Part shown: positions 1 to 64,000 of the stretch, piece after piece
How positions within the stretch are numbered: the first letter of the stretch is position 1
Layout of the letters: each line of letters begins with the position of its first letter
NCBI RefSeq assembly: GCF_022763305.1
Contig: NZ_JALEGT010000055.1
Coordinates: 1-64,000 of the forward strand
Direction of reading: 5' to 3'
DNA from: Marivita sp.
Lineage (GTDB): Bacteria; Pseudomonadota; Alphaproteobacteria; Rhodobacterales; Rhodobacteraceae
Length of the DNA: 64,000 nt
The notes under the pieces: generated by a model
The model's input: the letters and a program-made list of their open reading frames with translations, nothing else
What the model was told of the DNA's origin: nothing
The model's database searches: none
Made by a program: the position numbers and the translations under genes

Positions 1-309
1 CAAACCCCCGGTCGTTTCGCCCCCGGTTTCGACCGCAGCACGCTGATACCGGCGCACGATCTGATCCGGCGATAAGCGACCCTATGGTACGTGAACGCCA
101 GCGGGCATAACCGACCTTTCAAGCAGCCATTTGTAATGATCGCGGTGATAAATCGAATGCAACGCGATAAGCCAGACCTGAATGAACTGACTTGCTACAG
201 GCCAATAAAGGCTGTGTTTGCGATGGTTATTCGGCAGTGACAACAGCAGCGATTATCATGGGCAAGAACTCACCACAATTCCGGGGCCCTGGGATTGCGG
301 TGCCGAACT
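1..309. other. Gene-free left edge
   Basis: I see no supportable coding region, RNA gene or terminator here. Short open frames exist but have no ribosome binding site or family resemblance. The stretch lies downstream of the minus-strand DUF5368-like gene that ends at 310. The first 30 bases hold two copies of the string CCCCCGGT, which is not enough to call a repeat element. Confidence 0.4.
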
Positions 310-657
310 TCATTGCCTGGGACGGATGAAAGACTGGACCGTATAAACCAGAATTGCGGTCCCTATGGCTCCGGCGATGGCAGTTCCCAGGAACACAATT
401 ATGTCGACCGGTCCACCAAGGTCGCTCAGTTTCGAACTGGTCATAACCAGAACAAACCAGATCGCAAGAATGGCACCGACCGGCATGGACAGCTGTGCCA
501 AGAGGAATTTGCGCCACGAAATGCTGTGATCCCGGATCAGTACGTAGATGTATCCCGCCGTGACAAGCGCTGCGGCGGCCACCATGGCCCAGAACAGTCC
601 AATGCCGAAGATTTCTTCGAACACGGCGAGCATTGTGCCAAAGGTCATATCTTTCAT
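310..657 (-). CDS. Small three-helix membrane protein (DUF5368-like)
   Basis: A 115-residue inner-membrane protein of unknown function. Three hydrophobic helices are visible at about residues 14-37, 52-72 and 83-104, with a basic cytosolic-type loop between the first two and a short basic tail. A good ribosome binding site (AAGGAGACCTGAC before ATG) supports the start. It begins 11 nt after the stop of the SQR-like flavoprotein gene, so the two are almost certainly cotranscribed. From memory, similar proteins sit beside such flavoproteins in Rhodobacteraceae as DUF5368; that family name was not checked. A membrane anchor or quinone-side partner for the flavoprotein is inference only. Confidence 0.75.
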   Translation of the reverse strand: MKDMTFGTMLAVFEEIFGIGLFWAMVAAAALVTAGYIYVLIRDHSISWRKFLLAQLSMPVGAILAIWFVLVMTSSKLSDLGGPVDIIVFLGTAIAGAIGTAILVYTVQSFIRPRQ

Positions 658-668
658 GTCAGGTCTCC

Positions 669-1979
669 TTACGCGCGTCCGCGCAGCATGGCATTATAAG
701 TCGCCTTCAAGGCCACTTCCTTCATCAGCCAGCTGATCCAAAGTTCTTCCAGCGGCGCGATGACGCCTGGGAAAGATGGGACAAGGTTGTTGTTGTAATA
801 GAACTCGACCAGCATCGCGCGTCCGACGCGTGTGATCATCGGGCAGGACGTGTAGCCGTTGTAGGTCTCGGTGGACTCGCGGCCTTCGATGGCGGCGACA
901 AGACCGTCTTCGATCGCCGGGACCTGCCATTTCACCGATGCCGCCGTCTTGCCCTTGGGTACCCCGGCCACGTCGCCCAGCGCCCAGATCGTGTCGTAGC
1001 GCAGGTGCCGCAGGGTGGCCATGTCGCATTCGACCCAGCCCTGATCGGTCCATTTGTCGGCCCAGCTCAGTCCGGATTGCCGGATCACCTCGGGGGCACG
1101 CTGGGGCGGGATCACGTGGATGTAGTCATAGTCCATCGTGACGTCGCCTTCGGGCGTCGCGAATGTCGCGGTCTTAGCGCCCGCATCCAATCCGCGCAGG
1201 ACATGCGAATATTCCGGTGTGATGCCCCGGTCGCCGAACAGCATCCGCACCTTTTCAGACACGATGCGCACACCGAAGAGGCTGTCATTGTTGGCCATGT
1301 AATGCACGTCGAGTTTGCCGCGTGTGCCTGCGGTCCGGGCGATGTCCTCGATCAGGAAGGTGTGCTTGAGCGGCGCACCGGCGCATTTCATCTCGGTTGC
1401 GGGACGTGTGAACAGACCGACGCCGCCGGTTTCGGTATAGGCCTGCGCGGCTTTCCACGTCGCCGCTGCGTATTGCGGCCCGGCATAGAGCGCGCCGATG
1501 CCGTTCTGCCCCACCATGTCGAGCGAGAAGCCTTCGATGGCGTCGTGGTCCAGCACCAGACCCGGAGCGACCACAAGAAAATCATAGGGCACTTTCTGGC
1601 CGCTGGCCGTGTCGACCGTCTTGGCCTCGGGATCAATCGCCGCCGCGGCTTCGGCGATCAGGGTCACGCCATCGGGCAGCCAGTCGGTCGTCTTGGATAC
1701 AACGTAGCTGGCGGGTTTCAGACCAGCGGCGACCAGCGACAGACCCGGCTGATAGAGGTGCTCGACCCGGGGGTCGATCAGCGTGATCTGGGCGCCCTCG
1801 AGCCGCGAGACCAGACGGTTCGCAAGCGCGGTGCCTCCGGCGCCGGCCCCGATGATTACGATCTTCGCGGACGTTGCCACCTGGGCCCGACCCTCTTGCG
1901 GTACCGAGACAGCCGCCGCGGCAGCGCCTCCGGCAGCCAGTGCCAGGAACTGACGCCGGTTTGCGGTCAGCTTGGTCAT
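669..1979 (-). CDS. Tat-exported SQR/FccB-like FAD-dependent oxidoreductase
   Basis: A 436-residue flavoprotein of the sulfide:quinone oxidoreductase / flavocytochrome c sulfide dehydrogenase family, which oxidises sulfide and passes electrons to quinone or a cytochrome. The N terminus has a twin-arginine signal (NRRQFLALAAGG followed by an Ala-rich stretch), so it should act in the periplasm. A Rossmann FAD motif (VIIGAGAGGTALANRL) follows at about residue 40. The two motifs carrying the redox cysteines of SQRs are present (KCAGAP and GYTSCP). I chose the ATG at 1979 because AGGAGG lies just upstream and the signal starts there; the open frame extends 28 codons further without support. An FnrL-like box lies about 60 bp upstream. 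Sulfide as substrate is inferred. Confidence 0.85.
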   Translation of the reverse strand: MTKLTANRRQFLALAAGGAAAAAVSVPQEGRAQVATSAKIVIIGAGAGGTALANRLVSRLEGAQITLIDPRVEHLYQPGLSLVAAGLKPASYVVSKTTDWLPDGVTLIAEAAAAIDPEAKTVDTASGQKVPYDFLVVAPGLVLDHDAIEGFSLDMVGQNGIGALYAGPQYAAATWKAAQAYTETGGVGLFTRPATEMKCAGAPLKHTFLIEDIARTAGTRGKLDVHYMANNDSLFGVRIVSEKVRMLFGDRGITPEYSHVLRGLDAGAKTATFATPEGDVTMDYDYIHVIPPQRAPEVIRQSGLSWADKWTDQGWVECDMATLRHLRYDTIWALGDVAGVPKGKTAASVKWQVPAIEDGLVAAIEGRESTETYNGYTSCPMITRVGRAMLVEFYYNNNLVPSFPGVIAPLEELWISWLMKEVALKATYNAMLRGRA

Positions 1980-2040
1980 GGGATCCTCCTCGGGAATAAA
2001 TATTCTGATTTTCGCATATGTGATTCTCGCGAAGATGGAT

Positions 2041-2054
2041 TTGATATGTAGCAA
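2041..2054 (-). promoter_or_regulatory. FnrL/FNR-like box upstream of the SQR-like gene
   Basis: The sequence TTGATATGTAGCAA matches the FNR/FnrL consensus TTGAT-N4-ATCAA at nine of ten positions. It lies 62 bp upstream of the SQR-like start, just after a probable terminator of the preceding gene, so it could activate a separate promoter for the SQR-like/DUF5368 pair under low oxygen. Confidence 0.5.
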
Positions 2055-2060
2055 ACTCAT

Positions 2061-2097
2061 CAAAACAGCCCGTCCTGATGCAAGTCAGAGCGGGCTG
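2061..2097 (-). terminator. Probable rho-independent terminator after the DsrE-like gene
   Basis: On the minus strand CAGCCCG pairs with CGGGCTG across an 18-nt loop that itself holds an inner CTGA/TCAG pairing, and the stem is followed by TTTTG. It sits 19 nt beyond the stop of the DsrE-like gene and just before the SQR-like promoter region. Confidence 0.6.
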
Positions 2098-2115
2098 CGA
2101 TCGCACGAAGACAGA

Positions 2116-2553
2116 TCAGTAGCTGGCGATCCGCGCGTTCGGTGCGATCATGGCAGCGGCCATCGCGGGGGGCTGGGCCACCGTCACGCCATCCATCAAA
2201 GCATCCGCCTGCAGGCCTTTGCCCGGCAGGTAGATCGCGCAGACCTCGACCTTGGCGTTGGGCATCTCGGCGATCTTGCCCAACAGACCTTTCGGGCTCA
2301 TGTCGCGCGGCGGTTGCGGCGCAGTGGCCGAGGCCGGCGCATCGTTCAGCGCAATGTCACCTGCCGGACCGCAGAGCAGGATATGCGGGGCTGCGCCTTG
2401 CTGGGCCGCCTGCATCGCAAGGACCATCGCCATCAACTGGGTCTGCGGCTCTGGCGCGGTCAGGATCGTGACCAGCGTGTCGGGGGCCTCCTGCGCGAGG
2501 GCGGGTCCCGTCAGCGTCAGTGCGGTACAGACCGCGAGGATGAGGTTTTTCAT
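2116..2553 (-). CDS. Secreted DsrE-family-like protein
   Basis: A 145-residue exported protein. The first 20 residues form a signal peptide (MKNLILAVCTALTLTGPALAQ) with an AxA-type cleavage site. The mature part resembles DsrE/DsrF-like alpha/beta proteins, which carry or transfer reduced sulfur, and has two cysteines (LLCGPAGD and VEVCAIY). The ATG at 2553 is chosen over the longer frame because the signal peptide begins there and AAAGGACG precedes it. Its place between the cyd genes and the SQR-like gene suggests a periplasmic sulfur-handling partner; this is inference. Family assignment is moderate because the similarity is weak. Confidence 0.65.
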   Translation of the reverse strand: MKNLILAVCTALTLTGPALAQEAPDTLVTILTAPEPQTQLMAMVLAMQAAQQGAAPHILLCGPAGDIALNDAPASATAPQPPRDMSPKGLLGKIAEMPNAKVEVCAIYLPGKGLQADALMDGVTVAQPPAMAAAMIAPNARIASY

Positions 2554-2595
2554 GGAGATCGTCCTTTCGGGGTTGGATCGTTTGAGAAAACTTGG

Positions 2596-2629
2596 GGTGC
2601 GGGCCCCTCGCCATAACGGGGCCCGCACC
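2596..2629 (-). terminator. Strong hairpin between cydX and the DsrE-like gene
   Basis: GGTGCGGGCCCC pairs perfectly with its complement (12 bp) around a 10-nt loop. On the minus strand it is followed by CCCAAGTTTTC, a poor U-tract. It may attenuate or process the cydABX transcript before the DsrE-like gene. Confidence 0.45.
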
Positions 2630-2678
2630 GGACAGGGGGAGGAAGGAACAAGCCCCCGGTCATTGGGTGCAAGGACGG

Positions 2679-2816
2679 TCAATGGGTGTGTTCACCCATC
2701 GGGCAGTCGCCTTCGTCCGAGAAACAGGCGTCGGTGCGCATCTCGAGCCAGATCGCGTTGAGAACGGCAAAGAGGGCGGCAAGGGGCAATCCGAGAAGCC
2801 ATGCGAAATACCACAT
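2679..2816 (-). CDS. cydX: Cytochrome bd small subunit CydX
   Basis: A 45-residue single-helix protein too short for usual gene calls. It starts MWYFAWLLGLPLAALFAVLN, the typical CydX/YbgT beginning, spans the membrane at about residues 4-23, and ends in an acidic tail with two cysteines and GEHTH. It begins 14 nt downstream of the cydB stop, as expected for the small accessory subunit needed for stable heme content of cytochrome bd. The reverse-complement ATG at 2816 has an upstream AGGAGACC. Start, stop and context agree. Confidence 0.9.
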   Translation of the reverse strand: MWYFAWLLGLPLAALFAVLNAIWLEMRTDACFSDEGDCPMGEHTH

Positions 2817-2830
2817 TGGTCAGGTCTCCT

Positions 2831-3991
2831 TCAGTAAACTGTGTCAGCGTTATCAGTGACTTGTGCCTCGGTGACCTTGCCCCAGAGCACCTTGTAGACC
2901 CACGCCGTGTACATCAGGATCAGCGGCATGAAGATCGCGGTGACCACCAGCATGATGAATAACGTCTGGTGCGAAGACGAGGAATCCCACACGGTGAGCG
3001 AGCTCTTGGGATCAAGGGTCGAGGGCAGGATGAACGGGAACATGGTCAACCCGACGGACGAGATGATCCCGAGGATGCCCATCTTCGACCAGAGGAGCGT
3101 CGACACCTCACGTCCCGCCCGCAGGCCCATCACCGCCAGCGCGATCCCGGCAAAGCCCATGACCGGCGCAATCACGATCCACGGACGCTCGGCATAGGCC
3201 GACAGCCACGATCCACCGTGTGTCACCTCGGAATAGAGCGGATTGGATGGGCCACTGGCCGCGACCTCGCCCAACGAAAAGCCGTCAACGCCCACGGCCA
3301 GCCACAGACCCGCCAGCGCATAGCCCGCAGCGGCAACGATCCCTGCCTTGATCCCAATAGCGCGGGCGCGTTCGGCAACCACACCTTCGGCCTTGAGCGA
3401 CAGCCAAGCCGCCCCGTGCATCAGCAGCATCGCCAGCGACACCACCCCGGCGAGCAGCGCGAAGGGGCGCAGGAGGCCGATGAACTTGACGGCGAAGTTG
3501 CCCGGATACATCGGCATCAGGTCTTCGGTCAGGTAGAACGGCACACCCAGCAGGACATTGCCCACCGCCACACCGAAGAGCAGCGCGGGCACCGCACCGC
3601 CGGCGAAGAGCGCCCAGTCCCAGCGCGCCCGCCATGTCGCACCCTCGCGCTTGGAGCGGTACTTGAACGCTACCGGGCGCACGATGAAGGCGGCCAGAAC
3701 CACAAACATCGCAAGGTAGAAGCCCGAAAAGCTGACGGCGTACAGCGGCGGCCACGCGGCAAAGATCGCGCCCCCGCCAAGGATGAACCACACTTGGTTG
3801 CCTTCCCAGACCGGGCCGACCGTGTTGATGGCCACGCGCCGTTCCACGTCGGTCTTGGCGACGAAGGGCAGAAGCGCGCCCACGCCCATGTCGAAGCCAT
3901 CGGTCAGGGCAAATCCGATCAGGAGCACGCCCAGAAGCGCCCACCAGATCACGCGCAGGATGTCGTAGTCGATCAGTTCATAAAGGATCAT
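2831..3991 (-). CDS. cydB: Cytochrome bd ubiquinol oxidase subunit II
   Basis: A 386-residue polytopic membrane protein, subunit II of the bd-type quinol oxidase that reduces oxygen to water with high affinity and without proton pumping. It starts MILYELIDYDILRVIWWALL and contains the family signatures GFALTDGFDMGVGALLP and GPVWEGNQVWFILGGGAIFAAWP. The true start is the ATG at 3991, five bases after the cydA stop; the open frame continues upstream through cydA in another frame without meaning. Length is normal for CydB. It is translated with cydA and cydX as one operon. Confidence 0.97.
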   Translation of the reverse strand: MILYELIDYDILRVIWWALLGVLLIGFALTDGFDMGVGALLPFVAKTDVERRVAINTVGPVWEGNQVWFILGGGAIFAAWPPLYAVSFSGFYLAMFVVLAAFIVRPVAFKYRSKREGATWRARWDWALFAGGAVPALLFGVAVGNVLLGVPFYLTEDLMPMYPGNFAVKFIGLLRPFALLAGVVSLAMLLMHGAAWLSLKAEGVVAERARAIGIKAGIVAAAGYALAGLWLAVGVDGFSLGEVAASGPSNPLYSEVTHGGSWLSAYAERPWIVIAPVMGFAGIALAVMGLRAGREVSTLLWSKMGILGIISSVGLTMFPFILPSTLDPKSSLTVWDSSSSHQTLFIMLVVTAIFMPLILMYTAWVYKVLWGKVTEAQVTDNADTVY

Positions 3992-3996
3992 CTGTC

Positions 3997-5610
3997 TTAC
4001 TCCGCAGGGGTTGCGGCAAGGGTCGGAGCCGGGGTCTCGGAGCGCAGCCGCGCTTCGTGCCGTTCCTGCCAGGCATTGGTTTCTTCGACGTCCTGGAACG
4101 GGCCCTTGCGGATGTATTTCACCATCAGGCTCACCTCGATCACGAAGAGGACCGAATAGAAGATCAGGAACCCGGCCAATGTGATCAGCAGATCCGCGAT
4201 GCTCAGATGCGAGGCGCTGAGCGCTGTCGGCAGCACGCCATCCACGGTCCAGGGCTGGCGGCCGAACTCGGCCACGAACCAGCCCAATTCGGCTGCGATC
4301 CACGGCGTCGGGATGATGGCGACAGCGGCATAAAGCGACCAGCGCGGGAACTGCATGTTCCGGAACGAGGCGCGGTAGAAGAAATACGCCATCACCGCGA
4401 TGAAGCTGAAGCCAAGCGCCACCATGATCCGGAACGCCCAGAACAGCGGGGCCACACCGGGAACGGTGTCATCAGCTGCCATCTTGATCTGTTCTTCCGT
4501 CGCATCGCGCGGATCGTCGACATAGCGCTTGAGCAGCAAGGCATAGCCCAGATTGTCGGAATGCGCCTCGAAGGTCGCGCGCACCTCGGGTGGGGTTGCG
4601 TCACGCTGTTCGCGGATCGTCATCAGCGCGTCATAGGCGATCAGCCCGTCGCGGATCTTGACCTCGGATTCCGCCACCAGATCGTTGATGCCGGGGATTT
4701 CCTTGGTCAGGCTGCGCGTGCCGATCAGGCCCATCGCCCAGGGGATTTCCACGGCGTAATGCGTCTCACGCGCTTCCTGATCGGGAAAACCAATGGCGGT
4801 GAAGGGCGCGGGCGCGTCGTGGGTTTCCCACATCGCCTCGATCGCGGCGAGCTTCATTTTCTGCGTATGGCTGGCGGAATAGCCGGACTCGTCACCCAGA
4901 ACGACAACGGACAGCGCGGCGGCAAGCCCAAAGGCGGACGCCACCGCAATGGATCGGCGGGCCAGATCTTTGTTCCTGTTCTGAAGGAGATAAAGCGCCG
5001 ACACGCCCAGCACGAAGACGGACGCCGTCACATAGCCCGCAGATACGGTATGAACAAATTTCGCCTGCGCCACTTCGTTGAAGAGCACGTCAAAGAACGA
5101 CGTCATCTCCATCCGCATGGTGTCGGGGTTGAATTCCGCGCCGACCGGGTTCTGCATCCAGCCATTGGCGATCAGAATCCACAAAGCCGAAAAGTTCGAC
5201 CCGATGGCGACCAGCCAGGCAACCACCATGTGCTGCACCTTGCTCAGCTTGTCCCAGCCGAAGAAGAACAGGCCGACGAACGTGGCTTCAAGGAAGAACG
5301 CCATCAGCCCTTCGATGGCCAGAGGCGCGCCGAAGATGTCGCCGACATAGTGGCTGTAATAGCTCCAGTTCATGCCGAACTGGAATTCCATCGTGATGCC
5401 GGTGGCGACGCCCAGCACAAAGTTGATGCCGAACAGCGTGCCCCAGAATTTCGTCATCTGCCGCCAGATGGGGCGGTTCGTCATGACGTAGACGGTCTCC
5501 ATGATCGCCACGAGGATCGACAGACCCAGCGTCAGCGGCACGAAGAGAAAGTGATACATGGCCGTCAGCGCAAACTGCATGCGCGACAGCTCGACCAGTC
5601 CGATCTCCAT
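3997..5610 (-). CDS. cydA: Cytochrome bd ubiquinol oxidase subunit I
   Basis: A 537-residue membrane subunit carrying the three hemes (b558, b595, d) and the quinol site. The N-terminal helix has the heme-ligand region MYHFLFVPLTLGLS; the GWFVAEFGRQPWTVDG signature lies near the C-terminal third. The region between helices 6 and 7 is extended, as in the long Q-loop class. AAGGAG precedes the ATG. The roughly 120 bp upstream hold an FnrL-like box and two copies of an 18-bp repeat. Cytochrome bd is known to resist sulfide and nitric oxide, which fits the neighbouring genes. Confidence 0.97.
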   Translation of the reverse strand: MEIGLVELSRMQFALTAMYHFLFVPLTLGLSILVAIMETVYVMTNRPIWRQMTKFWGTLFGINFVLGVATGITMEFQFGMNWSYYSHYVGDIFGAPLAIEGLMAFFLEATFVGLFFFGWDKLSKVQHMVVAWLVAIGSNFSALWILIANGWMQNPVGAEFNPDTMRMEMTSFFDVLFNEVAQAKFVHTVSAGYVTASVFVLGVSALYLLQNRNKDLARRSIAVASAFGLAAALSVVVLGDESGYSASHTQKMKLAAIEAMWETHDAPAPFTAIGFPDQEARETHYAVEIPWAMGLIGTRSLTKEIPGINDLVAESEVKIRDGLIAYDALMTIREQRDATPPEVRATFEAHSDNLGYALLLKRYVDDPRDATEEQIKMAADDTVPGVAPLFWAFRIMVALGFSFIAVMAYFFYRASFRNMQFPRWSLYAAVAIIPTPWIAAELGWFVAEFGRQPWTVDGVLPTALSASHLSIADLLITLAGFLIFYSVLFVIEVSLMVKYIRKGPFQDVEETNAWQERHEARLRSETPAPTLAATPAE

Positions 5611-5638
5611 GGTGAACTCCTTGAACGATCAATAATTC

Positions 5639-5658
5639 GCATCGGTGATGCGGATTAA
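5639..5658. promoter_or_regulatory. Candidate Rrf2-regulator operator, copy 1 (cydA proximal)
   Basis: GCATCGGTGATGCGGATTAA contains the perfect inverted repeat GCATC-GGT-GATGC. The 18-bp core from ATC onward is repeated exactly at 5713-5730. It lies 29 bp upstream of the cydA start, where a bound protein could block transcription or translation initiation. A related sequence lies before the divergent Rrf2 gene, which is why I link it to that regulator; binding is not shown. Confidence 0.4.
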
Positions 5659-5690
5659 GTGTGTCGTATTCTGATTCCGAGATGTGTGAT

Positions 5691-5704
5691 TTGATCTGTG
5701 TCAA
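5691..5704 (-). promoter_or_regulatory. FnrL/FNR-like box upstream of cydA
   Basis: TTGATCTGTGTCAA on the plus strand reads TTGACACAGATCAA on the minus strand, a near-perfect TTGAT-N4-ATCAA site with one deviation that is common in Rhodobacter FnrL sites. It is about 80 bp upstream of the cydA ATG, a plausible activator position, between the two copies of the 18-bp repeat. Confidence 0.65.
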
Positions 5705-5710
5705 AAACTT

Positions 5711-5730
5711 GTATCGGTGATGCGGATTAA
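5711..5730. promoter_or_regulatory. Candidate Rrf2-regulator operator, copy 2 (distal)
   Basis: GTATCGGTGATGCGGATTAA shares 18 consecutive bases with the copy at 5641-5658, 72 bp away, and lies directly after the cydC stop codon. With the FnrL-like box between the copies, the layout suggests two-site repression or looping at the cydABX promoter. Confidence 0.4.
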
Positions 5731-5731
5731 T

Positions 5732-7393
5732 TCAGCCAATCCGCGTGACCGGGCGCAGGGCCACGACGCGATCCGCAAAGGCGACCTCTTCGGGGCGGTG
5801 CGCCGCCATCAGGATCGCCGCATTGGGCAGTATTGCCCGGATGCCCCCAAGCACACGGGTCGCCAGAGGAGCGTCCAACCCTTCCGTCGGCTCGTCCAGC
5901 AGCAGAAGTTCGGGCCTGCGCAGAAGCGCCCGCGCCAGAACCAGACGCCGCCCCTCTCCGCCAGACAGCCCTGCGCCCCGGAACCCAAGCCGGGCGTCCA
6001 GCCCGCCTTTGTGTTCTACAGTTTCAGCAAGCCGAACAGCGTCAAGGACCGTCCAAAGCTCCGCATTCGTGGCATTAGGTGCCGCAAGCCTGAGGTTTTC
6101 GGCAATTGTTCCGGCGACCAGCGCATGCCGCTGGGGGACCATGGCAATCACACGTGTCCTCAGTGCTGCGTCGATCCAGTCAGTATCCAAGCCACCGAAT
6201 TGCAGCGCACCGCAACGAGGCTTTCCGTGACCTGCCGCCATCAACAAGACAGTCGATTTCCCGCAACCACTGCGCCCAGTCAGCGCTACGGTTTCGCCTT
6301 TGGCGACAGTAAAGGAAACGGGGTCAAAAAGAGGAGTGGCATTGGTGCAGCGGGCCGCCGCGAATGCCGTTGCCACGAGCGATGCTGCAGCGGCTTTGAG
6401 GTCCAAACCACCTGTTGCCCTGTCCGCGTTGAGCATGGGCGCAATCCGTTTAGCCGCTGCACGCATCCGCCCGATTTCGGACAAGGCGCGGCGCACAGGT
6501 GACACCGCTTCTGAAAGCGCCAGCGCAGCGAAAATCCCGATCGCCGCTTGCGCCGCTGTGATCTCACCCGCCTGCGTCAGGGCCGCGCCGATCCCGAGTG
6601 CCGACGCAACGACTCCCCAGCCCATCAGGTCGAGCCAAAGCCCCGTCGTCCGCTCGATCCGCTCAACGTCAGATTGGTTCTCGGACTGGAATTGCATAGC
6701 TCTTTCGGCACTGGTTCGTGCGGCAGGCACCTGCCCGAATGCGATCAGGTCTTCCCGCATTGCGATCAGGTCGATGATGCGACTCCGTAGCGCCTGCATG
6801 CCTGCCTGCGCTTTGCGAGACGGCTTGTCCGCCCGGGCTTGCCCCCAGAAGAAGACCAGTGTGGGTCCAATGCCGTAACCCAGCAGGATGATAACCGCGA
6901 TCGTGGGATGAACCAGCAGAGCAATTGCCAAAGCAGTAACGGCGATCACCAGCAAACCCGCCAAACCGGGAAGCACCAATCGCAAAGCCAAACCGTCCAA
7001 CGCGTCGATATCCGAGGTCACGCGGTTCAGAAAAATACTGGCCCGCAAGCGTTCGATCTGACGATAGGGCGACATCAGAACCCCGTGCAGCAATCGCACT
7101 CTCAGTTTCGATAAGGCGCGCAGGGTCGCGTCATGGGTGGTCAACCTCTCACCGTATCGGGCGGCCGTGCGGCCCAAGGCAAGGAACCGCACCATTGCCG
7201 AAGGCGCGAAGACGTTGAAGATCGTCCCCAGCCCGATCATTCCGGCAGCGGCGGCGGCCGTGATGAACCAGCCCGATAAGGCCAAGAGCGAAACCCCCAT
7301 CGTCAACACCGTCACGGACAGCGCCATCCCTTGGGAAAAGGCACGACGCTCTCCGGCCAGCAGCAGGCGGATGATCTGGAATAATGACCTCAT
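5732..7393 (-). CDS. cydC: Cysteine/glutathione exporter subunit CydC
   Basis: A 553-residue ABC half-transporter. The N-terminal ~310 residues form the membrane domain (six predicted helices); the C-terminal ATPase has Walker A GRSGCGKST, signature LSGGEGRRLVLARALL and Walker B LLLLDEPTEGLD. CydDC exports cysteine and glutathione to the periplasm and is required for cytochrome bd assembly. Its ATG overlaps the cydD stop by 4 nt (ATGA), indicating translational coupling. It is assigned CydC rather than CydD by its second position and by the N terminus. Cotranscription into cydA is possible but the intergenic sites suggest an independent cydA promoter. Confidence 0.93.
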   Translation of the reverse strand: MRSLFQIIRLLLAGERRAFSQGMALSVTVLTMGVSLLALSGWFITAAAAAGMIGLGTIFNVFAPSAMVRFLALGRTAARYGERLTTHDATLRALSKLRVRLLHGVLMSPYRQIERLRASIFLNRVTSDIDALDGLALRLVLPGLAGLLVIAVTALAIALLVHPTIAVIILLGYGIGPTLVFFWGQARADKPSRKAQAGMQALRSRIIDLIAMREDLIAFGQVPAARTSAERAMQFQSENQSDVERIERTTGLWLDLMGWGVVASALGIGAALTQAGEITAAQAAIGIFAALALSEAVSPVRRALSEIGRMRAAAKRIAPMLNADRATGGLDLKAAAASLVATAFAAARCTNATPLFDPVSFTVAKGETVALTGRSGCGKSTVLLMAAGHGKPRCGALQFGGLDTDWIDAALRTRVIAMVPQRHALVAGTIAENLRLAAPNATNAELWTVLDAVRLAETVEHKGGLDARLGFRGAGLSGGEGRRLVLARALLRRPELLLLDEPTEGLDAPLATRVLGGIRAILPNAAILMAAHRPEEVAFADRVVALRPVTRIG

Positions 7394-9021
7394 AACGAGG
7401 ACTCCAGCCGTATGAGTTTTCGCATCCTTTCGATGAGGCGCGGATCATGGGTTGTGGTGATCAATGTGCCACCGCTCGCGACATAGGCCAGCAGAGCCTC
7501 TACGATATCATTGGCCGTGTCGGCATCGAGATCGGCTGTAGGTTCATCGGCGAGGAGAACCGCAGGTGCCCGGTTCAAAGCGCGTGCAAGCATCACACGG
7601 CGGGCCTCGCCACCAGAAAGGCCTGCGCCGCTTTCTCCCAATTCTGTAAAATCCTTGGAAGGCAAACCGGAGATAACTGGGGTCACCTGCGTAAGCCTGA
7701 GAATATCTGCGTCCAACGGGGCGCCAAAGCCGATATTGTGGCGTAAGCTTCGCCCAAGAAAGCGTGGCGTTTGCGGCATCCAGCCCAAGGCAGCGCGCCA
7801 TGAGTCGGCGTTTGTATCCGTCAGTTGCGTTCCGTTCAGCTGGACTGCACCGCATGTGGGCTGCTCCAAACCCGCAAGCACCCGCAACAAGGTTGTCTTT
7901 CCAATGCCGCTGGGGCCAATGATGGCCAAGCTGTCGCCCGGCCAGATGTCCAGATCCGGAAAGCGCAGCGTGCGATCTCTATGATCAATCTCCACATCCC
8001 GCATTGCCAGGCTCTGAAACATGACTGCCTCGGCATGCGCACCGTGTCCCAGCATCTCCCGGCGGCGTTCTGTGCGCCACGATATCACGTCCTCTTGTAC
8101 GGCATCGGCTGCGGATTTGTCATGCCAAGCGGCCGCCAGATCACGCAATGGCTGGAAGAAATCCGGGGCCAGCAAGAGCAGGTAGATCCCCGCGAATGGA
8201 TCCAAAGGCGTGCCCCATGTGCCCCAGCTGATTTCGCCCAGAAGCGCAAAGCCCACCCACACAGCGATCATCGCCACACCCAGCGCCGAGAAAAGTTCGA
8301 GCACGGTGGACGAAAGAAAGGCGACCCGCAGAACGGCCATCGTTTTTTCCCGAAGAGTGTCCGAGGCCTTGGCGAACCCGTCGACCACTTGCGGTCCGGC
8401 ACCGACCAGAGTGAGGTCCCCAAGCGCCGCCAATCGGTCTGCTAGAAGATCATTCAGCGATCCAATCTCGATCATCTGACGCGCACTGGCCGCTTTTGCG
8501 GCCCATCCAACCAAGGCCATGAACACCGGGATCAATGGCCCTGTGGCGAGCAGAACCACCGCAGCAGCCCAGCTGTGCCATGCGGTGATCGCAAGGATGA
8601 TCAGCGGGACGACCATGACGCGCAGGCGCGCCGGTGTGTATCGCACAAGAAACGGACGCAGCGCTTCAAGTTTTTCCGTAGCAAGCGCCGCAATTGACCC
8701 GGCGCCGCCAAAGTGTGACGCTTGGTCCGTGGCGGTTTCCGCGTCCAAGATCTCCTGCCGAATGTTTTGGATGTGCCTCTCGGCCGCTTCGCTCAGTGCC
8801 ACCTGAGCCTGATACGTCAGGAGCGCCCGCATAACGCCAAGGCCGAAGAACGAGAGCGAGGTACCCCAAACACCCACGGCATCGCCAGACAAAAGCGCCG
8901 CCAAGACGTGAGCAATCACCCATGCCTGTGCCAGCCAGATCATGTTAACCACGACAGACAGCGCCGCCCCCAATCGGCCAGTCGGCGACGAAACGGTCTT
9001 ATGAGGTGAAGAGTGACTCAT
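7390..9021 (-). CDS. cydD: Cysteine/glutathione exporter subunit CydD
   Basis: A 543-residue ABC half-transporter, partner of CydC. The membrane domain occupies about residues 15-310, followed by an ATPase with Walker A GPSGIGKTT, signature LSGGEARRVMLARAL and Walker B VLLADEPTADLD. It is the first gene of the cydDC unit and is divergent from the Rrf2 gene with a 122-bp shared control region holding an FnrL-like box. Length and motif order match CydD. Its role is periplasmic thiol homeostasis for cytochrome assembly. Confidence 0.93.
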   Translation of the reverse strand: MSHSSPHKTVSSPTGRLGAALSVVVNMIWLAQAWVIAHVLAALLSGDAVGVWGTSLSFFGLGVMRALLTYQAQVALSEAAERHIQNIRQEILDAETATDQASHFGGAGSIAALATEKLEALRPFLVRYTPARLRVMVVPLIILAITAWHSWAAAVVLLATGPLIPVFMALVGWAAKAASARQMIEIGSLNDLLADRLAALGDLTLVGAGPQVVDGFAKASDTLREKTMAVLRVAFLSSTVLELFSALGVAMIAVWVGFALLGEISWGTWGTPLDPFAGIYLLLLAPDFFQPLRDLAAAWHDKSAADAVQEDVISWRTERRREMLGHGAHAEAVMFQSLAMRDVEIDHRDRTLRFPDLDIWPGDSLAIIGPSGIGKTTLLRVLAGLEQPTCGAVQLNGTQLTDTNADSWRAALGWMPQTPRFLGRSLRHNIGFGAPLDADILRLTQVTPVISGLPSKDFTELGESGAGLSGGEARRVMLARALNRAPAVLLADEPTADLDADTANDIVEALLAYVASGGTLITTTHDPRLIERMRKLIRLESSL

Positions 9022-9077
9022 GGTCCGCTTTCTTTTCGGAGCTTTTGGCCTCTTACGCCATGATCTTTGGATTTGAC

Positions 9078-9091
9078 GTGATCTGGATCAA
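9078..9091. promoter_or_regulatory. FnrL/FNR-like box in the cydD-rrf2 divergent promoter
   Basis: GTGATCTGGATCAA matches TTGAT-N4-ATCAA at nine of ten positions. It lies 57 bp from the cydD start and 53 bp from the Rrf2 start, so it could serve either promoter. Confidence 0.5.
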
Positions 9092-9099
9092 AGAAACTG

Positions 9100-9119
9100 G
9101 TATCCATGATGTGGAATAT
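9100..9119. promoter_or_regulatory. Candidate Rrf2 autoregulatory operator
   Basis: GTATCCATGATGTGGAATAT matches the cydA-distal element at 5711-5730 in 15 of 20 positions, keeping the ATC-N3-GATG core. It is 25 bp upstream of the Rrf2 start, where bound regulator would repress its own gene. Confidence 0.35.
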
Positions 9120-9143
9120 CGGTCGGAACGTGAAGGAAACGCG

Positions 9144-9620
9144 ATGCGTCTGACGACCCGAACCAATCTTGCCGCGCGCACCCTTATGTACTGTGCGGTC
9201 AATGACGAACAGCTTGTGCGCACATCGGACATTGCAGAGCGCTGCAATGCCTCAATCAATCATGTCGCGCGGGTTGTTCAGCAACTCCAGGCCGAGGGTT
9301 ATCTCGAGACTCTTCGTGGGCGCACCGGTGGCATCCGTCTTGCCAGACCCGCCAACCGCATTTCGATTGGCTCGGTGTTCCGCATATTCGAAACCGACAT
9401 CCCCTTTGCCGAATGCTTTGACGAAGTCCGCAACACGTGCCCATTGGCTGCAACCTGCCGCCTGCGCGGCTATGTCGTGCGGGCGCTGGAGGCGTTCTAT
9501 CACGAGCTGGACATGGTCACGCTCGAAGACCTTGTACGCGGCAATTGCGGGTTGATGGATTTACTTGCGATGCGCCCCGATATCTCTGCGTCCTGTTCGG
9601 GCCGCACCGCTTCCGCCTGA
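9144..9620 (+). CDS. Rrf2-family Fe-S regulator (NsrR-like)
   Basis: A 158-residue transcription factor. Residues 1-85 form the winged helix typical of Rrf2 proteins (start MRLTTRTNLAARTLMYCA). Three cysteines, Cys91, Cys99 and Cys105, can ligate an Fe-S cluster; in E. coli NsrR they are Cys91, Cys96 and Cys102, so the first gap is three residues longer here. The ATG at 9144 is chosen because GAAGGAAAC precedes it and the domain starts there. Placed divergently from cydDC, it probably represses cyd genes until nitric oxide, iron or oxygen status changes the cluster. NsrR is the best guess, but the ligand signal cannot be read from sequence. Confidence 0.8.
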   Translation: MRLTTRTNLAARTLMYCAVNDEQLVRTSDIAERCNASINHVARVVQQLQAEGYLETLRGRTGGIRLARPANRISIGSVFRIFETDIPFAECFDEVRNTCPLAATCRLRGYVVRALEAFYHELDMVTLEDLVRGNCGLMDLLAMRPDISASCSGRTASA

Positions 9621-9668
9621 CTGGTGTGCTCTTCCCTATCAGGCCGGGAAGAGCACAGCCCATGACAC

Positions 9669-10331
9669 TCAGAGCGACTTTGTCGAGAAATACCAATCCG
9701 TGGTTTCATACCCCTCGGACATGCGTGCCTCAGCGGCATTGGTCGTTTGCGGCGTCGGAACGATCACGTCCTGACCCGGTGTCCAGTTCTCGGGAGTCGC
9801 CACCTTGTGCGTGTCTGCAGTCTGCAGGGCTTGGATCAGGCGGTAGAATTCGTCAATCGAACGACCATTGGTCATCGGGTAATAGACCATCGCCCGCAGG
9901 ATTCCGTCGGGGTCGATGATGAAGGTCGCGCGCACCGCCTGTGTGTCGGACGCCCCAGGCTGGATCATGCCGTAGTCCTGCGCCACTTTCATGTCGAGGT
10001 CGGCGATGATCGGGAAGCCGATATCCACGCCAAAGCTGTCCTTGATCGACCGCACCCATGCGATATGCGCGTAGTGACTGTCGATGGACAGACCAAGCAA
10101 TTCGGTGTTCAGTTCGGCAAAGTCATCGGCGCGGCGAGCAAAGGCCATGAATTCGGTGGTGCAGACCGGAGTAAAGTCGGCCGGGTGCGAAAACAGGATG
10201 AGCCATTTGCCGCGATAATCTGCAAGCGATTTTCGACCATGGGTGGTCAGCGCATCAAAGGCCGGCGCGGGCTCGTTGAGGCGGGGCAGGGTAACCTGAG
10301 ACGGGGATGTGAATTCGGTGACAGCGTTCAT
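9669..10331 (-). CDS. 1-Cys peroxiredoxin (Prx6 type)
   Basis: A 220-residue thiol peroxidase that reduces hydrogen peroxide and organic peroxides. The peroxidatic Cys57 is in the motif PADFTPVCTTE. The C-terminal part has the Prx6-type stretch KVATPENWTPGQDVIVP, and the length matches Prx6 rather than AhpC. The ATG at 10331 is chosen because the fold begins there and GGAGAGACC precedes it. It is divergent from the OxyR-like gene, 110 bp apart, suggesting peroxide-dependent control by that regulator. Confidence 0.9.
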   Translation of the reverse strand: MNAVTEFTSPSQVTLPRLNEPAPAFDALTTHGRKSLADYRGKWLILFSHPADFTPVCTTEFMAFARRADDFAELNTELLGLSIDSHYAHIAWVRSIKDSFGVDIGFPIIADLDMKVAQDYGMIQPGASDTQAVRATFIIDPDGILRAMVYYPMTNGRSIDEFYRLIQALQTADTHKVATPENWTPGQDVIVPTPQTTNAAEARMSEGYETTDWYFSTKSL

Positions 10332-10441
10332 TGTGGTCTCTCCTGTGATGTGTCTGAGACCGAGATAGACACTCTGGATATATTCTGGAAATTGAATTAA
10401 ACGAGCCTGGTAATCGAAAATTACGATAGCCAAAGGACAGT

Positions 10442-11341
10442 ATGACAACGCTTCGCCAAATGCGGTTCCTTGTGGCCTTGGCTGACACGGAAAACTTCTC
10501 GCGCGCCGCAGAGGTTTGCAACGTCACACAATCGACCCTGTCGACGGGACTCAAAGAAATGGAGGCGCGTCTGGGTGTGAAAGTCGCCGAACGCAGCACC
10601 CATTCCGTACTGATGACCTCGATCGGGACCACCCTCGCAGAGCGCGCAAGAGAGATTCTGGCAAAAGTGACCGATTTCGAGGCCGCAGCACAGGCTGAAA
10701 CTTCGGCCGGCATGACGCAGCTCAGACTTGGTGTGATCCCGACGGTCGGTCCCTTTTTGCTTCCCCGCGCGCTGCCAAGACTGCGGGCGGCTTGGCCCGA
10801 GATGCAGATATACCTGCGCGAAGAATTGACAGAGTCGCTGTTGGCAGGTCTGACGGATGGGCGTTTGGACCTGATCCTGATCGCTTTACCACATGACTTG
10901 CCGCCGCAGGTGAAAACGATGCTGCTGTTCGAGGACGATTACAGCCTTGCGACGCCCCGGGCGCATCCGCTGGCCAATCTTTCGCGGGTCGAAGGGTCTG
11001 ATCTGGCCGGTCGTCGTCTGTTGCTGCTTGAGCGCGGTCACTGCCTGCAAAAACACGCGCTGTCGAGCGTGCCTGGCGTTACACTCGAAGAGGACACATC
11101 TTTTGCGGCCACCAGTTTGCCGACGCTGGTCTCGATGGTCGAGGAAGGTATCGGGGTCACCCTATTGCCAAACCTGGCAATTGATGCAGGTCTGACGGCC
11201 GGACATGATTTGCATCTGTCGCAGCTCGAAGGCGCAACCCCGCGCCGGATCGTGTTGGCATGGCGCCAGAGTAGTGCTCAGACAGATATTTTTCGAAAGT
11301 TTGGTGAAATCTTGCTTCAATCAAGAGCTCCGTCTGCTTGA
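10442..11341 (+). CDS. OxyR-like LysR regulator lacking the resolving cysteine
   Basis: A 299-residue LysR-family protein with an N-terminal helix-turn-helix (residues ~3-60) and a periplasmic-binding-type effector domain. The effector segment LLLLERGHCLQKHAL matches the OxyR region around the peroxide-sensing cysteine, here Cys201. The partner cysteine (nine residues later in E. coli OxyR) is Val210, and the only other cysteine is Cys26 in the DNA-binding domain. AAAGGAC precedes the ATG. Divergence from the peroxiredoxin gene supports an OxyR role, but disulfide sensing as in E. coli cannot operate here. Confidence 0.85.
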   Translation: MTTLRQMRFLVALADTENFSRAAEVCNVTQSTLSTGLKEMEARLGVKVAERSTHSVLMTSIGTTLAERAREILAKVTDFEAAAQAETSAGMTQLRLGVIPTVGPFLLPRALPRLRAAWPEMQIYLREELTESLLAGLTDGRLDLILIALPHDLPPQVKTMLLFEDDYSLATPRAHPLANLSRVEGSDLAGRRLLLLERGHCLQKHALSSVPGVTLEEDTSFAATSLPTLVSMVEEGIGVTLLPNLAIDAGLTAGHDLHLSQLEGATPRRIVLAWRQSSAQTDIFRKFGEILLQSRAPSA

Positions 11342-11768
11342 GTATTCAGCGCGACCTGCGGCTTATTGGGCAAAAACAAACGCAAGAAATTAGTCTGTTG
11401 TCATGTTGATTTATCGCTCAACGCCAGCTTTTCCATCCTGCCACTTGTCTACAGTAAGACGCAGCGAACTTCCGCTACCCGCCGACTCCGTTGAATGCTG
11501 CACGCAACGCGGAGGTTTGAGAAACGCTTGTTCATTTATCGTCGCTGGTCACAGCAATGTCTGCTCGTCGGATCGTATTGGCGGTGAGAATGTTTCAGCA
11601 GTGGGTCGCGAAAAGATTGAGTTTTGGGGTTGGTGTCAGCTTTGGACCCACCCAAACACCGCCAATTGCCTGTCTTTGCACAGGGCAGGGTGGCGGTACG
11701 TCCTTCTTGTGCGTATGGTGTCCACAGTGGTCAGTCCCAAGCGACTGCGGACCCTTGGAGATTGCTGA
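11342..11768. other. 427-bp gene-free stretch
   Basis: No coding region with a plausible start or family resemblance is visible on either strand; the open frames up to 138 codons run into dusA in the wrong frame. No tRNA or terminator hairpin with a U-tract is apparent. It separates oxyR from dusA and should contain the dusA promoter. A decayed gene is possible. Confidence 0.4.
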
Positions 11769-12776
11769 ATGCCTTTGAACGCAGCCACCGCGGCCGCGCG
11801 CCTATCCTGTGCGCCGATGATGGACTGGACCGACCGTCACTGTCGGTTCTTCCACCGGCAGATCAGTCGTCGGGCGTTGCTCTATACCGAGATGGTGACG
11901 GCGCCCGCTCTTGTGCGGGGCGGGGCGGTGCACTTGCTGGCTTACAGTCCCGAGGAGCATCCCGTGGCCTTGCAGCTGGGCGGGTCGGATCCGCAGGAGC
12001 TGGCCGAGGCGGCACGGCTGGGGGCCGCGGCGGGGTATGACGAGATCAATCTCAATGTCGGCTGTCCGTCCGACCGCGTGCAATCGGGGACGTTCGGCGC
12101 GGTGTTGATGAAGACACCTGCCTTGGTGGCGGACTGCGTTGCGGCGATGAAGGCGGTTGTCGATGTGCCGGTGACGGTGAAATGCCGGATCGGAGTCGAT
12201 GATCAGGATCCGGAGGTCGTTCTGCCCGACTTCATCATGCGGGTGCGGGATGCCGGCTGCGACTACCTCATCGTGCATGCGCGCAAGGCCTGGCTGCAGG
12301 GGCTGTCGCCCAAGGAGAACCGGGACATCCCACCGTTGGATTACGATCTGGTCGTCCGGATGGCCGAGCGCTTTCCGGAGCTTCCGATGTCCATCAATGG
12401 CGGGATTGAAACCCTGGACGAGGCTGCCGCCCTGATTGAACGCGGCCTTGCCGGATCGATGATCGGACGCGCCGCCTATCATCGGCCATGGGACGTGCTG
12501 TCGGAGGTGGATGCGCAGCTTTTCGGTGCAGAGCCTGCGGCTGGCTCGCGCGCCGAGGTCATCGATGCCATGCGGCCCTATATCGAGGCGCATCTGGATG
12601 CGGGCGGCCGCCTCCATCAGATCACGCGGCACATGCTGGGGCTTTTTGCCGGTCAGCCGGGGGCGCGCATCTGGCGGCGTGTGCTTTCGGAAAAGGCGAA
12701 CCGGCCGGGCGCGGGCGTAATGCTGCTGGATGAGGCGCTCGAACGGATGCAGCAGCCCGACAGGCTTGCGGGCTGA
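11769..12776 (+). CDS. dusA: tRNA-dihydrouridine(20/20a) synthase DusA
   Basis: A 335-residue FMN-dependent enzyme reducing uridine to dihydrouridine in the tRNA D-loop. It starts near the family motif CAPMMDWTDRHCRFFHR and carries the catalytic cysteine in NVGCPSDRVQSGTFGAVLM. The substrate and FMN motifs MKAVVDVPVTVKCRIGVDD and SINGGIETLDEA follow. The motif set and length are those of DusA rather than DusB or DusC. The next gene starts four nucleotides after its stop, so they are probably coupled. Confidence 0.95.
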   Translation: MPLNAATAAARLSCAPMMDWTDRHCRFFHRQISRRALLYTEMVTAPALVRGGAVHLLAYSPEEHPVALQLGGSDPQELAEAARLGAAAGYDEINLNVGCPSDRVQSGTFGAVLMKTPALVADCVAAMKAVVDVPVTVKCRIGVDDQDPEVVLPDFIMRVRDAGCDYLIVHARKAWLQGLSPKENRDIPPLDYDLVVRMAERFPELPMSINGGIETLDEAAALIERGLAGSMIGRAAYHRPWDVLSEVDAQLFGAEPAAGSRAEVIDAMRPYIEAHLDAGGRLHQITRHMLGLFAGQPGARIWRRVLSEKANRPGAGVMLLDEALERMQQPDRLAG

Positions 12777-12780
12777 GGCG

Positions 12781-13557
12781 ATGGTGTCCGACTGGCCTGA
12801 CTGCGGCTTTTTCCGGTTTCCCTGGCACGCCGAGACGTTTCGCTGGGCGCAGGCGGCGCGGCATGTGGCGCGTCGGGTGGTGCGCGATCCGGACATGATC
12901 GCACGCTGGCTGCAATGTGACGGCACGTGGTTTGTGGGGGTCGATGCGCTGCCGTCGGACAAGGATGGCGCGGTTGGGTCCGTGCCGCTGGCCGGGCCTG
13001 CCGCTGACCGGATCGGTCCACGGCAGGATCTGCACCCGGCACAGCTCTCGGTGACATATCCCGGGTATCCGCGTCCGCGCGCGGGCGAAAGTCCCGCAGC
13101 CTTTCGGTTCCGGCTCAACCGGGATGCCGCGCATATGGACGGTGTTCTGGCCGAAGGTACGCCGAAACGGCGCTTTCTGCGGGAACGGCACGATTGGATT
13201 CTGGGCCTTCCACTGACGGAAACGTCAGAGGGGGCCAGTCCGCTCGTCGTCTGGGCGGGCAGCCACCAGATCCTGCAGCAGGCGCTGATCAACGCGCTCG
13301 GCGAGAGCCCCGAAGACAGTTGGCCGGAGATCGACATCACCGAGGTTTATCAGGCTGCGCGTGCCCGGTGTTTCGAGGACTGTCCGCGCATTCCGCTCTT
13401 TACACGTCCGGGCGAGGCGGTTTTACTCAATCCGTTCCTGCTGCATGGCGTGTCGCGCTGGCAAGCCGGAGCAACCGCCTCGGAGGAGGGCAGGATGGTC
13501 GCCTATCTGCGACCGGAATCACGTGAATCAGGGCAGGTGTGGATAAGGCAAAAATAA
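12781..13557 (+). CDS. PhyH-like Fe(II)/2-oxoglutarate dioxygenase (putative)
   Basis: A 258-residue protein of unknown substrate. The 2-oxoglutarate oxygenase facial triad is visible as His118-x-Asp120 (RDAAHMDG) and His222 (GEAVLLNPFLLHGVSRW), with a downstream arginine (GRMVAYLRPE) that would bind 2-oxoglutarate. This arrangement resembles phytanoyl-CoA dioxygenase-like proteins. The ATG at 12781 is used because it lies just behind the dusA stop; the longer frame runs into dusA. Coupling to dusA hints at a linked function, but GC-rich gene packing could explain it too. Confidence 0.65.
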   Translation: MVSDWPDCGFFRFPWHAETFRWAQAARHVARRVVRDPDMIARWLQCDGTWFVGVDALPSDKDGAVGSVPLAGPAADRIGPRQDLHPAQLSVTYPGYPRPRAGESPAAFRFRLNRDAAHMDGVLAEGTPKRRFLRERHDWILGLPLTETSEGASPLVVWAGSHQILQQALINALGESPEDSWPEIDITEVYQAARARCFEDCPRIPLFTRPGEAVLLNPFLLHGVSRWQAGATASEEGRMVAYLRPESRESGQVWIRQK

Positions 13558-13577
13558 GGCACCGCCACATTCCACAG

Positions 13578-13597
13578 CGGCATTGTTGACAATGCCG
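13578..13597. repeat. 20-bp near-palindrome in the intergenic region
   Basis: CGGCATTGTTGACAATGCCG is a perfect inverted repeat with a 2-bp centre, 20 bp after the stop of the PhyH-like gene. No U-tract follows, so it may be an operator rather than a terminator for the downstream RTX gene. Confidence 0.35.
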
Positions 13598-13722
13598 GGT
13601 CGGATTTTTCAACTGTTTCGCAATCCCTAACAATATCTCTCAAATTGTCGATTTTATTATGGGGGATGGACCGCTCGGGCGTAAGTTGAACGTCAATCGG
13701 TAATCTTGGGATTAACGTTCAC

Positions 13723-14832
13723 ATGGAATATGCAGCACTCTTGGCGCTCACTTTGATCGGTCTGACAGCAGGACTGTTCGTGGATTCGGGCGATGACGAC
13801 GACGATACGGACACGCCGACCGAAGGCGGTGGCGGCACGGATGGTGGCGGTACCGACGGCGGTGGTACGGATGGCGGCGGCACGGACGGTGGCGGCACGG
13901 ATGGCGGCTCGGACGGGATCTTCACGTCCGATGGCGTGACCTTCGGCACCGAGTCCGGCGATGTGATCACCGCTGCCGAGGGCGGCGACACCGTGGTGGG
14001 TGCGGGTGGTGACGACCAGATCACCGGCAACTCCGGTGACAATATCCTCGATGGGCAGATCGGTGACGACAGCGTCTTCGGCGGTGGCGGTGACGATCAG
14101 GTCTTCGGCAGCGAAGGCAACGACTCGCTGGTGGGCAATTCGGGTGATGACCTTGTTGCCGGCGGCACCGGGAATGACATCCTGTCTGGCGGACTGGGCA
14201 ATGACACCATGTTCGGCGATGCGGGCGATGACCTGCTCGATGGTCAGGAAGACAACGACGAGCTGGTCGGCGGCGCAGGCAATGACACCATGTTCGGTGG
14301 CCCAGGCGCCGACACCCTTTTCGGCGGTGACGGCAATGACAGCATCATGGATGGCGACGGCGACGATTCGCTGGTCGGTGGCGCTGGTGCGGACACGCTT
14401 GATGGTGGCGCCGGGGATGACCAGATTTTCGGCATCTGGGACGGCAATGATGACCAGATCACCAACGCGCCCGACCTTCTTGATCCCGATGTGCTTCTGG
14501 GGGGCGAAGGCAACGATGATGTCCATCTCGGCAGCGGTGACGTGGCCTTTGGTGAGGAAGGGGACGACATCTTCTACACCGGCACCTGGGTCGATCCGGA
14601 CAATGCGCCGATGATCATGGACCTTGATCCGGATGAAGTTGTGATCCTTTCCGTGCCGGTCGGAGCCTCCGCAAGCGGGTCGGTCACGATCGAGACGGAC
14701 GCATCCAGCGGTGACAGCCTTGTGCAGTTCAACGGACAAACCGTGGCCATGGTCTCGTCCGCTGTCGGACCTGTCTCTCTCGACCAGATCCTTGTCGTGG
14801 AAAGCACCAGCATCGCTCAGGCATCAGCTTGA
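13723..14832 (+). CDS. RTX (hemolysin-type calcium-binding repeat) protein
   Basis: A 369-residue acidic protein. An N-terminal hydrophobic helix (residues ~2-19, EYAALLALTLIGLTAGLFV) is followed by an acidic stretch and five to six copies of GGGTDGG. Residues ~65-250 are glycine- and aspartate-rich nonapeptides of the GGxGxDxhx type, which fold into a calcium-binding beta roll. The C-terminal ~100 residues form a non-repeat domain ending in QASA. RTX proteins are usually exported by type I secretion, but no transporter genes are near and the N-terminal helix is unusual for a type I substrate, so it may be membrane anchored. Calcium binding is likely; the function is unknown. Confidence 0.85.
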   Translation: MEYAALLALTLIGLTAGLFVDSGDDDDDTDTPTEGGGGTDGGGTDGGGTDGGGTDGGGTDGGSDGIFTSDGVTFGTESGDVITAAEGGDTVVGAGGDDQITGNSGDNILDGQIGDDSVFGGGGDDQVFGSEGNDSLVGNSGDDLVAGGTGNDILSGGLGNDTMFGDAGDDLLDGQEDNDELVGGAGNDTMFGGPGADTLFGGDGNDSIMDGDGDDSLVGGAGADTLDGGAGDDQIFGIWDGNDDQITNAPDLLDPDVLLGGEGNDDVHLGSGDVAFGEEGDDIFYTGTWVDPDNAPMIMDLDPDEVVILSVPVGASASGSVTIETDASSGDSLVQFNGQTVAMVSSAVGPVSLDQILVVESTSIAQASA

Positions 14833-14932
14833 GACACCTGATCTTCTCCCGCGCCGGATACCGTGATTTTCCTTTGGCGCGGGAACATGATAACCCACTC
14901 CGCAGAGTAAGCGGTACCTAAAGAAAAAAGAC

Positions 14933-15409
14933 ATGAGACTTGCCCTGCTGATTTTTGCCTTGATCGCCACGCCCGCGCTGGCGCGCGATCTGCCACCAGC
15001 ACCTCCCACCTACGAACAGCCGACCTTCGAGCGTCCGACGACTCCCACGACCCCTCCGACGACGCCGCCGACAACACCGACTCCGCAACAACCGGATGAT
15101 CCGGACGAGCCGCAAGAGCCGCGCGTGGTGAAGGCCGTCCCGAAACCGGCGCCGGTCTCCTGTCCCAAGGTGAAATGCGTGACCGACGAAAACGGTCATC
15201 GCCGTGCGATGTTCACCGCGGATGTGCAGCCGGACATGTATTACCTCGGTCGCAATTTCTGCGCCACCGCTCCAAAGGATGTCGAAGTGACGGCCTGTTG
15301 TCTGGCCAAACCCGACAACACCTACCAGATTCTCTACAACGTTCAGGTGAGCAAGAAGGCGCATTGGAAAGCGAAACAGTTCTGCACCTGCGTGCTGGAA
15401 CTGGACTGA
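14933..15409 (+). CDS. Secreted Pro/Thr-rich, cysteine-rich protein
   Basis: A 158-residue protein of unknown function. It has a signal peptide (MRLALLIFALIATPALA), a linker at residues ~20-65 dominated by Pro and Thr (PTTPTTPPTTPPTTPTP), and a compact C-terminal domain with seven cysteines, including a CC pair and a final FCTC. An odd cysteine count suggests one free thiol or an intermolecular disulfide. A strong terminator 31 bp downstream closes the unit. I do not recognise the domain. Confidence 0.75.
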   Translation: MRLALLIFALIATPALARDLPPAPPTYEQPTFERPTTPTTPPTTPPTTPTPQQPDDPDEPQEPRVVKAVPKPAPVSCPKVKCVTDENGHRRAMFTADVQPDMYYLGRNFCATAPKDVEVTACCLAKPDNTYQILYNVQVSKKAHWKAKQFCTCVLELD

Positions 15410-15440
15410 ACCGGATTAAACCTTCGACGATCGCAAGCTT

Positions 15441-15465
15441 CCGGGGCCAGTGGCCCCGGTTTTTT
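15441..15465 (+). terminator. Rho-independent terminator after the Cys-rich protein
   Basis: CCGGGGCC pairs with GGCCCCGG around AGT and is followed by TTTTTT. Confidence 0.9.
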
Positions 15466-15490
15466 GTTCACAGGTTCGAAAACAGACGGA

Positions 15491-15727
15491 TCAGCGTTTG
15501 AGCCGAGCGGCGCGGCCACCACGGCGCTTGGTCAGTTGGCCTGCACGGGAGGGCAGCTCTGCCATGACCTCACGGCGCGCCTCGGGCGTCATTTTCGACC
15601 AGGCCCCGATTTCGTCGATGGTGCGCAGGCACCCGGTGCACAGGCGGCTCTCGGGATGCACGACACAGATCTTCACACAGGGGCTTTCGATCTCGTCGCG
15701 GCTCCAGATGTCGTCTTTCATGGGCAC
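15491..15727 (-). CDS. DUF1289 domain protein
   Basis: A 78-residue protein with four cysteines arranged C-x3-C (SPCVKIC) and C-x2-C (LCTGCLRT), typical of the DUF1289 family, followed by EIGAWSKMTPEAR, another family hallmark. It probably binds a metal. The C terminus is strongly basic (TKRRGGRAARLKR). It starts eight bases after the ruvX stop, so it is likely cotranscribed with ruvX and ccmI. Function is unknown. Confidence 0.88.
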   Translation of the reverse strand: MPMKDDIWSRDEIESPCVKICVVHPESRLCTGCLRTIDEIGAWSKMTPEARREVMAELPSRAGQLTKRRGGRAARLKR

Positions 15728-15735
15728 GGGTTCCT

Positions 15736-16212
15736 TTATCGCGCGGCTTCGATGTGGCGCAGCCGGTCCAGCGCCCCTTGCAGGATATAGCTGGCCGCAA
15801 CATGGTCGATCACCTCTGCGCGACGTTTTCGGGTCGTATCCGCCTCAAGCAGTGCTCTTTCTGCCGCAACCGTCGACAGGCGTTCGTCCCAGAAGGTGAT
15901 CGGGCGATCCCAGAGCGCTGCGAAATTCCGCGCAAAGGCGCGGGTTGATTGGCAGCGCGGTCCCTCGGTCCCGTCCATGTTGCGCGGCAATCCAAGAACC
16001 AGCCCGGCGATGTCGCGCTTTGTCAGAATCGCCAGCAGCGCCTCGGCATCGACACCGAATTTCTTGCGTTTGATCGTCTCCAGCGGGGTGGCCACGCTGC
16101 GCAGCCCATCTGAAACCGCAACCCCGATGGTCTTGGTACCAAGATCCAGCCCTGCAATCGCGCGCATCGGCGGCAGCCCGGCGGCGAAGTCGGAGATCTC
16201 GTCGTAGATCAA
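15736..16212 (-). CDS. ruvX: Holliday-junction resolvase-like RuvX (YqgF)
   Basis: A 158-residue RNase H-fold protein; in E. coli the homologue acts in 16S rRNA 5' end maturation. Motifs [41 protein letters not shown] and [11 protein letters not shown] carry the acidic catalytic residues. I place the start at the TTG at 16212 (LIYDEISDF...), four bases after the ccmI stop and behind TAAGG, because the N-terminal segment [14 protein letters not shown] looks like that of other Rhodobacteraceae RuvX proteins. An ATG start at 16167 would remove 15 residues. Confidence 0.88.
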
Positions 16213-16216
16213 GACC

Positions 16217-17455
16217 TTACAGCACCAATCCGGCAGCCCGCGCGCCTTCGCGGACAATGTCGAGTGCCTCCGGATTGTCGGCAAAGACCTCTTGGGCGTT
16301 GTTCCAGATGGCAATCGCCTGTGCCTCGTCGCCCAGCACGCCGAGGGACGAGATCAATCGCGCCCATTCTTCGGGCGTTCCGCCTTCGGTGGCCAGCCGG
16401 TCCGACAGACGTGCCACCATGCCGCGGATCATCTCCTGACGGTCCTCGACGCTCATTTCGCCCGCAGCCTCGACATCCGAAGCACTCGGCCCGGGCATGC
16501 CGGCCATGCGCGGCACCTGGTAGTCGGCAACACCGGCGCGGAAGGCCATGTCCTCGATCTGGGCCAGGATCGGCGGCAGCCAGGCCGCATCCGGGGGGCT
16601 TTGCCGCAGGAGCCGGTCCCAGAGCCGGAATGCGACATCGGGCCGCCCGGTCTGGGCCATCATCAGTCCCATGTAATAAAGCGAGACACCGTTCTCCGGA
16701 TCGCGCGTCAACGCCGCTTCCAGCACCCGTTCCGCCTCGGGTGAGACATATCCGCCGGCGGCCAAGACCATCATGTCTGCCAGATCGGCGTAATCCTTGC
16801 CCGTGGCATCGTCCCCCTTGATCGACAGGACCTGCTGCTGCGCTTCGTAGGCGGCGACGTAATTGCCCATCGCGGCCTCGGATCGCGCCAAAAGCACATG
16901 CCCCTGAAGATCACCCGGACGTTCGGCCACCGCACCGCGCAGGCGCTGAACCAGCGCCGCGTATTCCGGCTGGATTTCAGGCGCCGCGGTGGTGGGCGTT
17001 TCCGCCTCTGCCTCGGCTTGGGACGGGCGGTTCTGGCGCGCGGTTTCCGCCATTTCCATCCGGGCCGCAAGCCCCAGATCGCCATAGCCCGGCGCGCCAA
17101 TCTGCGTGTAAAGCCAATAGCTTCCACCAACCAGCAGCGCGCCCATCACCGTCGCGACCGCAGCGCTCAGCACCTGCGATTGTGCCCCTGCATCGCCTCT
17201 GGCCTGCGCCTTGGAATCCGCTGAAAGGATGCGCCGCGAAATCTCGGTCCGCAGCCGTTCCGCGTCTTCCTGCGAAATAACGCCGCGTGCAAGGTCACGA
17301 TCCACTTCGGTCAGCTGGTCGCGATAGACCTGCAGATCGAAGGCTTCGGCGGGTCCGGTATGCCGTTGTCCGCGCAGCAAAGCCAACGCCAGAAGGCCCG
17401 CCATCGCAGTGGCCAGAAAAATGGTCGCGACCCAGAAAAGCGTCATCGTGTGCAA
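16217..17455 (-). CDS. ccmI: Cytochrome c biogenesis protein CcmI
   Basis: A 412-residue membrane protein of the Ccm (system I) pathway that presents apocytochrome c to the heme ligation complex. The first helix (residues ~5-28) and a second (residues ~93-118) flank a cytoplasmic leucine-rich loop containing [21 protein letters not shown], the family signature. The periplasmic part from ~120 has TPR-like repeats. Start could be the ATG at 17455 or the one three codons on. It stands alone here, away from other ccm genes, and leads a ccmI-ruvX-DUF1289 unit. Confidence 0.9.
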
Positions 17456-17630
17456 GATCCGTCAACTGTTTGTCAGACATCTATATGCGCGGGTCGCTTG
17501 AAAAAAGGGCAAAACCCCGTGACAAAGCGCCATGTCGCAAAATCACGTCAAAAGGGCGCTGTGAGTATCCGCTTGCCGCCCCGTTCGGTCCACATATCCG
17601 TCAAATCACCCAAGCTTCGAGTCGCGCCCC

Positions 17631-18875
17631 ATGAAACGCTATTCCGCCTTTGCCGTTGCCCGTGAAGCCCTCCGCTACCACACCGGATGGGAACGGGCCT
17701 GGCGCAAGCCCGAGCCAAAGAAGAAATACGATGTGATCATCGTTGGGGCAGGGGGCCACGGCCTCGCCACCGCCTATTACCTTGGCAAGAATTTCGGCAT
17801 CAAGAACGTCGCCGTGATCGAAAAAGGCTGGCTTGGCGGCGGCAACACCGGCCGCAACACCACGATCATCCGCTCGAACTATCTGCAGGATCCGTCGGCC
17901 GCGATCTACGAAAAGGCGCGCTCGCTTTACGAGACCCTGTCGCAGGACCTGAACTACAACATCATGTTCAGCCCCCGTGGCGTGATGATGCTGGCCCAGA
18001 CAGAACATGAGATCCGGGGCTACCGCCGCACCGCGCACGCCAACTCCCTGCAGGGCGTCGAGACGCAGTTCATCGGCCCCGCCCGTGTGAAAGAGCTCTG
18101 CCCGATCATCGAACTCAACGGCCCGCGCTACCCGGTCCTCGGCGCGCTCTGGCAGCCGCGCGGCGGCACTGCACGCCATGACGCCGTCGCCTGGGGCTAT
18201 GCCCGTGCGTGTTCCGACATGGGGATGGACATCATCCAGCAATGCGAGGTCACCGCGATCCGGCAGGAGGGCGGCCGCGTCAAGGGCGTGACCACCACCA
18301 AGGGCGAGATCGACTGCGATAAGCTGGGCATCGTCGTCGCCGGTCACTCAGGCGTGCTGGCTGAAATGGCGGGCTTCCGTCTGCCCATCGAATCCGTGGC
18401 CCTTCAGGCGCTGGTGTCCGAACCGATCAAGCCCTGCATGGATGTGGTCGTCATGGCCAACACCGTGCACGGCTACATGAGCCAGTCCGACAAGGGCGAG
18501 ATGGTCATCGGCGGCGGTGCCGACGGCTACAACAACTACACCCAGCGCGGGTCCTTCCACCATGTCGAGGAAACCGTCCGCGCGCTGATCGAAACCTTCC
18601 CGATGATCTCGCGCCTCAAGATGCTGCGCTGGTGGGGCGGGATCGTCGACATGACCGGCGACCGCTCGCCCATCCTGTCGAAAACGCCGCTCGACGGCTG
18701 CTTCATCAATTGCGGCTGGGGCACCGGCGGCTTCAAGGCGATCCCCGGCTCCGGCTGGGGCATGGCCGAGCTGATCGCCAAGGGCTACTCACCGCTGACC
18801 GCCGAATTCGGTCTCAACCGCTTCCGCGAGGGCCGGTTCATTGACGAGAGCGTCGCCGCTGGCGTTGCGCACTAG
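17631..18875 (+). CDS. soxB: Sarcosine oxidase subunit beta
   Basis: A 414-residue flavoprotein, the catalytic beta subunit of heterotetrameric sarcosine oxidase, which demethylates sarcosine (N-methylglycine) to glycine, producing H2O2 and 5,10-methylene-tetrahydrofolate. The dinucleotide motif IIVGAGGHGLATAYYL is at residues ~36-51, followed by the subunit-typical GNTGRNTTIIRSNY. The C terminus has NCGWGTGGFKAIPGSG. It is the first gene of soxBDAG. No clear Shine-Dalgarno sequence precedes the ATG. Confidence 0.96.
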   Translation: MKRYSAFAVAREALRYHTGWERAWRKPEPKKKYDVIIVGAGGHGLATAYYLGKNFGIKNVAVIEKGWLGGGNTGRNTTIIRSNYLQDPSAAIYEKARSLYETLSQDLNYNIMFSPRGVMMLAQTEHEIRGYRRTAHANSLQGVETQFIGPARVKELCPIIELNGPRYPVLGALWQPRGGTARHDAVAWGYARACSDMGMDIIQQCEVTAIRQEGGRVKGVTTTKGEIDCDKLGIVVAGHSGVLAEMAGFRLPIESVALQALVSEPIKPCMDVVVMANTVHGYMSQSDKGEMVIGGGADGYNNYTQRGSFHHVEETVRALIETFPMISRLKMLRWWGGIVDMTGDRSPILSKTPLDGCFINCGWGTGGFKAIPGSGWGMAELIAKGYSPLTAEFGLNRFREGRFIDESVAAGVAH

Positions 18876-18886
18876 GGAGTAAAGAC

Positions 18887-19216
18887 ATGCTATTGATCAC
18901 CTGCCCCTATTGCGGCGTGGCCGCTGAAGAAACCGAACTGCATGGCGGCGGCGAAGCGCATCTGAAACGCTTTGGCCCCGACTCCAGCGATGACGATTTC
19001 ACCGGCTACCTGTTCCACCGCGAAAACCCCAAGGGGGTGCATTTCGAACGCTGGCGGCATGTGAACGGCTGCGGCAAGTGGTTCCACGCGGCGCGATGCA
19101 CCAACACGCTCGAAGTCTTCGGCACCTATAGCGCCCAGACGACGGAACCGCCGAAAGACATCCTCGACACCATCCGCGCCAAGCGCCCCGGATTCAAATG
19201 GAGGGACATCGCATGA
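18887..19216 (+). CDS. soxD: Sarcosine oxidase subunit delta
   Basis: A 109-residue zinc-binding subunit. Cys6 and Cys9 in ITCPYCG and the His-Cys pair in RHVNGCGKW are the expected zinc ligands. The protein bridges subunits of the heterotetramer. It begins 11 nt after the soxB stop behind GGGAGTAAAG, and its stop codon overlaps a small open frame (ATGA) that precedes soxA. Confidence 0.95.
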   Translation: MLLITCPYCGVAAEETELHGGGEAHLKRFGPDSSDDDFTGYLFHRENPKGVHFERWRHVNGCGKWFHAARCTNTLEVFGTYSAQTTEPPKDILDTIRAKRPGFKWRDIA

Positions 19217-19281
19217 CCCTTCATCTTGCCCAGAAAACTCCCGCCGGAGGCTCCGACGCCTCCGCCAGCGCCAAGGTCTGA
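19213..19281 (+). CDS. Possible 22-residue ORF between soxD and soxA
   Basis: An open frame of 22 codons (MTLHLAQKTPAGGSDASASA...) starts in a 4-nt ATGA overlap with the soxD stop and ends 3 nt before the soxA ATG. The spacing suggests translational coupling that carries ribosomes from soxD to soxA, with or without a functional peptide. No family is recognised. It may equally be the remains of an in-frame spacer. Confidence 0.35.
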   Translation: MTLHLAQKTPAGGSDASASAKV

Positions 19282-19284
19282 CTT

Positions 19285-22200
19285 ATGAGCACCCGCGTTC
19301 AAACCCAGGGCCGCCTGATCAACCGCGACCGGCCTGTGTCCTTCAAGTTCAACGGTGCCCTGATGAAGGGCTACCAGGGCGACACGCTTGCCTCGGCACT
19401 TCTGGCCAATGACCAGATGCTGATGGGGCGCAGCTTCAAATACCACCGCCCGCGCGGCGTCGTGGCCTCGGGATCCGAGGAGCCCAATGCGCTCGTCAAT
19501 CTGGGCGAGGGCAACCGGTTCGAACCGAACCAGCGCGCCACCTCAACCGAGATTTTCCACGGGCTGACCGCCACCAGCCAGAACCACTGGCCGTCGCTGG
19601 AGTACGACATCGGCATCGTGAACAACGTGCTGGCCCGCTTCCTGAGCGCGGGCTTCTATTACAAGATGTTCATCCACCCGCGTCCGTTCTGGAAATACGT
19701 CTACGAACCCTTCATCCGCCACTCCGCCGGTCTGGGCAAAGCCCCGGATGCCGAAGCGCGCGACGAAGACCGGTACGAGCATTTCTACGCCTTCACCGAC
19801 GTTCTGGTGATCGGCGGCGGGGTGGCCGGTCTGCAATCCGCGCTGACCGCGGCCCGCGCCGGGGCCAAGGTGCTGCTGCTGGAACAGACCCCGCATCTGG
19901 GTGGCCGTGCGCCGGTCGACGGTGGCACCATCGACGGCCTGTCGCCCGAGGCCTGGGTCGAAAAGGCTCGTGCCGAGCTTGAGGCACTGCCCAACGCCCA
20001 AATACGCACCCGCACCATGGGGGCAGGCGTCTATGACCACGGCTACGTGCTGGGCTACGAACGCCTGACCGACCACGCGCCCGAAACCGCTGGCCCGCGC
20101 CACCGCCTGTGGCGCATCCGTGCGGCCCAGATCATCACCGCAACCGGGGCCATCGAACGCCCGCTCAGCTTTGCGGGCAACGACATTCCCGGCGTGATGC
20201 TGGCCTCCGCCGTGCGCGATTACCTTATGAACTACGGCGTCAGCCCCGGTGACCGGACTGTGGTTGTCACCAACAATGACGACGCCTACCGCACCGCGAT
20301 TGCGCTGGTGCAGGCGGGCCTCAAGGTGCCCGCGATCCTCGACGCTCGCCCGCAGGGCGGTGGCGCGCTGATGGACGAGGCCAAGGCGCTTGGCATCCGG
20401 GTCGAAACCGGGGCGGCAGCAGTCAAGGTCAAAGGCGCGAAACGCGTGCATTCAGTGTGTCGTGGCGTGCAGGCAGGCGAAGGCGAAGTGCTGGAGGAAA
20501 TCTTCTGCGATGCCGTCGCCATGTCCGGCGGCTGGTCGCCGGTGGTGCATCTCTGGTCCCATTGCGGCGGCAAGCTGACATGGGATGCGGATCAGGCTGC
20601 CTTCCGCCCCGATCACGACCGCGCGCCCACCAGCCATGACGGCAACCCGTTTGTCATCGCCTCCGGTGCTGCCGACGGTGCGTTCCATCTGAAGGACGTG
20701 CTGCAGAACGCTGCTAACGCTGGAAAAACCGCCGCAGGGCGTGTCGGTGCTGAAGGGGTCGACAGCGCCGCGCCAAGCGGCGATGCGCCCGAGGAAGCGC
20801 CGCTTGTCCCGGTCTGGATGATGCCGCAAGGCGCGCAGAAGAAGCTGCGCATGAAGGCGTGGCTCGACTACCAGAACGACGTGAAAGTCTCTGACGTGCA
20901 ACTGGCCGCGCAGGAAGGGTTCGAGTCGGTAGAACATACCAAGCGCTACACCACGCTCGGTATGGCGACGGATCAAGGGAAACTCAGCAACATCAACGGC
21001 CTTGCGACCCTTGCTAAAGCATTGGATGCAGAGATTCCGCAGGTCGGCACCACCACGTTCCGCCCGCCCTATACCCCCATCTCGATGGGTGCGATTGCAG
21101 GTGAGGCCCGTGGCGAGATTTTCCAGCCTATCCGCAAAACCCCGATGCATGCCTGGCACGAAGCCCACGGTGCGCATTGGGAACCGGTCGGCCATTGGCG
21201 GCGTCCCTATGCCTTCCCGAAATCCGGCGAAAGCGTGCATGACGCGGTCAAGCGCGAGGTGCTTGCCACGCGCAACAGCCTCGGCCTGCTGGACGCCTCG
21301 ACCCTTGGCAAGATCATCGTCAAGGGGCCGGACGCGGGCCGCTTCCTCGACATGCTCTACACCAACATGATGAGCACGCTGAAACCGGGCAAATGCCGCT
21401 ACGGTCTGATGTGCACCGAAAACGGCTTCCTTACCGATGACGGCGTGGTCGCGCGGATCGACGAGGACACGTTCCTCTGCCACACTACCACCGGCGGCGC
21501 GGACCGCATCCATGCCCATATGGAAGAGTGGCTGCAAACCGAATGGTGGGACTGGAAGGTCTGGACCGTCAACGCGACGGAACAGTTCGCGCAGGTCGCC
21601 GTGGTTGGCCCGAATGCCCGTAAGCTGTTGGAAAAGCTGGGCGGCATGGACGTGTCCAAAGAGGCGCTTGCTTTCATGGAATGGAAAGACGGCACCCTTG
21701 GCGGGTTCCCGGTGCGGGCCTATCGCATCTCGTTCTCGGGTGAACTCAGCTATGAAATCGCCGTGCCCGCCAATCTGGGCCGCGCCTTCTGGGACGCTCT
21801 GATCGAGGCCGGCAAGGAGTGGGACATCACGCCTTACGGCACCGAGGCGCTGCACATCATGCGGGCCGAGAAGGGCTTCATCATGATCGGGGATGAGACC
21901 GACGGCACGGTGATCCCGCAGGATCTGGGCCTCGACTGGGCGATCTCGAAGAAGAAAGAAGATTACATCGGCAAGCGCGCACAGGCGCGGTCGCACATGA
22001 CCGATCCCAAGCGCTGGAAACTGGTGGGTCTGGAAACGCTCGACGGGTCGGTGCTCAAGGACGGCGCCTATGCCATCGCCGAGGGCACCAACGAGAACGG
22101 TCAGACCAACACGCAGGGCCGTGTGACCTCGACCTATCACAGCCCGACGCTGAACAAGGGCATCGCCATGGGTCTGGTGCTGAACGGCCCCGACCGCATG

Positions 22201-22302
22201 GGCGAGGTGATCAGCTTTACCAACGGGGACAACCCGGCCAAGAAAGCCCGGATCGTGAGCCCCGTGTTCTTTGATCCCGAGGGGGAGAAGCAGAATGTCT
22301 GA
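19285..22302 (+). CDS. soxA: Sarcosine oxidase subunit alpha
   Basis: A 1005-residue subunit. Residues ~1-110 form a ferredoxin-like domain (FKFNGALMKGYQGDTLASALLAN); residues ~170-500 bind NAD/FAD (VLVIGGGVAGLQSALTAARAG); residues ~620-1000 form the aminomethyltransferase (GcvT-like) tetrahydrofolate domain (SFSGELSYEIAVP, PQDLGLDWAISKKKEDYIGKR). It transfers the methyl-derived carbon to tetrahydrofolate. Length and domain order are normal. Its 3' end overlaps soxG by 8 nt. Confidence 0.97.
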   Translation: MSTRVQTQGRLINRDRPVSFKFNGALMKGYQGDTLASALLANDQMLMGRSFKYHRPRGVVASGSEEPNALVNLGEGNRFEPNQRATSTEIFHGLTATSQNHWPSLEYDIGIVNNVLARFLSAGFYYKMFIHPRPFWKYVYEPFIRHSAGLGKAPDAEARDEDRYEHFYAFTDVLVIGGGVAGLQSALTAARAGAKVLLLEQTPHLGGRAPVDGGTIDGLSPEAWVEKARAELEALPNAQIRTRTMGAGVYDHGYVLGYERLTDHAPETAGPRHRLWRIRAAQIITATGAIERPLSFAGNDIPGVMLASAVRDYLMNYGVSPGDRTVVVTNNDDAYRTAIALVQAGLKVPAILDARPQGGGALMDEAKALGIRVETGAAAVKVKGAKRVHSVCRGVQAGEGEVLEEIFCDAVAMSGGWSPVVHLWSHCGGKLTWDADQAAFRPDHDRAPTSHDGNPFVIASGAADGAFHLKDVLQNAANAGKTAAGRVGAEGVDSAAPSGDAPEEAPLVPVWMMPQGAQKKLRMKAWLDYQNDVKVSDVQLAAQEGFESVEHTKRYTTLGMATDQGKLSNINGLATLAKALDAEIPQVGTTTFRPPYTPISMGAIAGEARGEIFQPIRKTPMHAWHEAHGAHWEPVGHWRRPYAFPKSGESVHDAVKREVLATRNSLGLLDASTLGKIIVKGPDAGRFLDMLYTNMMSTLKPGKCRYGLMCTENGFLTDDGVVARIDEDTFLCHTTTGGADRIHAHMEEWLQTEWWDWKVWTVNATEQFAQVAVVGPNARKLLEKLGGMDVSKEALAFMEWKDGTLGGFPVRAYRISFSGELSYEIAVPANLGRAFWDALIEAGKEWDITPYGTEALHIMRAEKGFIMIGDETDGTVIPQDLGLDWAISKKKEDYIGKRAQARSHMTDPKRWKLVGLETLDGSVLKDGAYAIAEGTNENGQTNTQGRVTSTYHSPTLNKGIAMGLVLNGPDRMGEVISFTNGDNPAKKARIVSPVFFDPEGEKQNV

Positions 22303-22867
22303 CGTGGCACTGGCGCTGGGTGGCGCAACCTTCGACGGTCTGGTGAAGATCGAGGAACTGGCCGGGCAGGGCATGATCACGCTAAGGGGCGACCTGACGG
22401 ACAAGGCCATCGTCGCAGCGGTCAAGCATGTGTTCGGCGTGACCCTGCCGGGCACCCGCGAGACCGCGTTTGCGGGCAGCACTGGCGCGCTCTGGATGTC
22501 TCCGGACGAGGCTTTGCTGCTTTGCCCCTACGACGCGGCGCAGACCAAGGCCGATGACCTGGCCGCCAAACTGGCGGACGCGCATGCGCTGGTGGTCAAC
22601 GTCTCGGACGCCCGTGCAGTGTTCCAGCTCAGGGGCAGGATGCTGCGTGAGGTGATCGCGAAACTGGCCCCGGTCGACATGTCGCCGGAGGCGTTCACGC
22701 CGGGTATGGTGCGCCGGACCCGCATGGCGCAGGTTGCCGCCGCCTTCTGGATGGACGACGCCAGCACGGCACGGGTGGTCTGCTTCCGGTCGGTCGCTGC
22801 GTATATGTTCGGCCTCCTGAGCACGTCGGCGGATGACGCGGCTGCGGTGAACCATTTCGCCGGCTGA
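22295..22867 (+). CDS. soxG: Sarcosine oxidase subunit gamma
   Basis: A 190-residue subunit that packs against the folate domain of the alpha subunit. The start (MSDVALALGGATFDGLVKIE) lies behind GGGGGAGAAG inside the soxA 3' end. The stretch TGALWMSPDEALLLCP is typical of the family. It closes the four-gene operon. No folate or serine genes (glyA, folD, purU) accompany the operon here, unlike in some bacteria. Confidence 0.92.
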   Translation: MSDVALALGGATFDGLVKIEELAGQGMITLRGDLTDKAIVAAVKHVFGVTLPGTRETAFAGSTGALWMSPDEALLLCPYDAAQTKADDLAAKLADAHALVVNVSDARAVFQLRGRMLREVIAKLAPVDMSPEAFTPGMVRRTRMAQVAAAFWMDDASTARVVCFRSVAAYMFGLLSTSADDAAAVNHFAG

Positions 22868-22988
22868 CGCGTTCTTCGTCTGACAGGCGGGATTTATCCC
22901 GGAATGGCACGCGCCCGGGGTTGACCTCGGGCAGCCACCGCATCACCTATGCCTGTGTAATTTGACGCACCAACGAGGGGACACCACC

Positions 22989-23597
22989 ATGGCTTTCGAA
23001 CTTCCTGATCTGCCCTACGCCCATGACGCGCTGGCCAGCAAAGGCATGTCCAAAGAGACACTCGAATACCACCACGACCTGCACCACAAGGCCTATGTCG
23101 ACAACGGCAACAAGCTGATTGCCGGCACCGAATGGGACGGCAAGTCGATGGAAGAGATCATCAAGGGCACCTACGATCCCAAGGCCGTGGCGCAGAACGG
23201 CATCTTCAACAACATCAGCCAGTTGTGGAACCACAACCAGTTCTGGGAGATGATGGGCCCGGGCGACAACAAGATGCCGGGCGAACTTGAAAGCCGTATT
23301 TCCGATGCGTTCGGGTCGGTCGAAAAGTTCAAGGAAGACTTCTCTGCTGCCGGCGCAGGCCAGTTCGGCTCTGGCTGGGCGTGGCTGGTCGTCGACACCG
23401 ATGGTTCGCTGAAGATCACCAAGACCGAGAACGGCGTGAACCCGCTCTGCTTTGATCAGACGGCGCTTCTGGGCTGCGACGTGTGGGAACACTCCTACTA
23501 CATCGACTTCCGCAACAAGCGTCCGGCGTATCTGGCCAACTTCCTCGACAATCTGGTCAACTGGGAAAACGTGGCCGAGCGTCTGTCGAACGCCTGA
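22989..23597 (+). CDS. sodB: Superoxide dismutase (Fe/Mn family)
   Basis: A 202-residue cytosolic superoxide dismutase. The metal ligands are visible in LEYHHDLHH, NHNQFW and DVWEHSYY. The stretch AAGAGQFGSGWAWLV fits Fe-type enzymes; metal choice cannot be settled from sequence. The ATG at 22989 has AACGAGGGGACACC upstream. The gene is single, closed by a strong terminator, and follows the H2O2-generating sarcosine oxidase operon. Confidence 0.95.
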   Translation: MAFELPDLPYAHDALASKGMSKETLEYHHDLHHKAYVDNGNKLIAGTEWDGKSMEEIIKGTYDPKAVAQNGIFNNISQLWNHNQFWEMMGPGDNKMPGELESRISDAFGSVEKFKEDFSAAGAGQFGSGWAWLVVDTDGSLKITKTENGVNPLCFDQTALLGCDVWEHSYYIDFRNKRPAYLANFLDNLVNWENVAERLSNA

Positions 23598-23620
23598 TCG
23601 GTTTGACACCGAGATCGAAA

Positions 23621-23648
23621 AGCCCTGTCACTGCGACAGGGCTTTTTT
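23621..23648 (+). terminator. Rho-independent terminator after sodB
   Basis: AGCCCTGTC pairs with GACAGGGCT around ACTGC and ends in TTTTTT, 24 bp beyond the sodB stop. Confidence 0.92.
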
Positions 23649-23668
23649 CATGCCGGACACCGTGAGCC

Positions 23669-24316
23669 ATGCTGCGCATCTACACCTCTGATCATTCGCT
23701 TTACTGCGCCAAGCTGCGCATCCTGCTGCGCCACAAGCAGATCGCCTTCGAGGAGGCGCCCCCGCCCGGTGGTGGTGGGTCGGCGGAGTACCTGTCGATT
23801 GTGCCGTCGGGCAACATCCCGGCGCTGGTCGATGGCGATCTGGTTCTGACCGACAGCGAGGCGATTGCCGAATATCTTGAGGAAAAACACCCGGAACGGC
23901 CCATGCTGCCCGACACGCTGGTGGGGCGGGCCCTGTCGCGGGAACGGTCGCGTTTTTCGGACACGCGGCTGGAACCGGCCCTGCGCCTGACCTTTCCCCA
24001 TGTCTCGCCCGCGACACGCGATGCTCAGGCGATCACCGAGGCCCATGCCATGATCACCAAACGCCTTGTGGCGCTGGGGGTAATGCTGGATCGCTCGCCG
24101 CTGCCCCGCGACCGTCTGTGGATGGGGGATTGTGGGACCATCGTCACGCTGGAATGGATCGCACTGTTCGAAGGCCCGGTCATCCCCGCGCTGGACTGGC
24201 CCGAGGCGGTCAAGACCTATCGCGCGCAGATGCTGGCGCACAAAGCCGTCGCCGATGAGATGACCGCCTACCGCCCCGAGATGCTGCACTACGTGCGGGA
24301 GAAAGGCGCGCTTTGA
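23669..24316 (+). CDS. Glutathione S-transferase family protein
   Basis: A 215-residue protein with an N-terminal thioredoxin-like domain (MLRIYTSDHSLYCAKLRILLRHKQI, then SGNIPALVDGDLVLTDSEAIAEYLEE, the glutathione-binding cis-proline and SE motif) and an all-helical C-terminal domain. The residues Tyr12-Cys13 near the N terminus could activate glutathione. Substrate is unknown. It lies 20 bp after the sodB terminator; rarD follows 76 bp downstream. Confidence 0.88.
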   Translation: MLRIYTSDHSLYCAKLRILLRHKQIAFEEAPPPGGGGSAEYLSIVPSGNIPALVDGDLVLTDSEAIAEYLEEKHPERPMLPDTLVGRALSRERSRFSDTRLEPALRLTFPHVSPATRDAQAITEAHAMITKRLVALGVMLDRSPLPRDRLWMGDCGTIVTLEWIALFEGPVIPALDWPEAVKTYRAQMLAHKAVADEMTAYRPEMLHYVREKGAL

Positions 24317-24392
24317 TCCGCTGCTGCAAAGCGGGCCGCGTGCTCTTGTGCTTCCCCGCATCGCCCGATACCGCTGGCGGTGGAGGCCCACT

Positions 24393-25346
24393 ATGACTGA
24401 CACCCGCAAAGGCGTTCTCGCACTTGTCGCCGCCTGCGCAATCTGGGGCCTCTCCGGCCTGTTCTACAAGGCGCTCAGCGATGTCCCGTCGCACGAGGTG
24501 CTGGCCCATCGGACGGTCTGGTCGCTGGTGTTCTTCGGTCTGGTTCTGGGGCTTCAGGGGCGGTTGCACATGCTCTGGCGTGCGGTCGCCAACCCGGCAT
24601 CCCGCAAAGTGATCGCAGCGGCAGCGATTTTCATTTCGATCAACTGGTTCCTGTTCATCTGGTCCATCCATGCCGGTCGCGCGACCGAAGCCTCGATGGG
24701 CTATTACATCTTTCCCCTCGTCGCGGTGCTGATCGGGCGCGTGGTGCTGGGCGAACAGCTCAGCCGGACCCAATGGGTGGCCATCACGCTGGCGGCGTCC
24801 GGTGTGCTGTCGCTGACGGTCGGCTTGCACATCGTCCCATGGATCTCGCTCGTGCTGGCCAGCACATTCGGCCTATACGGTCTGATCAAGAAGCGGCTGG
24901 ATCTTGGCCCGGTGGTGTCGGTCTCGGCAGAGGTTCTGCTCCTCTGCCCGTTGGGATTGGGCTGGCTGGTCTACCTGCACAGTTCGGGGCAGGGTGGAGC
25001 GTTCGGGCAGGATCTGACGCAGTCGCTCCTGCTGATGGCGGCGGGGCCGATCACCGCCATGCCGCTGATCCTGTTCTCCTATGGCGCAAGACGGCTGACG
25101 CTCTCGACGGTGGGGATCGTGCAATACATCAACCCGACGCTGCAGTTCCTTGTCGCCGTCCTGATCTTCGGCGAGCCGTTCACCACGGTCCACCTGATCG
25201 CCTTTGCCTTGATCTGGACCGCGCTCGCCGTCTATTCCAGCAGCGCCTTCACTCAGGACAGGGCGCGGCGCAGGACGGTGATGGTGTCGGAAGCCGAAGT
25301 CGTGGTCTCCACGAACCCGAGCAGCGACGCATCTGCAAAACCCTGA
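24393..25346 (+). CDS. rarD: EamA-family transporter RarD
   Basis: A 317-residue membrane protein with ten predicted helices, of the drug/metabolite transporter superfamily. It begins MTDTRKGVLALVAACAIWGLSGLFYK, matching RarD, and contains NWFLFIWSIHAGRATEASMGYYIFPL, a RarD-specific stretch (quoted here only as a landmark around residues 88-112). Start at 24393 is set by the upstream GGAGG. Substrate is not known. Its last 94 bp overlap the tail of the convergent LOG gene. Confidence 0.92.
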   Translation: MTDTRKGVLALVAACAIWGLSGLFYKALSDVPSHEVLAHRTVWSLVFFGLVLGLQGRLHMLWRAVANPASRKVIAAAAIFISINWFLFIWSIHAGRATEASMGYYIFPLVAVLIGRVVLGEQLSRTQWVAITLAASGVLSLTVGLHIVPWISLVLASTFGLYGLIKKRLDLGPVVSVSAEVLLLCPLGLGWLVYLHSSGQGGAFGQDLTQSLLLMAAGPITAMPLILFSYGARRLTLSTVGIVQYINPTLQFLVAVLIFGEPFTTVHLIAFALIWTALAVYSSSAFTQDRARRRTVMVSEAEVVVSTNPSSDASAKP

Positions 25347-25804
25347 TCGACCACGTGGTCGAGAAGTGCCGACAACGGAGCCCAATAGTCGTCCACGCTC
25401 AGAAGAATGATGGGTTTGCCATGCAGGCCAAGCTGCCGCCAGGTGAGCACCTCGAAAAACTCGTCCAGCGACCCGGCGCCACCCGGCAGGACGACGATGG
25501 CATCTGCGTTCATCACCATCACCTTTTTGCGCTCGTGCATGGTTTCGGTGATGATGAAGCGGGTGAGGTCCGTCTTGCCCACCTCGAGATCCATGAGATG
25601 CGTCGGGATCACCCCGAACGTATCGCCGCCCGCAGTCTGCGCGGCGCGCGCCACCGTGCCCATCAGCCCGACATCGCCCGCGCCATAGACCAGCCGCCAG
25701 CCTTCGCCAGCGATTGCACGGCCCAGGGCATCCGCCGCTTCGGCAAAGGCCGGGTTTCGGCCCGGACGTGAGCCGCAATAGACACATATGGATTTCGGGA
25801 TCAT
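25253..25804 (-). CDS. LOG-family protein (possible cytokinin riboside phosphohydrolase)
   Basis: A 183-residue Rossmann-like protein of the TIGR00730/LOG group. Motifs are SICVYCGSRPG, VYGAGDVGLMGTVARA and PGGAGSLDEFFEVLTW; the last corresponds to the PGGxGTxxE phosphoribohydrolase motif with Ser instead of Thr. Such proteins remove ribose 5-phosphate from nucleoside monophosphates. The ATG at 25804 begins the fold; the longer frame lacks support. Its 3' end overlaps rarD tail to tail by 94 bp. Confidence 0.88.
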   Translation of the reverse strand: MIPKSICVYCGSRPGRNPAFAEAADALGRAIAGEGWRLVYGAGDVGLMGTVARAAQTAGGDTFGVIPTHLMDLEVGKTDLTRFIITETMHERKKVMVMNADAIVVLPGGAGSLDEFFEVLTWRQLGLHGKPIILLSVDDYWAPLSALLDHVVDQGFADASLLGFVETTTSASDTITVLRRALS

Positions 25805-25917
25805 GGGCGCGCGTCCTTGACAAGTTCCGGGAAGTTGCCTCGTGATACCTGCGTTGATAGAGACGCTCAACTGCACGAATGGCACAGAGACGTTGCGTTA
25901 CGGACACTTGGGGTAAG

Positions 25918-27489
25918 ATGAGCAAATTCGCTTTGGCAAACGGCACGTCCGGTCTTGTTCTCGGAGGTGTGGCTGCAGTGGGTGCAGTGGTGCTGGCCAT
26001 CTATGCCAGCGGAGCGCTGTTTCCCAAGGACGGGTCCGACATTCCCGCAGCGCAAGTGGCGGTGCAGCCCGATGTCGATGTGGCCCCTGCACCGGTGGCC
26101 GAAGCGTCCCAACCCACAGAGCCGTCACCGGTTGCGCCGCCACCGGCAGCGGATGCGGGTGCAACCCAAGACGACAGCGCGGTTGTCGAGCAGGAGGCAG
26201 TGCCCGAGGTGTCGGAAGAGGCCGCAGCCGAGAGTGTCGCGACCGATGACCCCGAGGCACAGCCTGAACCGGCACCGGCACCCGTGGCGCCGGCCTTTGA
26301 TATCGTGCGCGTGGCGCCTGACGGCCAGACCCTTGTTGCCGGTCGTGCGCCGGGGGCTGGCGTCGTGGCGATCCTCGTGGACGGCGTGGAGGCAGGGCGC
26401 GCCGACGTGGACGGGTCTGGGAAATTCGTGGCGTTTCTTGATCTTCCAGCCAGCACGGTGCCCCGCGTCGTGAGCCTGCTGTCTGAAGGTGATCTTGGCG
26501 TGGTGGAAAGCGCCGATCAGGTGATCCTTGCGCCAGTGGTGCAAACTGCCGAGGTCACGGTGCCCGAGGCCGAGGTAACGCCAGCTCCGGACACACAAGA
26601 CGCGCCCGAGGCCGAGGCGACGCCAGCCCCAGACGCCCAAGTCGCGCCCGCCCCGGTCGAGATGGCGGCCCTGCCGGAAGCGGACGAGACAGCTGCGGTG
26701 CCGGAAAGCCAGCCCGCCGAACCCGACGCGGAAAGCGCTGGGGCACAAGGGGATACAATTGTCGAGGATGCACCCGTGGACCCTGCCGGGGCCGCGCCCG
26801 TGATCGCGCAACCCGCGGCACCCGATGGTCCGCGCGCACCGGACGCCGCTCCGGTCGATGAGGTGGCAGCGCTGCCGTCTCCTGTGGCCCCGGCGCCGGA
26901 ACAGGTGTCGCCAGCCGAGCCTGTGGCAGCAACCTCACCTGCACCAAGCGCCCCGACGGTGATCCTGTCGACCGAGGCGGGTGTGGACATCCTTCAGACC
27001 GGCGGGGACGCGCCCGAAGCGCTGGACCAGATCGCGCTGGATGCGATCACCTACGAGGATGCGGGGGCCGTTGCGTTGTCCGGACGCGGGACCGTGGATG
27101 AATTCGTGCGCGTCTATCTCGACAATCAGCCGATCCTGACCACCGAAATCGGGGCAGACGGCCAGTGGCGGGCAGAGCTGCCGGACGTCGATACCGGCAC
27201 CTACACGCTGCGGGTGGATGCGGTGGATGCGTCAGGCGACGTGACCTCGCGGGTCGAAAGCCCGTTCCGCCGCGAGGACCCGGCGGCGCTAGCCGCGGCG
27301 GCCGACCGGGTCGCCGGACCCTCGGTGATCAAGGTCGTGACGGTGCAGCCCGGCAACACGCTCTGGGCCATTGCACGGGACCGATACGGCGAAGGCCCGG
27401 CCTATGTGAAGGTCTTCGAGGCCAACCGGGACCGCATCCGCGATCCCGATCTGATCTATCCCGGACAGGTCTTTTCGATCCCGGATTGA
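25918..27489 (+). CDS. Membrane-anchored LysM protein with Ala/Pro-rich stalk
   Basis: A 523-residue protein. Residues ~11-33 form a single transmembrane helix ([21 protein letters not shown]). Then comes ~340 residues of low-complexity Ala/Pro/Glu sequence with one Ig-like segment ([22 protein letters not shown]), another carbohydrate-binding-like beta domain at ~375-455, and a C-terminal LysM domain ([18 protein letters not shown] ... [11 protein letters not shown]). The LysM should bind peptidoglycan, so the protein likely spans the periplasm from the inner membrane to the wall. The ATG at 25918 follows GGGGTAAG. Divergent from the LOG gene. Confidence 0.85.
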
Positions 27490-27658
27490 TCCGGCTGTCA
27501 CGCAGCTGTGATTTTCCTGCGGTAGCCCTGCGACACACACAGCATATTGCGGGGCTTGTCGGATGCTTTCCGCGATATATAGTGTTCATCATAGACCGGG
27601 GCGGGGGCTCCCGTCCTGAGGCTGGAACAGGCAGACAGGGCAGGAGACGAGTCCCCCC

Positions 27659-28243
27659 ATGGATGGTAACTTCAGAACGGCATTTGTACGCGAACCGGGT
27701 GCGTTGAAACACCACCCGGCCTTGGTACTGAATGCGGATTACAGGCCCTTGTCCTATTATCCGCTGTCGCTGTGGCCGTGGCAGGATGCGGTCAAGGCGG
27801 CGTTTCTCGACAGGGTCGATATCATCGCCGAATATGACGAGGTGGTCCGCAGCCCCTCGATGACGCTCCGAATACCGAGCGTGGTGGTGCTCAAGGATTA
27901 CGTCAAACCGCAAAAGCGCGTGGCCTTCACGCGCTTTAATCTTTTTTTGAGGGATGAATTCCGCTGCCAGTATTGCGGTGCCAAGGGCGAACTGACCTTC
28001 GATCATGTCGTGCCGCGAGCCTCGGGCGGGATCACGTCCTGGGAAAACGTCGTGGCCGCCTGTGCGCCGTGCAACCTGCGCAAAGGGTCGAAAAGCCTGC
28101 GGCAAGCGGGATTGGCCCTGCGCAAGCCGCCGCGCCAGCCGGGGGCGCAGGAGCTTTTGAACATGGGACGCAAGTTTCCGCCCAACCACCTGCATGACAG
28201 CTGGATGGATTTTCTCTACTGGGACGCCGAACTGGAAGCGTGA
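27659..28243 (+). CDS. HNH endonuclease domain protein
   Basis: A 194-residue protein. Residues ~95-150 form a zinc-HNH domain: CQYC and CAPC knuckles bracket FDHVVPRASGGITSWENVVAAC, which supplies the catalytic His and Asn. Such stand-alone proteins are chromosomal in most Rhodobacteraceae, so it need not be mobile. An upstream GGAGACGAG supports the ATG. The N-terminal half (VLNADYRPLSYYPLSLWPWQDAV) matches the long family form. Function in DNA processing is inferred. Confidence 0.88.
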   Translation: MDGNFRTAFVREPGALKHHPALVLNADYRPLSYYPLSLWPWQDAVKAAFLDRVDIIAEYDEVVRSPSMTLRIPSVVVLKDYVKPQKRVAFTRFNLFLRDEFRCQYCGAKGELTFDHVVPRASGGITSWENVVAACAPCNLRKGSKSLRQAGLALRKPPRQPGAQELLNMGRKFPPNHLHDSWMDFLYWDAELEA

Positions 28244-28561
28244 CCGGTCTGGTGTGTCTCGTGGCCCGGTGGGCCGCGATCCCGAAGTGTTTAAGAGGTG
28301 ACGTCACCTGAGTTGGGTGGACATCCTATCCCCCGTGCAGAACCTCTGACGAGGCTCCGAACCTGTACCCCGAAGGGCCTGTGAAACGCGTCTCTCAAGG
28401 TCTGAACGCTGGGCGTCCGCAGAGAGAGGGTAGTCGCCTGGGGTGTTCCGCCAAAAGACGAAACGGGTATCGGATCCAATGGGCGGGAGGTATCGGCGCG
28501 TTTCGTTAACAACCACTCAAAGGATCGTGCGATGGTCAGGCGTTCTGAGGCGCCTTGAAAC
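28244..28561. other. 318-bp structured gene-free stretch, candidate ncRNA
   Basis: No convincing reading frame. It contains many local inverted repeats: AGGTGACGTCACCT (28296-28309), CCTC-TGAC-GAGG, CCC-GAA-GGG, TCTCTC with GAGAGA around 24 nt, and ACGAAACG pairing with CGTTTCGT across ~33 nt near the 3' end. The string GGTATCGG occurs twice. It resembles no ncRNA I can name; I looked for 6S, SRP, RNase P and permuted tmRNA hallmarks and did not find them. Confidence 0.35.
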
Positions 28562-28580
28562 GCGCCTTTGAAGGCGCTTT
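28562..28580 (-). terminator. Hairpin downstream of eda
   Basis: GCGCCTTTGAAGGCGC is a perfect inverted repeat with a four-base loop, nine bases past the eda stop. U-tracts are short on both sides (TTT on plus, GTTTC on minus), so it may act in both directions. Confidence 0.5.
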
Positions 28581-28585
28581 GGCGC

Positions 28586-29230
28586 TTACCTCGACAGTTG
28601 TGCGGCTTCGCGGGCCAGCTCCTCTATGGCGTTCCAGTCGCCTTTGGAGACGAGATCTTTCGGCGCAACCCAGCTTCCACCTGCGCAGAGCACGTTGGAC
28701 AGGCCCAGATAGTCCGGCGCGTTCTTCAGCGACACGCCCCCTGTCGGGCAGAACCGCACCTGCGGGATCGGCGCGCCGATGGCCTTGAGTGCGGGCGCGC
28801 CGCCATTGGCCTCGGCGGGAAAGAACTTCTGCACGGTATAGCCACGCTCCAGCAGTGCCATCGCCTCGGATGCGGTTGCGGCCCCCGGCAGGAGCGGCAG
28901 GTCCGCCGCTTCACAGGCGTCGAGCAAGCGGTCGGTAGCCCCGGGTGACACGCCGAACCGCGCCCCTGCGGCAACGGCGTTCTGCACATCCGACGGGGTG
29001 AGCAGGGTGCCCGCGCCGACAACGCCGCCTTCGACCTGCGCCATCTCGCGGATGACATCAAGCGCGGCCTCGGTGCGCAGCGTGACTTCGAGCACCGGCA
29101 AGCCGCCCGCGACAAGCGCTTCTGCCAAGGGACGGGCGACGCTTGCATCGTCTACCACAAGCACCGGGATGATCGGTGCCAGGCGGCAGAGTTTCTCGCT
29201 TGCGACGCTGGCCTGAAGGGGTGTGATCAT
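28586..29230 (-). CDS. eda: KDPG aldolase (2-keto-3-deoxy-6-phosphogluconate aldolase)
   Basis: A 214-residue class I aldolase that splits KDPG to pyruvate and glyceraldehyde 3-phosphate, the last step of the Entner-Doudoroff pathway. The catalytic glutamate lies in LEVTLRTEAAL, the phosphate/pyruvate region in GVSPGA, and the Schiff-base lysine in VQKFFPAEANGG. It lies 42 bp downstream of edd in the same orientation, forming edd-eda. Length is normal. Confidence 0.95.
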   Translation of the reverse strand: MITPLQASVASEKLCRLAPIIPVLVVDDASVARPLAEALVAGGLPVLEVTLRTEAALDVIREMAQVEGGVVGAGTLLTPSDVQNAVAAGARFGVSPGATDRLLDACEAADLPLLPGAATASEAMALLERGYTVQKFFPAEANGGAPALKAIGAPIPQVRFCPTGGVSLKNAPDYLGLSNVLCAGGSWVAPKDLVSKGDWNAIEELAREAAQLSR

Positions 29231-29272
29231 GTTTAATTCCTGTAGGTTATGGTGCGTTATTTATGTGATGCG

Positions 29273-31084
29273 TTAAACAACGACACCTGCGCCGAATTCT
29301 GCCAATCCCACGTTTTCGCGGAAGGCCGCAAACAGCTCGCGCCCGACGCCGTGGCCATTGCCACTCAGATCCGCAGTCACGGGATCGCGCTGGTCGAAGT
29401 CTTCGGCGAGACAGTCGATCCTGCCGCTCACCGCATCGACGCGCAGCAGGTCCCCATCGCGGACCCGTGCCAAGGGGCCACCCTTGGCAGCCTCTGGCGA
29501 GACATGGATGGCCGAGGGCACCTTGCCCGATGCGCCGGACATGCGCCCATCGGTGACAAGCGCCACCTTGAGGCCGCGATCCTGCAGCACCGCGAGAGTG
29601 GGGGTCAGGCTGTGCAGTTCCGGCATCCCGTTCGAGCTGGGGCCCTGGAAGCGGACCACCACAACGGTGTCTTCGGTGAATTCGCCGTTCTTGAAGGCGG
29701 TTTTCACGTCTTCCTGATCGTGGAACACGCGGGCCTTGGCCTCGATCACGTGGCGTTCCGGGGCGACGGCGGAGGTTTTCATCATGCCCTTGCCCAGATT
29801 GCCCTCAAGCTGCTTGAGACCGCCCGTGGGCTGGAACGGATCGTTGGCGGGGCGGAGGATCTTGTCGTTCTGGGTTTCCCCCGCACCGGGGCCGTAGACG
29901 ACGCGGCCGTCTGCGAATTTCGGTTCCTGCGTGTAAAGGTGCAGGCCATCCCCTGCGACCGTCTTGACGTCTTCGTGCAGCAGCCCGGCCTTGAGCAACT
30001 CGCCGATCATGAAGCCCAGACCCCCCGCCGCGTGGAAGTGGTTCACATCGGCCAGACCGTTCGGATAGACCTTTGCCATGAGCGGCGTGACCGAGGAGAT
30101 GTCCTCGAAATCCTCGAGCCGAAGCTCCACACCGGCGGCCCGCGCCATCGCGGGAAGGTGCAGCACAAGGTTGGTCGACCCGCCCGTGGCCATCAGGCCC
30201 ACGATGCCGTTCACAAACGCCTTTTCGTCCAGCACGTCGCAGACCGGGCGGTAATCATTGCCAAGCTGCGTGATCTCGAGTGCGCGTTCCGTGCCCGCCA
30301 CCGTCAGCGCCTCGCGCAGGGGGGTACCGGGATTGACAAAGCTGCTGCCCGGCAGGTGCAGGCCCATGAATTCCATGAGCATCTGGTTGGAATTGGCGGT
30401 GCCGTAGAAAGTGCAGGTGCCGGGGCTGTGGTAGGAGGCCATTTCGGCCTTCATCAACTCGTCGCGGCCCACTTCGCCTGCAGCGAATTTCTGGCGCACC
30501 TTGGCCTTTTCGTCATTCGGAAGGCCCGAGGGCATGGGACCGGCGGGAATGAAGATGCCCGGCAGGTAGCCGAAGGTTCCTGCAGCAATAACCAGTCCGG
30601 GCACGATCTTGTCGCAGACACCAAGATAGAGCGCGGAGTCGAAGGTGTTGTGGCTGAGAGCGACCCCGGCGGCCAGAGCGATGACATCGCGCGAGAAGAG
30701 CGACAGTTCCATCCCGACCTGGCCTTGGGTGACGCCGTCGCACATGGCGGGCACGCCACCTGCCACCTGGGCCGTGCCACCGGCGGCGCGCGCCGCATTC
30801 CTGATGAGATCGGGATATTTTTCAAAGGGTTGGTGCGCCGAGAGCATGTCATTATAGGCGGTGACGATGCCGATATTCGGGCTGCGTTCGGTGGCCAGCT
30901 TGCCTTGATCCTGTCCCATCGCGGCATAGGCATGGGCCTGATTGCCACAGCTCAGATGGGCGCGGCGGGGCCCTTCGGCGGCGGCCTGTCGCATCCGCTC
31001 CATGTAGCGGCCGCGCGAGGTGTCGGAGCGTTCCTGAACACGTTCCGTGACCCGTTTGATCGTGTCGTTCAGTGCCTGTGCCAT
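29273..31084 (-). CDS. edd: 6-phosphogluconate dehydratase
   Basis: A 603-residue Fe-S dehydratase of the IlvD/Edd family, converting 6-phosphogluconate to KDPG. Motifs include [35 protein letters not shown] and [20 protein letters not shown], with cysteines for the [4Fe-4S] cluster in PAMCDG and PGTCTFYG. The ATG at 31084 ([12 protein letters not shown]) has GCGGAGG upstream; the frame extends 11 codons further without support. A LacI-type palindrome lies 49 bp upstream. With eda it forms the pathway used by roseobacters for glucose. Confidence 0.96.
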
Positions 31085-31132
31085 GATGCCTCCGCGCAAG
31101 ATCAGCCGTTGGTTCATCGCTCATGTAGTGAA

Positions 31133-31144
31133 GTTAGCGCTAAC
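31133..31144. promoter_or_regulatory. Palindromic operator, LacI/GalR-like, upstream of edd
   Basis: GTTAGCGCTAAC is a perfect 12-bp palindrome with the central CG step typical of LacI-family operators. It is in the edd promoter region, shared with the divergent lipoprotein gene. No LacI-family gene is in the window. Confidence 0.55.
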
Positions 31145-31291
31145 AGTAAAGGTCTATGTCACGCGTGCCGAGCTTGCGCGGTTCGACACCTGTGCCTCAA
31201 ATTGTACCGTTTTTGCCCCGTTCCGGTCCATTTGTCGGGTCACAGTCCCCTTGAGCACCCAAAGCCCGGTAGCGAAAAAAGAGGCACCGTC

Positions 31292-31930
31292 ATGTCGACC
31301 CTGTTCAAATCCCTGATGGCCATGATTCTCTTCGTGAGCCTGACCGCCTGCGGCACAGCGCCGATGGCCACGCGCTCGGCGATGCCGGATGACACGCTGT
31401 TGGTCGGGACACTGCCACCGGATGTGCGGATCGACAGTTTCACCGTGACCGTGCCGCGCTCGCTCAAGGTGAACGAACGCAATCTGTATTACCCCGTTGG
31501 AGATATCGTCTGGCGGGGTGAGCCCCGCGGGGATCGACATGCACAGGTCGAGGCGATGTTCGAAGCGGGCCTCCGCTTTGCCGCCCCGCGCATCGAGGGC
31601 ACCCGGCCGGTACGTCTGGACGTGCAGGTGACGCGCTTCCATTCGCTGTCGGAAAAGGCCCGCTACACGGTCGGAGGTGTCCACGATATCGACTTCCGGT
31701 ATCGTCTCGTGGATCTGGACACCGGTCTGCCGCTTGGCCCGTCAAAGCTGGTCAACGCAGACCTGAACGGTCTGGGCGGACAGGCCGCGCTCGAGGCCGA
31801 AGGGCGCGGAGAGACCCAGAAGGCGCGCATCATCGCGCATCTGTCGCAGGTCTTTGTCGAGGAACTGACGCTGCCCGGGGGCCACGTGACCGCCAATCTG
31901 GGCCTTTTGCAGGCGATCAACGATCTCTGA
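31292..31930 (+). CDS. Lipoprotein of unknown function (DUF6778-like)
   Basis: A 212-residue protein with a lipoprotein signal: MSTLFKSLMAMILFVSLTAC, with the lipobox LTAC placing the lipidated Cys at residue 20. The mature part has no recognised domain; it contains PVGDIVWRGEPRGDRHAQVEAM and VDIDFRYRL-type beta strands. The ATG at 31292 follows AAAAGAGG. The open frame extends far upstream as the antisense of edd, which is not real. From memory similar Rhodobacteraceae lipoproteins are DUF6778; that is unverified. Confidence 0.8.
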   Translation: MSTLFKSLMAMILFVSLTACGTAPMATRSAMPDDTLLVGTLPPDVRIDSFTVTVPRSLKVNERNLYYPVGDIVWRGEPRGDRHAQVEAMFEAGLRFAAPRIEGTRPVRLDVQVTRFHSLSEKARYTVGGVHDIDFRYRLVDLDTGLPLGPSKLVNADLNGLGGQAALEAEGRGETQKARIIAHLSQVFVEELTLPGGHVTANLGLLQAINDL

Positions 31931-31980
31931 GCCGAAAAGACAGCTTTCCCCTTTGGAGCGAGGGGCGTAAAGGGGGCGGT

Positions 31981-33177
31981 ATGACACCGTCCCCTTTGCC
32001 TGTTCTGCGCCTCCTGCCCAAGACGAAACCGCAAGCCATCCGGCGCGGCTACCCTTGGGTTTACGCCAACGAGGTCGTCACCGACCGCCGCACCCGTGCG
32101 ATGGCACCGGGCTCGATCGCCGTGCTCGAGGATGCAGAGCGCAGCCCGATGGCGCTGGTGGCGGTGAACCCGAATTCCAAGATCATCGGCCGTGTTCTGG
32201 ATGGTCCCGAGGCCAGCGCGCCGGATCAGGCGTGGTTCGCGGCGCGGTTGCGCAAGGCGCTTGCCTTGCGGGAACGACTGTTCGAGGCCCCCTTCTACCG
32301 GCTGATCCATGCCGAGGCGGACGGTCTGCCCGGTGTGATCATCGACCGGTTCGGCGACATCGCCGTGGTGCAGCCCAATGCGGCCTGGGCGGATGTGCTG
32401 CTGCCAGAGCTCGCAGCGGCCTTGGCCGAGGTGACGGGGGTGAGCACGATCCTCAAGAACGCCGGGGGCCGCGGGCGGAGTCTCGAAGGGCTGGACGATG
32501 TCGATGCCGTGCTGCTGGGCGATGCGCCGACAGCGCCGGTGCCCGTCGCGATGAACGGGGCCACCTATATGGCCGATCTGATGGGCGGGCAGAAGACGGG
32601 GCTGTTCTTCGACCAGCGTCCGAACCATGGCTTTGCCGCGCAGCTGGCGCAGGGGGCGCGGGTGCTGGACGTGTTTTCCCATGTCGGCGGGTTCGGACTG
32701 GCGGCACTTGCGGGGGGTGCCGTGTCGGCCCACTGCGTCGACGGGTCCGAGGCGGCCCTGGCGCTTGCCGCGCAGGGTGCAGACCGGATGGGGGCGGCGG
32801 ACCGCCTGACCACAACCAAGGGCGATGCCTTTGCCGTGCTCACCGCATTGGGCGAAGAGCAGGCGCAGTACGATCTTGTGGTCTGCGACCCGCCCGCCTT
32901 TGCGCCGTCGAACAACGCCCGGGACGCGGGGCTTCGGGCATATGAACGGGTGGCGCGCCTCGCGGCACCGCTGGTGGCGGAAGATGGCTATCTCGTGCTC
33001 TGTTCCTGTTCGCACGCTGTTGATCTGTCGGCCTTTACCGGGGCCTGTCTGCGCGGCATCGGCCGGGCCGGGCGTCGCGCGCAACTGATCCATACCGGGC
33101 AGGCGGGGCCGGATCATCCGCTTCTGCCGCAACTGGCGGAATCGGGATACCTCAAAGCGCTGTTCTTCCGGCTGTGA
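31981..33177 (+). CDS. RlmI-like 23S rRNA (cytosine-C5) methyltransferase
   Basis: A 398-residue class I SAM-dependent methyltransferase. An N-terminal PUA-like domain (GYPWVYANEVV) precedes a Rossmann methyltransferase with FFDQRPNHGF (RlmI/K signature), VLDVFSHVGGFGLAAL for SAM binding and VCDPPAFAPS, the catalytic/NPPY-equivalent motif. LCSCSHAVD holds a cysteine pair expected of C5-cytosine enzymes. The family methylates 23S rRNA; the exact target site is not proven here. It overlaps the PIN gene by 4 nt. Confidence 0.88.
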   Translation: MTPSPLPVLRLLPKTKPQAIRRGYPWVYANEVVTDRRTRAMAPGSIAVLEDAERSPMALVAVNPNSKIIGRVLDGPEASAPDQAWFAARLRKALALRERLFEAPFYRLIHAEADGLPGVIIDRFGDIAVVQPNAAWADVLLPELAAALAEVTGVSTILKNAGGRGRSLEGLDDVDAVLLGDAPTAPVPVAMNGATYMADLMGGQKTGLFFDQRPNHGFAAQLAQGARVLDVFSHVGGFGLAALAGGAVSAHCVDGSEAALALAAQGADRMGAADRLTTTKGDAFAVLTALGEEQAQYDLVVCDPPAFAPSNNARDAGLRAYERVARLAAPLVAEDGYLVLCSCSHAVDLSAFTGACLRGIGRAGRRAQLIHTGQAGPDHPLLPQLAESGYLKALFFRL

Positions 33178-33755
33178 AGGTCTGCCTCGACACCTGCGTG
33201 CTGTATCCGACGGTGATGCGCGAGGTGCTTCTGGGTGTGGCGGCGCAGGGCCTGTTCGAGCCGATCTGGTCCGATCGCATCCTTGGCGAATGGTCGCGCG
33301 CTGCGGCCAAGCTCGGTCCTGCCGGTCAGGTTCAGGCTGATGCCGAAATCGCGCTTGTGACAGCGCGCTGGCCCAAGGCAAAGGTGACGCCGCCGACAGG
33401 TCTGCTGGATCGATTGTGGCTGCCGGACAAGAATGACGTGCATGTTCTGGCCGCGGCCATCGCGGGTCATGCGGATGTCATCGTGACGGTCAATGCCAAG
33501 GACTTTCCGAGAGATATTCTTGCAGAAGAGGGGCTGTCCCGTGCCGATCCCGATGCATTTCTGCTTGGTCTGTTCGAAGGCTCACCCGGTCCGGTGGCCG
33601 CGGCGGTGGCCGATGTTCATGCAGAAGCGAACCGGTTGTCCGGCGAAATCTGGGATGTGCGCGCGCTCCTGAAAAAGGCCCGTCTTCCCCGTTTGGGAAA
33701 AGCGCTTTCCGTGCGCGGCCCCGATTATTCGCAGAATAATCGGGCACCCGTTTAA
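33174..33755 (+). CDS. PIN-domain protein (putative ribonuclease)
   Basis: A 193-residue protein beginning at a GTG that overlaps the RlmI-like stop (GTGA). The PIN acidic residues are visible: Asp6 (VCLDTCVLYP), a glutamate in RILGEWSRA, and Asp in LPDKNDVHVLAAA and ADVIVTVNAKDF. The chromosomal, coupled location and lack of an adjacent antitoxin argue against a standard VapC toxin; an RNA-processing role beside an rRNA methyltransferase is plausible. The last coding codons lie within a 25-bp hairpin. Confidence 0.8.
   Translation: MKVCLDTCVLYPTVMREVLLGVAAQGLFEPIWSDRILGEWSRAAAKLGPAGQVQADAEIALVTARWPKAKVTPPTGLLDRLWLPDKNDVHVLAAAIAGHADVIVTVNAKDFPRDILAEEGLSRADPDAFLLGLFEGSPGPVAAAVADVHAEANRLSGEIWDVRALLKKARLPRLGKALSVRGPDYSQNNRAPV
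33720..33744 (+). repeat. AT-rich perfect hairpin inside the PIN gene 3' end
   Basis: CCCGATTATTC pairs with GAATAATCGGG around GCA (11-bp stem). It is nine bases before the stop codon and is followed by CACCCGTTTAAAAACC. It could be a terminator embedded in coding sequence, although the U-tract is short. Confidence 0.45.
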
Positions 33756-33800
33756 AAACCGTTAAGTCTCGTCCGGGAGCGTCGCGACGGGCGCAGGTGT

Positions 33801-34994
33801 TCAGCGCAGGTATTCCATCGGATCGACGCTGTCGAAGCCCTTGCGCACCTCGAAATGCACCCGGGACGGCTCGAAATCCGCGACCTTGGCAATAGCTTGC
33901 CCGCGGCTGACCGCATCGCCTTTGGCCACGGTGATGTTGTCCACATGGGTGTAGACGGTGAGCAGGTTGTCCGGATGCCGGATCACAAGGATGTTGATGC
34001 CGTCGGTGTTGCGGGTGATGGCTGCGACCTGACCGCTGGCGGCGGCCTTGACCGAGGTGCCGACAGCCGCGCCGATGTCGATGCCGTCATTGCGGCCCTT
34101 TGCGTATTCGCGGATGATGCTGCCCTGAACCGGGAAGGACATCGCCGCGTCAGAGGCGCTCGCAGCCGTCTGACGGCCCACATTCGCCAACGGAGCGGCC
34201 GCTGCCGCAGTCGCGGCTGCCGCTGCCGGAGCAGCGGTTTCCTCGGGAAGAGGCTGGGAGGCCGACGGCGGCTCGGGCGTGGGGGAGCCGGTGCCCGGCG
34301 GGGGGGGCGCCGTTTCCGGCTCGGAGGGGGCGGCCTCTGTCACCACGGGAATCAGCAGGTACTGGCCTTCGCGCAGGGTGAAATTGCTGTCGAGCCCGTT
34401 CCATTCCGCCAGGGACCGCACGGACACATTGTAAAGCCGGGCGATGGTAAAGGCCGTCTCGCCGCGCTTCACCTGGTGGCGGATCGGTTCGGTGCCGGTC
34501 TGGGGCGCCGGGCGGGCCGCGGCGGGTGTCGGTGCGGAGCGGTCGATCGCGTCGCTGGCCAGGGTCGTGATGTCGATCTCTGAAGCCGGTCGGATCGGAC
34601 CGGTCGTCACTGCCCCGGTTGCGGGCGAGGGCTCGGCCACGCGGCGGGGCAGGGCGATGATTTCGCCCGCGCGCAGCGGATCGCCGGTCTGCACGCCGTT
34701 GTAGCGCGCCAGCTCGTCGGCGGGCAGTCCGACGCGGGCGGCCAACTGGGCCAGGGTGTCGCTACGCCGGGCCACGGCCACCTGGTAATTCGGGTAGGAG
34801 ATCACGCCGCGATTGTCCGGTTGCGGTCGCGGGGCCGTGGCCGCGCGTGCGGCATCAGCGGTGTTGAACCCGCCATTCATCAAGCCACGCATGTCCAGAT
34901 CCAGCGGTTCGGAACAGGCCGCGAGAAGCACAAGGACCGAGAGACTGGTGCCAACTCGAAAACCGGAACGAAGGGAAACTCTGCTTTCAGCCAT
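33801..34994 (-). CDS. nlpD: NlpD-like lipoprotein with degenerate LytM domain
   Basis: A 397-residue outer-membrane lipoprotein: lipobox LAAC with Cys27, two LysM domains (~68-116 and ~172-216), an Ala/Pro linker (~225-270), and a C-terminal LytM/M23 domain. The first zinc ligand His is replaced by Asn302 (GRNDGIDIGA), and the HxH motif reads YTHVD (His350), while His380 (VHFEVR) remains. Loss of metal ligands is the rule in NlpD and EnvC, which activate cell-division amidases instead of cutting. The order surE-pcm-nlpD is conserved with E. coli. Amidase activation is inferred. Confidence 0.88.
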   Translation of the reverse strand: MAESRVSLRSGFRVGTSLSVLVLLAACSEPLDLDMRGLMNGGFNTADAARAATAPRPQPDNRGVISYPNYQVAVARRSDTLAQLAARVGLPADELARYNGVQTGDPLRAGEIIALPRRVAEPSPATGAVTTGPIRPASEIDITTLASDAIDRSAPTPAAARPAPQTGTEPIRHQVKRGETAFTIARLYNVSVRSLAEWNGLDSNFTLREGQYLLIPVVTEAAPSEPETAPPPPGTGSPTPEPPSASQPLPEETAAPAAAAATAAAAAPLANVGRQTAASASDAAMSFPVQGSIIREYAKGRNDGIDIGAAVGTSVKAAASGQVAAITRNTDGINILVIRHPDNLLTVYTHVDNITVAKGDAVSRGQAIAKVADFEPSRVHFEVRKGFDSVDPMEYLR

Positions 34995-35054
34995 GTCGAT
35001 ATCCTCAGATGCGCCGGTTGTCCCCCGGTCGTCATGAGGGGCAGTATGCCCCGA

Positions 35055-35696
35055 TTACCCGTCGCGGGCTACCCCCTCGACAAGCGGGACAAAGCGAACG
35101 GGCCTCAATTCGTCGTAATCCAGACCGTCGGGGGTGCGTCGCACCCGGATCAGATGCTGCACGGCGTCCGATTGACCGACGGGCAGCACCATGATGCCCC
35201 CCACCTTGAGCTGCGCCAACAGCGGCCCGGGTGGGTCTTCTGCGGCGGCCGTGACAAGGATGCGGTCGAAGGGGGCCTGGTCCGGCAGACCGAAACTGCC
35301 ATCGGCAGTAAACGCGGTGACATTGGTCAGACCAAGCTGGTCGAAGACCTCGCGTGCCTCGCGCACCAGACGGGGATGGCGGTCGACGGTGTAGACGCGG
35401 CGGGCCAGCTGGCTCAGGATCGCGGCCTGGTAGCCCGAGCCTGTCCCCACCTCCAGCACCGTGTCGCGCGGGCTCACTTCCAGCGCCTGTGTCATCAGAC
35501 CCACAACCGAGGGCTGGCTGATGGTCTGGCCGCAGGCGATGGGCAGGGGCATGTCTTCATAGGCGCGTTCGGCGAAATAACCGCGAATGAAGGGCGCGCG
35601 GTCGATCTGCTCCATCGCGGTAAGAACGGCGGCATTGGTCACGCCACGAGAGCGAAGGGCATAGAGGAACTGCATCTTGAGTTCCGCATTCTCCAT
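35055..35696 (-). CDS. pcm: Protein-L-isoaspartate O-methyltransferase
   Basis: A 213-residue SAM-dependent enzyme repairing isoaspartyl residues in aged proteins. Motifs: [35 protein letters not shown] (residues ~31-65, active site), [15 protein letters not shown] (SAM), and GGIMVLPVG. It starts at an ATG overlapping the surE stop by one base (TGATG), so the pair is coupled. Length is normal. Confidence 0.95.
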
Positions 35697-36481
35697 CAGC
35701 GAAAGGCGTCCTGCATGGCGCTGAGCTGGTCCGAGGCGGTCAGGTCGGCGCGCATCGGTGTGATGCTGATATAGCCGGCAAGGTTCTCGGACGCATCGCT
35801 GCCCGGTGCGGTGGGCGCACGCTGGTCGCCGCCCTTGATCCAGAGAAAGCGGCGCCCAGATGGAGAGTTGTGCGGCTCGACGGAAAACCGCGTGCCTTCG
35901 CGGATGCCCTGTGGGGTGATCCGGGTGCCTTTCACCGCATCGGCCAGGACGGGCGGGAAGTTCACGTTGTAGAACAGGCGGTAGCCGGTCTGATCTTTCG
36001 GATCGTGGGCAAGAATCCGCCGAATGACTTCGGTCCCGTGGACCCGCGCGGCCTCGAACGGGTCGTCGGCCTGCGCATTGTCGGGGCCGTAATACTGCGA
36101 CAGCGCAATCGCCGGGATGCCCTGAAGTGCGGCTTCCATCGCGCCGCCCAGCGTGCCGGAATAGAGCGCGTTCTCGGCCGAGTTGTTGCCCCGGTTGACC
36201 CCGGAGAGAACCAGATCGGGGGGACAGTCGGCCATGACGTCATGCAGGCCCGCCAGCACACAATCCGCCGGGCTGCCTTCGGTGGCAAAGCGGCGGTCGC
36301 CCATTTCGCTGACCATCATCGGATGTGTGTAGCTGATGCAATGCCCGACGCCGGATTGTTCAAAGGCGGGGGCCACGGTCCAGACCTCGCCATCGGGGCC
36401 AGCGAGATCATGGGCGATCTCGGCCAACACTTTCAGCCCCGGTGCGTTGATCCCGTCGTCATTGGTGATGAGTATGCGCAT
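35696..36481 (-). CDS. surE: 5'/3'-nucleotidase SurE
   Basis: A 261-residue metal-dependent nucleotidase/exopolyphosphatase. It starts [16 protein letters not shown], which contains the two aspartates of the metal site, and has [24 protein letters not shown] and the Ser/Asn ligands. The ATG at 36481 is set by the motif position; the open frame runs 39 codons upstream without a ribosome site. It heads surE-pcm with nlpD 60 bp further. Confidence 0.95.
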
Positions 36482-36557
36482 CTGCTCTGCCTTGCTTTTG
36501 TCCTGAATAGGCCAAGCCCCGCCCTGCGGCAAGCATCCGCCGGTTTGGATCGGGCGC

Positions 36558-36602
36558 GGATTTTGCGTTGACGCAAAATCCCGGATGCGAGGGCGCATCC
36601 GG
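36558..36602. repeat. Tandem perfect hairpins between the SDR gene and surE
   Basis: GGATTTTGCGT-TG-ACGCAAAATCC (11-bp stem) is followed directly by CCGGATGCG-AGGG-CGCATCCGG (9-bp stem). The same design occurs at 57976-58017. No U-tract follows. Probably a transcription-ending or mobile REP-type element. Confidence 0.6.
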
Positions 36603-36610
36603 CCCCCGGC

Positions 36611-37267
36611 TCAATCGGCGAGGATCTCGGGCAAGAGCCGCGCCGCTTCATCGGCGGGCAGGGCCAGCGCGCTGCGGTCTTCGCCGGGAAAGAACCGGGC
36701 CCGCACATGGGTCGCCATCGGGTTTGGCGTGAGGATTTTGACCTTGGGCCCGATCGAGACCGTCTCGGCCTGCCAGGACCGCGCCAGCGCGATCTGCGCC
36801 GATTTGGTGGTGCCGTAATGGCCGAAGAATTTTTCGCCGCCATGCGGGTCGTCAAAGAACACCGCGCTGCCGTCGCGTTTCAGAAGCGGTGCAATATAGG
36901 GCACAAGATGGGACATCGCGTCGAGATTGATCGACACCGATTTTGCCCAGTCCTTCTGGTCGAGGTGATCCACGGGCGAAAGCGGCCCCGCGTGGATCGC
37001 CGTGTGCACCCAAAGCGAAATTTGGCCCCAGCGGTCATGTACCGAGCGGCAAAGCTGCGCCATCGCATCGGGCTTGGTGATGTCCATCGGCGCCAGCGTG
37101 GCGCTGCCGCCTTTGGACTGGATGCGGTCATCCAGCTCTTCCAGTCCGCCCACGGTGCGCGCGACGGCGATGATGTGATGCGTGTCGGCCAAGGCCTCTG
37201 CCAGCGCAAAGCCAAGACCGCGTGAAGCGCCGGTGACCAGCGCGAGAGGGCGAGTTGTGTCCGTCAT
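36611..37267 (-). CDS. Short-chain dehydrogenase/reductase lacking the catalytic Ser
   Basis: A 218-residue SDR-fold protein. The NAD(P)-binding motif TGASRGLGFALAEAL is at residues ~12-26 and Tyr-x3-Lys occurs as YGTTK. The serine expected 13 residues before the tyrosine is a phenylalanine (VFFDDPHGG), so it may be a non-catalytic or divergent member. SINLDAMSHL replaces the usual NxN region. The substrate is unknown. It is followed by the tandem hairpin element and then surE. Confidence 0.8.
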   Translation of the reverse strand: MTDTTRPLALVTGASRGLGFALAEALADTHHIIAVARTVGGLEELDDRIQSKGGSATLAPMDITKPDAMAQLCRSVHDRWGQISLWVHTAIHAGPLSPVDHLDQKDWAKSVSINLDAMSHLVPYIAPLLKRDGSAVFFDDPHGGEKFFGHYGTTKSAQIALARSWQAETVSIGPKVKILTPNPMATHVRARFFPGEDRSALALPADEAARLLPEILAD

Positions 37268-37379
37268 GTCCTGTCACATGCCTTTTTGCCGCCCCGCCCG
37301 CAAGAGGGCAGTGCTTGACTCAATGCTGCATTTGCAGAATTAACTGGGGCAAATATCAGAGACATGAGGGACATTCGCC

Positions 37380-37970
37380 ATGACATTGACGCAAGCTGCC
37401 TTGGGCAAGACCACTCTGTTCCGTCAGGCGCTGCTCGCGCTCGGCGGTGCGGCCTTCATCGCGGCGGCGACGCAGGTGTCGGTGCCGTTCTTTCCGGTTC
37501 CGATGACGCTGCAGACGCTGGCGATCCTGATCGTCGGCCTGAGCTTTGGCGCACGGCTCGGCACCGCGACGCTGGTGACCTATCTGGGCTACGGCGCAAT
37601 GGGTCTGCCGGTTTTCGCGGGCGGCATGAACGGTCTGGCCTTTGCCGGTCCGACCGCGGGCTTCCTTCTCGGCTTTGTCCTTATGGCGGGACTGGCCGGT
37701 CTGGCGGCGGATCGCGGTATCGCGAAGGGCTTTGTGTCGACCGCGCTGGTGACGCTGGTGCTGGCAGCACTTCTCTACATCCCCGGTATCGCGTGGCCGA
37801 TGGCGGTTGCGTCGGTGAGCGGCGTCGAGGCGGGCTGGGTCGGTCAGGAGATCGGCTATTACTGGGCCTACTTCATCGCGCCCTTCCTGATCGGTGATGC
37901 CGTCAAGGCGGTGATCGCGGCACTGGTGGTGACCGGGGCGTGGAAAGCGCTGGCGGCACGCCGCGCCTGA
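37380..37970 (+). CDS. bioY: Biotin transporter S component BioY
   Basis: A 196-residue membrane protein with six predicted helices, the substrate-binding unit of an ECF or stand-alone biotin uptake system. Signatures are VPFFPVPMTLQTLAIL, GLPVFAGG and GPTAGFLLGFVLMAGLAG. No bioM/bioN genes are adjacent, which is common in alphaproteobacteria where BioY works alone or with a shared module. I found no BioR-type TTATNNATAA box upstream. A strong terminator follows. Confidence 0.93.
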   Translation: MTLTQAALGKTTLFRQALLALGGAAFIAAATQVSVPFFPVPMTLQTLAILIVGLSFGARLGTATLVTYLGYGAMGLPVFAGGMNGLAFAGPTAGFLLGFVLMAGLAGLAADRGIAKGFVSTALVTLVLAALLYIPGIAWPMAVASVSGVEAGWVGQEIGYYWAYFIAPFLIGDAVKAVIAALVVTGAWKALAARRA

Positions 37971-37996
37971 TGGATTTTACCAGACGGTAAAAGATG

Positions 37997-38025
37997 CCCC
38001 CGTCGAGTGATCGGCGGGGGTTTTT
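37997..38025 (+). terminator. Rho-independent terminator after bioY
   Basis: CCCCCGTCGA pairs with TCGGCGGGGG (one G-T pair) around GTGA and is followed by TTTTT. Confidence 0.92.
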
Positions 38026-38032
38026 CTTTATG

Positions 38033-38103
38033 GAGAGGGGATTGGGGGCGCTGCCCCCGTCGCGCAAGCGCGACTCCCCCGAAGTATTTTCGAACCAGAG
38101 AAG
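38033..38103 (-). repeat. Rhodobacteraceae intergenic repeat (copy 1)
   Basis: Read on the minus strand it runs from CTTCTCTGGTTCGAAAATAC through CTTCGGGGGAG, a CGCGC-TTG-CGCG hairpin and GGGGGCAGCGCCCCC. The same backbone (CTTCTTTGG...AAAATACC...GGGG...GGGGGCAGCGCCCCC) recurs at 56655-56712. It lies between two convergent transcription units. Confidence 0.55.
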
Positions 38104-38104
38104 A

Positions 38105-38371
38105 TCAGGAGTTCGGCGCGGGCATGTCGATCCAATGCGCGGTGCCGTTGCGGGCCAGCGCCACGCGGCCGTCCTCGATGGCGACGACGGTCTGACCGTT
38201 CACGCGATCGCCGCGCGAGACGGTGGCTGTCTTGCCGCCGCGCAGTTTCAGCAGCGCCTGCGGGTCGCTCTGGCTGCCGAACGTGCCCAGCAGGGTCACG
38301 GAGTCGCCAAGGTCATTGGTGGTCTGGGTCGCCGTTGCGGCGACCTGGGGAGGGGTGGTGTCCTGTGCCAT
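38105..38371 (-). CDS. Small GspC/PilP-like domain protein
   Basis: An 88-residue protein. After a disordered Thr/Pro/Ala N terminus comes one compact domain with TLLGTFGSQSDPQALLKLRGGKTATVSRGDRVNGQTVVAI (residues ~26-66), which resembles the homology region of type II secretion GspC and pilus PilP proteins. There is no signal peptide or membrane helix, which is odd for those families. It is downstream of purF on the same strand, 97 bp away. Function unknown. Confidence 0.68.
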   Translation of the reverse strand: MAQDTTPPQVAATATQTTNDLGDSVTLLGTFGSQSDPQALLKLRGGKTATVSRGDRVNGQTVVAIEDGRVALARNGTAHWIDMPAPNS

Positions 38372-38468
38372 ATGTCACGGTCTGTTGTTGCGCCAGACCG
38401 GCCACATGGGCGCTTTTGCGGGCGATGAACAGGGGGTGCCCGCACCCTGCGCGGAAGGCTGCCGAGGG

Positions 38469-39926
38469 TTACTCGGCCGCCTTCATCTGGAAGCCTTTTT
38501 CCACCATGTCGGACGGTTTCACCGGGTATTCGCCCGAGAAACACGCGTCGCAATATTGCGGGGATTTGGCGTCGCGACCCGAGGCTTCGCCCACGGCGCG
38601 GTAGAGGCCGTCGAGCGAGATGAACTTGAGGCTGTCGACGCCGAGATGGTCGCGCATCTCGTCCTCGGACATGGTGGCGGCCAGCAGCTTTTCGCGCTGG
38701 GGCGTATCCACGCCGTAAAAACAGGGCCAGGCGGTGGGCGGGCTTGCGATGCGGAAATGCACCTCGGCGGCGCCGGCGTCGAGGATCATCTCCTTGATCT
38801 TGCGGCTGGTGGTGCCGCGCACCACGCTGTCATCCACCAGAACCACGCGTTTGCCCTTGATGAGCGCGCGGTTCACGTTGAGCTTGAGGCGCACGCCCAT
38901 GTTGCGGATCTGTTCGGTCGGCTCGATGAAGGTGCGGCCCATATACTGGTTGCGGATGATGCCCATTCCGTAGGGAATGCCCGACTCATGTGCATAGCCG
39001 ATGGCGGCGGGGGTGCCGCTGTCGGGCACCGGGCAGACCAGATCGGCCTCAATGGGGGTTTCGCGCGCCAGTTCCACACCGATCTGGCGGCGGGTTTCAT
39101 AGACGGAGCGGTCACCGATGATGCTGTCGGGGCGCGAGAAATAGACGTGCTCGAAGATGCAGAACCGGGATTTCTGCGGGCGGAAGGGACGGATCGACTC
39201 CACGCCGTGTTCGGCGGTGATGACCACCATTTCGCCCGGCTCGATCTCGCGGACATAGTCCGCGCCGATGATGTCGAGCCCGCAGGTTTCCGAGCTCAGA
39301 ACCCAGCCATCGCCGATCTTGCCCAGAACCAGCGGACGCACGCCCAGCGGGTCGCGCACGCCGATGAGCTTGGTGCGGGTCATCGCCACGACCGAGAACG
39401 CGCCTTCGACGCGGCGCAGCGCGTCTTCCATGCGTTCGGGGATGTTGCGCTGAAGCGAGCGGGCCATCAGGTGGATGATGCATTCGCTGTCCGACGAGCT
39501 CTGGAAGATCGAACCGCGTTCGATGAGTTCACGGCGCAGGGCTTCGGCATTGGTGATGTTGCCGTTATGGGCAATCGCCGCACCACCCATCGAGAACTCG
39601 CCGAAGAAGGGTTGCACGTCGCGGATCTGGGTCTGGCCCTTGGAGCCTGCCGTGGAATAGCGCACATGGCCGATGGCCAGTTCGCCGGGCAGGGTTTCCA
39701 TCAGCTTCTGGCTGGTGAAGTTGTCGCGCACATAGCCGAAGCGGCGCGCGCTGTTGAAGCCGTGATCGGGATGGTAGCTGACGATCCCTCCGGCCTCTTG
39801 CCCGCGATGCTGCAGGGCATGCAGGCCAAGGGCCACGAAATTCGCCGCGTCGGTCACGCCGACAACGCCGAAAATTCCGCATTCTTCCTTGAGTTTGTCG
39901 TCGTCGAACGGATGGGCGGGGGGCAT
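38469..39926 (-). CDS. purF: Amidophosphoribosyltransferase
   Basis: A 485-residue enzyme making 5-phosphoribosylamine from PRPP and glutamine, the first step of purine synthesis. The nucleophilic cysteine is Cys16 (KEECGIFGVVG), exposed after propeptide removal. Other motifs: HALQHRGQEAGGI, RYSTAG, and the PRPP loop VVLVDDSVVRGTTSRK. I use the ATG at 39926 (MPPAHPFDDDK). A TTG at 39941 with GGAG about six bases upstream is a real alternative, adding five residues. It follows cvpA, a classic purF neighbour. Confidence 0.95.
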   Translation of the reverse strand: MPPAHPFDDDKLKEECGIFGVVGVTDAANFVALGLHALQHRGQEAGGIVSYHPDHGFNSARRFGYVRDNFTSQKLMETLPGELAIGHVRYSTAGSKGQTQIRDVQPFFGEFSMGGAAIAHNGNITNAEALRRELIERGSIFQSSSDSECIIHLMARSLQRNIPERMEDALRRVEGAFSVVAMTRTKLIGVRDPLGVRPLVLGKIGDGWVLSSETCGLDIIGADYVREIEPGEMVVITAEHGVESIRPFRPQKSRFCIFEHVYFSRPDSIIGDRSVYETRRQIGVELARETPIEADLVCPVPDSGTPAAIGYAHESGIPYGMGIIRNQYMGRTFIEPTEQIRNMGVRLKLNVNRALIKGKRVVLVDDSVVRGTTSRKIKEMILDAGAAEVHFRIASPPTAWPCFYGVDTPQREKLLAATMSEDEMRDHLGVDSLKFISLDGLYRAVGEASGRDAKSPQYCDACFSGEYPVKPSDMVEKGFQMKAAE

Positions 39927-40046
39927 CTGGGTGTCGGACAAATCGGGACTCCGAATCCGTGGCAGCAGAGGATGCCCCCTCATAAGCGCCATGATCGCCA
40001 GTGTCACGAAACTATCATGGTTCCGCGACAGGTTGACTGATGTTTG

Positions 40047-40619
40047 TCAGGCGTCGCTGTCGCCGGGCGCATCGCAGACGCCCACCAGCGCCTCGTATTG
40101 CGCGGTGATCCAGCCAAGGGCCTGTTCGGGGTTCTGTTCCTCGATCTGGCCGGTGAAGCGGCTGAAGACCACGGCAGAGCGGCTGTCGTCGATCATCGCG
40201 ATGTCCTGCGAGGTGATGACCACTTCGTAGACGAAGAAGGCCACCGCGACGAGCAGGATGCCGCGCGCCACACCGAAGAGAAATCCGAGCGCCTGATCGA
40301 CGCCGCCCAGGGCCGAGCGTTGCACGATGGTGGAAAAGAGCGGGGTGAAGAACGACATGATCACCAGCGCCACGGTGAAGACAGCCGCGGAGCCGCCGAT
40401 CACGCTGAGCTCGCAACTGCCGGACATGAATTCGCCGATGACCGGGATTTCCGTCATCAGGGGGCGCACCTGCGGGCCGAACATGAAACCCAGCACGGCG
40501 GCGGCGACCCAGCCCAGGATGGCCATGGCTTCGCGCACGATCCCGCGCGAGTAGGCCAGAAGCGCAGACAGAACGATGACGACGGCGACAACGCCGTCAA
40601 TAATGGTGAACCCTTCCAT
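40047..40619 (-). CDS. cvpA: CvpA-family membrane protein
   Basis: A 190-residue inner-membrane protein with four predicted helices (starting MEGFTIIDGVVAVVIVLSALLAYSRG). CvpA is needed for colicin V production in E. coli and in many bacteria sits before purF, as here; envelope stress roles have been proposed. The C-terminal tail is acidic. It starts 33 bp after the radA stop. Confidence 0.92.
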   Translation of the reverse strand: MEGFTIIDGVVAVVIVLSALLAYSRGIVREAMAILGWVAAAVLGFMFGPQVRPLMTEIPVIGEFMSGSCELSVIGGSAAVFTVALVIMSFFTPLFSTIVQRSALGGVDQALGFLFGVARGILLVAVAFFVYEVVITSQDIAMIDDSRSAVVFSRFTGQIEEQNPEQALGWITAQYEALVGVCDAPGDSDA

Positions 40620-40652
40620 CGGTCCCTTGCCCTTCTTTTTACACGGATGGCG

Positions 40653-42020
40653 CTACCCTGCGCCGAACACGTCACCCACAAAACTGGCCAGAGCGTCGAT
40701 CTCGGTGGCCGCGATCCCGTCGCGGGGGACCGATGTTCCACCCTTTGGCACTATCGCGGCGGTAAAACCAAGTTTTTGCGCTTCTTTCAACCGATTTTCG
40801 GTTTGTCCCACCGGGCGCAGCGCGCCGGAGAGGCTGATTTCGCCAAAGACCACGGTTTCGGCAGGCAGCGCGATGTCTTCGCGGGCCGACAGGATCGCTG
40901 CGGCGACGGCCAGATCGGCGGCGGGTTCGCTGACTTTCATGCCGCCGGCCACGTTGAGATAGACATCCAGCCCGGCAAAGGGGATGCCGCAGCGCGCTTC
41001 GAGCACGGCAAGGATCATGGCAAGGCGGCCACCATCCCAACCGACAACAGAGCGGCGTGGCTGGCTGTGTGGCGTGGGGGCCACAAGCGCCTGGAATTCC
41101 ACCAGAACAGGGCGCGTGCCTTCGATCCCGGCAAAGACCGCCGATCCGGGGGACGGATCGCCGCGTTCGCTCAGGAAAAGTGCGGAGGGATTCGCAACCT
41201 CGGACAGGCCCCCGCCGGTCATCTCGAAGACGCCGATTTCATCCGCCGGGCCAAAGCGGTTCTTGACGGCGCGCAGGATGCGGAATTGGTGGCCGCGTTC
41301 GCCTTCGAAATAGAGCACGGTGTCGACCATGTGTTCGACCACGCGGGGGCCGGCGATCTGGCCATCCTTGGTGACATGGCCGACCATGATCACCGAGGTG
41401 CCGCGGCGTTTGGCAAAGCTGGTCAGCTCATGCGCCGAGGCGCGCACCTGGGCCACGCTGCCGGGGGCGGAGGCGACGTTGTCGGCCCACATGGTCTGGA
41501 TCGAGTCGATGATGGCGAGATCCGGCTTTTCGTTTTCCAGCGTCGTCAGAATGTCGCGCAGGTTGGTTTCGGTCGCCAGTTTCACCGGCGCGTCGCGCAG
41601 ACCCAGACGGGCCGCGCGCATGCGCACCTGGGCGCTGGCCTCTTCGCCCGAGATGTAGACGACCTTGAGCCCGGCACGGGCAAAGGCGGCGGCGGCCTGC
41701 AGAAGAAGCGTCGATTTGCCGATGCCGGGATCGCCGCCGACCAGCAGGGCAGAGGCGGGGACAAGCCCGCCGCCCAGCACGCGGTCCAGCTCGTCCAGAC
41801 CCGAGGTTGTGCGGGGTGGGGGCGCTTCGTTGCCCGAGAGATCGCTTAACGGCAGGGACCGGCCCTTTGATGCGCCCAGCGTCCTGGCGGCGGGACCGGC
41901 GGCCAGCGGCACCTCTTCCACGATGGAGTTCCATTCGCCGCAGGCGTCGCAGCGGCCCGACCATTTGGTGGTCGTGTTGCCGCAGGATTGGCAGACAAAG
42001 GATGCAGAGGATTTCGCCAT
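40653..42020 (-). CDS. radA: DNA repair protein RadA
   Basis: A 455-residue RecA-like ATPase that aids branch migration in recombinational repair. An N-terminal zinc finger (CQSCGNTTTKWSGRCDACGEW), Walker A GGDPGIGKST, the RadA-specific KNRFG motif and a C-terminal Lon-protease-like domain (LDVYLNVAGGMKVSEPAADLAVA) are present in order. The ATG at 42020 starts at the zinc finger. The frame begins 12 codons earlier without support. Confidence 0.96.
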   Translation of the reverse strand: MAKSSASFVCQSCGNTTTKWSGRCDACGEWNSIVEEVPLAAGPAARTLGASKGRSLPLSDLSGNEAPPPRTTSGLDELDRVLGGGLVPASALLVGGDPGIGKSTLLLQAAAAFARAGLKVVYISGEEASAQVRMRAARLGLRDAPVKLATETNLRDILTTLENEKPDLAIIDSIQTMWADNVASAPGSVAQVRASAHELTSFAKRRGTSVIMVGHVTKDGQIAGPRVVEHMVDTVLYFEGERGHQFRILRAVKNRFGPADEIGVFEMTGGGLSEVANPSALFLSERGDPSPGSAVFAGIEGTRPVLVEFQALVAPTPHSQPRRSVVGWDGGRLAMILAVLEARCGIPFAGLDVYLNVAGGMKVSEPAADLAVAAAILSAREDIALPAETVVFGEISLSGALRPVGQTENRLKEAQKLGFTAAIVPKGGTSVPRDGIAATEIDALASFVGDVFGAG

Positions 42021-42077
42021 GACGACGCTTGTGGCGCAAGCCGTGCGGGCCTGCAAGCTGTGCCGTAGGGCCGGACG

Positions 42078-42923
42078 TTATTCGGCAGCGCGCCGCGCGA
42101 GAAGGGCCACGATCCGGTTGTCGTCATTGTCGGGGAAATCGGGCGGTTCGTCCCATTGGTCCGAGACCTCGCGCAGGCTCTGGGTCTTGCGCGGTGGCAC
42201 GGTTGGAGCGCTGTCCTTGTCGAAGAGTTCCGGCAGGATGTCGGACAATTCCGCCTGCAGGCGGTCAAGCTGGGCCTTGGCGACGCTTTCCTCAAGCTCG
42301 ACCTTGTCGATCCAGACGCGCATCTCGGCTGCCGAGGCCTTGGCACTGTCGAGGCGGGTGTTGAAGTCCTCAATCTCCTGTTGGCGCTGGATCAGGAAAT
42401 CGCGGGCGCGCTCGAGGCTGCTGTCGGAATAGGTGCTGGCCAGGTCGCGCGAGATATGGCTCATCTGGCTTGCGATTTCGAGCACCGATGGCTCCAGTTC
42501 CGCCAGGTCGGGGTGATCGCGCAGATAGGCCATCCGTTCGCGCACCGAATCAAATTCGGATTTCAGCCGGAACGCGCCCTCGCGGTCAGCCGCATGCGCA
42601 GCCCGATAGGCCCGTGCCACGTCTTCCATTCCGATGTGGAAGCGGCGATGCGAGGTTTCGAGTGCCATGATCCGGGCATTTGCGGGCAGAAACGCGCACA
42701 AACCGATCAGCAGCGCCGTTCCCCCGATCTGCACAATCTGTCCGGCCTGAGGGTAGCCGACACCCCCAAATGTTGCGGTCATTTCCAGCCATGGCGCGTA
42801 TCCAAAGGCGCAGGCCAGCGTATATCCAAGCGCCCCAAGACCCAGCAGCGCCACGGACAGAAACATCACCCGCTGCAGGACCCAACCCGTCGAAACAACG
42901 AGCGACCGCATCGCACCAACCAT
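42078..42923 (-). CDS. Two-helix membrane protein with a long coiled coil
   Basis: A 281-residue protein. Two hydrophobic helices lie at about residues 15-40 and 58-78 (LLIGLCAFLPANA), followed by an extended alpha-helical, charged region (~85-235) with heptad-like patterns (ERARDFLIQRQQEIEDFNTRLDSAK...) and an acidic C terminus. I do not recognise a family; Rhodobacteraceae homologues are sometimes labelled DNA repair proteins because of their place next to radA, which I cannot support. Start at 42923 follows a GGGGG stretch; 42911 is also possible. Confidence 0.72.
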   Translation of the reverse strand: MVGAMRSLVVSTGWVLQRVMFLSVALLGLGALGYTLACAFGYAPWLEMTATFGGVGYPQAGQIVQIGGTALLIGLCAFLPANARIMALETSHRRFHIGMEDVARAYRAAHAADREGAFRLKSEFDSVRERMAYLRDHPDLAELEPSVLEIASQMSHISRDLASTYSDSSLERARDFLIQRQQEIEDFNTRLDSAKASAAEMRVWIDKVELEESVAKAQLDRLQAELSDILPELFDKDSAPTVPPRKTQSLREVSDQWDEPPDFPDNDDNRIVALLARRAAE

Positions 42924-43076
42924 CGAAAACCCCCAAGTAACCACGTAATTCTTGGCAACATGAGCGACTTTATGCCGAAGCCCGTGGTGGACATACTGTT
43001 TTTTAACGATTTTTCCGACAGCGCGCGGATGTGTGAACAATCGGCATCATTTCGGAAGTTTGTTTCGAAAGCGTGA

Positions 43077-43517
43077 TCAATCGCGGCGATGACGGCTTTC
43101 GACGAGGCTGAGCACCAGCGATGTAAGGATGCAGCCTGTGAACAGGTATAGGCCCCAGGCGGTTTCAATCCGTCCGATGCCGATGCCTTTGACGATGGTG
43201 ATGTAGAGCGCGATCAGGAACACATCCGCCATCGCCAGTTTGCCCATCAGCGACAGCGCGGGCAGGGCACCTGCGCCCACGGCTCCGAACTGCACAAGGG
43301 CAAGCCCCACGGTTTTCACGTAAGGTGCCACCAACGCAAAGAGCGCAACCAGCAGCGCCAGCAGGATATCCGTGTCCCAAAGCGCCTGCAGACCGGTCAG
43401 AACGCTGATCTCGTTCAGGCCAAAGAGCGGCAGGACACCTGCGCGCATCAGTGGCGCGGCCCAGGCGACGGGGTAGAGCATCAGCAGCGCGAGGTTGATC
43501 CACCGAAGCGCCGCCAT
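43077..43517 (-). CDS. Paraquat-inducible protein A-like membrane protein
   Basis: A 146-residue protein with four predicted helices, equivalent to one PqiA domain (LMYPVAWAAPLMRAGVLPLFGLNEISVLTGLQALW near the N terminus, residues ~12-48; ETAWGLYLFTGC near the C terminus). PqiA proteins function with MCE proteins in lipid transport; none is nearby. It starts 3 nt after the stop of the upstream membrane-protein gene, so they are coupled. Confidence 0.82.
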   Translation of the reverse strand: MAALRWINLALLMLYPVAWAAPLMRAGVLPLFGLNEISVLTGLQALWDTDILLALLVALFALVAPYVKTVGLALVQFGAVGAGALPALSLMGKLAMADVFLIALYITIVKGIGIGRIETAWGLYLFTGCILTSLVLSLVESRHRRD

Positions 43518-43520
43518 GCT

Positions 43521-43907
43521 CTAGAGCCGGGTTGCGAACCAGAGACCGAGATAGGCAACCAGTCCCAAAAGGTGCAGGACGTCGATCCAGCGCCAGCGCC
43601 GTTGCGGCATGGCAAGGCTGGTGGCGAACACGGCCGAGGCGAACAGGGGGAGCATCACTCCGCCGCCTGCGGCCTGCGCCCGGGCGATCTCGGCGTAAAG
43701 CGGCGCGCTCGTGAGGTTCAGCGCAGGGGCGAAGCTTGCAAAGATGGCGGCGGTCGAGATCAGCAGGGCCAGACCCGCAGGCAGGCGGGCCAGTCCACCC
43801 CCGACGACAAGCCGGAGCAGGGCAAGGACGGCAAGCACTTCGAAGAAGACGAAGCGCTGGACGAAGATGAAGGCGATCAGGACCGGGGATGGTTCGAAAA
43901 AGCTCAT
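43521..43907 (-). CDS. Four-helix membrane protein of unknown function
   Basis: A 128-residue hydrophobic protein with four predicted helices and a Trp-rich loop near the end (MPQRRWRWIDVLHLLGL). I do not recognise it. It starts 13 nt after the alr stop and is coupled to the PqiA-like gene downstream, so it belongs to the alr operon. Confidence 0.7.
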   Translation of the reverse strand: MSFFEPSPVLIAFIFVQRFVFFEVLAVLALLRLVVGGGLARLPAGLALLISTAAIFASFAPALNLTSAPLYAEIARAQAAGGGVMLPLFASAVFATSLAMPQRRWRWIDVLHLLGLVAYLGLWFATRL

Positions 43908-43920
43908 ACCCGCCGCCCCG

Positions 43921-44958
43921 TCATGTGTGGATGTAGCTGCGTGCGTAGCGTGACCCCAACGAGGTCAGGATCTCGTAACCGATGGTGCCCGCTGCGTCAG
44001 CCAGCGTGTCGATGGATTGATGGGGGCCCATCAGCTCCACCGCGTCCGGCATGGCCTTCACCGCGCTCACGTCGACGCCGATCAGGTCCATCGAGATGCG
44101 GCCGACGATTTTGCATCGGGTCTCGCCCGCCCAGACATGGGCCTTGGGACCCATCGCGCGGATGATGCCATCGGCATACCCGGCGGAAATCGTGGCGATC
44201 TTGCCGGGCACGCGGGCCACCCAGCTGTTGCCATAGCCGACGGATTCGCCGGGGTTCACGTCGCGCACCTGAATCACCGGGATCGACAGAGAGACCACGG
44301 GACGGGCATCGACAAAGGGCAGGCCGCCATAAAGCCCGATGCCGGGGCGCGTCATGTCGAAATGGTAGTCGCGGCCAAGGATCGTGCCACCGGTTGCCGC
44401 AAGGGATCGCGGCGCGTCGATGCCGTCGGTCATCTGGCGGAATGTCTGGAGCTGGAATTCGTTCATGCCGTGGTTCGGCTCGTCCGCGCAGGCCAGATGG
44501 CTCATCACGAGGACCGGTTTCTGTCCCAGTGCGATGTCGCGCAGGGCGGCCCATTCGGCAGGCTCCATTCCCAACCGATTCATCCCGCTGTCCAGCTGGA
44601 TGCCGAAGCGGTGCCCCGGCAGGGCTTCGACATGGCGGAGCATCTGGTCGATGGAATTGATCATCGGGACAAGGTCCGCCTCGCGCAAAAGCGGTGCATC
44701 GCCATCCATGTGTCCGCCAAAGACGCAGATGGTCGGCCCTGCGCCGAGCGCCTTGCGCAGCTCGACGCCTTCTTCGGCCTGTGCGACAAAGAAAGTACGC
44801 GCGCCTTCCTCGGCCAGGGCCTTGGCGACCCTGGACGCCCCCAGCCCATAGGCGTTTGCTTTCACGACGGCCGCGGTTTCGCCCGCGTTCATCGCTGCAA
44901 GTGCCCGCCAGTTGGCGCAAATCGCACCCAGATCAATCGTTAGAACAGCCTGTGCCAT
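43921..44958 (-). CDS. alr: Alanine racemase
   Basis: A 345-residue PLP enzyme that makes D-alanine for peptidoglycan. The PLP lysine is in [13 protein letters not shown] near residue 34; the second catalytic tyrosine lies in ESVGYGNSW. The ATG at 44958 ([20 protein letters not shown]) begins the barrel; the extra 53 codons upstream are not coding. It follows dnaB on the same strand, 112 bp apart, a common alphaproteobacterial order. Confidence 0.94.
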
Positions 44959-45009
44959 GGGCGGTGTTTGTGCGTGTCCGTGCGGTGGGTCAAGCGGGAA
45001 AACGGTGCC

Positions 45010-45027
45010 GGCCCGCTTTGCCGGGCC
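45010..45027 (-). terminator. Possible terminator after dnaB
   Basis: GGCCCG pairs with CGGGCC around a six-base loop, with GTTTTCC further down the minus strand. Weak. Confidence 0.35.
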
Positions 45028-45070
45028 AGTGCGGCGGAATTGATAACGCGGCGTGTGTGCCGCGGCCGGA

Positions 45071-46561
45071 TCAGATGTCGTCCGCGCCTTGCTGCCACGG
45101 CTTGATAAGATTGCCAAAGCGGGTGAAGCGGCCCTCGAAGCTCAGCTCGACCGTGCCGATGGGACCGTGACGCTGCTTGCCGATGATGACCTCGGCGCGG
45201 CCGTGCAGGCGCTCCATCTCTTCCTGCCAGGCAGCCATTTTCTCGAGATCATGTTCGCCGGGTTTTTCGCGCTCCTTGTAGTATTCCTCGCGGAACACGA
45301 ACATCACGACGTCGGCGTCCTGTTCGATGGAGCCCGATTCCCGCAGGTCCGAAAGCTGCGGGCGTTTGTCCTCGCGGCTTTCCACCTGACGCGACAGCTG
45401 CGACAGCGCGATCACCGGGATGTCGAGTTCCTTGGCAATCGCCTTGAGACCCTGCGAGATTTCCGAGATCTCGTTCACCCGGTTGTCGCCCTTGCCGGTG
45501 CCCTTCACCAGCTGAAGGTAGTCGATGATCAGCACATCCAGCCCATGCGTCCGTTTCAGACGGCGGGCGCGAGCGGCCAGCTGGCTGATGGGAAGGGCTG
45601 GGGTGTCGTCGATATAGAGCGGGCAGGCTTCGAGCGATTTCGCGGCATCGACGAAGCGGCGGAATTCGGTTTCCGTCATGTCGCCGCGGCGGATCTGTTC
45701 GGACGGCACTTCGGCCGCTTCCGACAGGATCCGCGCGGCCAGCTGCTCGGCGCTCATTTCGAGGGAATAGAAGCCCACAACGCCGCCTTCGACCGTGCCT
45801 TCCGTGCCATCCGGGCGGATGCCCTTGCGATAGGCCTTGGCGATGTTGAAGGCGATGTTGGTGGCAAGCGACGTCTTGCCCATGGAGGGGCGTCCGGCGA
45901 GAATCAGCAGGTCGGATTTGTGCAGGCCGCCCAGCTTGCGGTCCATGTCGACCAGCCCGGTCGAGATGCCTGCCAGACCACCTTCGCGTTGATAAGCGGC
46001 GTTCGCGACATTAACAGCGTCCGTTACGGCCTTGAGAAAGCTTTGAAATCCGCTCTCGCTGCGGCCCTGTTCGGCCATCTTGTAAAGCGCCTGTTCGGCT
46101 TCGACGATCTGTTCGCGCGGCTCGGAAGAGACATCGACCTTGGCCGCCTTTGCACTGATGTCGCGCCCCAGCGCGATGAGATCCCGGCGCACGGCCAGAT
46201 CATAGATCATCTGGGCATAGTCGCGCACGGCGAACGAGCTGATCGCGGCACCGGCCAGACGCACGAGATAGGCCGGCCCGCCCAATTCCTTGAGACCCTC
46301 GTCATCTTCCATGAACGCCTTGAGGGTAACCGGCGACGCGAGATTGTTCTTGGCAATGCGCGCAGAGGCGATTTCGAAGATGCGGGCATGCACCGGATCG
46401 TAGAAATGCTGCGGCCCGATGATTGACGCCACGCGGTCGAACACGTCGTTATTGGTCAGGATCGCGCCCAGCAATTGCTGCTCGGCCTCGATCGAGTGCG
46501 GCATGGTTTCGGGGTTCGTGATCTCGGCACCGGTTGGATTGAATGTCGTGATCTCGTTCAT
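45071..46561 (-). CDS. dnaB: Replicative DNA helicase
   Basis: A 496-residue hexameric helicase that unwinds DNA at the replication fork. The N-terminal domain ([22 protein letters not shown]) precedes the RecA-like domain with Walker [11 protein letters not shown], Walker [13 protein letters not shown] and the C-terminal [19 protein letters not shown]. Length is normal and no intein is present. The upstream 264 bp are shared with the divergent VWA gene. Confidence 0.97.
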
Positions 46562-46825
46562 GCTGCACCCCCTGATTGTCCCGGCTCCGAGGTAGCGATA
46601 TGTCCGGCGAAGGGCAAAATGTATATCCTGTGGATAAACTGTGGGCCTGTGGGTTTCGCCTATCTTGCGCGATGACGGCGTCCTGCGTCAACATCTGGTG
46701 TCGGCTGAGGCGTTCTGTGTCCCGTTCGACACGCGGCAAGCAGCCGATGTCGACCGTTACAAATTATTTACAAACGAAGCGACGGCATGCGAGGCTGGTG
46801 CCTTCACTGGAAAAGGCGTTGATCC

Positions 46826-47545
46826 ATGAAATCGATTCTGGCTTCGGTCTTGGCGCTCGGTGTGGGCATCGCCCCGCTGCATGCTCAGCAGGGATGCGCC
46901 CGCGATGCGATGGTCGTCTTCGACGGATCGGGGTCGATGGCCGAGATGGGATTCAATCTTCTGGACGAGCCGCGCATTCTCGACGCGCGCCGTGCCATGC
47001 GGACCGTCATGCCGCAAGTGGCGCCCGTGCGCCGCATGGGGTTGATCACCTACGGACCCGGCGCCAAGGCCCAGTGCGACAGTGTGCAACTGCGCTTTGC
47101 TCCGGTGCCCGATGCCGCGGATCGCATGATTTCCGAGGTCGAGCGTCTTGAGCCCGAGGGGGAAACACCCCAGACCGATGCCATCGCTCAGGCGGCTGCC
47201 GTGCTGGATTATACCAACAAGCCCGGCGTGATCGTGCTTGTGACCGACGGAAAGGACACGTGCGGTGGCGCGCCCTGTGCGTTGGCGGCGGATCTTGTGC
47301 GGGGTGCGGACATGACGGTGCACGTGATCGGCTTCCGGGTCCGGGGCGAACATTTCGCCTGGCCGGACCAGCCGGCCGACACGGCGGTGGAGCCCGTCGC
47401 ACGCTGCCTCGCGGATCAGACCGGCGGGACCTACGTGCATGCCGAAACGCTTGACGATCTGATCGGGGCGCTGCGCCAGACGCTGGGCTGCCCGGTCTAC
47501 AGTACGGTTACTTTCGGGCGTCCTGCCACGCGCGGGGCGCTTTGA
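46826..47545 (+). CDS. Secreted von Willebrand factor A domain protein
   Basis: A 239-residue protein with a signal peptide ([21 protein letters not shown]) and one VWA domain. The MIDAS motif is DGSGSM with supporting residues in PQTDAI and [12 protein letters not shown]. Cysteines are numerous (C24, C61, a DTCGGAPC pair, ARCLA and a final LGC), consistent with periplasmic disulfides. Metal-dependent ligand binding is expected; the ligand is unknown. Its last 38 bp overlap the convergent pyrE. Confidence 0.85.
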
Positions 47546-48182
47546 GGAAGGCTTCGACCTCGGTCAGCGTGGCGGCATCGAAGGCCCCCTGCGCACGGGC
47601 TTCGGCCAACACGTCCCACCATGTGCAGAGATGGTGCAGAGTCACGCCGTGATCGCCCAGCGTCTTGGTCGTTTCCGGGAAGATGTCGTAGTAGAAGATC
47701 ACCGCCGTATGCGCACAGGTCGCGCCGGTTTCGCGGATGGCATCCACAAAGCTCAGCTTCGATCCGCCGTCGGTCGTCAGGTCTTCGACCAGCAGCACGC
47801 GCTGGCCTTCGGTCATGGCCCCTTCGATGCGGGCGTTGCGGCCATAGCCTTTGGGCTTCTTGCGGACATAGGTCATGGGCAGCGCCATGCGCTCGGCCAC
47901 CAGTGCGGCAAAGGGAATGCCCGCCGTTTCGCCACCGGCGATGTTGTCGAAGGCTTCGAACCCGGCATTGCGCATGACCGTCACGGTCAGGAAATCCATC
48001 AGGGTTGACCGGATGCGCGGGAACGAGATCAGCTTGCGGCAGTCGATATAGGTGGCCGAGGGCAGGCCGGAGGCGAGGATGAACGGGTCTTCGGGCCGGA
48101 AGTTGACTGCGCCGATCTCCAGCAGCATCCGCGCGGTCAGGCGGGCGATCTCTTCGGGGGACGGGTAGGAGGTGGGGATCAT
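47508..48182 (-). CDS. pyrE: Orotate phosphoribosyltransferase
   Basis: A 224-residue enzyme joining orotate to PRPP in pyrimidine synthesis. The PRPP motif is [14 protein letters not shown], with [18 protein letters not shown] near the N terminus and [17 protein letters not shown] in the mobile loop. In related genomes pyrE and pyrC are, as I recall, often adjacent; here a puc operon lies between. The 3' end overlaps the VWA gene by 38 bp. Confidence 0.95.
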
Positions 48183-48236
48183 GGCGCAGGTCCTCGGGTC
48201 GGTTTGCGCCGCTCTAGCGGGTTTTGCCGCAGAGGA

Positions 48237-48271
48237 AAAGGGCGGGTGGCATGGTCAGCCTCCCGCCCTTT
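48237..48271 (-). terminator. Terminator of the puc operon
   Basis: On the minus strand AAAGGGCGGG pairs with CCCGCCCTTT (10 bp) around 15 bases and runs into TTCC. It lies 24 bp beyond the repeat-protein stop and before pyrE. Confidence 0.75.
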
Positions 48272-48294
48272 GCGTGACGTTCTACAGGTCGAGA

Positions 48295-49332
48295 TCAGCG
48301 CCGCTTGAGTGTCGGCAGCCCCAGCATCTTGGAAAAGGACCAGCCGCTTTCGCTGTCCTGCGGGCGACGGATCACCAGCGGCAGGAACACGTCCGCCATC
48401 CGGGCATGCCGCGGAAAGATCGACTTGGTCGAGGGTTTGCGACGGCTGATGAGCGGGATCGGCCAGTTGGCCATGCGGGCATGGCGCGGGAAGGCAAAGC
48501 CGTCATAAGGTTCGCGGTCGCTCAGCAATGGGATCGGGAAATCCGCCTGATGCGGTGCCCCCGGAATGATCGCATTGGTATGCTCTTCCCCGTTGATCAG
48601 CAGCGGGAAGGGCCAGTTTGCCATCCGCATGTGACGCGGGAAGGCGAACTTGTCCCACGGTTTGCGGCGGCTGATGAGCGGAAGCGGGAAATTCGCCATG
48701 CGTGCGTGGCGGGGGAAGGCGAACTTGTCCCAGGGCTTGCGGTGGCTGATCAGCGGAAGCGGCCAATTGGCCATGCGTGCGTGACGCGGGAAGGCGAACT
48801 TGTCCGCCGGCTTGCGGCGGCTGAGCAGTGGGATCGGCCAGTTTGCCATGCGGCCGTGGCGGGAGATCGCCATCTCGTCATAGGGCTTGCGGCGGCTGAT
48901 CAGGGGGATCGGCCAGTCCGCCATGTAGTGATTGCGCTCGGACGGGTCTTTCTGACGAAGCAGGATATGCGGATGTTCGGGCAGGATGCTCAGCCCGCGT
49001 CCGCGCGCATCCTTGACGAAATGGTCCTGGTTGAGGTCGCCCATGGCCACCGCACCTTTTTCAGCGGCGACCCTGCGGGTGATCTTGGCCACGCCCAGCG
49101 GCGAGTACTTGCCGCGCACCATCAGCACCGCCCCACCCGAAGACATCCGGGCCTCATAGGCCTTTGCCGTTTCCGGCACGACATTCGCGGCCTGCAACGT
49201 TTTGGCCAGACCCTTCTTGTCGGAATAGATCCGGATGATGGCGGGCGACACGTTATACGTATACATGAGTTTGCGTTTCGCAGATTGGGCCTGATCTGCG
49301 CTGTCGAAGTACCGAGTGATAATCGTCGTCAT
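48295..49332 (-). CDS. LH2-operon protein with eight 25-residue Trp/Pro/Arg/His repeats
   Basis: A 345-residue protein of unrecognised family. Residues 1-135 form an alpha/beta domain (MTTIITRYFDSADQAQSAKR ... GGAVLMVRGKYSPLGVAKIT) reminiscent of small stress-protein (YflT-like) folds. Residues 136-335 are eight tandem 25-mers; most carry MANWPIPLISRRKP followed by D/W-K-F-A-F-P-R-H-A-R. Repeats five and eight diverge. A short tail (MLGLPTLKRR) ends the protein. There is no signal peptide or transmembrane helix. Its ATG overlaps the pucC stop by 4 nt (ATGA), so it is translated with pucC, and the operon terminator follows. I infer a role in LH2 assembly, array organisation or pigment handling. 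Rhodobacter pucD/pucE products occupy this place, but I cannot show homology. Confidence 0.8.
   Translation of the reverse strand: MTTIITRYFDSADQAQSAKRKLMYTYNVSPAIIRIYSDKKGLAKTLQAANVVPETAKAYEARMSSGGAVLMVRGKYSPLGVAKITRRVAAEKGAVAMGDLNQDHFVKDARGRGLSILPEHPHILLRQKDPSERNHYMADWPIPLISRRKPYDEMAISRHGRMANWPIPLLSRRKPADKFAFPRHARMANWPLPLISHRKPWDKFAFPRHARMANFPLPLISRRKPWDKFAFPRHMRMANWPFPLLINGEEHTNAIIPGAPHQADFPIPLLSDREPYDGFAFPRHARMANWPIPLISRRKPSTKSIFPRHARMADVFLPLVIRRPQDSESGWSFSKMLGLPTLKRR
48328..48927 (-). repeat. Eight tandem 75-bp coding repeats
   Basis: In-frame direct repeats of exactly 75 bp encode residues 136-335 of the LH2-operon repeat protein. Neighbouring units, such as the third and fourth, are nearly identical at DNA level, pointing to recent duplication or gene conversion; unit number may vary between strains. 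Confidence 0.9.
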
Positions 49333-50771
49333 GGTGCCTCCACCGGGTTGGATTGCGAGGATGCTGCAGCACGTGGGGCCCGTGACAGGTCTCCCCGGCC
49401 CGCGAGCGGGAAAATCAGGAGTACGGCGAGCACAAGGAACGCCATCTCCATGGAGAATACAACGTTGTAGGGCGTTTCGACGGCAAGGCCATTGTCGCCG
49501 GACGGAAGGGCGACAATCAGGTCGCGTGCCCATCCGGCAAGCGCCATGCCGATCCCGGCCGCCGTCGCCTGAACGCTGCCCCAGGCACCAAGTGCCAGCC
49601 CGACCTTTTCCTTCGGCGTGGCGCGCATCGTCGCGGTCAGGGTCGAATGGCCGAACAGGCCCGCGCCTAGGCCGATCATCAGCGTGCCGGCCAGAAAGGC
49701 CGTCGTGCCGCCGCCATAGGCGGAAAAGATGATGGCGGCAAAGCCGGGAATGCCGATCAGCGCGCCGGTCAGCGATGTCGAGGACGGCGCGCCGCCATTG
49801 CCCAGCGTGCGCGACGCAATGCCAAAGCCCAGCAGAGTGCCACCCGCGAGCAGCGCCGTGAGTTTCGTCGTGCTGGCAACCGACAGGCCCAGAGCTTCGC
49901 CGCCATAGGGTTCGAGAAGCACATCCGCCATGCCGAAACCGAACGTGCCAAGGGCGATGACCAGCAGCAGCCGCAGCATGCCTGCATTCTGCATCAATTG
50001 CGCCCATGCGTCACGAAAGGCGACGTTCGGCGCCACTTCCATGGCTTTGGCCCGAACGCGGTCTCGTGCCTCCTGTTTCCACATGGCCAGGAAATTCAGC
50101 GCGACGGTCACGACGGCAGACCCCTGGATGACCTGCACCAGGCGACCCGGCGAATAGTTTTCCAGAAGGATTCCATAGATGATCGCGCTCAGCACCATGC
50201 CGAACAGAAGCATGACATACATCAGGCCGACCACTTTGGGCTGATCGGCCTCCTCGACGAGATCCGTCGCTAGGGCGAGGCCAACCGTCTGCACGATGTG
50301 CACGCCCGCGCCGACCAGGAGGAAGGACAGTCCGGCGGAACTGTAACCGATCCAGCGCGGGGCATCGTAGGCCTCGCCATAGCCGGACAGGACCAGCAGG
50401 GCGAAGGGCATGATGGCAAAGCCACCGAACTGGTAAAGCGTGCCTTTCCAGATATAGGGCAGGCGGCGCAGACCCAGCGCGGATTTGTGCATGTCGGATT
50501 TGAACCCGATAAGGGCCCGGAACGGCGCAAAGAGAATGGGCAGCGCCAGCATCGTGCCGACAAGGCTGGCCGGGACCGACAATTCGACGATCATCACGCG
50601 GTTCAGGGTTCCGACCAGCAGAACCAGAGCCATGCCAACCGTCACCTGGAACAGCGACAGCCGCAGCAGGCGCGACAGCGGCACGCCGTCCGAGGCGACA
50701 TCCGCAAAGGGAAGATAGCGCGGGCCGATGGTCGCCAGTCTGTGCAGAACGATGCGACGGTAGTCGAACAT
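49329..50771 (-). CDS. pucC: LH2 assembly transporter-like protein PucC
   Basis: A 480-residue membrane protein with twelve predicted helices, of the bacteriochlorophyll delivery (BCD) branch of the major facilitator superfamily. It begins MFDYRRIVLHRLATIGPRYLPFADVASDGVPLSRLLRLSLFQVTVGM in the region of residues 1-48, typical of PucC/LhaA proteins. Motifs FRALIGFKSDMHKSALGLRRLPYIWKGTL (around residues 84-112) and GFGMADVLLEPYGGE are family landmarks. PucC is required for LH2 formation. It follows pucA by 109 bp, across a hairpin, and is coupled to the repeat-protein gene. Confidence 0.94.
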   Translation of the reverse strand: MFDYRRIVLHRLATIGPRYLPFADVASDGVPLSRLLRLSLFQVTVGMALVLLVGTLNRVMIVELSVPASLVGTMLALPILFAPFRALIGFKSDMHKSALGLRRLPYIWKGTLYQFGGFAIMPFALLVLSGYGEAYDAPRWIGYSSAGLSFLLVGAGVHIVQTVGLALATDLVEEADQPKVVGLMYVMLLFGMVLSAIIYGILLENYSPGRLVQVIQGSAVVTVALNFLAMWKQEARDRVRAKAMEVAPNVAFRDAWAQLMQNAGMLRLLLVIALGTFGFGMADVLLEPYGGEALGLSVASTTKLTALLAGGTLLGFGIASRTLGNGGAPSSTSLTGALIGIPGFAAIIFSAYGGGTTAFLAGTLMIGLGAGLFGHSTLTATMRATPKEKVGLALGAWGSVQATAAGIGMALAGWARDLIVALPSGDNGLAVETPYNVVFSMEMAFLVLAVLLIFPLAGRGDLSRAPRAAASSQSNPVEAP

Positions 50772-50841
50772 TCCGGAGCACCTTTTTCAGGGCCGCGCCA
50801 CAACAGGACGGTGCAGGCGGCTGAGATCCGGGGAATGCGGG

Positions 50842-50860
50842 CCCGGCACGATTGGCCGGG
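50842..50860 (-). promoter_or_regulatory. pucA-pucC intercistronic hairpin
   Basis: CCCGGC pairs with GCCGGG around seven bases, 21 bp beyond the pucA stop. No U-tract follows. In Rhodobacter such hairpins limit read-through or protect the pucBA mRNA, giving more LH2 peptides than PucC; the same function is likely here. Confidence 0.5.
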
Positions 50861-50880
50861 TCCACATTACTGCGATGCGG

Positions 50881-51198
50881 TTACAACTCGGGTTGCAACT
50901 GGGATGGCTGGATCAAGGCCTGTGTCGACGTCCCATCCGGGAGGATGATCGTGACCTGCAGGCTGCCATCTTGCTGCGGTACCGCATAGCTGGCCTTGGC
51001 CGTATCCGACTTCGGAGCAAGGAGCTGCGCCGAAGCTTCGGTGCTGCTCAGCTCTTCGCCGACGAGGTAGTTGTTGTACCAGTCGACCTTGCTGAGCACG
51101 GCAACGTGCACGGCAAAGGAACCGACGGCAACCGCGCCGAGGAAGATGGGAACGCCCACCGCGGGGGGGACGACGAGCCACATTTTTGCGTTGTTCAT
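50881..51198 (-). CDS. pucA: Light-harvesting complex II alpha subunit with long C-terminal extension
   Basis: A 105-residue LH2 alpha polypeptide. It starts MNNAKMWLVVPPAVGVPIFL; the helix spans ~12-35; His31 binds B850 bacteriochlorophyll. Numbering equals that of Rhodoblastus acidophilus LH2 alpha, so Tyr44 is kept while Trp45 is Leu45. These two residues hydrogen-bond the B850 acetyl groups and set the absorption band. A hydrophilic extension of ~55 residues (from EELSSTEAS to QPEL) is unusual, as most LH2 alphas have 50-65 residues. It starts 12 nt after the pucB stop behind CGGAGACAC. Confidence 0.93.
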   Translation of the reverse strand: MNNAKMWLVVPPAVGVPIFLGAVAVGSFAVHVAVLSKVDWYNNYLVGEELSSTEASAQLLAPKSDTAKASYAVPQQDGSLQVTIILPDGTSTQALIQPSQLQPEL

Positions 51199-51210
51199 GC
51201 TGTGTCTCCG

Positions 51211-51369
51211 TTATCCGAGCCAGGGTGTGGACACGGCCACAAGGAAGTGCGCCAGCAATGCGATCGCACCGAACACGCGTGTGCCATCAATCAGGTAGCT
51301 GTGGACCTCCTCGGCCTCTTTCAAGGTCAAACCGGTCGGCCAGACCTTGTCTTCGTCGTCTGTTGACAT
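51211..51369 (-). CDS. pucB: Light-harvesting complex II beta subunit
   Basis: A 52-residue LH2 beta polypeptide, too short for standard calls. It reads [20 protein letters not shown] at the start, then His23 (B800 neighbourhood), [18 protein letters not shown] with Arg31 and His41 (the B850 ligand), and ends STPWLG. It is the first gene of the puc operon, with AAGGAGTTCACA before the ATG. Length is normal. Confidence 0.96.
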
Positions 51370-51422
51370 TGTGAACTCCTTCTACGGGTTGGTTCGAGTT
51401 GGTTTCGGAGCGCTGTGGACTT

Positions 51423-51469
51423 GGGCGGGACGCCCGTGTCGATCGGCCTGCACCCCTTGAGGGCCGATC
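51423..51469 (-). promoter_or_regulatory. Two hairpins in the pucBA leader
   Basis: GATCGGCC pairs with GGCCGATC around 13 bases (51441-51469), and GGGCG pairs with CGCCC around GGA (51423-51435). Both lie between the PpsR sites and the pucB start and would form in the mRNA 5' leader, where they may stabilise the message or act as a protein-binding or attenuation site. Confidence 0.45.
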
Positions 51470-51501
51470 AGAAACCTCATGAAAGACATTTTGACCCAGT
51501 G

Positions 51502-51519
51502 TGTAATAAAAAACTGACA
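51502..51519. promoter_or_regulatory. PpsR/CrtJ site 1 upstream of pucB
   Basis: TGT-AATAAAAAACTG-ACA fits TGT-N12-ACA, the site of the aerobic photosynthesis repressor PpsR/CrtJ. It is 133 bp upstream of the pucB ATG. Confidence 0.75.
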
Positions 51520-51527
51520 GTAGCAAT

Positions 51528-51545
51528 TGTAATCTTAAGTTTACA
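51528..51545. promoter_or_regulatory. PpsR/CrtJ site 2 upstream of pucB
   Basis: TGT-AATCTTAAGTTT-ACA again fits TGT-N12-ACA. Eight bases separate it from site 1, the spacing used for cooperative binding at bch and puc promoters. Confidence 0.8.
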
Positions 51546-51757
51546 CTCTAGCCACGTGATGACATGGCATCCATTCCGCTTGGGAATATGCAGAAAAACA
51601 GGGGGTTGAGGGCATAGCAGAGCTGTTCGGTGTACGATGCGGATGCACAGAATTCAGGCAAACAAACGGATTTTCGGCGGGTCAGCTGATTCTTTTTGCG
51701 GATCCCGTGAGGACCGTCCGCTCTGGCCGGTGACACGTCGCGGGACGTCGGTCGGGG

Positions 51758-52228
51758 TCAGCAGCGGCTGTAGACCATACCCCAGAAGTTCCGGTTCGGC
51801 ATCGGGTCGTCTGCCGCCTGTCCCGTGAGATAACGCCCCCCAAGAGCATAGGCTTCCGTCTCGCCCTGAGCCGGACAGAGCCACGCATCCGCTGCACCGC
51901 TCTGCCATTGCACATGGTGCACGAGTTCGTGCAGCAGGACCTCGCGCCACAGCGGATTGTCCATCGGATCGTCGAAATGTTCGACATCCGTGTAGAATTC
52001 GGCCGACAGAAGGTAGATCGTGCCGTAAGGGCCGTCTGTCGCCGCATAGAGCGCGTTGACACGCTCATCGACACCGTCATCCGGCATGAGATGCGCAACG
52101 CCGGTGTAATATTCGCGTGTCAGTTCGTGCGGTGTCAGCTGCAGGACAATCGGATGCGGCAGGTTCGCCGTATCATACTGGCTGTGATCGCCGATCCACT
52201 CCAGCAAGGCATCAATCAACTGCTCCAT
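51758..52228 (-). CDS. Small zincin-motif protein (HELVHH)
   Basis: A 156-residue protein with the metalloprotease motif HExxH as LLHELVHHVQW (around residues 98-108) and a downstream glutamate (GETEAYALGG) that could be the third zinc ligand. There is no signal peptide, so it would be cytosolic. Similar roseobacter proteins are, as I recall, grouped as DUF6647; unverified. The ATG at 52228 is the first of the frame. It lies between the puc promoter and pyrC, on the same strand as both. Confidence 0.75.
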   Translation of the reverse strand: MEQLIDALLEWIGDHSQYDTANLPHPIVLQLTPHELTREYYTGVAHLMPDDGVDERVNALYAATDGPYGTIYLLSAEFYTDVEHFDDPMDNPLWREVLLHELVHHVQWQSGAADAWLCPAQGETEAYALGGRYLTGQAADDPMPNRNFWGMVYSRC

Positions 52229-52274
52229 GGGAGGCCCTTTCGCGCTTGTCCTCCCATCACCATGGTAGCGCGAC

Positions 52275-52290
52275 TACGACCAAAGTCGTA
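52275..52290. repeat. Short perfect hairpin upstream of the zincin-motif gene
   Basis: TACGAC-CAAA-GTCGTA is a perfect inverted repeat 47 bp upstream of the start. Could be an operator or the end of pyrC transcription; no U-tract. Confidence 0.3.
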
Positions 52291-52408
52291 AAGCATCGTT
52301 CGAAATGTCTGGGGAATGTCCGGTTGTGCCGGTTTTGTAGGCAAGCCGTCACGCAGCGCCCACAGAATGGGCGCGTTCAGCGTCATCCGAGCTGCGGTGC
52401 ACGCTGCG

Positions 52409-53449
52409 CTAGGTTGAGACCCGCCAGTGCAGGGGCATCAACGGATCGAACACGGTCACCGGGCCATCGCCGGTGTCGATGTGATCTGGATACGTGACCG
52501 GAGCGCCCTTGGTCAAAGTGATCGTGCTCTCGTTCGGTGGCAGACGGTAGAATTTGGGGCCGTTCAGGCTGGTGAAGCTTTCCAGCCGGTCCAGCGCGCC
52601 GTCCTGTTCGAACACCTCGGCAAGGATGGACAACGTGTTGGTCGCGGTGAAACAGCCCGCACAGCCACAGGGCAGAAGCTTGTTCGCATCCGTATGCGGC
52701 GCACTGTCGGTGCCAAGGAAAAAGGTCGGATCGCCGCTGGTTGCGGCGCGGCGCAGGGCAAGCCGGTGTTCCTCGCGCTTCGCGACGGGAAGGCAGTAGT
52801 AGTGCGGCTTGATCCCTCCGGCGAGGATATGGTTGCGATTGATCACGAGGTGATGCGTCGTGATCGTGGCCCCAAGCTCGGGTCCACCTTCCGACGCATA
52901 TTCCACACCCTGCATCGTCGTGATGTGCTCCATCACCACCCGCAATCCGGGGGTGGCGCGGCGGATCGGATCAAGCACCCGCTCGATGAACACCGCCTCA
53001 CGGTCGAAAATGTCGATGTCGCTGTCCACCACTTCGCCATGAACACAGAGCGGGCAGCCGATTTCGGCCATCGTCTCCAGTACCGGGCGCACCTTGTCGA
53101 AATTCGTCACACCCGAGGCCGAATTGGTGGTGGCCCCGGCGGGGTAAAGCTTGACCGCCGTGATCAGCCCGTCGGCATGCGCTTGCGCAAGATCCGCTGG
53201 GTCGGTGTCTTCGGTCAGGTACAGCGTCATCAGTGGCGTGAAGCCTGACCCCTTGGGCAGGGCCGCCAGGATGCGGTCGCGATAGGCGGCGGCATCCGCG
53301 CCGGTGACGACAGGGGGCACAAGGTTCGGCATGATGATCGCGCGGGCAAAATGCCGGGCGGTTTCCGGCGCGACGGCACGCAGCATGGCGCCATCGCGCA
53401 GGTGCAGGTGCCAGTCGTCGGGGGTGCGAAGGGTCAGCGTCTGAGTCAT
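52409..53449 (-). CDS. pyrC: Dihydroorotase (class II)
   Basis: A 346-residue zinc hydrolase closing carbamoyl-aspartate to dihydroorotate. The metal-binding HxH is in [10 protein letters not shown] near residue 15, the carboxylated lysine in [13 protein letters not shown], and later ligands in LCVHGE and MEHITT. Length and motifs match the E. coli-type class. It is on the same strand as pyrE with the puc block between them. The start at 53449 has AGACTCAG-type weak upstream sequence but fits the fold. Confidence 0.95.
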
Positions 53450-53488
53450 GTCCGCCGCGTAGCACGCAGAGCGGATCGGTTCCAGAGC

Positions 53489-54439
53489 CTAGTCCTCGGC
53501 GGTGTCGGTTTCGCCGGTCCGCGCTTGCCTGAATGCCTTGAGTTTGCGCCGGTAGCGCGGCGCACCGAATTGATCGACGATATAGGTGCACACGGACTCG
53601 GCCAGCGCGGGGCGGTCCTGCGCTTCGAGCGTGGCAAACAGCTTCTTGCAATAGATCGCATGCGACCGGCGCGCGCGGTAGAGCTTTGCAAAAAGCTGGG
53701 TATCGAGCGTGCCGTCCGCTGCCGCCGCGACAAGCCTGTTCAGCACACCCATCTGGGAGAGATTGAGCTGCATTCCGCCGCCCAGATGTCGCGCGCGGAA
53801 CCGGGTGACGCCGGGCCGCTGGAGCAGCGCTGCATGCATCGCGCCCGGACGGTCGCTGGGATCGTAGAGGATGTAGCCCGATGATGCGGCTTCGAGCATG
53901 TCGGGCGCATAGCCGTAGCGGTCGGTGAAATCCGTTCGGCGCATATGCGCGAAGCGGTCATCCCACTCTGTCATGCGCGGATCGAGCGTGGCCTGTGGTT
54001 CAAGGGCGATCACCGTCGCACCGGGGGCGGCGACGGAGAACGCGCACGCGGCATAGCCGCAGGGACCGGCACCGAAAAAGATCACCTGTTCGAAATCGTC
54101 AAAAAAGCCGTCATCGGTCAGCTGGTCGAAAAAGCCGTAGACCTCGGCATCGCGGAACCACGTGTCGCGGTTGCAGATCACCGTCAGGCAGGACCAGTCC
54201 TTGTCGCGCGCGAGGTCGAATCCGATCGGGCGCGCCTCTTCAGACTGCGCCTGGATCGCCGGAAGCGATTCGAAGCTCACCAGCAGCGTGTCGCCCTTCT
54301 CCACGAAAGCCGCGTTGTGATGTGGGCCAAGCGGTTCGAAGAATCCGCAGGACTCGCCGATCTCCTGCATGTCCTCAAGCCATTGCGCCGGTCTGAGCTC
54401 GCTCAGGGAAAGCGTATATGGATCGGTGTCGTCCTGCAT
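53489..54439 (-). CDS. Putative methyltransferase-like protein (often mislabelled PAPS reductase)
   Basis: A 316-residue protein. A central Rossmann-like segment (FEQVIFFGAGPCGYAACAFSVAAPGATVIALEPQA, about residues 118-152) has a nucleotide/SAM-binding glycine motif; no PAPS-reductase ECGLH motif is present. Flanks are QWLEDMQEIGESCGFFEPLGPHHN at the N terminus and a helical C-terminal region. Homologues in roseobacters are often annotated as phosphoadenosine phosphosulfate reductase, which this sequence does not support. It lies next to a glycosyltransferase gene. Confidence 0.7.
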   Translation of the reverse strand: MQDDTDPYTLSLSELRPAQWLEDMQEIGESCGFFEPLGPHHNAAFVEKGDTLLVSFESLPAIQAQSEEARPIGFDLARDKDWSCLTVICNRDTWFRDAEVYGFFDQLTDDGFFDDFEQVIFFGAGPCGYAACAFSVAAPGATVIALEPQATLDPRMTEWDDRFAHMRRTDFTDRYGYAPDMLEAASSGYILYDPSDRPGAMHAALLQRPGVTRFRARHLGGGMQLNLSQMGVLNRLVAAAADGTLDTQLFAKLYRARRSHAIYCKKLFATLEAQDRPALAESVCTYIVDQFGAPRYRRKLKAFRQARTGETDTAED

Positions 54440-54540
54440 GGTTCACTTGTCCTCATGGTCTCGCGCCTGTTGACAGGTCTTTGTTTGAGATAGGAGTTAC
54501 TCAGCAAATTGGGCAGAATTGAGCCAAAATACAGGGGAGT

Positions 54541-55596
54541 CTATGATCCCGCAGCGTCATCTGTGACGGCGCCTTGGGCATGGGCGATCAGAGCGTTGGC
54601 CGCATCGCTGGACAGCGGGCAGGATGGTGGCGTCATCAAGAGCCGCCCGAACAGGTCACGGAACGCGTCCTGAGTCAGCAATTGCTGAAATCGGGACTTG
54701 CGCCATTCCACCGCGTCACCATGCAGCTGCGCGAGGACCGGATCGGCCGACAGCTTGGAACGGATGGGCTGTGCGCGGTCCCAGAGGTCCAAAGCGCTGC
54801 GATCCTCTTCGGTGTTGAGATTGCGTTCCACCCAATAATCCAGGCCCAGCCGATCGTCACTGTGCACGGCGCGGCCCCGGTCGGCCTTGAGCACATAGCT
54901 TTCCATCGCACCAAGCGGATAGTGATTGAGCTGCACAAGGCCATGCTGCGGCACCCGGTAATCGGAAAAGATCCGACCCGTCGCCATCTCGGGCGGCAGC
55001 GCGCGTCCGTCGCCATCGAACCAGCGCGCATGTGCCAGCCGATCTTCGACCGGGTTGCGCGGGCGATGCACACCGAGGTTCCGATAGGTCCGGTCGTTGC
55101 GATAGAGCGTCTTGAACATGGCCGCCCGCCAAGGCCAATGCAGGGGGCGCGGACCCGCACGGGTGAATTGCAGCGGCACGGGCGCATCCTCATAGGACAT
55201 GACCCCGGCATTGCCGAAATTTCGCCAGGTCAGCGTGATCGCCGTGGCCTCGGGCAGGGCGGTGATCAAGGCGGGCAGGGTCCGGTCTCCGACATGGACA
55301 TTGACGAATTCGTCGATATCGAGGGCGATCAGCCAATCGGCCTGCTGCACGGCCTCGGCCTTGCCCGCAAGTTTCAGCCCGCTGAACTGGATGCCGCCGT
55401 TTCCATAGGGCGGAGCGTTGCGCAGATGCGTGAGCCAGCCCAGAGCCTCGAGCCGGTCAAGCATCGCGTCGGTCCCGTCGTCGCATTCGTTGGAAACGAC
55501 AACGAAATCCGTGATCCCGACGCTGCGGTGCCAGGCCAGCCAGTCGAGCAAAAACGCCGCCTCGTTGCGGACACAGAGAACGGCGGTGATCGTCAC
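54541..55596 (-). CDS. Glycosyltransferase family 2-type protein
   Basis: A 351-residue GT-A fold protein. The N terminus (MTITAVLCVRNEAAFLLDWLAWHRSVG) matches the Glyco_tranf_2_4 group; the metal-binding DxD is LIALDIDEFVNV at about residue 93. There is no signal peptide or membrane helix. The acceptor is unknown; surface polysaccharide synthesis is a guess. It is 101 bp upstream of the methyltransferase-like gene on the same strand. Confidence 0.82.
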   Translation of the reverse strand: MTITAVLCVRNEAAFLLDWLAWHRSVGITDFVVVSNECDDGTDAMLDRLEALGWLTHLRNAPPYGNGGIQFSGLKLAGKAEAVQQADWLIALDIDEFVNVHVGDRTLPALITALPEATAITLTWRNFGNAGVMSYEDAPVPLQFTRAGPRPLHWPWRAAMFKTLYRNDRTYRNLGVHRPRNPVEDRLAHARWFDGDGRALPPEMATGRIFSDYRVPQHGLVQLNHYPLGAMESYVLKADRGRAVHSDDRLGLDYWVERNLNTEEDRSALDLWDRAQPIRSKLSADPVLAQLHGDAVEWRKSRFQQLLTQDAFRDLFGRLLMTPPSCPLSSDAANALIAHAQGAVTDDAAGS

Positions 55597-55744
55597 GGGG
55601 GCGGTGGCCTTGGGTCAGGAAAAACAACGCGATAACTCTGTCAAATCGCATAGAGGCCGTCAATTCTGGCCGTCACGTGCGACCTTGGCGCTATTGACCT
55701 TGGGGGCGGGCACGGGGCAGCAAGTCCCCAAAGAGGAGCATCCC

Positions 55745-56653
55745 ATGCAGACACCCGACAGTATCGACGCCGTTCAATCCATGCTGGCCGACACCGGCTA
55801 TGTCTGCGGACGGGCGCTGGCCACGGTGGTGTTCCTGTCGCTCAGATTGGGCCGGCCGTTGTTCCTTGAAGGCGAGGCGGGCGTCGGCAAGACCGAGATC
55901 GCCAAGGCGCTGGCGGCATCGCTGGGCCGCAAGCTGATCCGGTTGCAATGCTACGAAGGGCTGGACGCGTCCAGTGCCGTCTACGAATGGAACTTCCCCG
56001 CGCAGATGATCGCCATCCGCACGGCCGAGGCGGCGGGCAATGCCGACCGCGAGATGCTGCAGCGCGAACTCTTCGGCCCCGACTTCCTTGTGGAGCGCCC
56101 ACTGCTTGAGGCGATGCGCCCCGATGCCAATGGCGCGCCGGTGCTGCTGATCGACGAGCTGGACCGCACCGACGAGCCATTCGAGGCGTTCCTGCTGGAA
56201 GCCCTCAGCGACTTCCAGGTGACGATCCCCGAGATGGGCACCATCACCGCACCCGAGCCGCCCATCGTCATCCTGACCTCGAACCGCACGCGCGAGGTGC
56301 ACGATGCGCTTAAGCGCCGTTGCCTTTATCATTGGGTCGATTACCCCGATTTCGCCCGCGAGGTGGAGATCCTGAACACCCGCGCGCCGGAGGCCTCGGA
56401 AACGCTGAGCCGCGAAATCGTCGCCTTCGTGCAGCGCCTGCGCACCGAGGACATCTTCAAGAAACCGGGTGTGGCCGAAACCATCGACTGGGCGAAATGC
56501 CTGCTGGCGCTCGACGTGATCGACCTCTCGCCTGAAGTTATTTCCGACACGCTGGGCGCGATCCTGAAATACCAGGACGACATCCAGAAACTGCAGGGCT
56601 CCGAGGCGAAGCGCCTGCTGGACGAAGCCAAGGCAACGCTCGAACCGGTATGA
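55745..56653 (+). CDS. MoxR-family AAA ATPase (CoxD-like)
   Basis: A 302-residue AAA+ chaperone. Walker A is EGEAGVGKTE, Walker B LLIDELDRTDEPFEAFLLEAL, sensor region ILTSNRTREVHDALKRRC. MoxR proteins pair with a von Willebrand A protein to insert metals or mature enzyme complexes; the next gene encodes that partner. The ATG at 55745 follows AAAGAGGAGC. It resembles CoxD of carbon monoxide dehydrogenase clusters, but no cox structural genes are nearby. Confidence 0.9.
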   Translation: MQTPDSIDAVQSMLADTGYVCGRALATVVFLSLRLGRPLFLEGEAGVGKTEIAKALAASLGRKLIRLQCYEGLDASSAVYEWNFPAQMIAIRTAEAAGNADREMLQRELFGPDFLVERPLLEAMRPDANGAPVLLIDELDRTDEPFEAFLLEALSDFQVTIPEMGTITAPEPPIVILTSNRTREVHDALKRRCLYHWVDYPDFAREVEILNTRAPEASETLSREIVAFVQRLRTEDIFKKPGVAETIDWAKCLLALDVIDLSPEVISDTLGAILKYQDDIQKLQGSEAKRLLDEAKATLEPV

Positions 56654-56654
56654 T

Positions 56655-56712
56655 GCTTCTTTGGGCTGAAAATACCTTGGGGATTCGGGGGCAGCGCCCC
56701 CGGTCGGCCCTG
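56655..56712 (+). repeat. Rhodobacteraceae intergenic repeat (copy 2)
   Basis: CTTCTTTGGGCTGAAAATAC...CTTGGGGATTC followed by GGGGGCAGCGCCCCC, a perfect hairpin. It shares its backbone with the element at 38033-38103 on the opposite strand. It separates the MoxR gene from its VWA partner. Confidence 0.55.
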
Positions 56713-56714
56713 TA

Positions 56715-57965
56715 ATGGCCGAATACATCCCCCTCGAACTGCCCGACAACCCGCGTCTGGCGCAGAACATCATCCATTTCGCCCGCGCCCTGCGCCGCGC
56801 CGGTCTGCCCATCGGGCCGGGCCGGGTGATCGACGCCATCCGCGCGGTCGAGGCGGCTGGGTTCACCGAACGGATGGATTTCTTCTGGACGCTGCACGCC
56901 TGTTTCGTGAACCGCCCCGAACACCGGGTGATCTTTGCGCAGGTGTTCCGGCTCTACTGGCGGGATCCGCGCTATCTGGAACACATGATGTCCTTCATGC
57001 TGCCCGCGATCCGCGGCGTGCAGGAAGAGAAATCCGCGGCCTCCGGTGAAAAGCGTGCCGCGCAGGCGCTGCTGGACGATCATCTTCCCGAGGTCCCCGA
57101 GAACGAACAGTCCGAAGAGGGCACCGAGATCGAGATCACCTCGACCCTGACCATGTCGGCCGAGGAAAAGCTGCGCACACTCGATTTCGAACAGATGAGC
57201 ACCGCCGAAGTGGCCGAGGCCAAGCGCATGCTGGCGCGGTTGAAGCTGCCGGTCAAACCGATCCCGTCGCGGCGGGGCAAGGCGTCGGTGCTGGGCAAAC
57301 AGGCGGATTACCGGCGCACGCTGATGAAATCCATGCGGCAGGGCGGTGAGATCCGCAGCATCGCCCGCAAGACGCCGCGCCCGCGCTGGCCCAATCTGGT
57401 GGTGCTCTGCGACATCTCGGGTTCCATGAGCCAGTATTCCCGCATGGTGCTGCATTTCCTGCATGCCGTCGCCAACGAGAAAGGCGCGGGCTGGGCCAAG
57501 GTGCATGCCTTCACCTTCGGCACGCGCTTGACCAACATCACCCGCCATCTGGCGACCCGTGATGTGGATGCCGCGCTCAAGGCAGCCGGCGCCGAGGCGC
57601 AGGATTGGGAAGGAGGCACACGGATCGGGCAATGCCTGCACGCCTTCAACCGCGACTGGTCACGCCGAGTGATGGGGCAGGGTGCCGTCGTGCTTCTGAT
57701 CACCGACGGGCTGGACCGCGACGATGCGGGGGCGCTTGAGAAAGAGATGGAGCGGCTGCACCTGTCCTCGCGCCGTCTCATCTGGCTGAACCCGCTGCTG
57801 CGCTGGGACGGGTTCGCACCCAAGGCAACCGGTATTCGCGCGATGCTGCCGCATGTGGACAGCTTCCGCGCGGGTCATTCGATCCAGTCGCTGGAAGAAC
57901 TGGCGTCGGCGATTTCGCGCCCCGACGATCTGGGCGAAAAGGCCCGGTTGACGGCGCTGCTTTAG
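56715..57965 (+). CDS. VWA domain protein (CoxE-like)
   Basis: A 416-residue cytosolic protein, partner of the MoxR ATPase. The N-terminal ~200 residues are helical; the C-terminal VWA domain has a MIDAS motif VVLCDISGSMSQYSRMVLHF at about residue 225-244, with Thr and Asp at GGTRIGQ and LITDGLDRD. CoxE-type proteins recruit the substrate enzyme for metal insertion. The pair likely matures a molybdenum or other metalloenzyme encoded elsewhere. Confidence 0.87.
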   Translation: MAEYIPLELPDNPRLAQNIIHFARALRRAGLPIGPGRVIDAIRAVEAAGFTERMDFFWTLHACFVNRPEHRVIFAQVFRLYWRDPRYLEHMMSFMLPAIRGVQEEKSAASGEKRAAQALLDDHLPEVPENEQSEEGTEIEITSTLTMSAEEKLRTLDFEQMSTAEVAEAKRMLARLKLPVKPIPSRRGKASVLGKQADYRRTLMKSMRQGGEIRSIARKTPRPRWPNLVVLCDISGSMSQYSRMVLHFLHAVANEKGAGWAKVHAFTFGTRLTNITRHLATRDVDAALKAAGAEAQDWEGGTRIGQCLHAFNRDWSRRVMGQGAVVLLITDGLDRDDAGALEKEMERLHLSSRRLIWLNPLLRWDGFAPKATGIRAMLPHVDSFRAGHSIQSLEELASAISRPDDLGEKARLTALL

Positions 57966-57975
57966 GGGCCGGGGC

Positions 57976-58017
57976 GGCTTTCCGTCAACGGAAAGCCCAC
58001 ACGCGTCCACGCGTGTG
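57976..58017. repeat. Tandem perfect hairpins between convergent genes
   Basis: GGCTTTCCGT-CA-ACGGAAAGCC (10-bp stem) is followed at once by CACACGCGT-CC-ACGCGTGTG (9-bp stem). Same design as 36558-36602. It sits between two convergent genes and may stop transcription from both sides. Confidence 0.6.
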
Positions 58018-58021
58018 CCGC

Positions 58022-58438
58022 CTAGCCCACCTGCTGGTGCACTTCGATCACGTTGCCTTCGGGGTCCTGAAAGAACACCTGATGCCACTCCTTGGCAAAG
58101 GTAGTGCCGTAATCGGAATAGGGGATGCCCTGTTCGTCGAGAATGGCCAGAAACGCCGCAAGATCGTCGGTGCGAAACGCGATATGGCCTCGGTCCACCG
58201 GATTGATGACCTGACCGTTCCGGAACGCAACCGTCAGGTCCCGTTCGGCCAGGTGCATCTGAACCTGACCATCCGTGGCAAAGCGGATCTTGCCGTCAAA
58301 TCCGCGATCTCCGGTTGCTTCGGTGCGGGGGAAGTTCTCCTGCGGCACATCTCCCAGACCAAGCACACGGGTGTAGAAGTCATGCATCCTGTCCACATCT
58401 TTCGAGACGTAATTGACGTGATGAAATTCGAGCTTCAT
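58022..58438 (-). CDS. VOC-family (glyoxalase/dioxygenase fold) protein
   Basis: A 138-residue protein of the vicinal oxygen chelate superfamily. The beta-alpha-beta-beta-beta units are visible in KLEFHHVNYVSKDVDRMHDFYTRVLGL and HIAFRTDDLAAFLAILDEQGIPY; metal-ligand candidates are His6 or 7, His in RGHIAFR and Glu in PEGNVIEVHQQ. The start is the ATG at 58438, 27 nt after the purL stop. Substrate unknown. Confidence 0.85.
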   Translation of the reverse strand: MKLEFHHVNYVSKDVDRMHDFYTRVLGLGDVPQENFPRTEATGDRGFDGKIRFATDGQVQMHLAERDLTVAFRNGQVINPVDRGHIAFRTDDLAAFLAILDEQGIPYSDYGTTFAKEWHQVFFQDPEGNVIEVHQQVG

Positions 58439-58464
58439 GGGTCCCTCCCGGCCCGGGGTTCCCG

Positions 58465-60624
<2,160 letters not shown>

Positions 60625-60681
60625 CCGGATGTCCCCGTGGGTTGCGCAGATTGCGGCGGTTTAGGCGAAACAGGCGGTGGT

Positions 60682-60709
60682 GAAAAGACCCGGCGCGGAT
60701 TTGGCCGGG
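60682..60709 (-). terminator. Terminator after the DUF6151-like gene
   Basis: On the minus strand CCCGGC pairs with GCCGGG around nine bases and is followed by TCTTTTC. It lies 39 bp beyond the stop at 60748 and upstream of purL. Confidence 0.65.
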
Positions 60710-60747
60710 CGCAGCGCAGGCTTTGGGCAAGGCTGCTCCGTCGCGCC

Positions 60748-61317
60748 TCAGCCAGGGCGGGCCGCGTTGCGCTCCTGCTGGCTCAGGATACGGGGTACCG
60801 CGACCGGCGCGCCGGTCCTGTCAAAGAACGGAGAACTGCGCTTGCCGCCGGGCAGGCGGGCGCGCAGGATGCGCCCCATGATCGACAGATGGGCTGCGAG
60901 TACACCCGTTTCCTTGATGTGGCTGGCGGTGCCAACGGTGTTCACCAGCGCCCTGATCGGCCCATACCCGTCTGCGCCGGGCGGCAGGATCGCCCCCACA
61001 AAAGGCAGGGTCGGCGTTGGAAGCGTGTTGGCAATCGGCGTACCGCAGCATCCGGCATGCCAGCGCAGCAGGCCTTTGGGCCCAAGCCGAAGCACGGCAA
61101 GGTGGTCCCGCCCGTCAAGGAATTCAAAAAACGCCGGCAGGGTCTGAAAGATCTCGCTGCCACCATCGGAATCAAGGCGGGTGGTCTGGTGTTTGAGAAA
61201 CCGGGCGGCAGTCTGGCAATCTTCACAGTAGCACACCAGATGCGTGCCCGGAGCGTTCCGCGCGATGTGCCAGCGCATCTGTCCGCAGATACAGCTGTGT
61301 GTTCGGTCACATGCCAT
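60748..61317 (-). CDS. Cysteine-rich Mss4/GFA-like protein (DUF6151-like)
   Basis: A 189-residue protein. Metal-binding cysteines appear as CICGQMRW, CYCEDCQTAA and HAGCCGTPI, the arrangement seen in GFA/Mss4-type zinc-ribbon folds. The rest is a beta-rich body with a basic C terminus. The ATG at 61317 (MACDRTHSC) follows GAGAGGTGG and is preferred over the upstream TTG. From memory such proteins are called DUF6151; unverified. A terminator of the upstream LysR unit lies just before its start. Confidence 0.72.
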   Translation of the reverse strand: MACDRTHSCICGQMRWHIARNAPGTHLVCYCEDCQTAARFLKHQTTRLDSDGGSEIFQTLPAFFEFLDGRDHLAVLRLGPKGLLRWHAGCCGTPIANTLPTPTLPFVGAILPPGADGYGPIRALVNTVGTASHIKETGVLAAHLSIMGRILRARLPGGKRSSPFFDRTGAPVAVPRILSQQERNAARPG

Positions 61318-61342
61318 ACGATCCACCTCTCGGAAAATGTGC

Positions 61343-61370
61343 AAAAAAAAGGCCGAGCAAAAGCTCGGCC
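61343..61370 (-). terminator. Terminator on the minus strand (LysR unit)
   Basis: GGCCGAGC pairs with GCTCGGCC around four bases; on the minus strand the stem is followed by eight U. It would end transcripts from the LysR gene before the DUF6151-like gene. Confidence 0.88.
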
Positions 61371-61388
61371 GAAGTCCAACAGGGAGGT

Positions 61389-61451
61389 ATGAAGATGATG
61401 CGCAATTCAGCGATCCATCTCATATGTGCTAAATATGTCAGCGCTCTGTGA
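61389..61451 (+). CDS. Possible 20-residue ORF with strong ribosome site
   Basis: AGGGAGGT sits directly before an ATG opening a 20-codon frame (MKMMRNSAIHLICAKYVSAL). It lies in the ~150-bp gap between the LysR stop and the minus-strand terminator, in the opposite orientation. No family is recognised, and the ribosome site is tight to the ATG, so this is a weak call. Confidence 0.22.
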   Translation: MKMMRNSAIHLICAKYVSAL

Positions 61452-61524
61452 CATGGCAAGAGGGAGAGCCCAGTCCCTGTGTCATTCCCGCTATGCGTGA
61501 GGCGCATGGGTCACACTTGCTTGC

Positions 61525-62430
61525 CTATTCGCCCTCTAACGCTTTGCGTGTCTGGCGGTGGGTGAAGATCTCTTCCTGCACGAAATCCCGGAACGCCGCG
61601 ATCCGTTTCGACTGGCGCAGCTCTTCCGGATAGGCAAGGAAAACCGGCACTTCTCCTGATTCCACATCCGTCAGAACGCGTCGGATCGTGGGGAAATCCT
61701 CGATGATGTAGTCGGGCAGAACCCCGATCCCGAGGCCGGACAGCACGGATTGCAGAACGCCGAAATAATTGTTCACCGTCAGGGTCGACTTGATGTCATA
61801 GGTCAGCAGTTCCTGAACCAGCATCATCCCTGCGCTGACCTGCGCCGCGCGCGGATTCTGGCAGATGAGCCTGTGGTTTGCCATGTCCTCCATGGTCTCG
61901 GGCGTGCCGTTCTGGGCCAGGTACTCCGGCGACGCATAAAGCCGCATGCGGATCGACATCAGTTTCTTGCGGATCAGGTCGGCCTGGCTGGGTTCCTTCA
62001 TGCGCACCGCCACATCCGCCTCGCGCATGGGCAGGTCGAGCACCCGTTCTTCCAGCATCAGGTCGATGTTCAGATCAGGGTATTTCTCATAAAGCTTGGG
62101 CAGGCGCGGCGCGAGCCAGAGCGATCCGAACCCGATGGTGGTGGTGACGCGCAATTCGCCGAACACCTCTTCCTCGCTGTCGCGGATGCGGGCGGTGGCG
62201 GCGTCGATGCGTTTGTTCATGGACCGTGTGGCATCGAACAGCAATTCGCCCTGTTCGGTGAGAATCAGCCCCCGCGCATGGCGGTGGAACAGCACCGTGT
62301 TCAGCGATTCTTCAAGCGCCCTGATCTGGCGGGAGACCGCCGATTGCGACAGATGCAGGGCATCCCCCGCATGGGTGAGGCTGCCGGCATCGGCCACCGC
62401 GTGAAATATTCTGAGCTTGTCCCAGTCCAT
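61525..62430 (-). CDS. LysR-family regulator
   Basis: A 301-residue LysR-type regulator. The helix-turn-helix is in KLRIFHAVADAGSLTHAGDALHLSQSAVSRQIRALE (about residues 4-39), followed by the linker and effector domain (LRVTTTIGFGSLWLAPRLPKL). The ATG at 62430 (MDWDKLRIF) is the usual start for such proteins; a TTG five codons upstream is possible. It is divergent from the indolepyruvate ferredoxin oxidoreductase gene, its most likely target. Ligand unknown. Confidence 0.9.
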   Translation of the reverse strand: MDWDKLRIFHAVADAGSLTHAGDALHLSQSAVSRQIRALEESLNTVLFHRHARGLILTEQGELLFDATRSMNKRIDAATARIRDSEEEVFGELRVTTTIGFGSLWLAPRLPKLYEKYPDLNIDLMLEERVLDLPMREADVAVRMKEPSQADLIRKKLMSIRMRLYASPEYLAQNGTPETMEDMANHRLICQNPRAAQVSAGMMLVQELLTYDIKSTLTVNNYFGVLQSVLSGLGIGVLPDYIIEDFPTIRRVLTDVESGEVPVFLAYPEELRQSKRIAAFRDFVQEEIFTHRQTRKALEGE

Positions 62431-62595
62431 GACATACACTTTCAATCGTTAAAAACGGTTTACATGACATAAGTCGTTATATGAATGACAACTTCACGTA
62501 ACACTGAAATTTCAAAAGAATTTTGTGGTAAGGTCAGCAATTGTGACCTAAATTTATGCTAATATATGGGCACATTTCACGCAGGGAGGCGTCAA

Positions 62596-64000
62596 ATGAC
62601 CAAAGCCGAGATCACGCTGAACGATCGCTTCGACCTGACGAAATCACCGGTGCTGCTGAATGGCACTCAGGCTCTGGTGCGCCTCATGCTGATGCAGAAG
62701 GCACGGGACATCGCGGCGGGTCTGAATACGGCAGGCTATGTCACGGGCTATCGCGGATCGCCCCTGGGCGCGGTCGACATGCAGATGCACCGGGCCGAGC
62801 GGTTCCTCAAGGCGGCGGACGTGACCTTCAAGGAAGGGCTGAACGAAGATCTGGCCGTGACTGCGCTCTGGGGCAGCCAGCAGGCCGAGTTGCGCGGCGA
62901 AGGTCGGTATGACGGTGTCTTCGGTCTCTGGTACGGCAAGGGGCCGGGGGTGGACCGGTCGGGCGACGCGATGAAGCATGCCAACATGGCGGGCACGTCA
63001 CCCCATGGCGGGGTGCTGATGGCAATGGGGGATGACCATACAGGCGAATCCTCGACCGTGCTGCACCAGTCCGAATGGGCGATGATCGACGCCTATATGC
63101 CCGTGGTGTCGCCTGCGGGGGTGCAGGAAATTCTCGACTACGGCCTCTATGGCTTTGCTCTGTCTCGCTTTTCCGGGCTTTGGGTCGGCCTCAAGACGAT
63201 GAAGGACACGGTCGAGGTGACCTCTGTGGTCGATGGCCGTCCGGACCGGATGTCTTTTGTGCTGCCCGAGGTCGACATGCCCGAAGGCGGGCTGAACATC
63301 CGTCTTGCTGACACGCCCCACGCGCAGGAAGCGCGGATGATCGACCACAAACGCTTCGCCGCCGAGGCGTTTTCCCATGCCAACAAGATGGATAAACGCA
63401 TCTGGGGCAAGCCGGGTGCCAAGATCGGCTTTGTGGCGGCGGGCAAGAACTGGCTCGACCTCGTGCATGCGCTGTCGCTTCTGGGCATCGACGCGGCCGA
63501 GGCCGAGCGTCTTGGCATCACCACCTACAAGGTGGGGCAGACATGGCCGCTGGACATGCGTGGGTTCCACGACTGGGCCGAGGGGCTCGACCTGATCGTC
63601 GTGGTCGAAGAAAAGCGCAAGCTGATCGAGGTGCAGATCAAGGAAGCCATCTTTGACGACCGGCGCGGACGGCGTGTCTGGGGTTGGCACAAGGGCGGCG
63701 GGGCAGGGTCGATGCACGGGCCGGAACTCTTCCCGACCCGTGGGGCGCTGGACCCCATCCTGATCGCGGAGAAGCTAGGGCAAATCCTGATCGAGGAAGG
63801 CCGCGACACAGATCGCATCAAGGCCGGGATGCAAGCGATTGACGAAGCCAGGAAAGCCGACAACGCGGAAGAGATCGCGGCGCGTCTGCCGTATTTCTGT
63901 TCCGGCTGTCCGCATAACAGCTCGACCAAGGTGCCCGAGGGCAGCCGCGCCTATGCCGGGATCGGTTGTCATTACATGGTGCAGTGGATGGACCGCGAGA
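62596..64000 (+). CDS. Indolepyruvate ferredoxin oxidoreductase, fused type (5' part)
   Basis: The first 468 codons of a large 2-oxoacid:ferredoxin oxidoreductase that decarboxylates aryl-pyruvates from aromatic amino acids to acyl-CoA; it runs off the window edge in frame. The N terminus (KSPVLLNGTQALVRLMLMQKARD; TAGYVTGYRGSPLGAVD) is that of the ~1100-residue fused alpha/gamma enzymes common in alphaproteobacteria. A cysteine-bearing motif RLPYFCSGCPHNSSTK marks the thiamine-diphosphate domain start. GGGAGGC precedes the ATG. Confidence 0.92.
   Translation, partial: MTKAEITLNDRFDLTKSPVLLNGTQALVRLMLMQKARDIAAGLNTAGYVTGYRGSPLGAVDMQMHRAERFLKAADVTFKEGLNEDLAVTALWGSQQAELRGEGRYDGVFGLWYGKGPGVDRSGDAMKHANMAGTSPHGGVLMAMGDDHTGESSTVLHQSEWAMIDAYMPVVSPAGVQEILDYGLYGFALSRFSGLWVGLKTMKDTVEVTSVVDGRPDRMSFVLPEVDMPEGGLNIRLADTPHAQEARMIDHKRFAAEAFSHANKMDKRIWGKPGAKIGFVAAGKNWLDLVHALSLLGIDAAEAERLGITTYKVGQTWPLDMRGFHDWAEGLDLIVVVEEKRKLIEVQIKEAIFDDRRGRRVWGWHKGGGAGSMHGPELFPTRGALDPILIAEKLGQILIEEGRDTDRIKAGMQAIDEARKADNAEEIAARLPYFCSGCPHNSSTKVPEGSRAYAGIGCHYMVQWMDRE

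Follow-up and report, generated by a model that had tools for sequence, protein, structure and literature searches.

The gene downstream of pucC and its product

The textbook account of the LH2 antenna usually names alpha and beta polypeptides and pigments, with PucC taking part in assembly. In the stretch of Marivita sp. DNA analysed here (64,000 nucleotides, referred to as the window) the pucB, pucA and pucC genes are followed by a fourth gene, and the locus raises the question of what its product, a folded domain with a long repetitive tail, does in an LH2 operon. The original prediction placed this gene at 48295–49332, coupled it translationally to pucC, and considered work in LH2 assembly, array organization or pigment binding. 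The coordinates are right, and the strand, which had been left unstated, is minus: the reading frame runs from an ATG at 49332 to a stop at 48295 and encodes 345 residues. The coupling is likewise real, since the pucC stop codon and the ATG of the gene share the tetranucleotide ATGA, corresponding to a gap of −4. In window coordinates, the features of the locus are:

51502..51545, no strand assigned: two tandem TGT-N12-ACA sites (51502–51519 and 51528–51545), PpsR/CrtJ target pattern
51211..51369, minus: pucB (PF00556, E 3.3e-10)
50881..51198, minus: pucA with C-terminal extension, 105 aa, LHC domain 3–41 (PF00556)
49329..50771, minus: pucC, overlapping the repeat-tail gene by 4 nt (PF03209, E 3.9e-143)
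48295..49332, minus: gene for the 345-residue repeat-tailed protein, fourth in the pucBAC operon (translation, operon comparison)
48997..49332, minus: N-terminal alpha/beta domain (N-domain), residues 1–112 (AlphaFold2)
48925..48996, minus: linker, residues 113–136, with HP dipeptide H120–P121 (N-domain conservation)
48850..48924, minus: repeat R1, MADWPIPLISRRKP..., residues 137–161 (this and the other numbered repeats except R5 by repeat alignment)
48775..48849, minus: repeat R2, residues 162–186
48700..48774, minus: repeat R3, residues 187–211
48625..48699, minus: repeat R4, residues 212–236
48550..48624, minus: central unit R5, MANWPFPLLINGEEHTNAIIPGAPH, residues 237–261 (most conserved unit by position)
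48475..48549, minus: repeat R6, residues 262–286
48400..48474, minus: repeat R7, residues 287–311
48325..48399, minus: repeat R8, divergent, residues 312–336
48298..48324, minus: C-terminal cap LGLPTLKRR, residues 337–345 (motif-like by eye)
48237..48271, minus: GC-rich hairpin then UUUU, between the gene and a phosphoribosyltransferase gene (−29.9 kcal/mol for 66 nt, z −3.07)

The tandem TGT-N12-ACA sites lie 133–176 bases upstream of pucB and conform to the PpsR/CrtJ pattern described in front of puc and other operons (PMC10890935); the window holds 12 such sites with 6.7 expected, a number reached in 3 of 100 shuffles. The hairpin 3' of the gene is a probable terminator, absent from the listing of a simple terminator scan. 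Two flanking genes match the phosphoribosyltransferase and amidohydrolase families and are read as pyrE and pyrC. Near the puc and pyr genes, positions 46826–47545 (plus strand) encode a von Willebrand factor A domain protein of 239 aa with an N-terminus that looks leader-like by eye.

AlphaFold2 (20 sequences) returned block means of 76–93 over residues 1–110, and pLDDT values below 50 for residues 111–127 and 134–345, which narrows the folded domain from the 135 residues originally assigned to it to a confident fold of about 1–110. The predicted model orders this domain as beta-alpha-beta-alpha-alpha-beta-alpha-beta. In the linker, H120 and P121 are present in at least 90% of 31 N-domains, and a stricter HP pattern matches 45 of 66 members. 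A similar prediction was obtained for a shorter relative (the short form of genome G035, see below), with two short low-confidence helices in the tail; the tail is predicted to be disordered in both forms. Foldseek searches of the PDB with both models gave no match at E 0.001. In a PDB profile search A1 hit de novo TIM barrels (E 5e-5 over 26 residues), which was taken as chance because no stretch passed alone, and a PHROGs match (E 0.008 over 25 residues) was disregarded.

The tail consists of eight 25-residue units spanning residues 137–336, of which R5 and R8 are divergent, and Tandem Repeats Finder reports a period of 75 nt with 4.3 copies and 80% matches in the gene. The units are preserved in 19 full-length relatives that are 54–89% identical to the window protein, with a variable end and a single one-residue insertion among all their units (in L010); because the units are kept at these levels of identity, the repeats are not chance. 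R5 reaches 78% mean same-position identity among 15 representatives, and the C-terminal cap scores as a ninth motif in L008 only. The tail carries a charge of +22. As originally predicted, the window protein has no transmembrane helix, as judged by a maximum 19-residue Kyte–Doolittle mean of 0.66. It has no Pfam match at E 1, the PucC, LHC and other known photosynthesis families included, and in NCBIfam only a 10-residue motif model was hit (E 0.45). Searches of open-licence PubMed Central papers turned up no description of the gene.

Distribution of the gene

We searched a family sample of 394 Rhodobacteraceae genomes (393 genera) with a profile of 31 N-domains at a cut-off of E 0.001. The profile matches 49 genomes, all of them among the 167 with a Photo_RC (reaction-centre) match, and none of the 227 family genomes without one. 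A member is the next gene 3' of pucC, on the same strand, in 48 of these 49 genomes, with a gap of −4 in 25 of these 48 genomes and pucB found beside the gene in 46; pucC is seen only as a contig-end piece of unsure type in G022 and is incomplete in G126 and G296. The hit in the 49th genome, G058 (E 2e-5), is a YflT-like protein that lacks any motif instance and whose gene has no pucC in its vicinity. A single-sequence search gave 50 of 394 genomes, of which G157 and G361 (E 0.002–0.003, internal stops) were unconfirmed by the profile. The proposed link to LH2 is borne out by this distribution, and homologues widespread in non-phototrophs away from puc, the outcome named in advance as refuting it, were not seen in the samples searched.

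Of the remaining 119 Photo_RC genomes, 118 were searched for pucC; G323, with a match below cut-off, was left out. An LH2-type second pucC (58–65% identity) is present in eight, a single pucC match (48–56% identity) in 108, and none at E 1e-80 in two. The eight genomes have no member near pucC and none genome-wide by profile, and the gene is present in 48 of the 56 family genomes with an LH2-type pucC, taken as 58% identity or more. One of the eight, G051, encodes a PucA identical over 50 residues to that of 7pbw, which is named as Rhodobacter sphaeroides (PMC8775250); as judged by this identity, G051 is R. sphaeroides or a very near relative, and is without the gene.

Outside the family, five genomes besides that of the window matched at E 0.01 in a class sample of 230. 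Three of them, from three other alphaproteobacterial families (G493, G496 and G545; E 4e-14 to 1.4e-5), have the relative beside pucBA-like genes, the products being 53–85% (PucB-like) and 45–51% (PucA-like) identical to those of the window. The relative is divergent from the puc-like genes in G493, on the opposite strand in G496, and between two pucBA pairs in G545, where pucC comes next (L134:4504-7560). The two weakest matches, G442 and G537 (E 0.004–0.007), have no puc match within the stretch examined. A phylum sample of 279 genomes gave four matches at E 0.001, all from Rhodobacteraceae and including that of the window; both samples were counted whole, without sorting by phototrophy, and thus test absence elsewhere weakly. 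Plasmids and viral contigs searched gave no match.

Two further observations concern the LH2 operons that carry the gene. First, PucA is 98–123 residues long in 44 of 46 genomes with the gene (exceptions G207, 66, and G360, 51; PucA was not found in two more) and 52–73 residues long in the eight genomes with an LH2-type pucC and no repeat-tail gene (Fisher P 4e-8, genomes counted regardless of relatedness). By eye, the extra C-terminal part of PucA often contains LPDG or MPDG. Since the C-terminal regions of LH2 polypeptides are at the periplasmic side (PMC8775250), the PucA extension and a cytoplasmic tail would be on opposite faces of the membrane; the two would be markers of a single LH2 subtype, with no need for contact between them. 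Second, the operon of G126 (L108) is damaged: a search of the 3.6 kb preceding pucC yielded neither pucB nor pucA, the middle of pucC is missing, and the repeat-tail gene is split over two frames. The stretch contains no N. Gene and operon appear to have degraded together, as would be expected if the gene serves LH2; sequencing error is possible. G296 was considered as another decayed operon and rejected, as ten consecutive N mark the join between pucC and the gene (L109:4389-4398) and an assembly gap is more likely.

The expectation that homologues would be confined to puc did not hold. Solitary long copies away from puc were found in 3 of 48 genomes (G001, G185 and G378), which keep a short form at puc, and on one Tateyamaria contig:

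L137:1142-2179, solitary long copy
L138:8264-9361, solitary long copy
L139 near 8637-9701, solitary long copy
L038:5001-6050, solitary long copy

The copy in G185 is near FabA and ketoacyl-synthase genes. In G396, a second short-form copy is found beside a photolyase-related gene (PF04244; L142:4760-5401 and 3216-4748), the other copy being 3' of pucC (L141).

Short and long forms share a motif

The eight-repeat long form is a minority in the family, most members being short proteins of about 200 residues with mostly 1–3 motifs. At the puc locus of the 48 genomes we counted by hand 15 long forms (three cut by a contig end), 31 short forms and two damaged or interrupted genes (G126 and G296); G235 carries both forms in a row, pucBAC-long-short. 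The 73 distinct profile matches provided 66 rows for motif, spacing and tree work after seven were left out: the look-alikes L105, L130 and L131, two broken rows of L019 and one of L025, and the contig-cut L098. In an N-domain tree of the 66 rows, which has few columns and an unsettled bootstrap, a branch supported at 100/98 sets the long forms apart from the rest, which are short forms; on this tree, the long form appears to be a single derived branch of the family. The protein of G371, a genome from the genus of the window, is identical to the one on record for Marivita hallyeonensis (L002 and L036).

The common core of the motif is [FW]-P-x-P-L-[IL]-S-x-[RK]-K-P. A 13-column motif has 322 instances in the 66 tails versus 2 in one shuffle per tail, and as it was trained on the same tails these circular counts show internal consistency only. 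Two short tails, L086 and L099, and the three YflT-like look-alikes (best score 1.33 versus a threshold of 3.72) have no instance. The spacing between motifs in 26 long forms is 25 residues (154 cases), 15 (50), 22 (1) or 26 (1), so that 204 of 206 spacings are 25 or 15. In a set of 39 short forms (240 residues or fewer, including L111, a contig-cut long form), 39 of 48 spacings are 25 or 26. The tails of long forms carry a charge of +28 on average and those of short forms +12.

Units of the 15-type (FPFGHIVPGHK) replace some or most of the 25-type units, with R1 and the central unit retained in the 15-type proteins looked at, and with V or I in place of the motif Ser. The variable repeat number that had been anticipated is seen between forms, with 0–3 motifs in short forms and 9–14 in five complete 15-type proteins, and not within the 25-type form, where all 20 complete proteins have eight units. 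Well-supported branches of the tree force at least two changes of repeat type, and the type has switched among close Marivita relatives with PucA and PucB nearly unchanged (L034 versus L046 and L047). One Marivita gene (L040:4161-5165) has 25-residue repeats in its first half and 15-residue repeats in its second, a natural chimera of the types. Concerted evolution of the repeats was considered and rejected, middle units being only slightly more alike within a protein (0.703) than at the same position (0.674) or different positions (0.645) between proteins. The PucB N-terminus, KVWPTGLTL, is motif-like, but ranks 16th of 126 by motif score, and mimicry of PucB was rejected as well.

Relation to known proteins

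The closest known parallel is the gamma polypeptide of Rhodopseudomonas palustris (RPA1495; PDB 7zcu chain S), an extended chain with six near-identical repeats on the outer ring of LH2 near the cytoplasmic side, in which each Ser holds one BChl and which is reported only in Rhodopseudomonas (PMC9618040). Both proteins are linked to LH2 and contain many short near-identical repeats; in both, a Pro-Leu-Ile/Leu core is soon followed by a basic residue, and the repeat part is without regular secondary structure, as seen in gamma and as predicted here (pLDDT about 30). They differ in that gamma has 97 residues, 16-residue repeats, Ser ligands to BChl and no folded domain, whereas the window protein has a folded N-domain, a pitch of 25 or 15 residues and a strongly basic character. 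No Ser is conserved at the place aligned with that of gamma, and the motif's own Ser occurs in 53% of unique instances. A phmmer search of the PDB, gamma included, found no match for the whole protein (E 1) or the tail (E 10). Of five aligned gamma windows, one exceeds the motif threshold, a result equalled in 280 of 20,000 column permutations; the reciprocal test fails, since 5 of 66 tails exceed the 95% point of shuffles and about 3 are expected to. By analogy, the tail would work like gamma, which is not to call the protein a gamma. CsoS2 and EPYC1 are multivalent disordered scaffolds with repeated linear motifs in a disordered chain; their motif, partner and system differ from those of the repeat tail, and the likeness is an analogy only.

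Rhodobacter capsulatus PucD and PucE are encoded in the same operon and named after pucC (pucBACDE; PMC9231093, PMC4634722), and they could be members of the family. No R. capsulatus genome was found: compared with the LH1-alpha of 7yml, nothing exceeds 83% identity in 150 of the 167 Photo_RC genomes, and the genus of G111 is represented by a single genome. In G035, which we take to be Dinoroseobacter shibae, the fourth puc gene is a short-form member (228 residues, 3 motifs). A figure legend gives the D. shibae puc operon as Dshi_2897–Dshi_2900 (PMC10890935), and we infer that its fourth ORF is the repeat-tail family gene; the available part of that paper neither names nor studies this ORF.

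The N-domain of some members bears a faint resemblance to YflT (PF11181, heat-induced stress protein), with matches of E 0.0014–0.093 in five relatives or look-alikes, all below the Pfam cut-off: the best, L134 (E 0.0014), scores 19.5 bits versus a gathering cut-off of 26.2. One of 11 A3 members matches at E 0.0029, and the window protein has no match to PF11181 at E 1. These sub-threshold matches suggest that the N-domain may descend from the YflT stress domain. Two YflT-like proteins with N-domain resemblance and no motif tail (L136:4506-5147 in G442 and L140:8799-9329 in G058) are possibly kin of its ancestor.

Proposed function and alternatives

A role in LH2 is strongly supported by linkage, for which we count: (i) the operon position and the co-occurrence with LH2-type pucC, (ii) the relatives beside pucBA-like genes in three other families, and (iii) the joint decay of operon and gene in G126. 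As to how the role is exercised, we tentatively favor, at somewhat less than even confidence, a dedicated LH2 accessory protein with a tail that would dock in register at the cytoplasmic face of LH2 and work like the gamma ribbon. The protein would remain cytoplasmic (no signal peptide by eye, no membrane helix by hydropathy), with the N-domain anchoring or recruiting it, and the aromatic-Pro-Leu-basic units would follow the cytoplasmic rim of LH2 in sequence, at the level of the lipid headgroups, much like the extended gamma ribbon on R. palustris LH2. The tail would become ordered only on binding. Short forms, with mostly 1–3 motifs, would clip a few alpha/beta pairs, and the long form, with two repeat arms around the conserved central unit, might wrap one ring or bridge two.

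A tail that is predicted to be disordered and yet keeps a near-invariant motif spacing argues for an in-register docking chain rather than a loose spacer, and the basic tails, the gamma precedent and the tandem PpsR-pattern sites upstream of pucB are also counted in favor of this explanation. Several results count against it: sequence kinship with gamma is not borne out by the comparisons; eight genomes with LH2-type pucC, one of which is R. sphaeroides or close to it, lack the gene; solitary long copies exist away from puc; and two short tails are without a motif instance. The switch of repeat type between Marivita relatives with nearly the same PucA and PucB suggests loose partner specificity. 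Matching of the eight units plus cap to a nonameric ring was entertained but does not hold as a rule: the five complete 15-type proteins have 9–14 motifs, a mismatch with a nine-fold ring that weighs against the docking model. A more specific version, which we regard as speculative and rather doubtful, is that the protein is a second, independently evolved LH2 ribbon, a folded anchor with an in-register chain, in which the two arms of the long form hold two rings and make it an operon-encoded antenna-array linker.

The main rival, which we consider unlikely without treating it lightly, is an assembly factor that works with PucC in LH2 biogenesis, holds nascent alpha/beta or PucC, and is absent from the mature antenna. 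A member adjoins pucC in all 48 genomes with a member, 25 of them with the 4-nt overlap, and LH2 assembly drops greatly when pucC is interrupted (PMC4949548). A strict pitch of 25 or 15 residues with up to 14 motifs, however, exceeds the apparent need of a chaperone, and the solitary long copies are found away from pucC.

Improbable, in our judgment, is a membrane organizer, in which the tail, polybasic and rich in Trp, Phe and Pro, attaches to anionic lipid and sets the spacing or curvature of the photosynthetic membrane around LH2 arrays with no specific LH2 contact. The strong positive charge and the interfacial residues would fit such a protein, as would a repeat type that changed with hardly any change in PucA and PucB, but the near-exact pitch and the position-conserved central unit need more than lipid binding.

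We hold it very unlikely that the protein is an extra-pigment antenna subunit, in which the repeated His, or the Ser of PLIS, binds bacteriochlorophyll like the Ser of R. palustris gamma. Apart from the gamma precedent, the idea draws on the His found within seven residues before 144 of 164 motifs of the 25-type and 62 of 76 of the 15-type. In short forms (38 proteins, L111 being treated as long in this count) this His precedes just 16 of 82 motifs and is missing at the other 66, which disfavors the pigment binding by repeated His in the original prediction as a general function, and the motif Ser is V or I in 15-type units. Finally, a YflT-like general-stress-type protein that merely hitch-hikes in the operon without an LH2 role would fit the sub-threshold PF11181 matches, and can practically be dismissed given the absence of profile matches from all family genomes without Photo_RC and of motif instances from the three look-alikes tested.

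Implications for LH2 in Rhodobacteraceae

An un-named extra gene, which many marine phototrophs have in the operon for LH2, their outer antenna, accompanies LH2-type pucC in 48 of the 56 family genomes sampled. The usual model, R. sphaeroides, appears to be without the gene, which would explain why it was missed. The nearly invariant pitch of 25 or 15 residues provides a testable ruler, and, if the tail lies on LH2, the protein would explain part of the stabilization or packing of antenna rings in these phototrophs.
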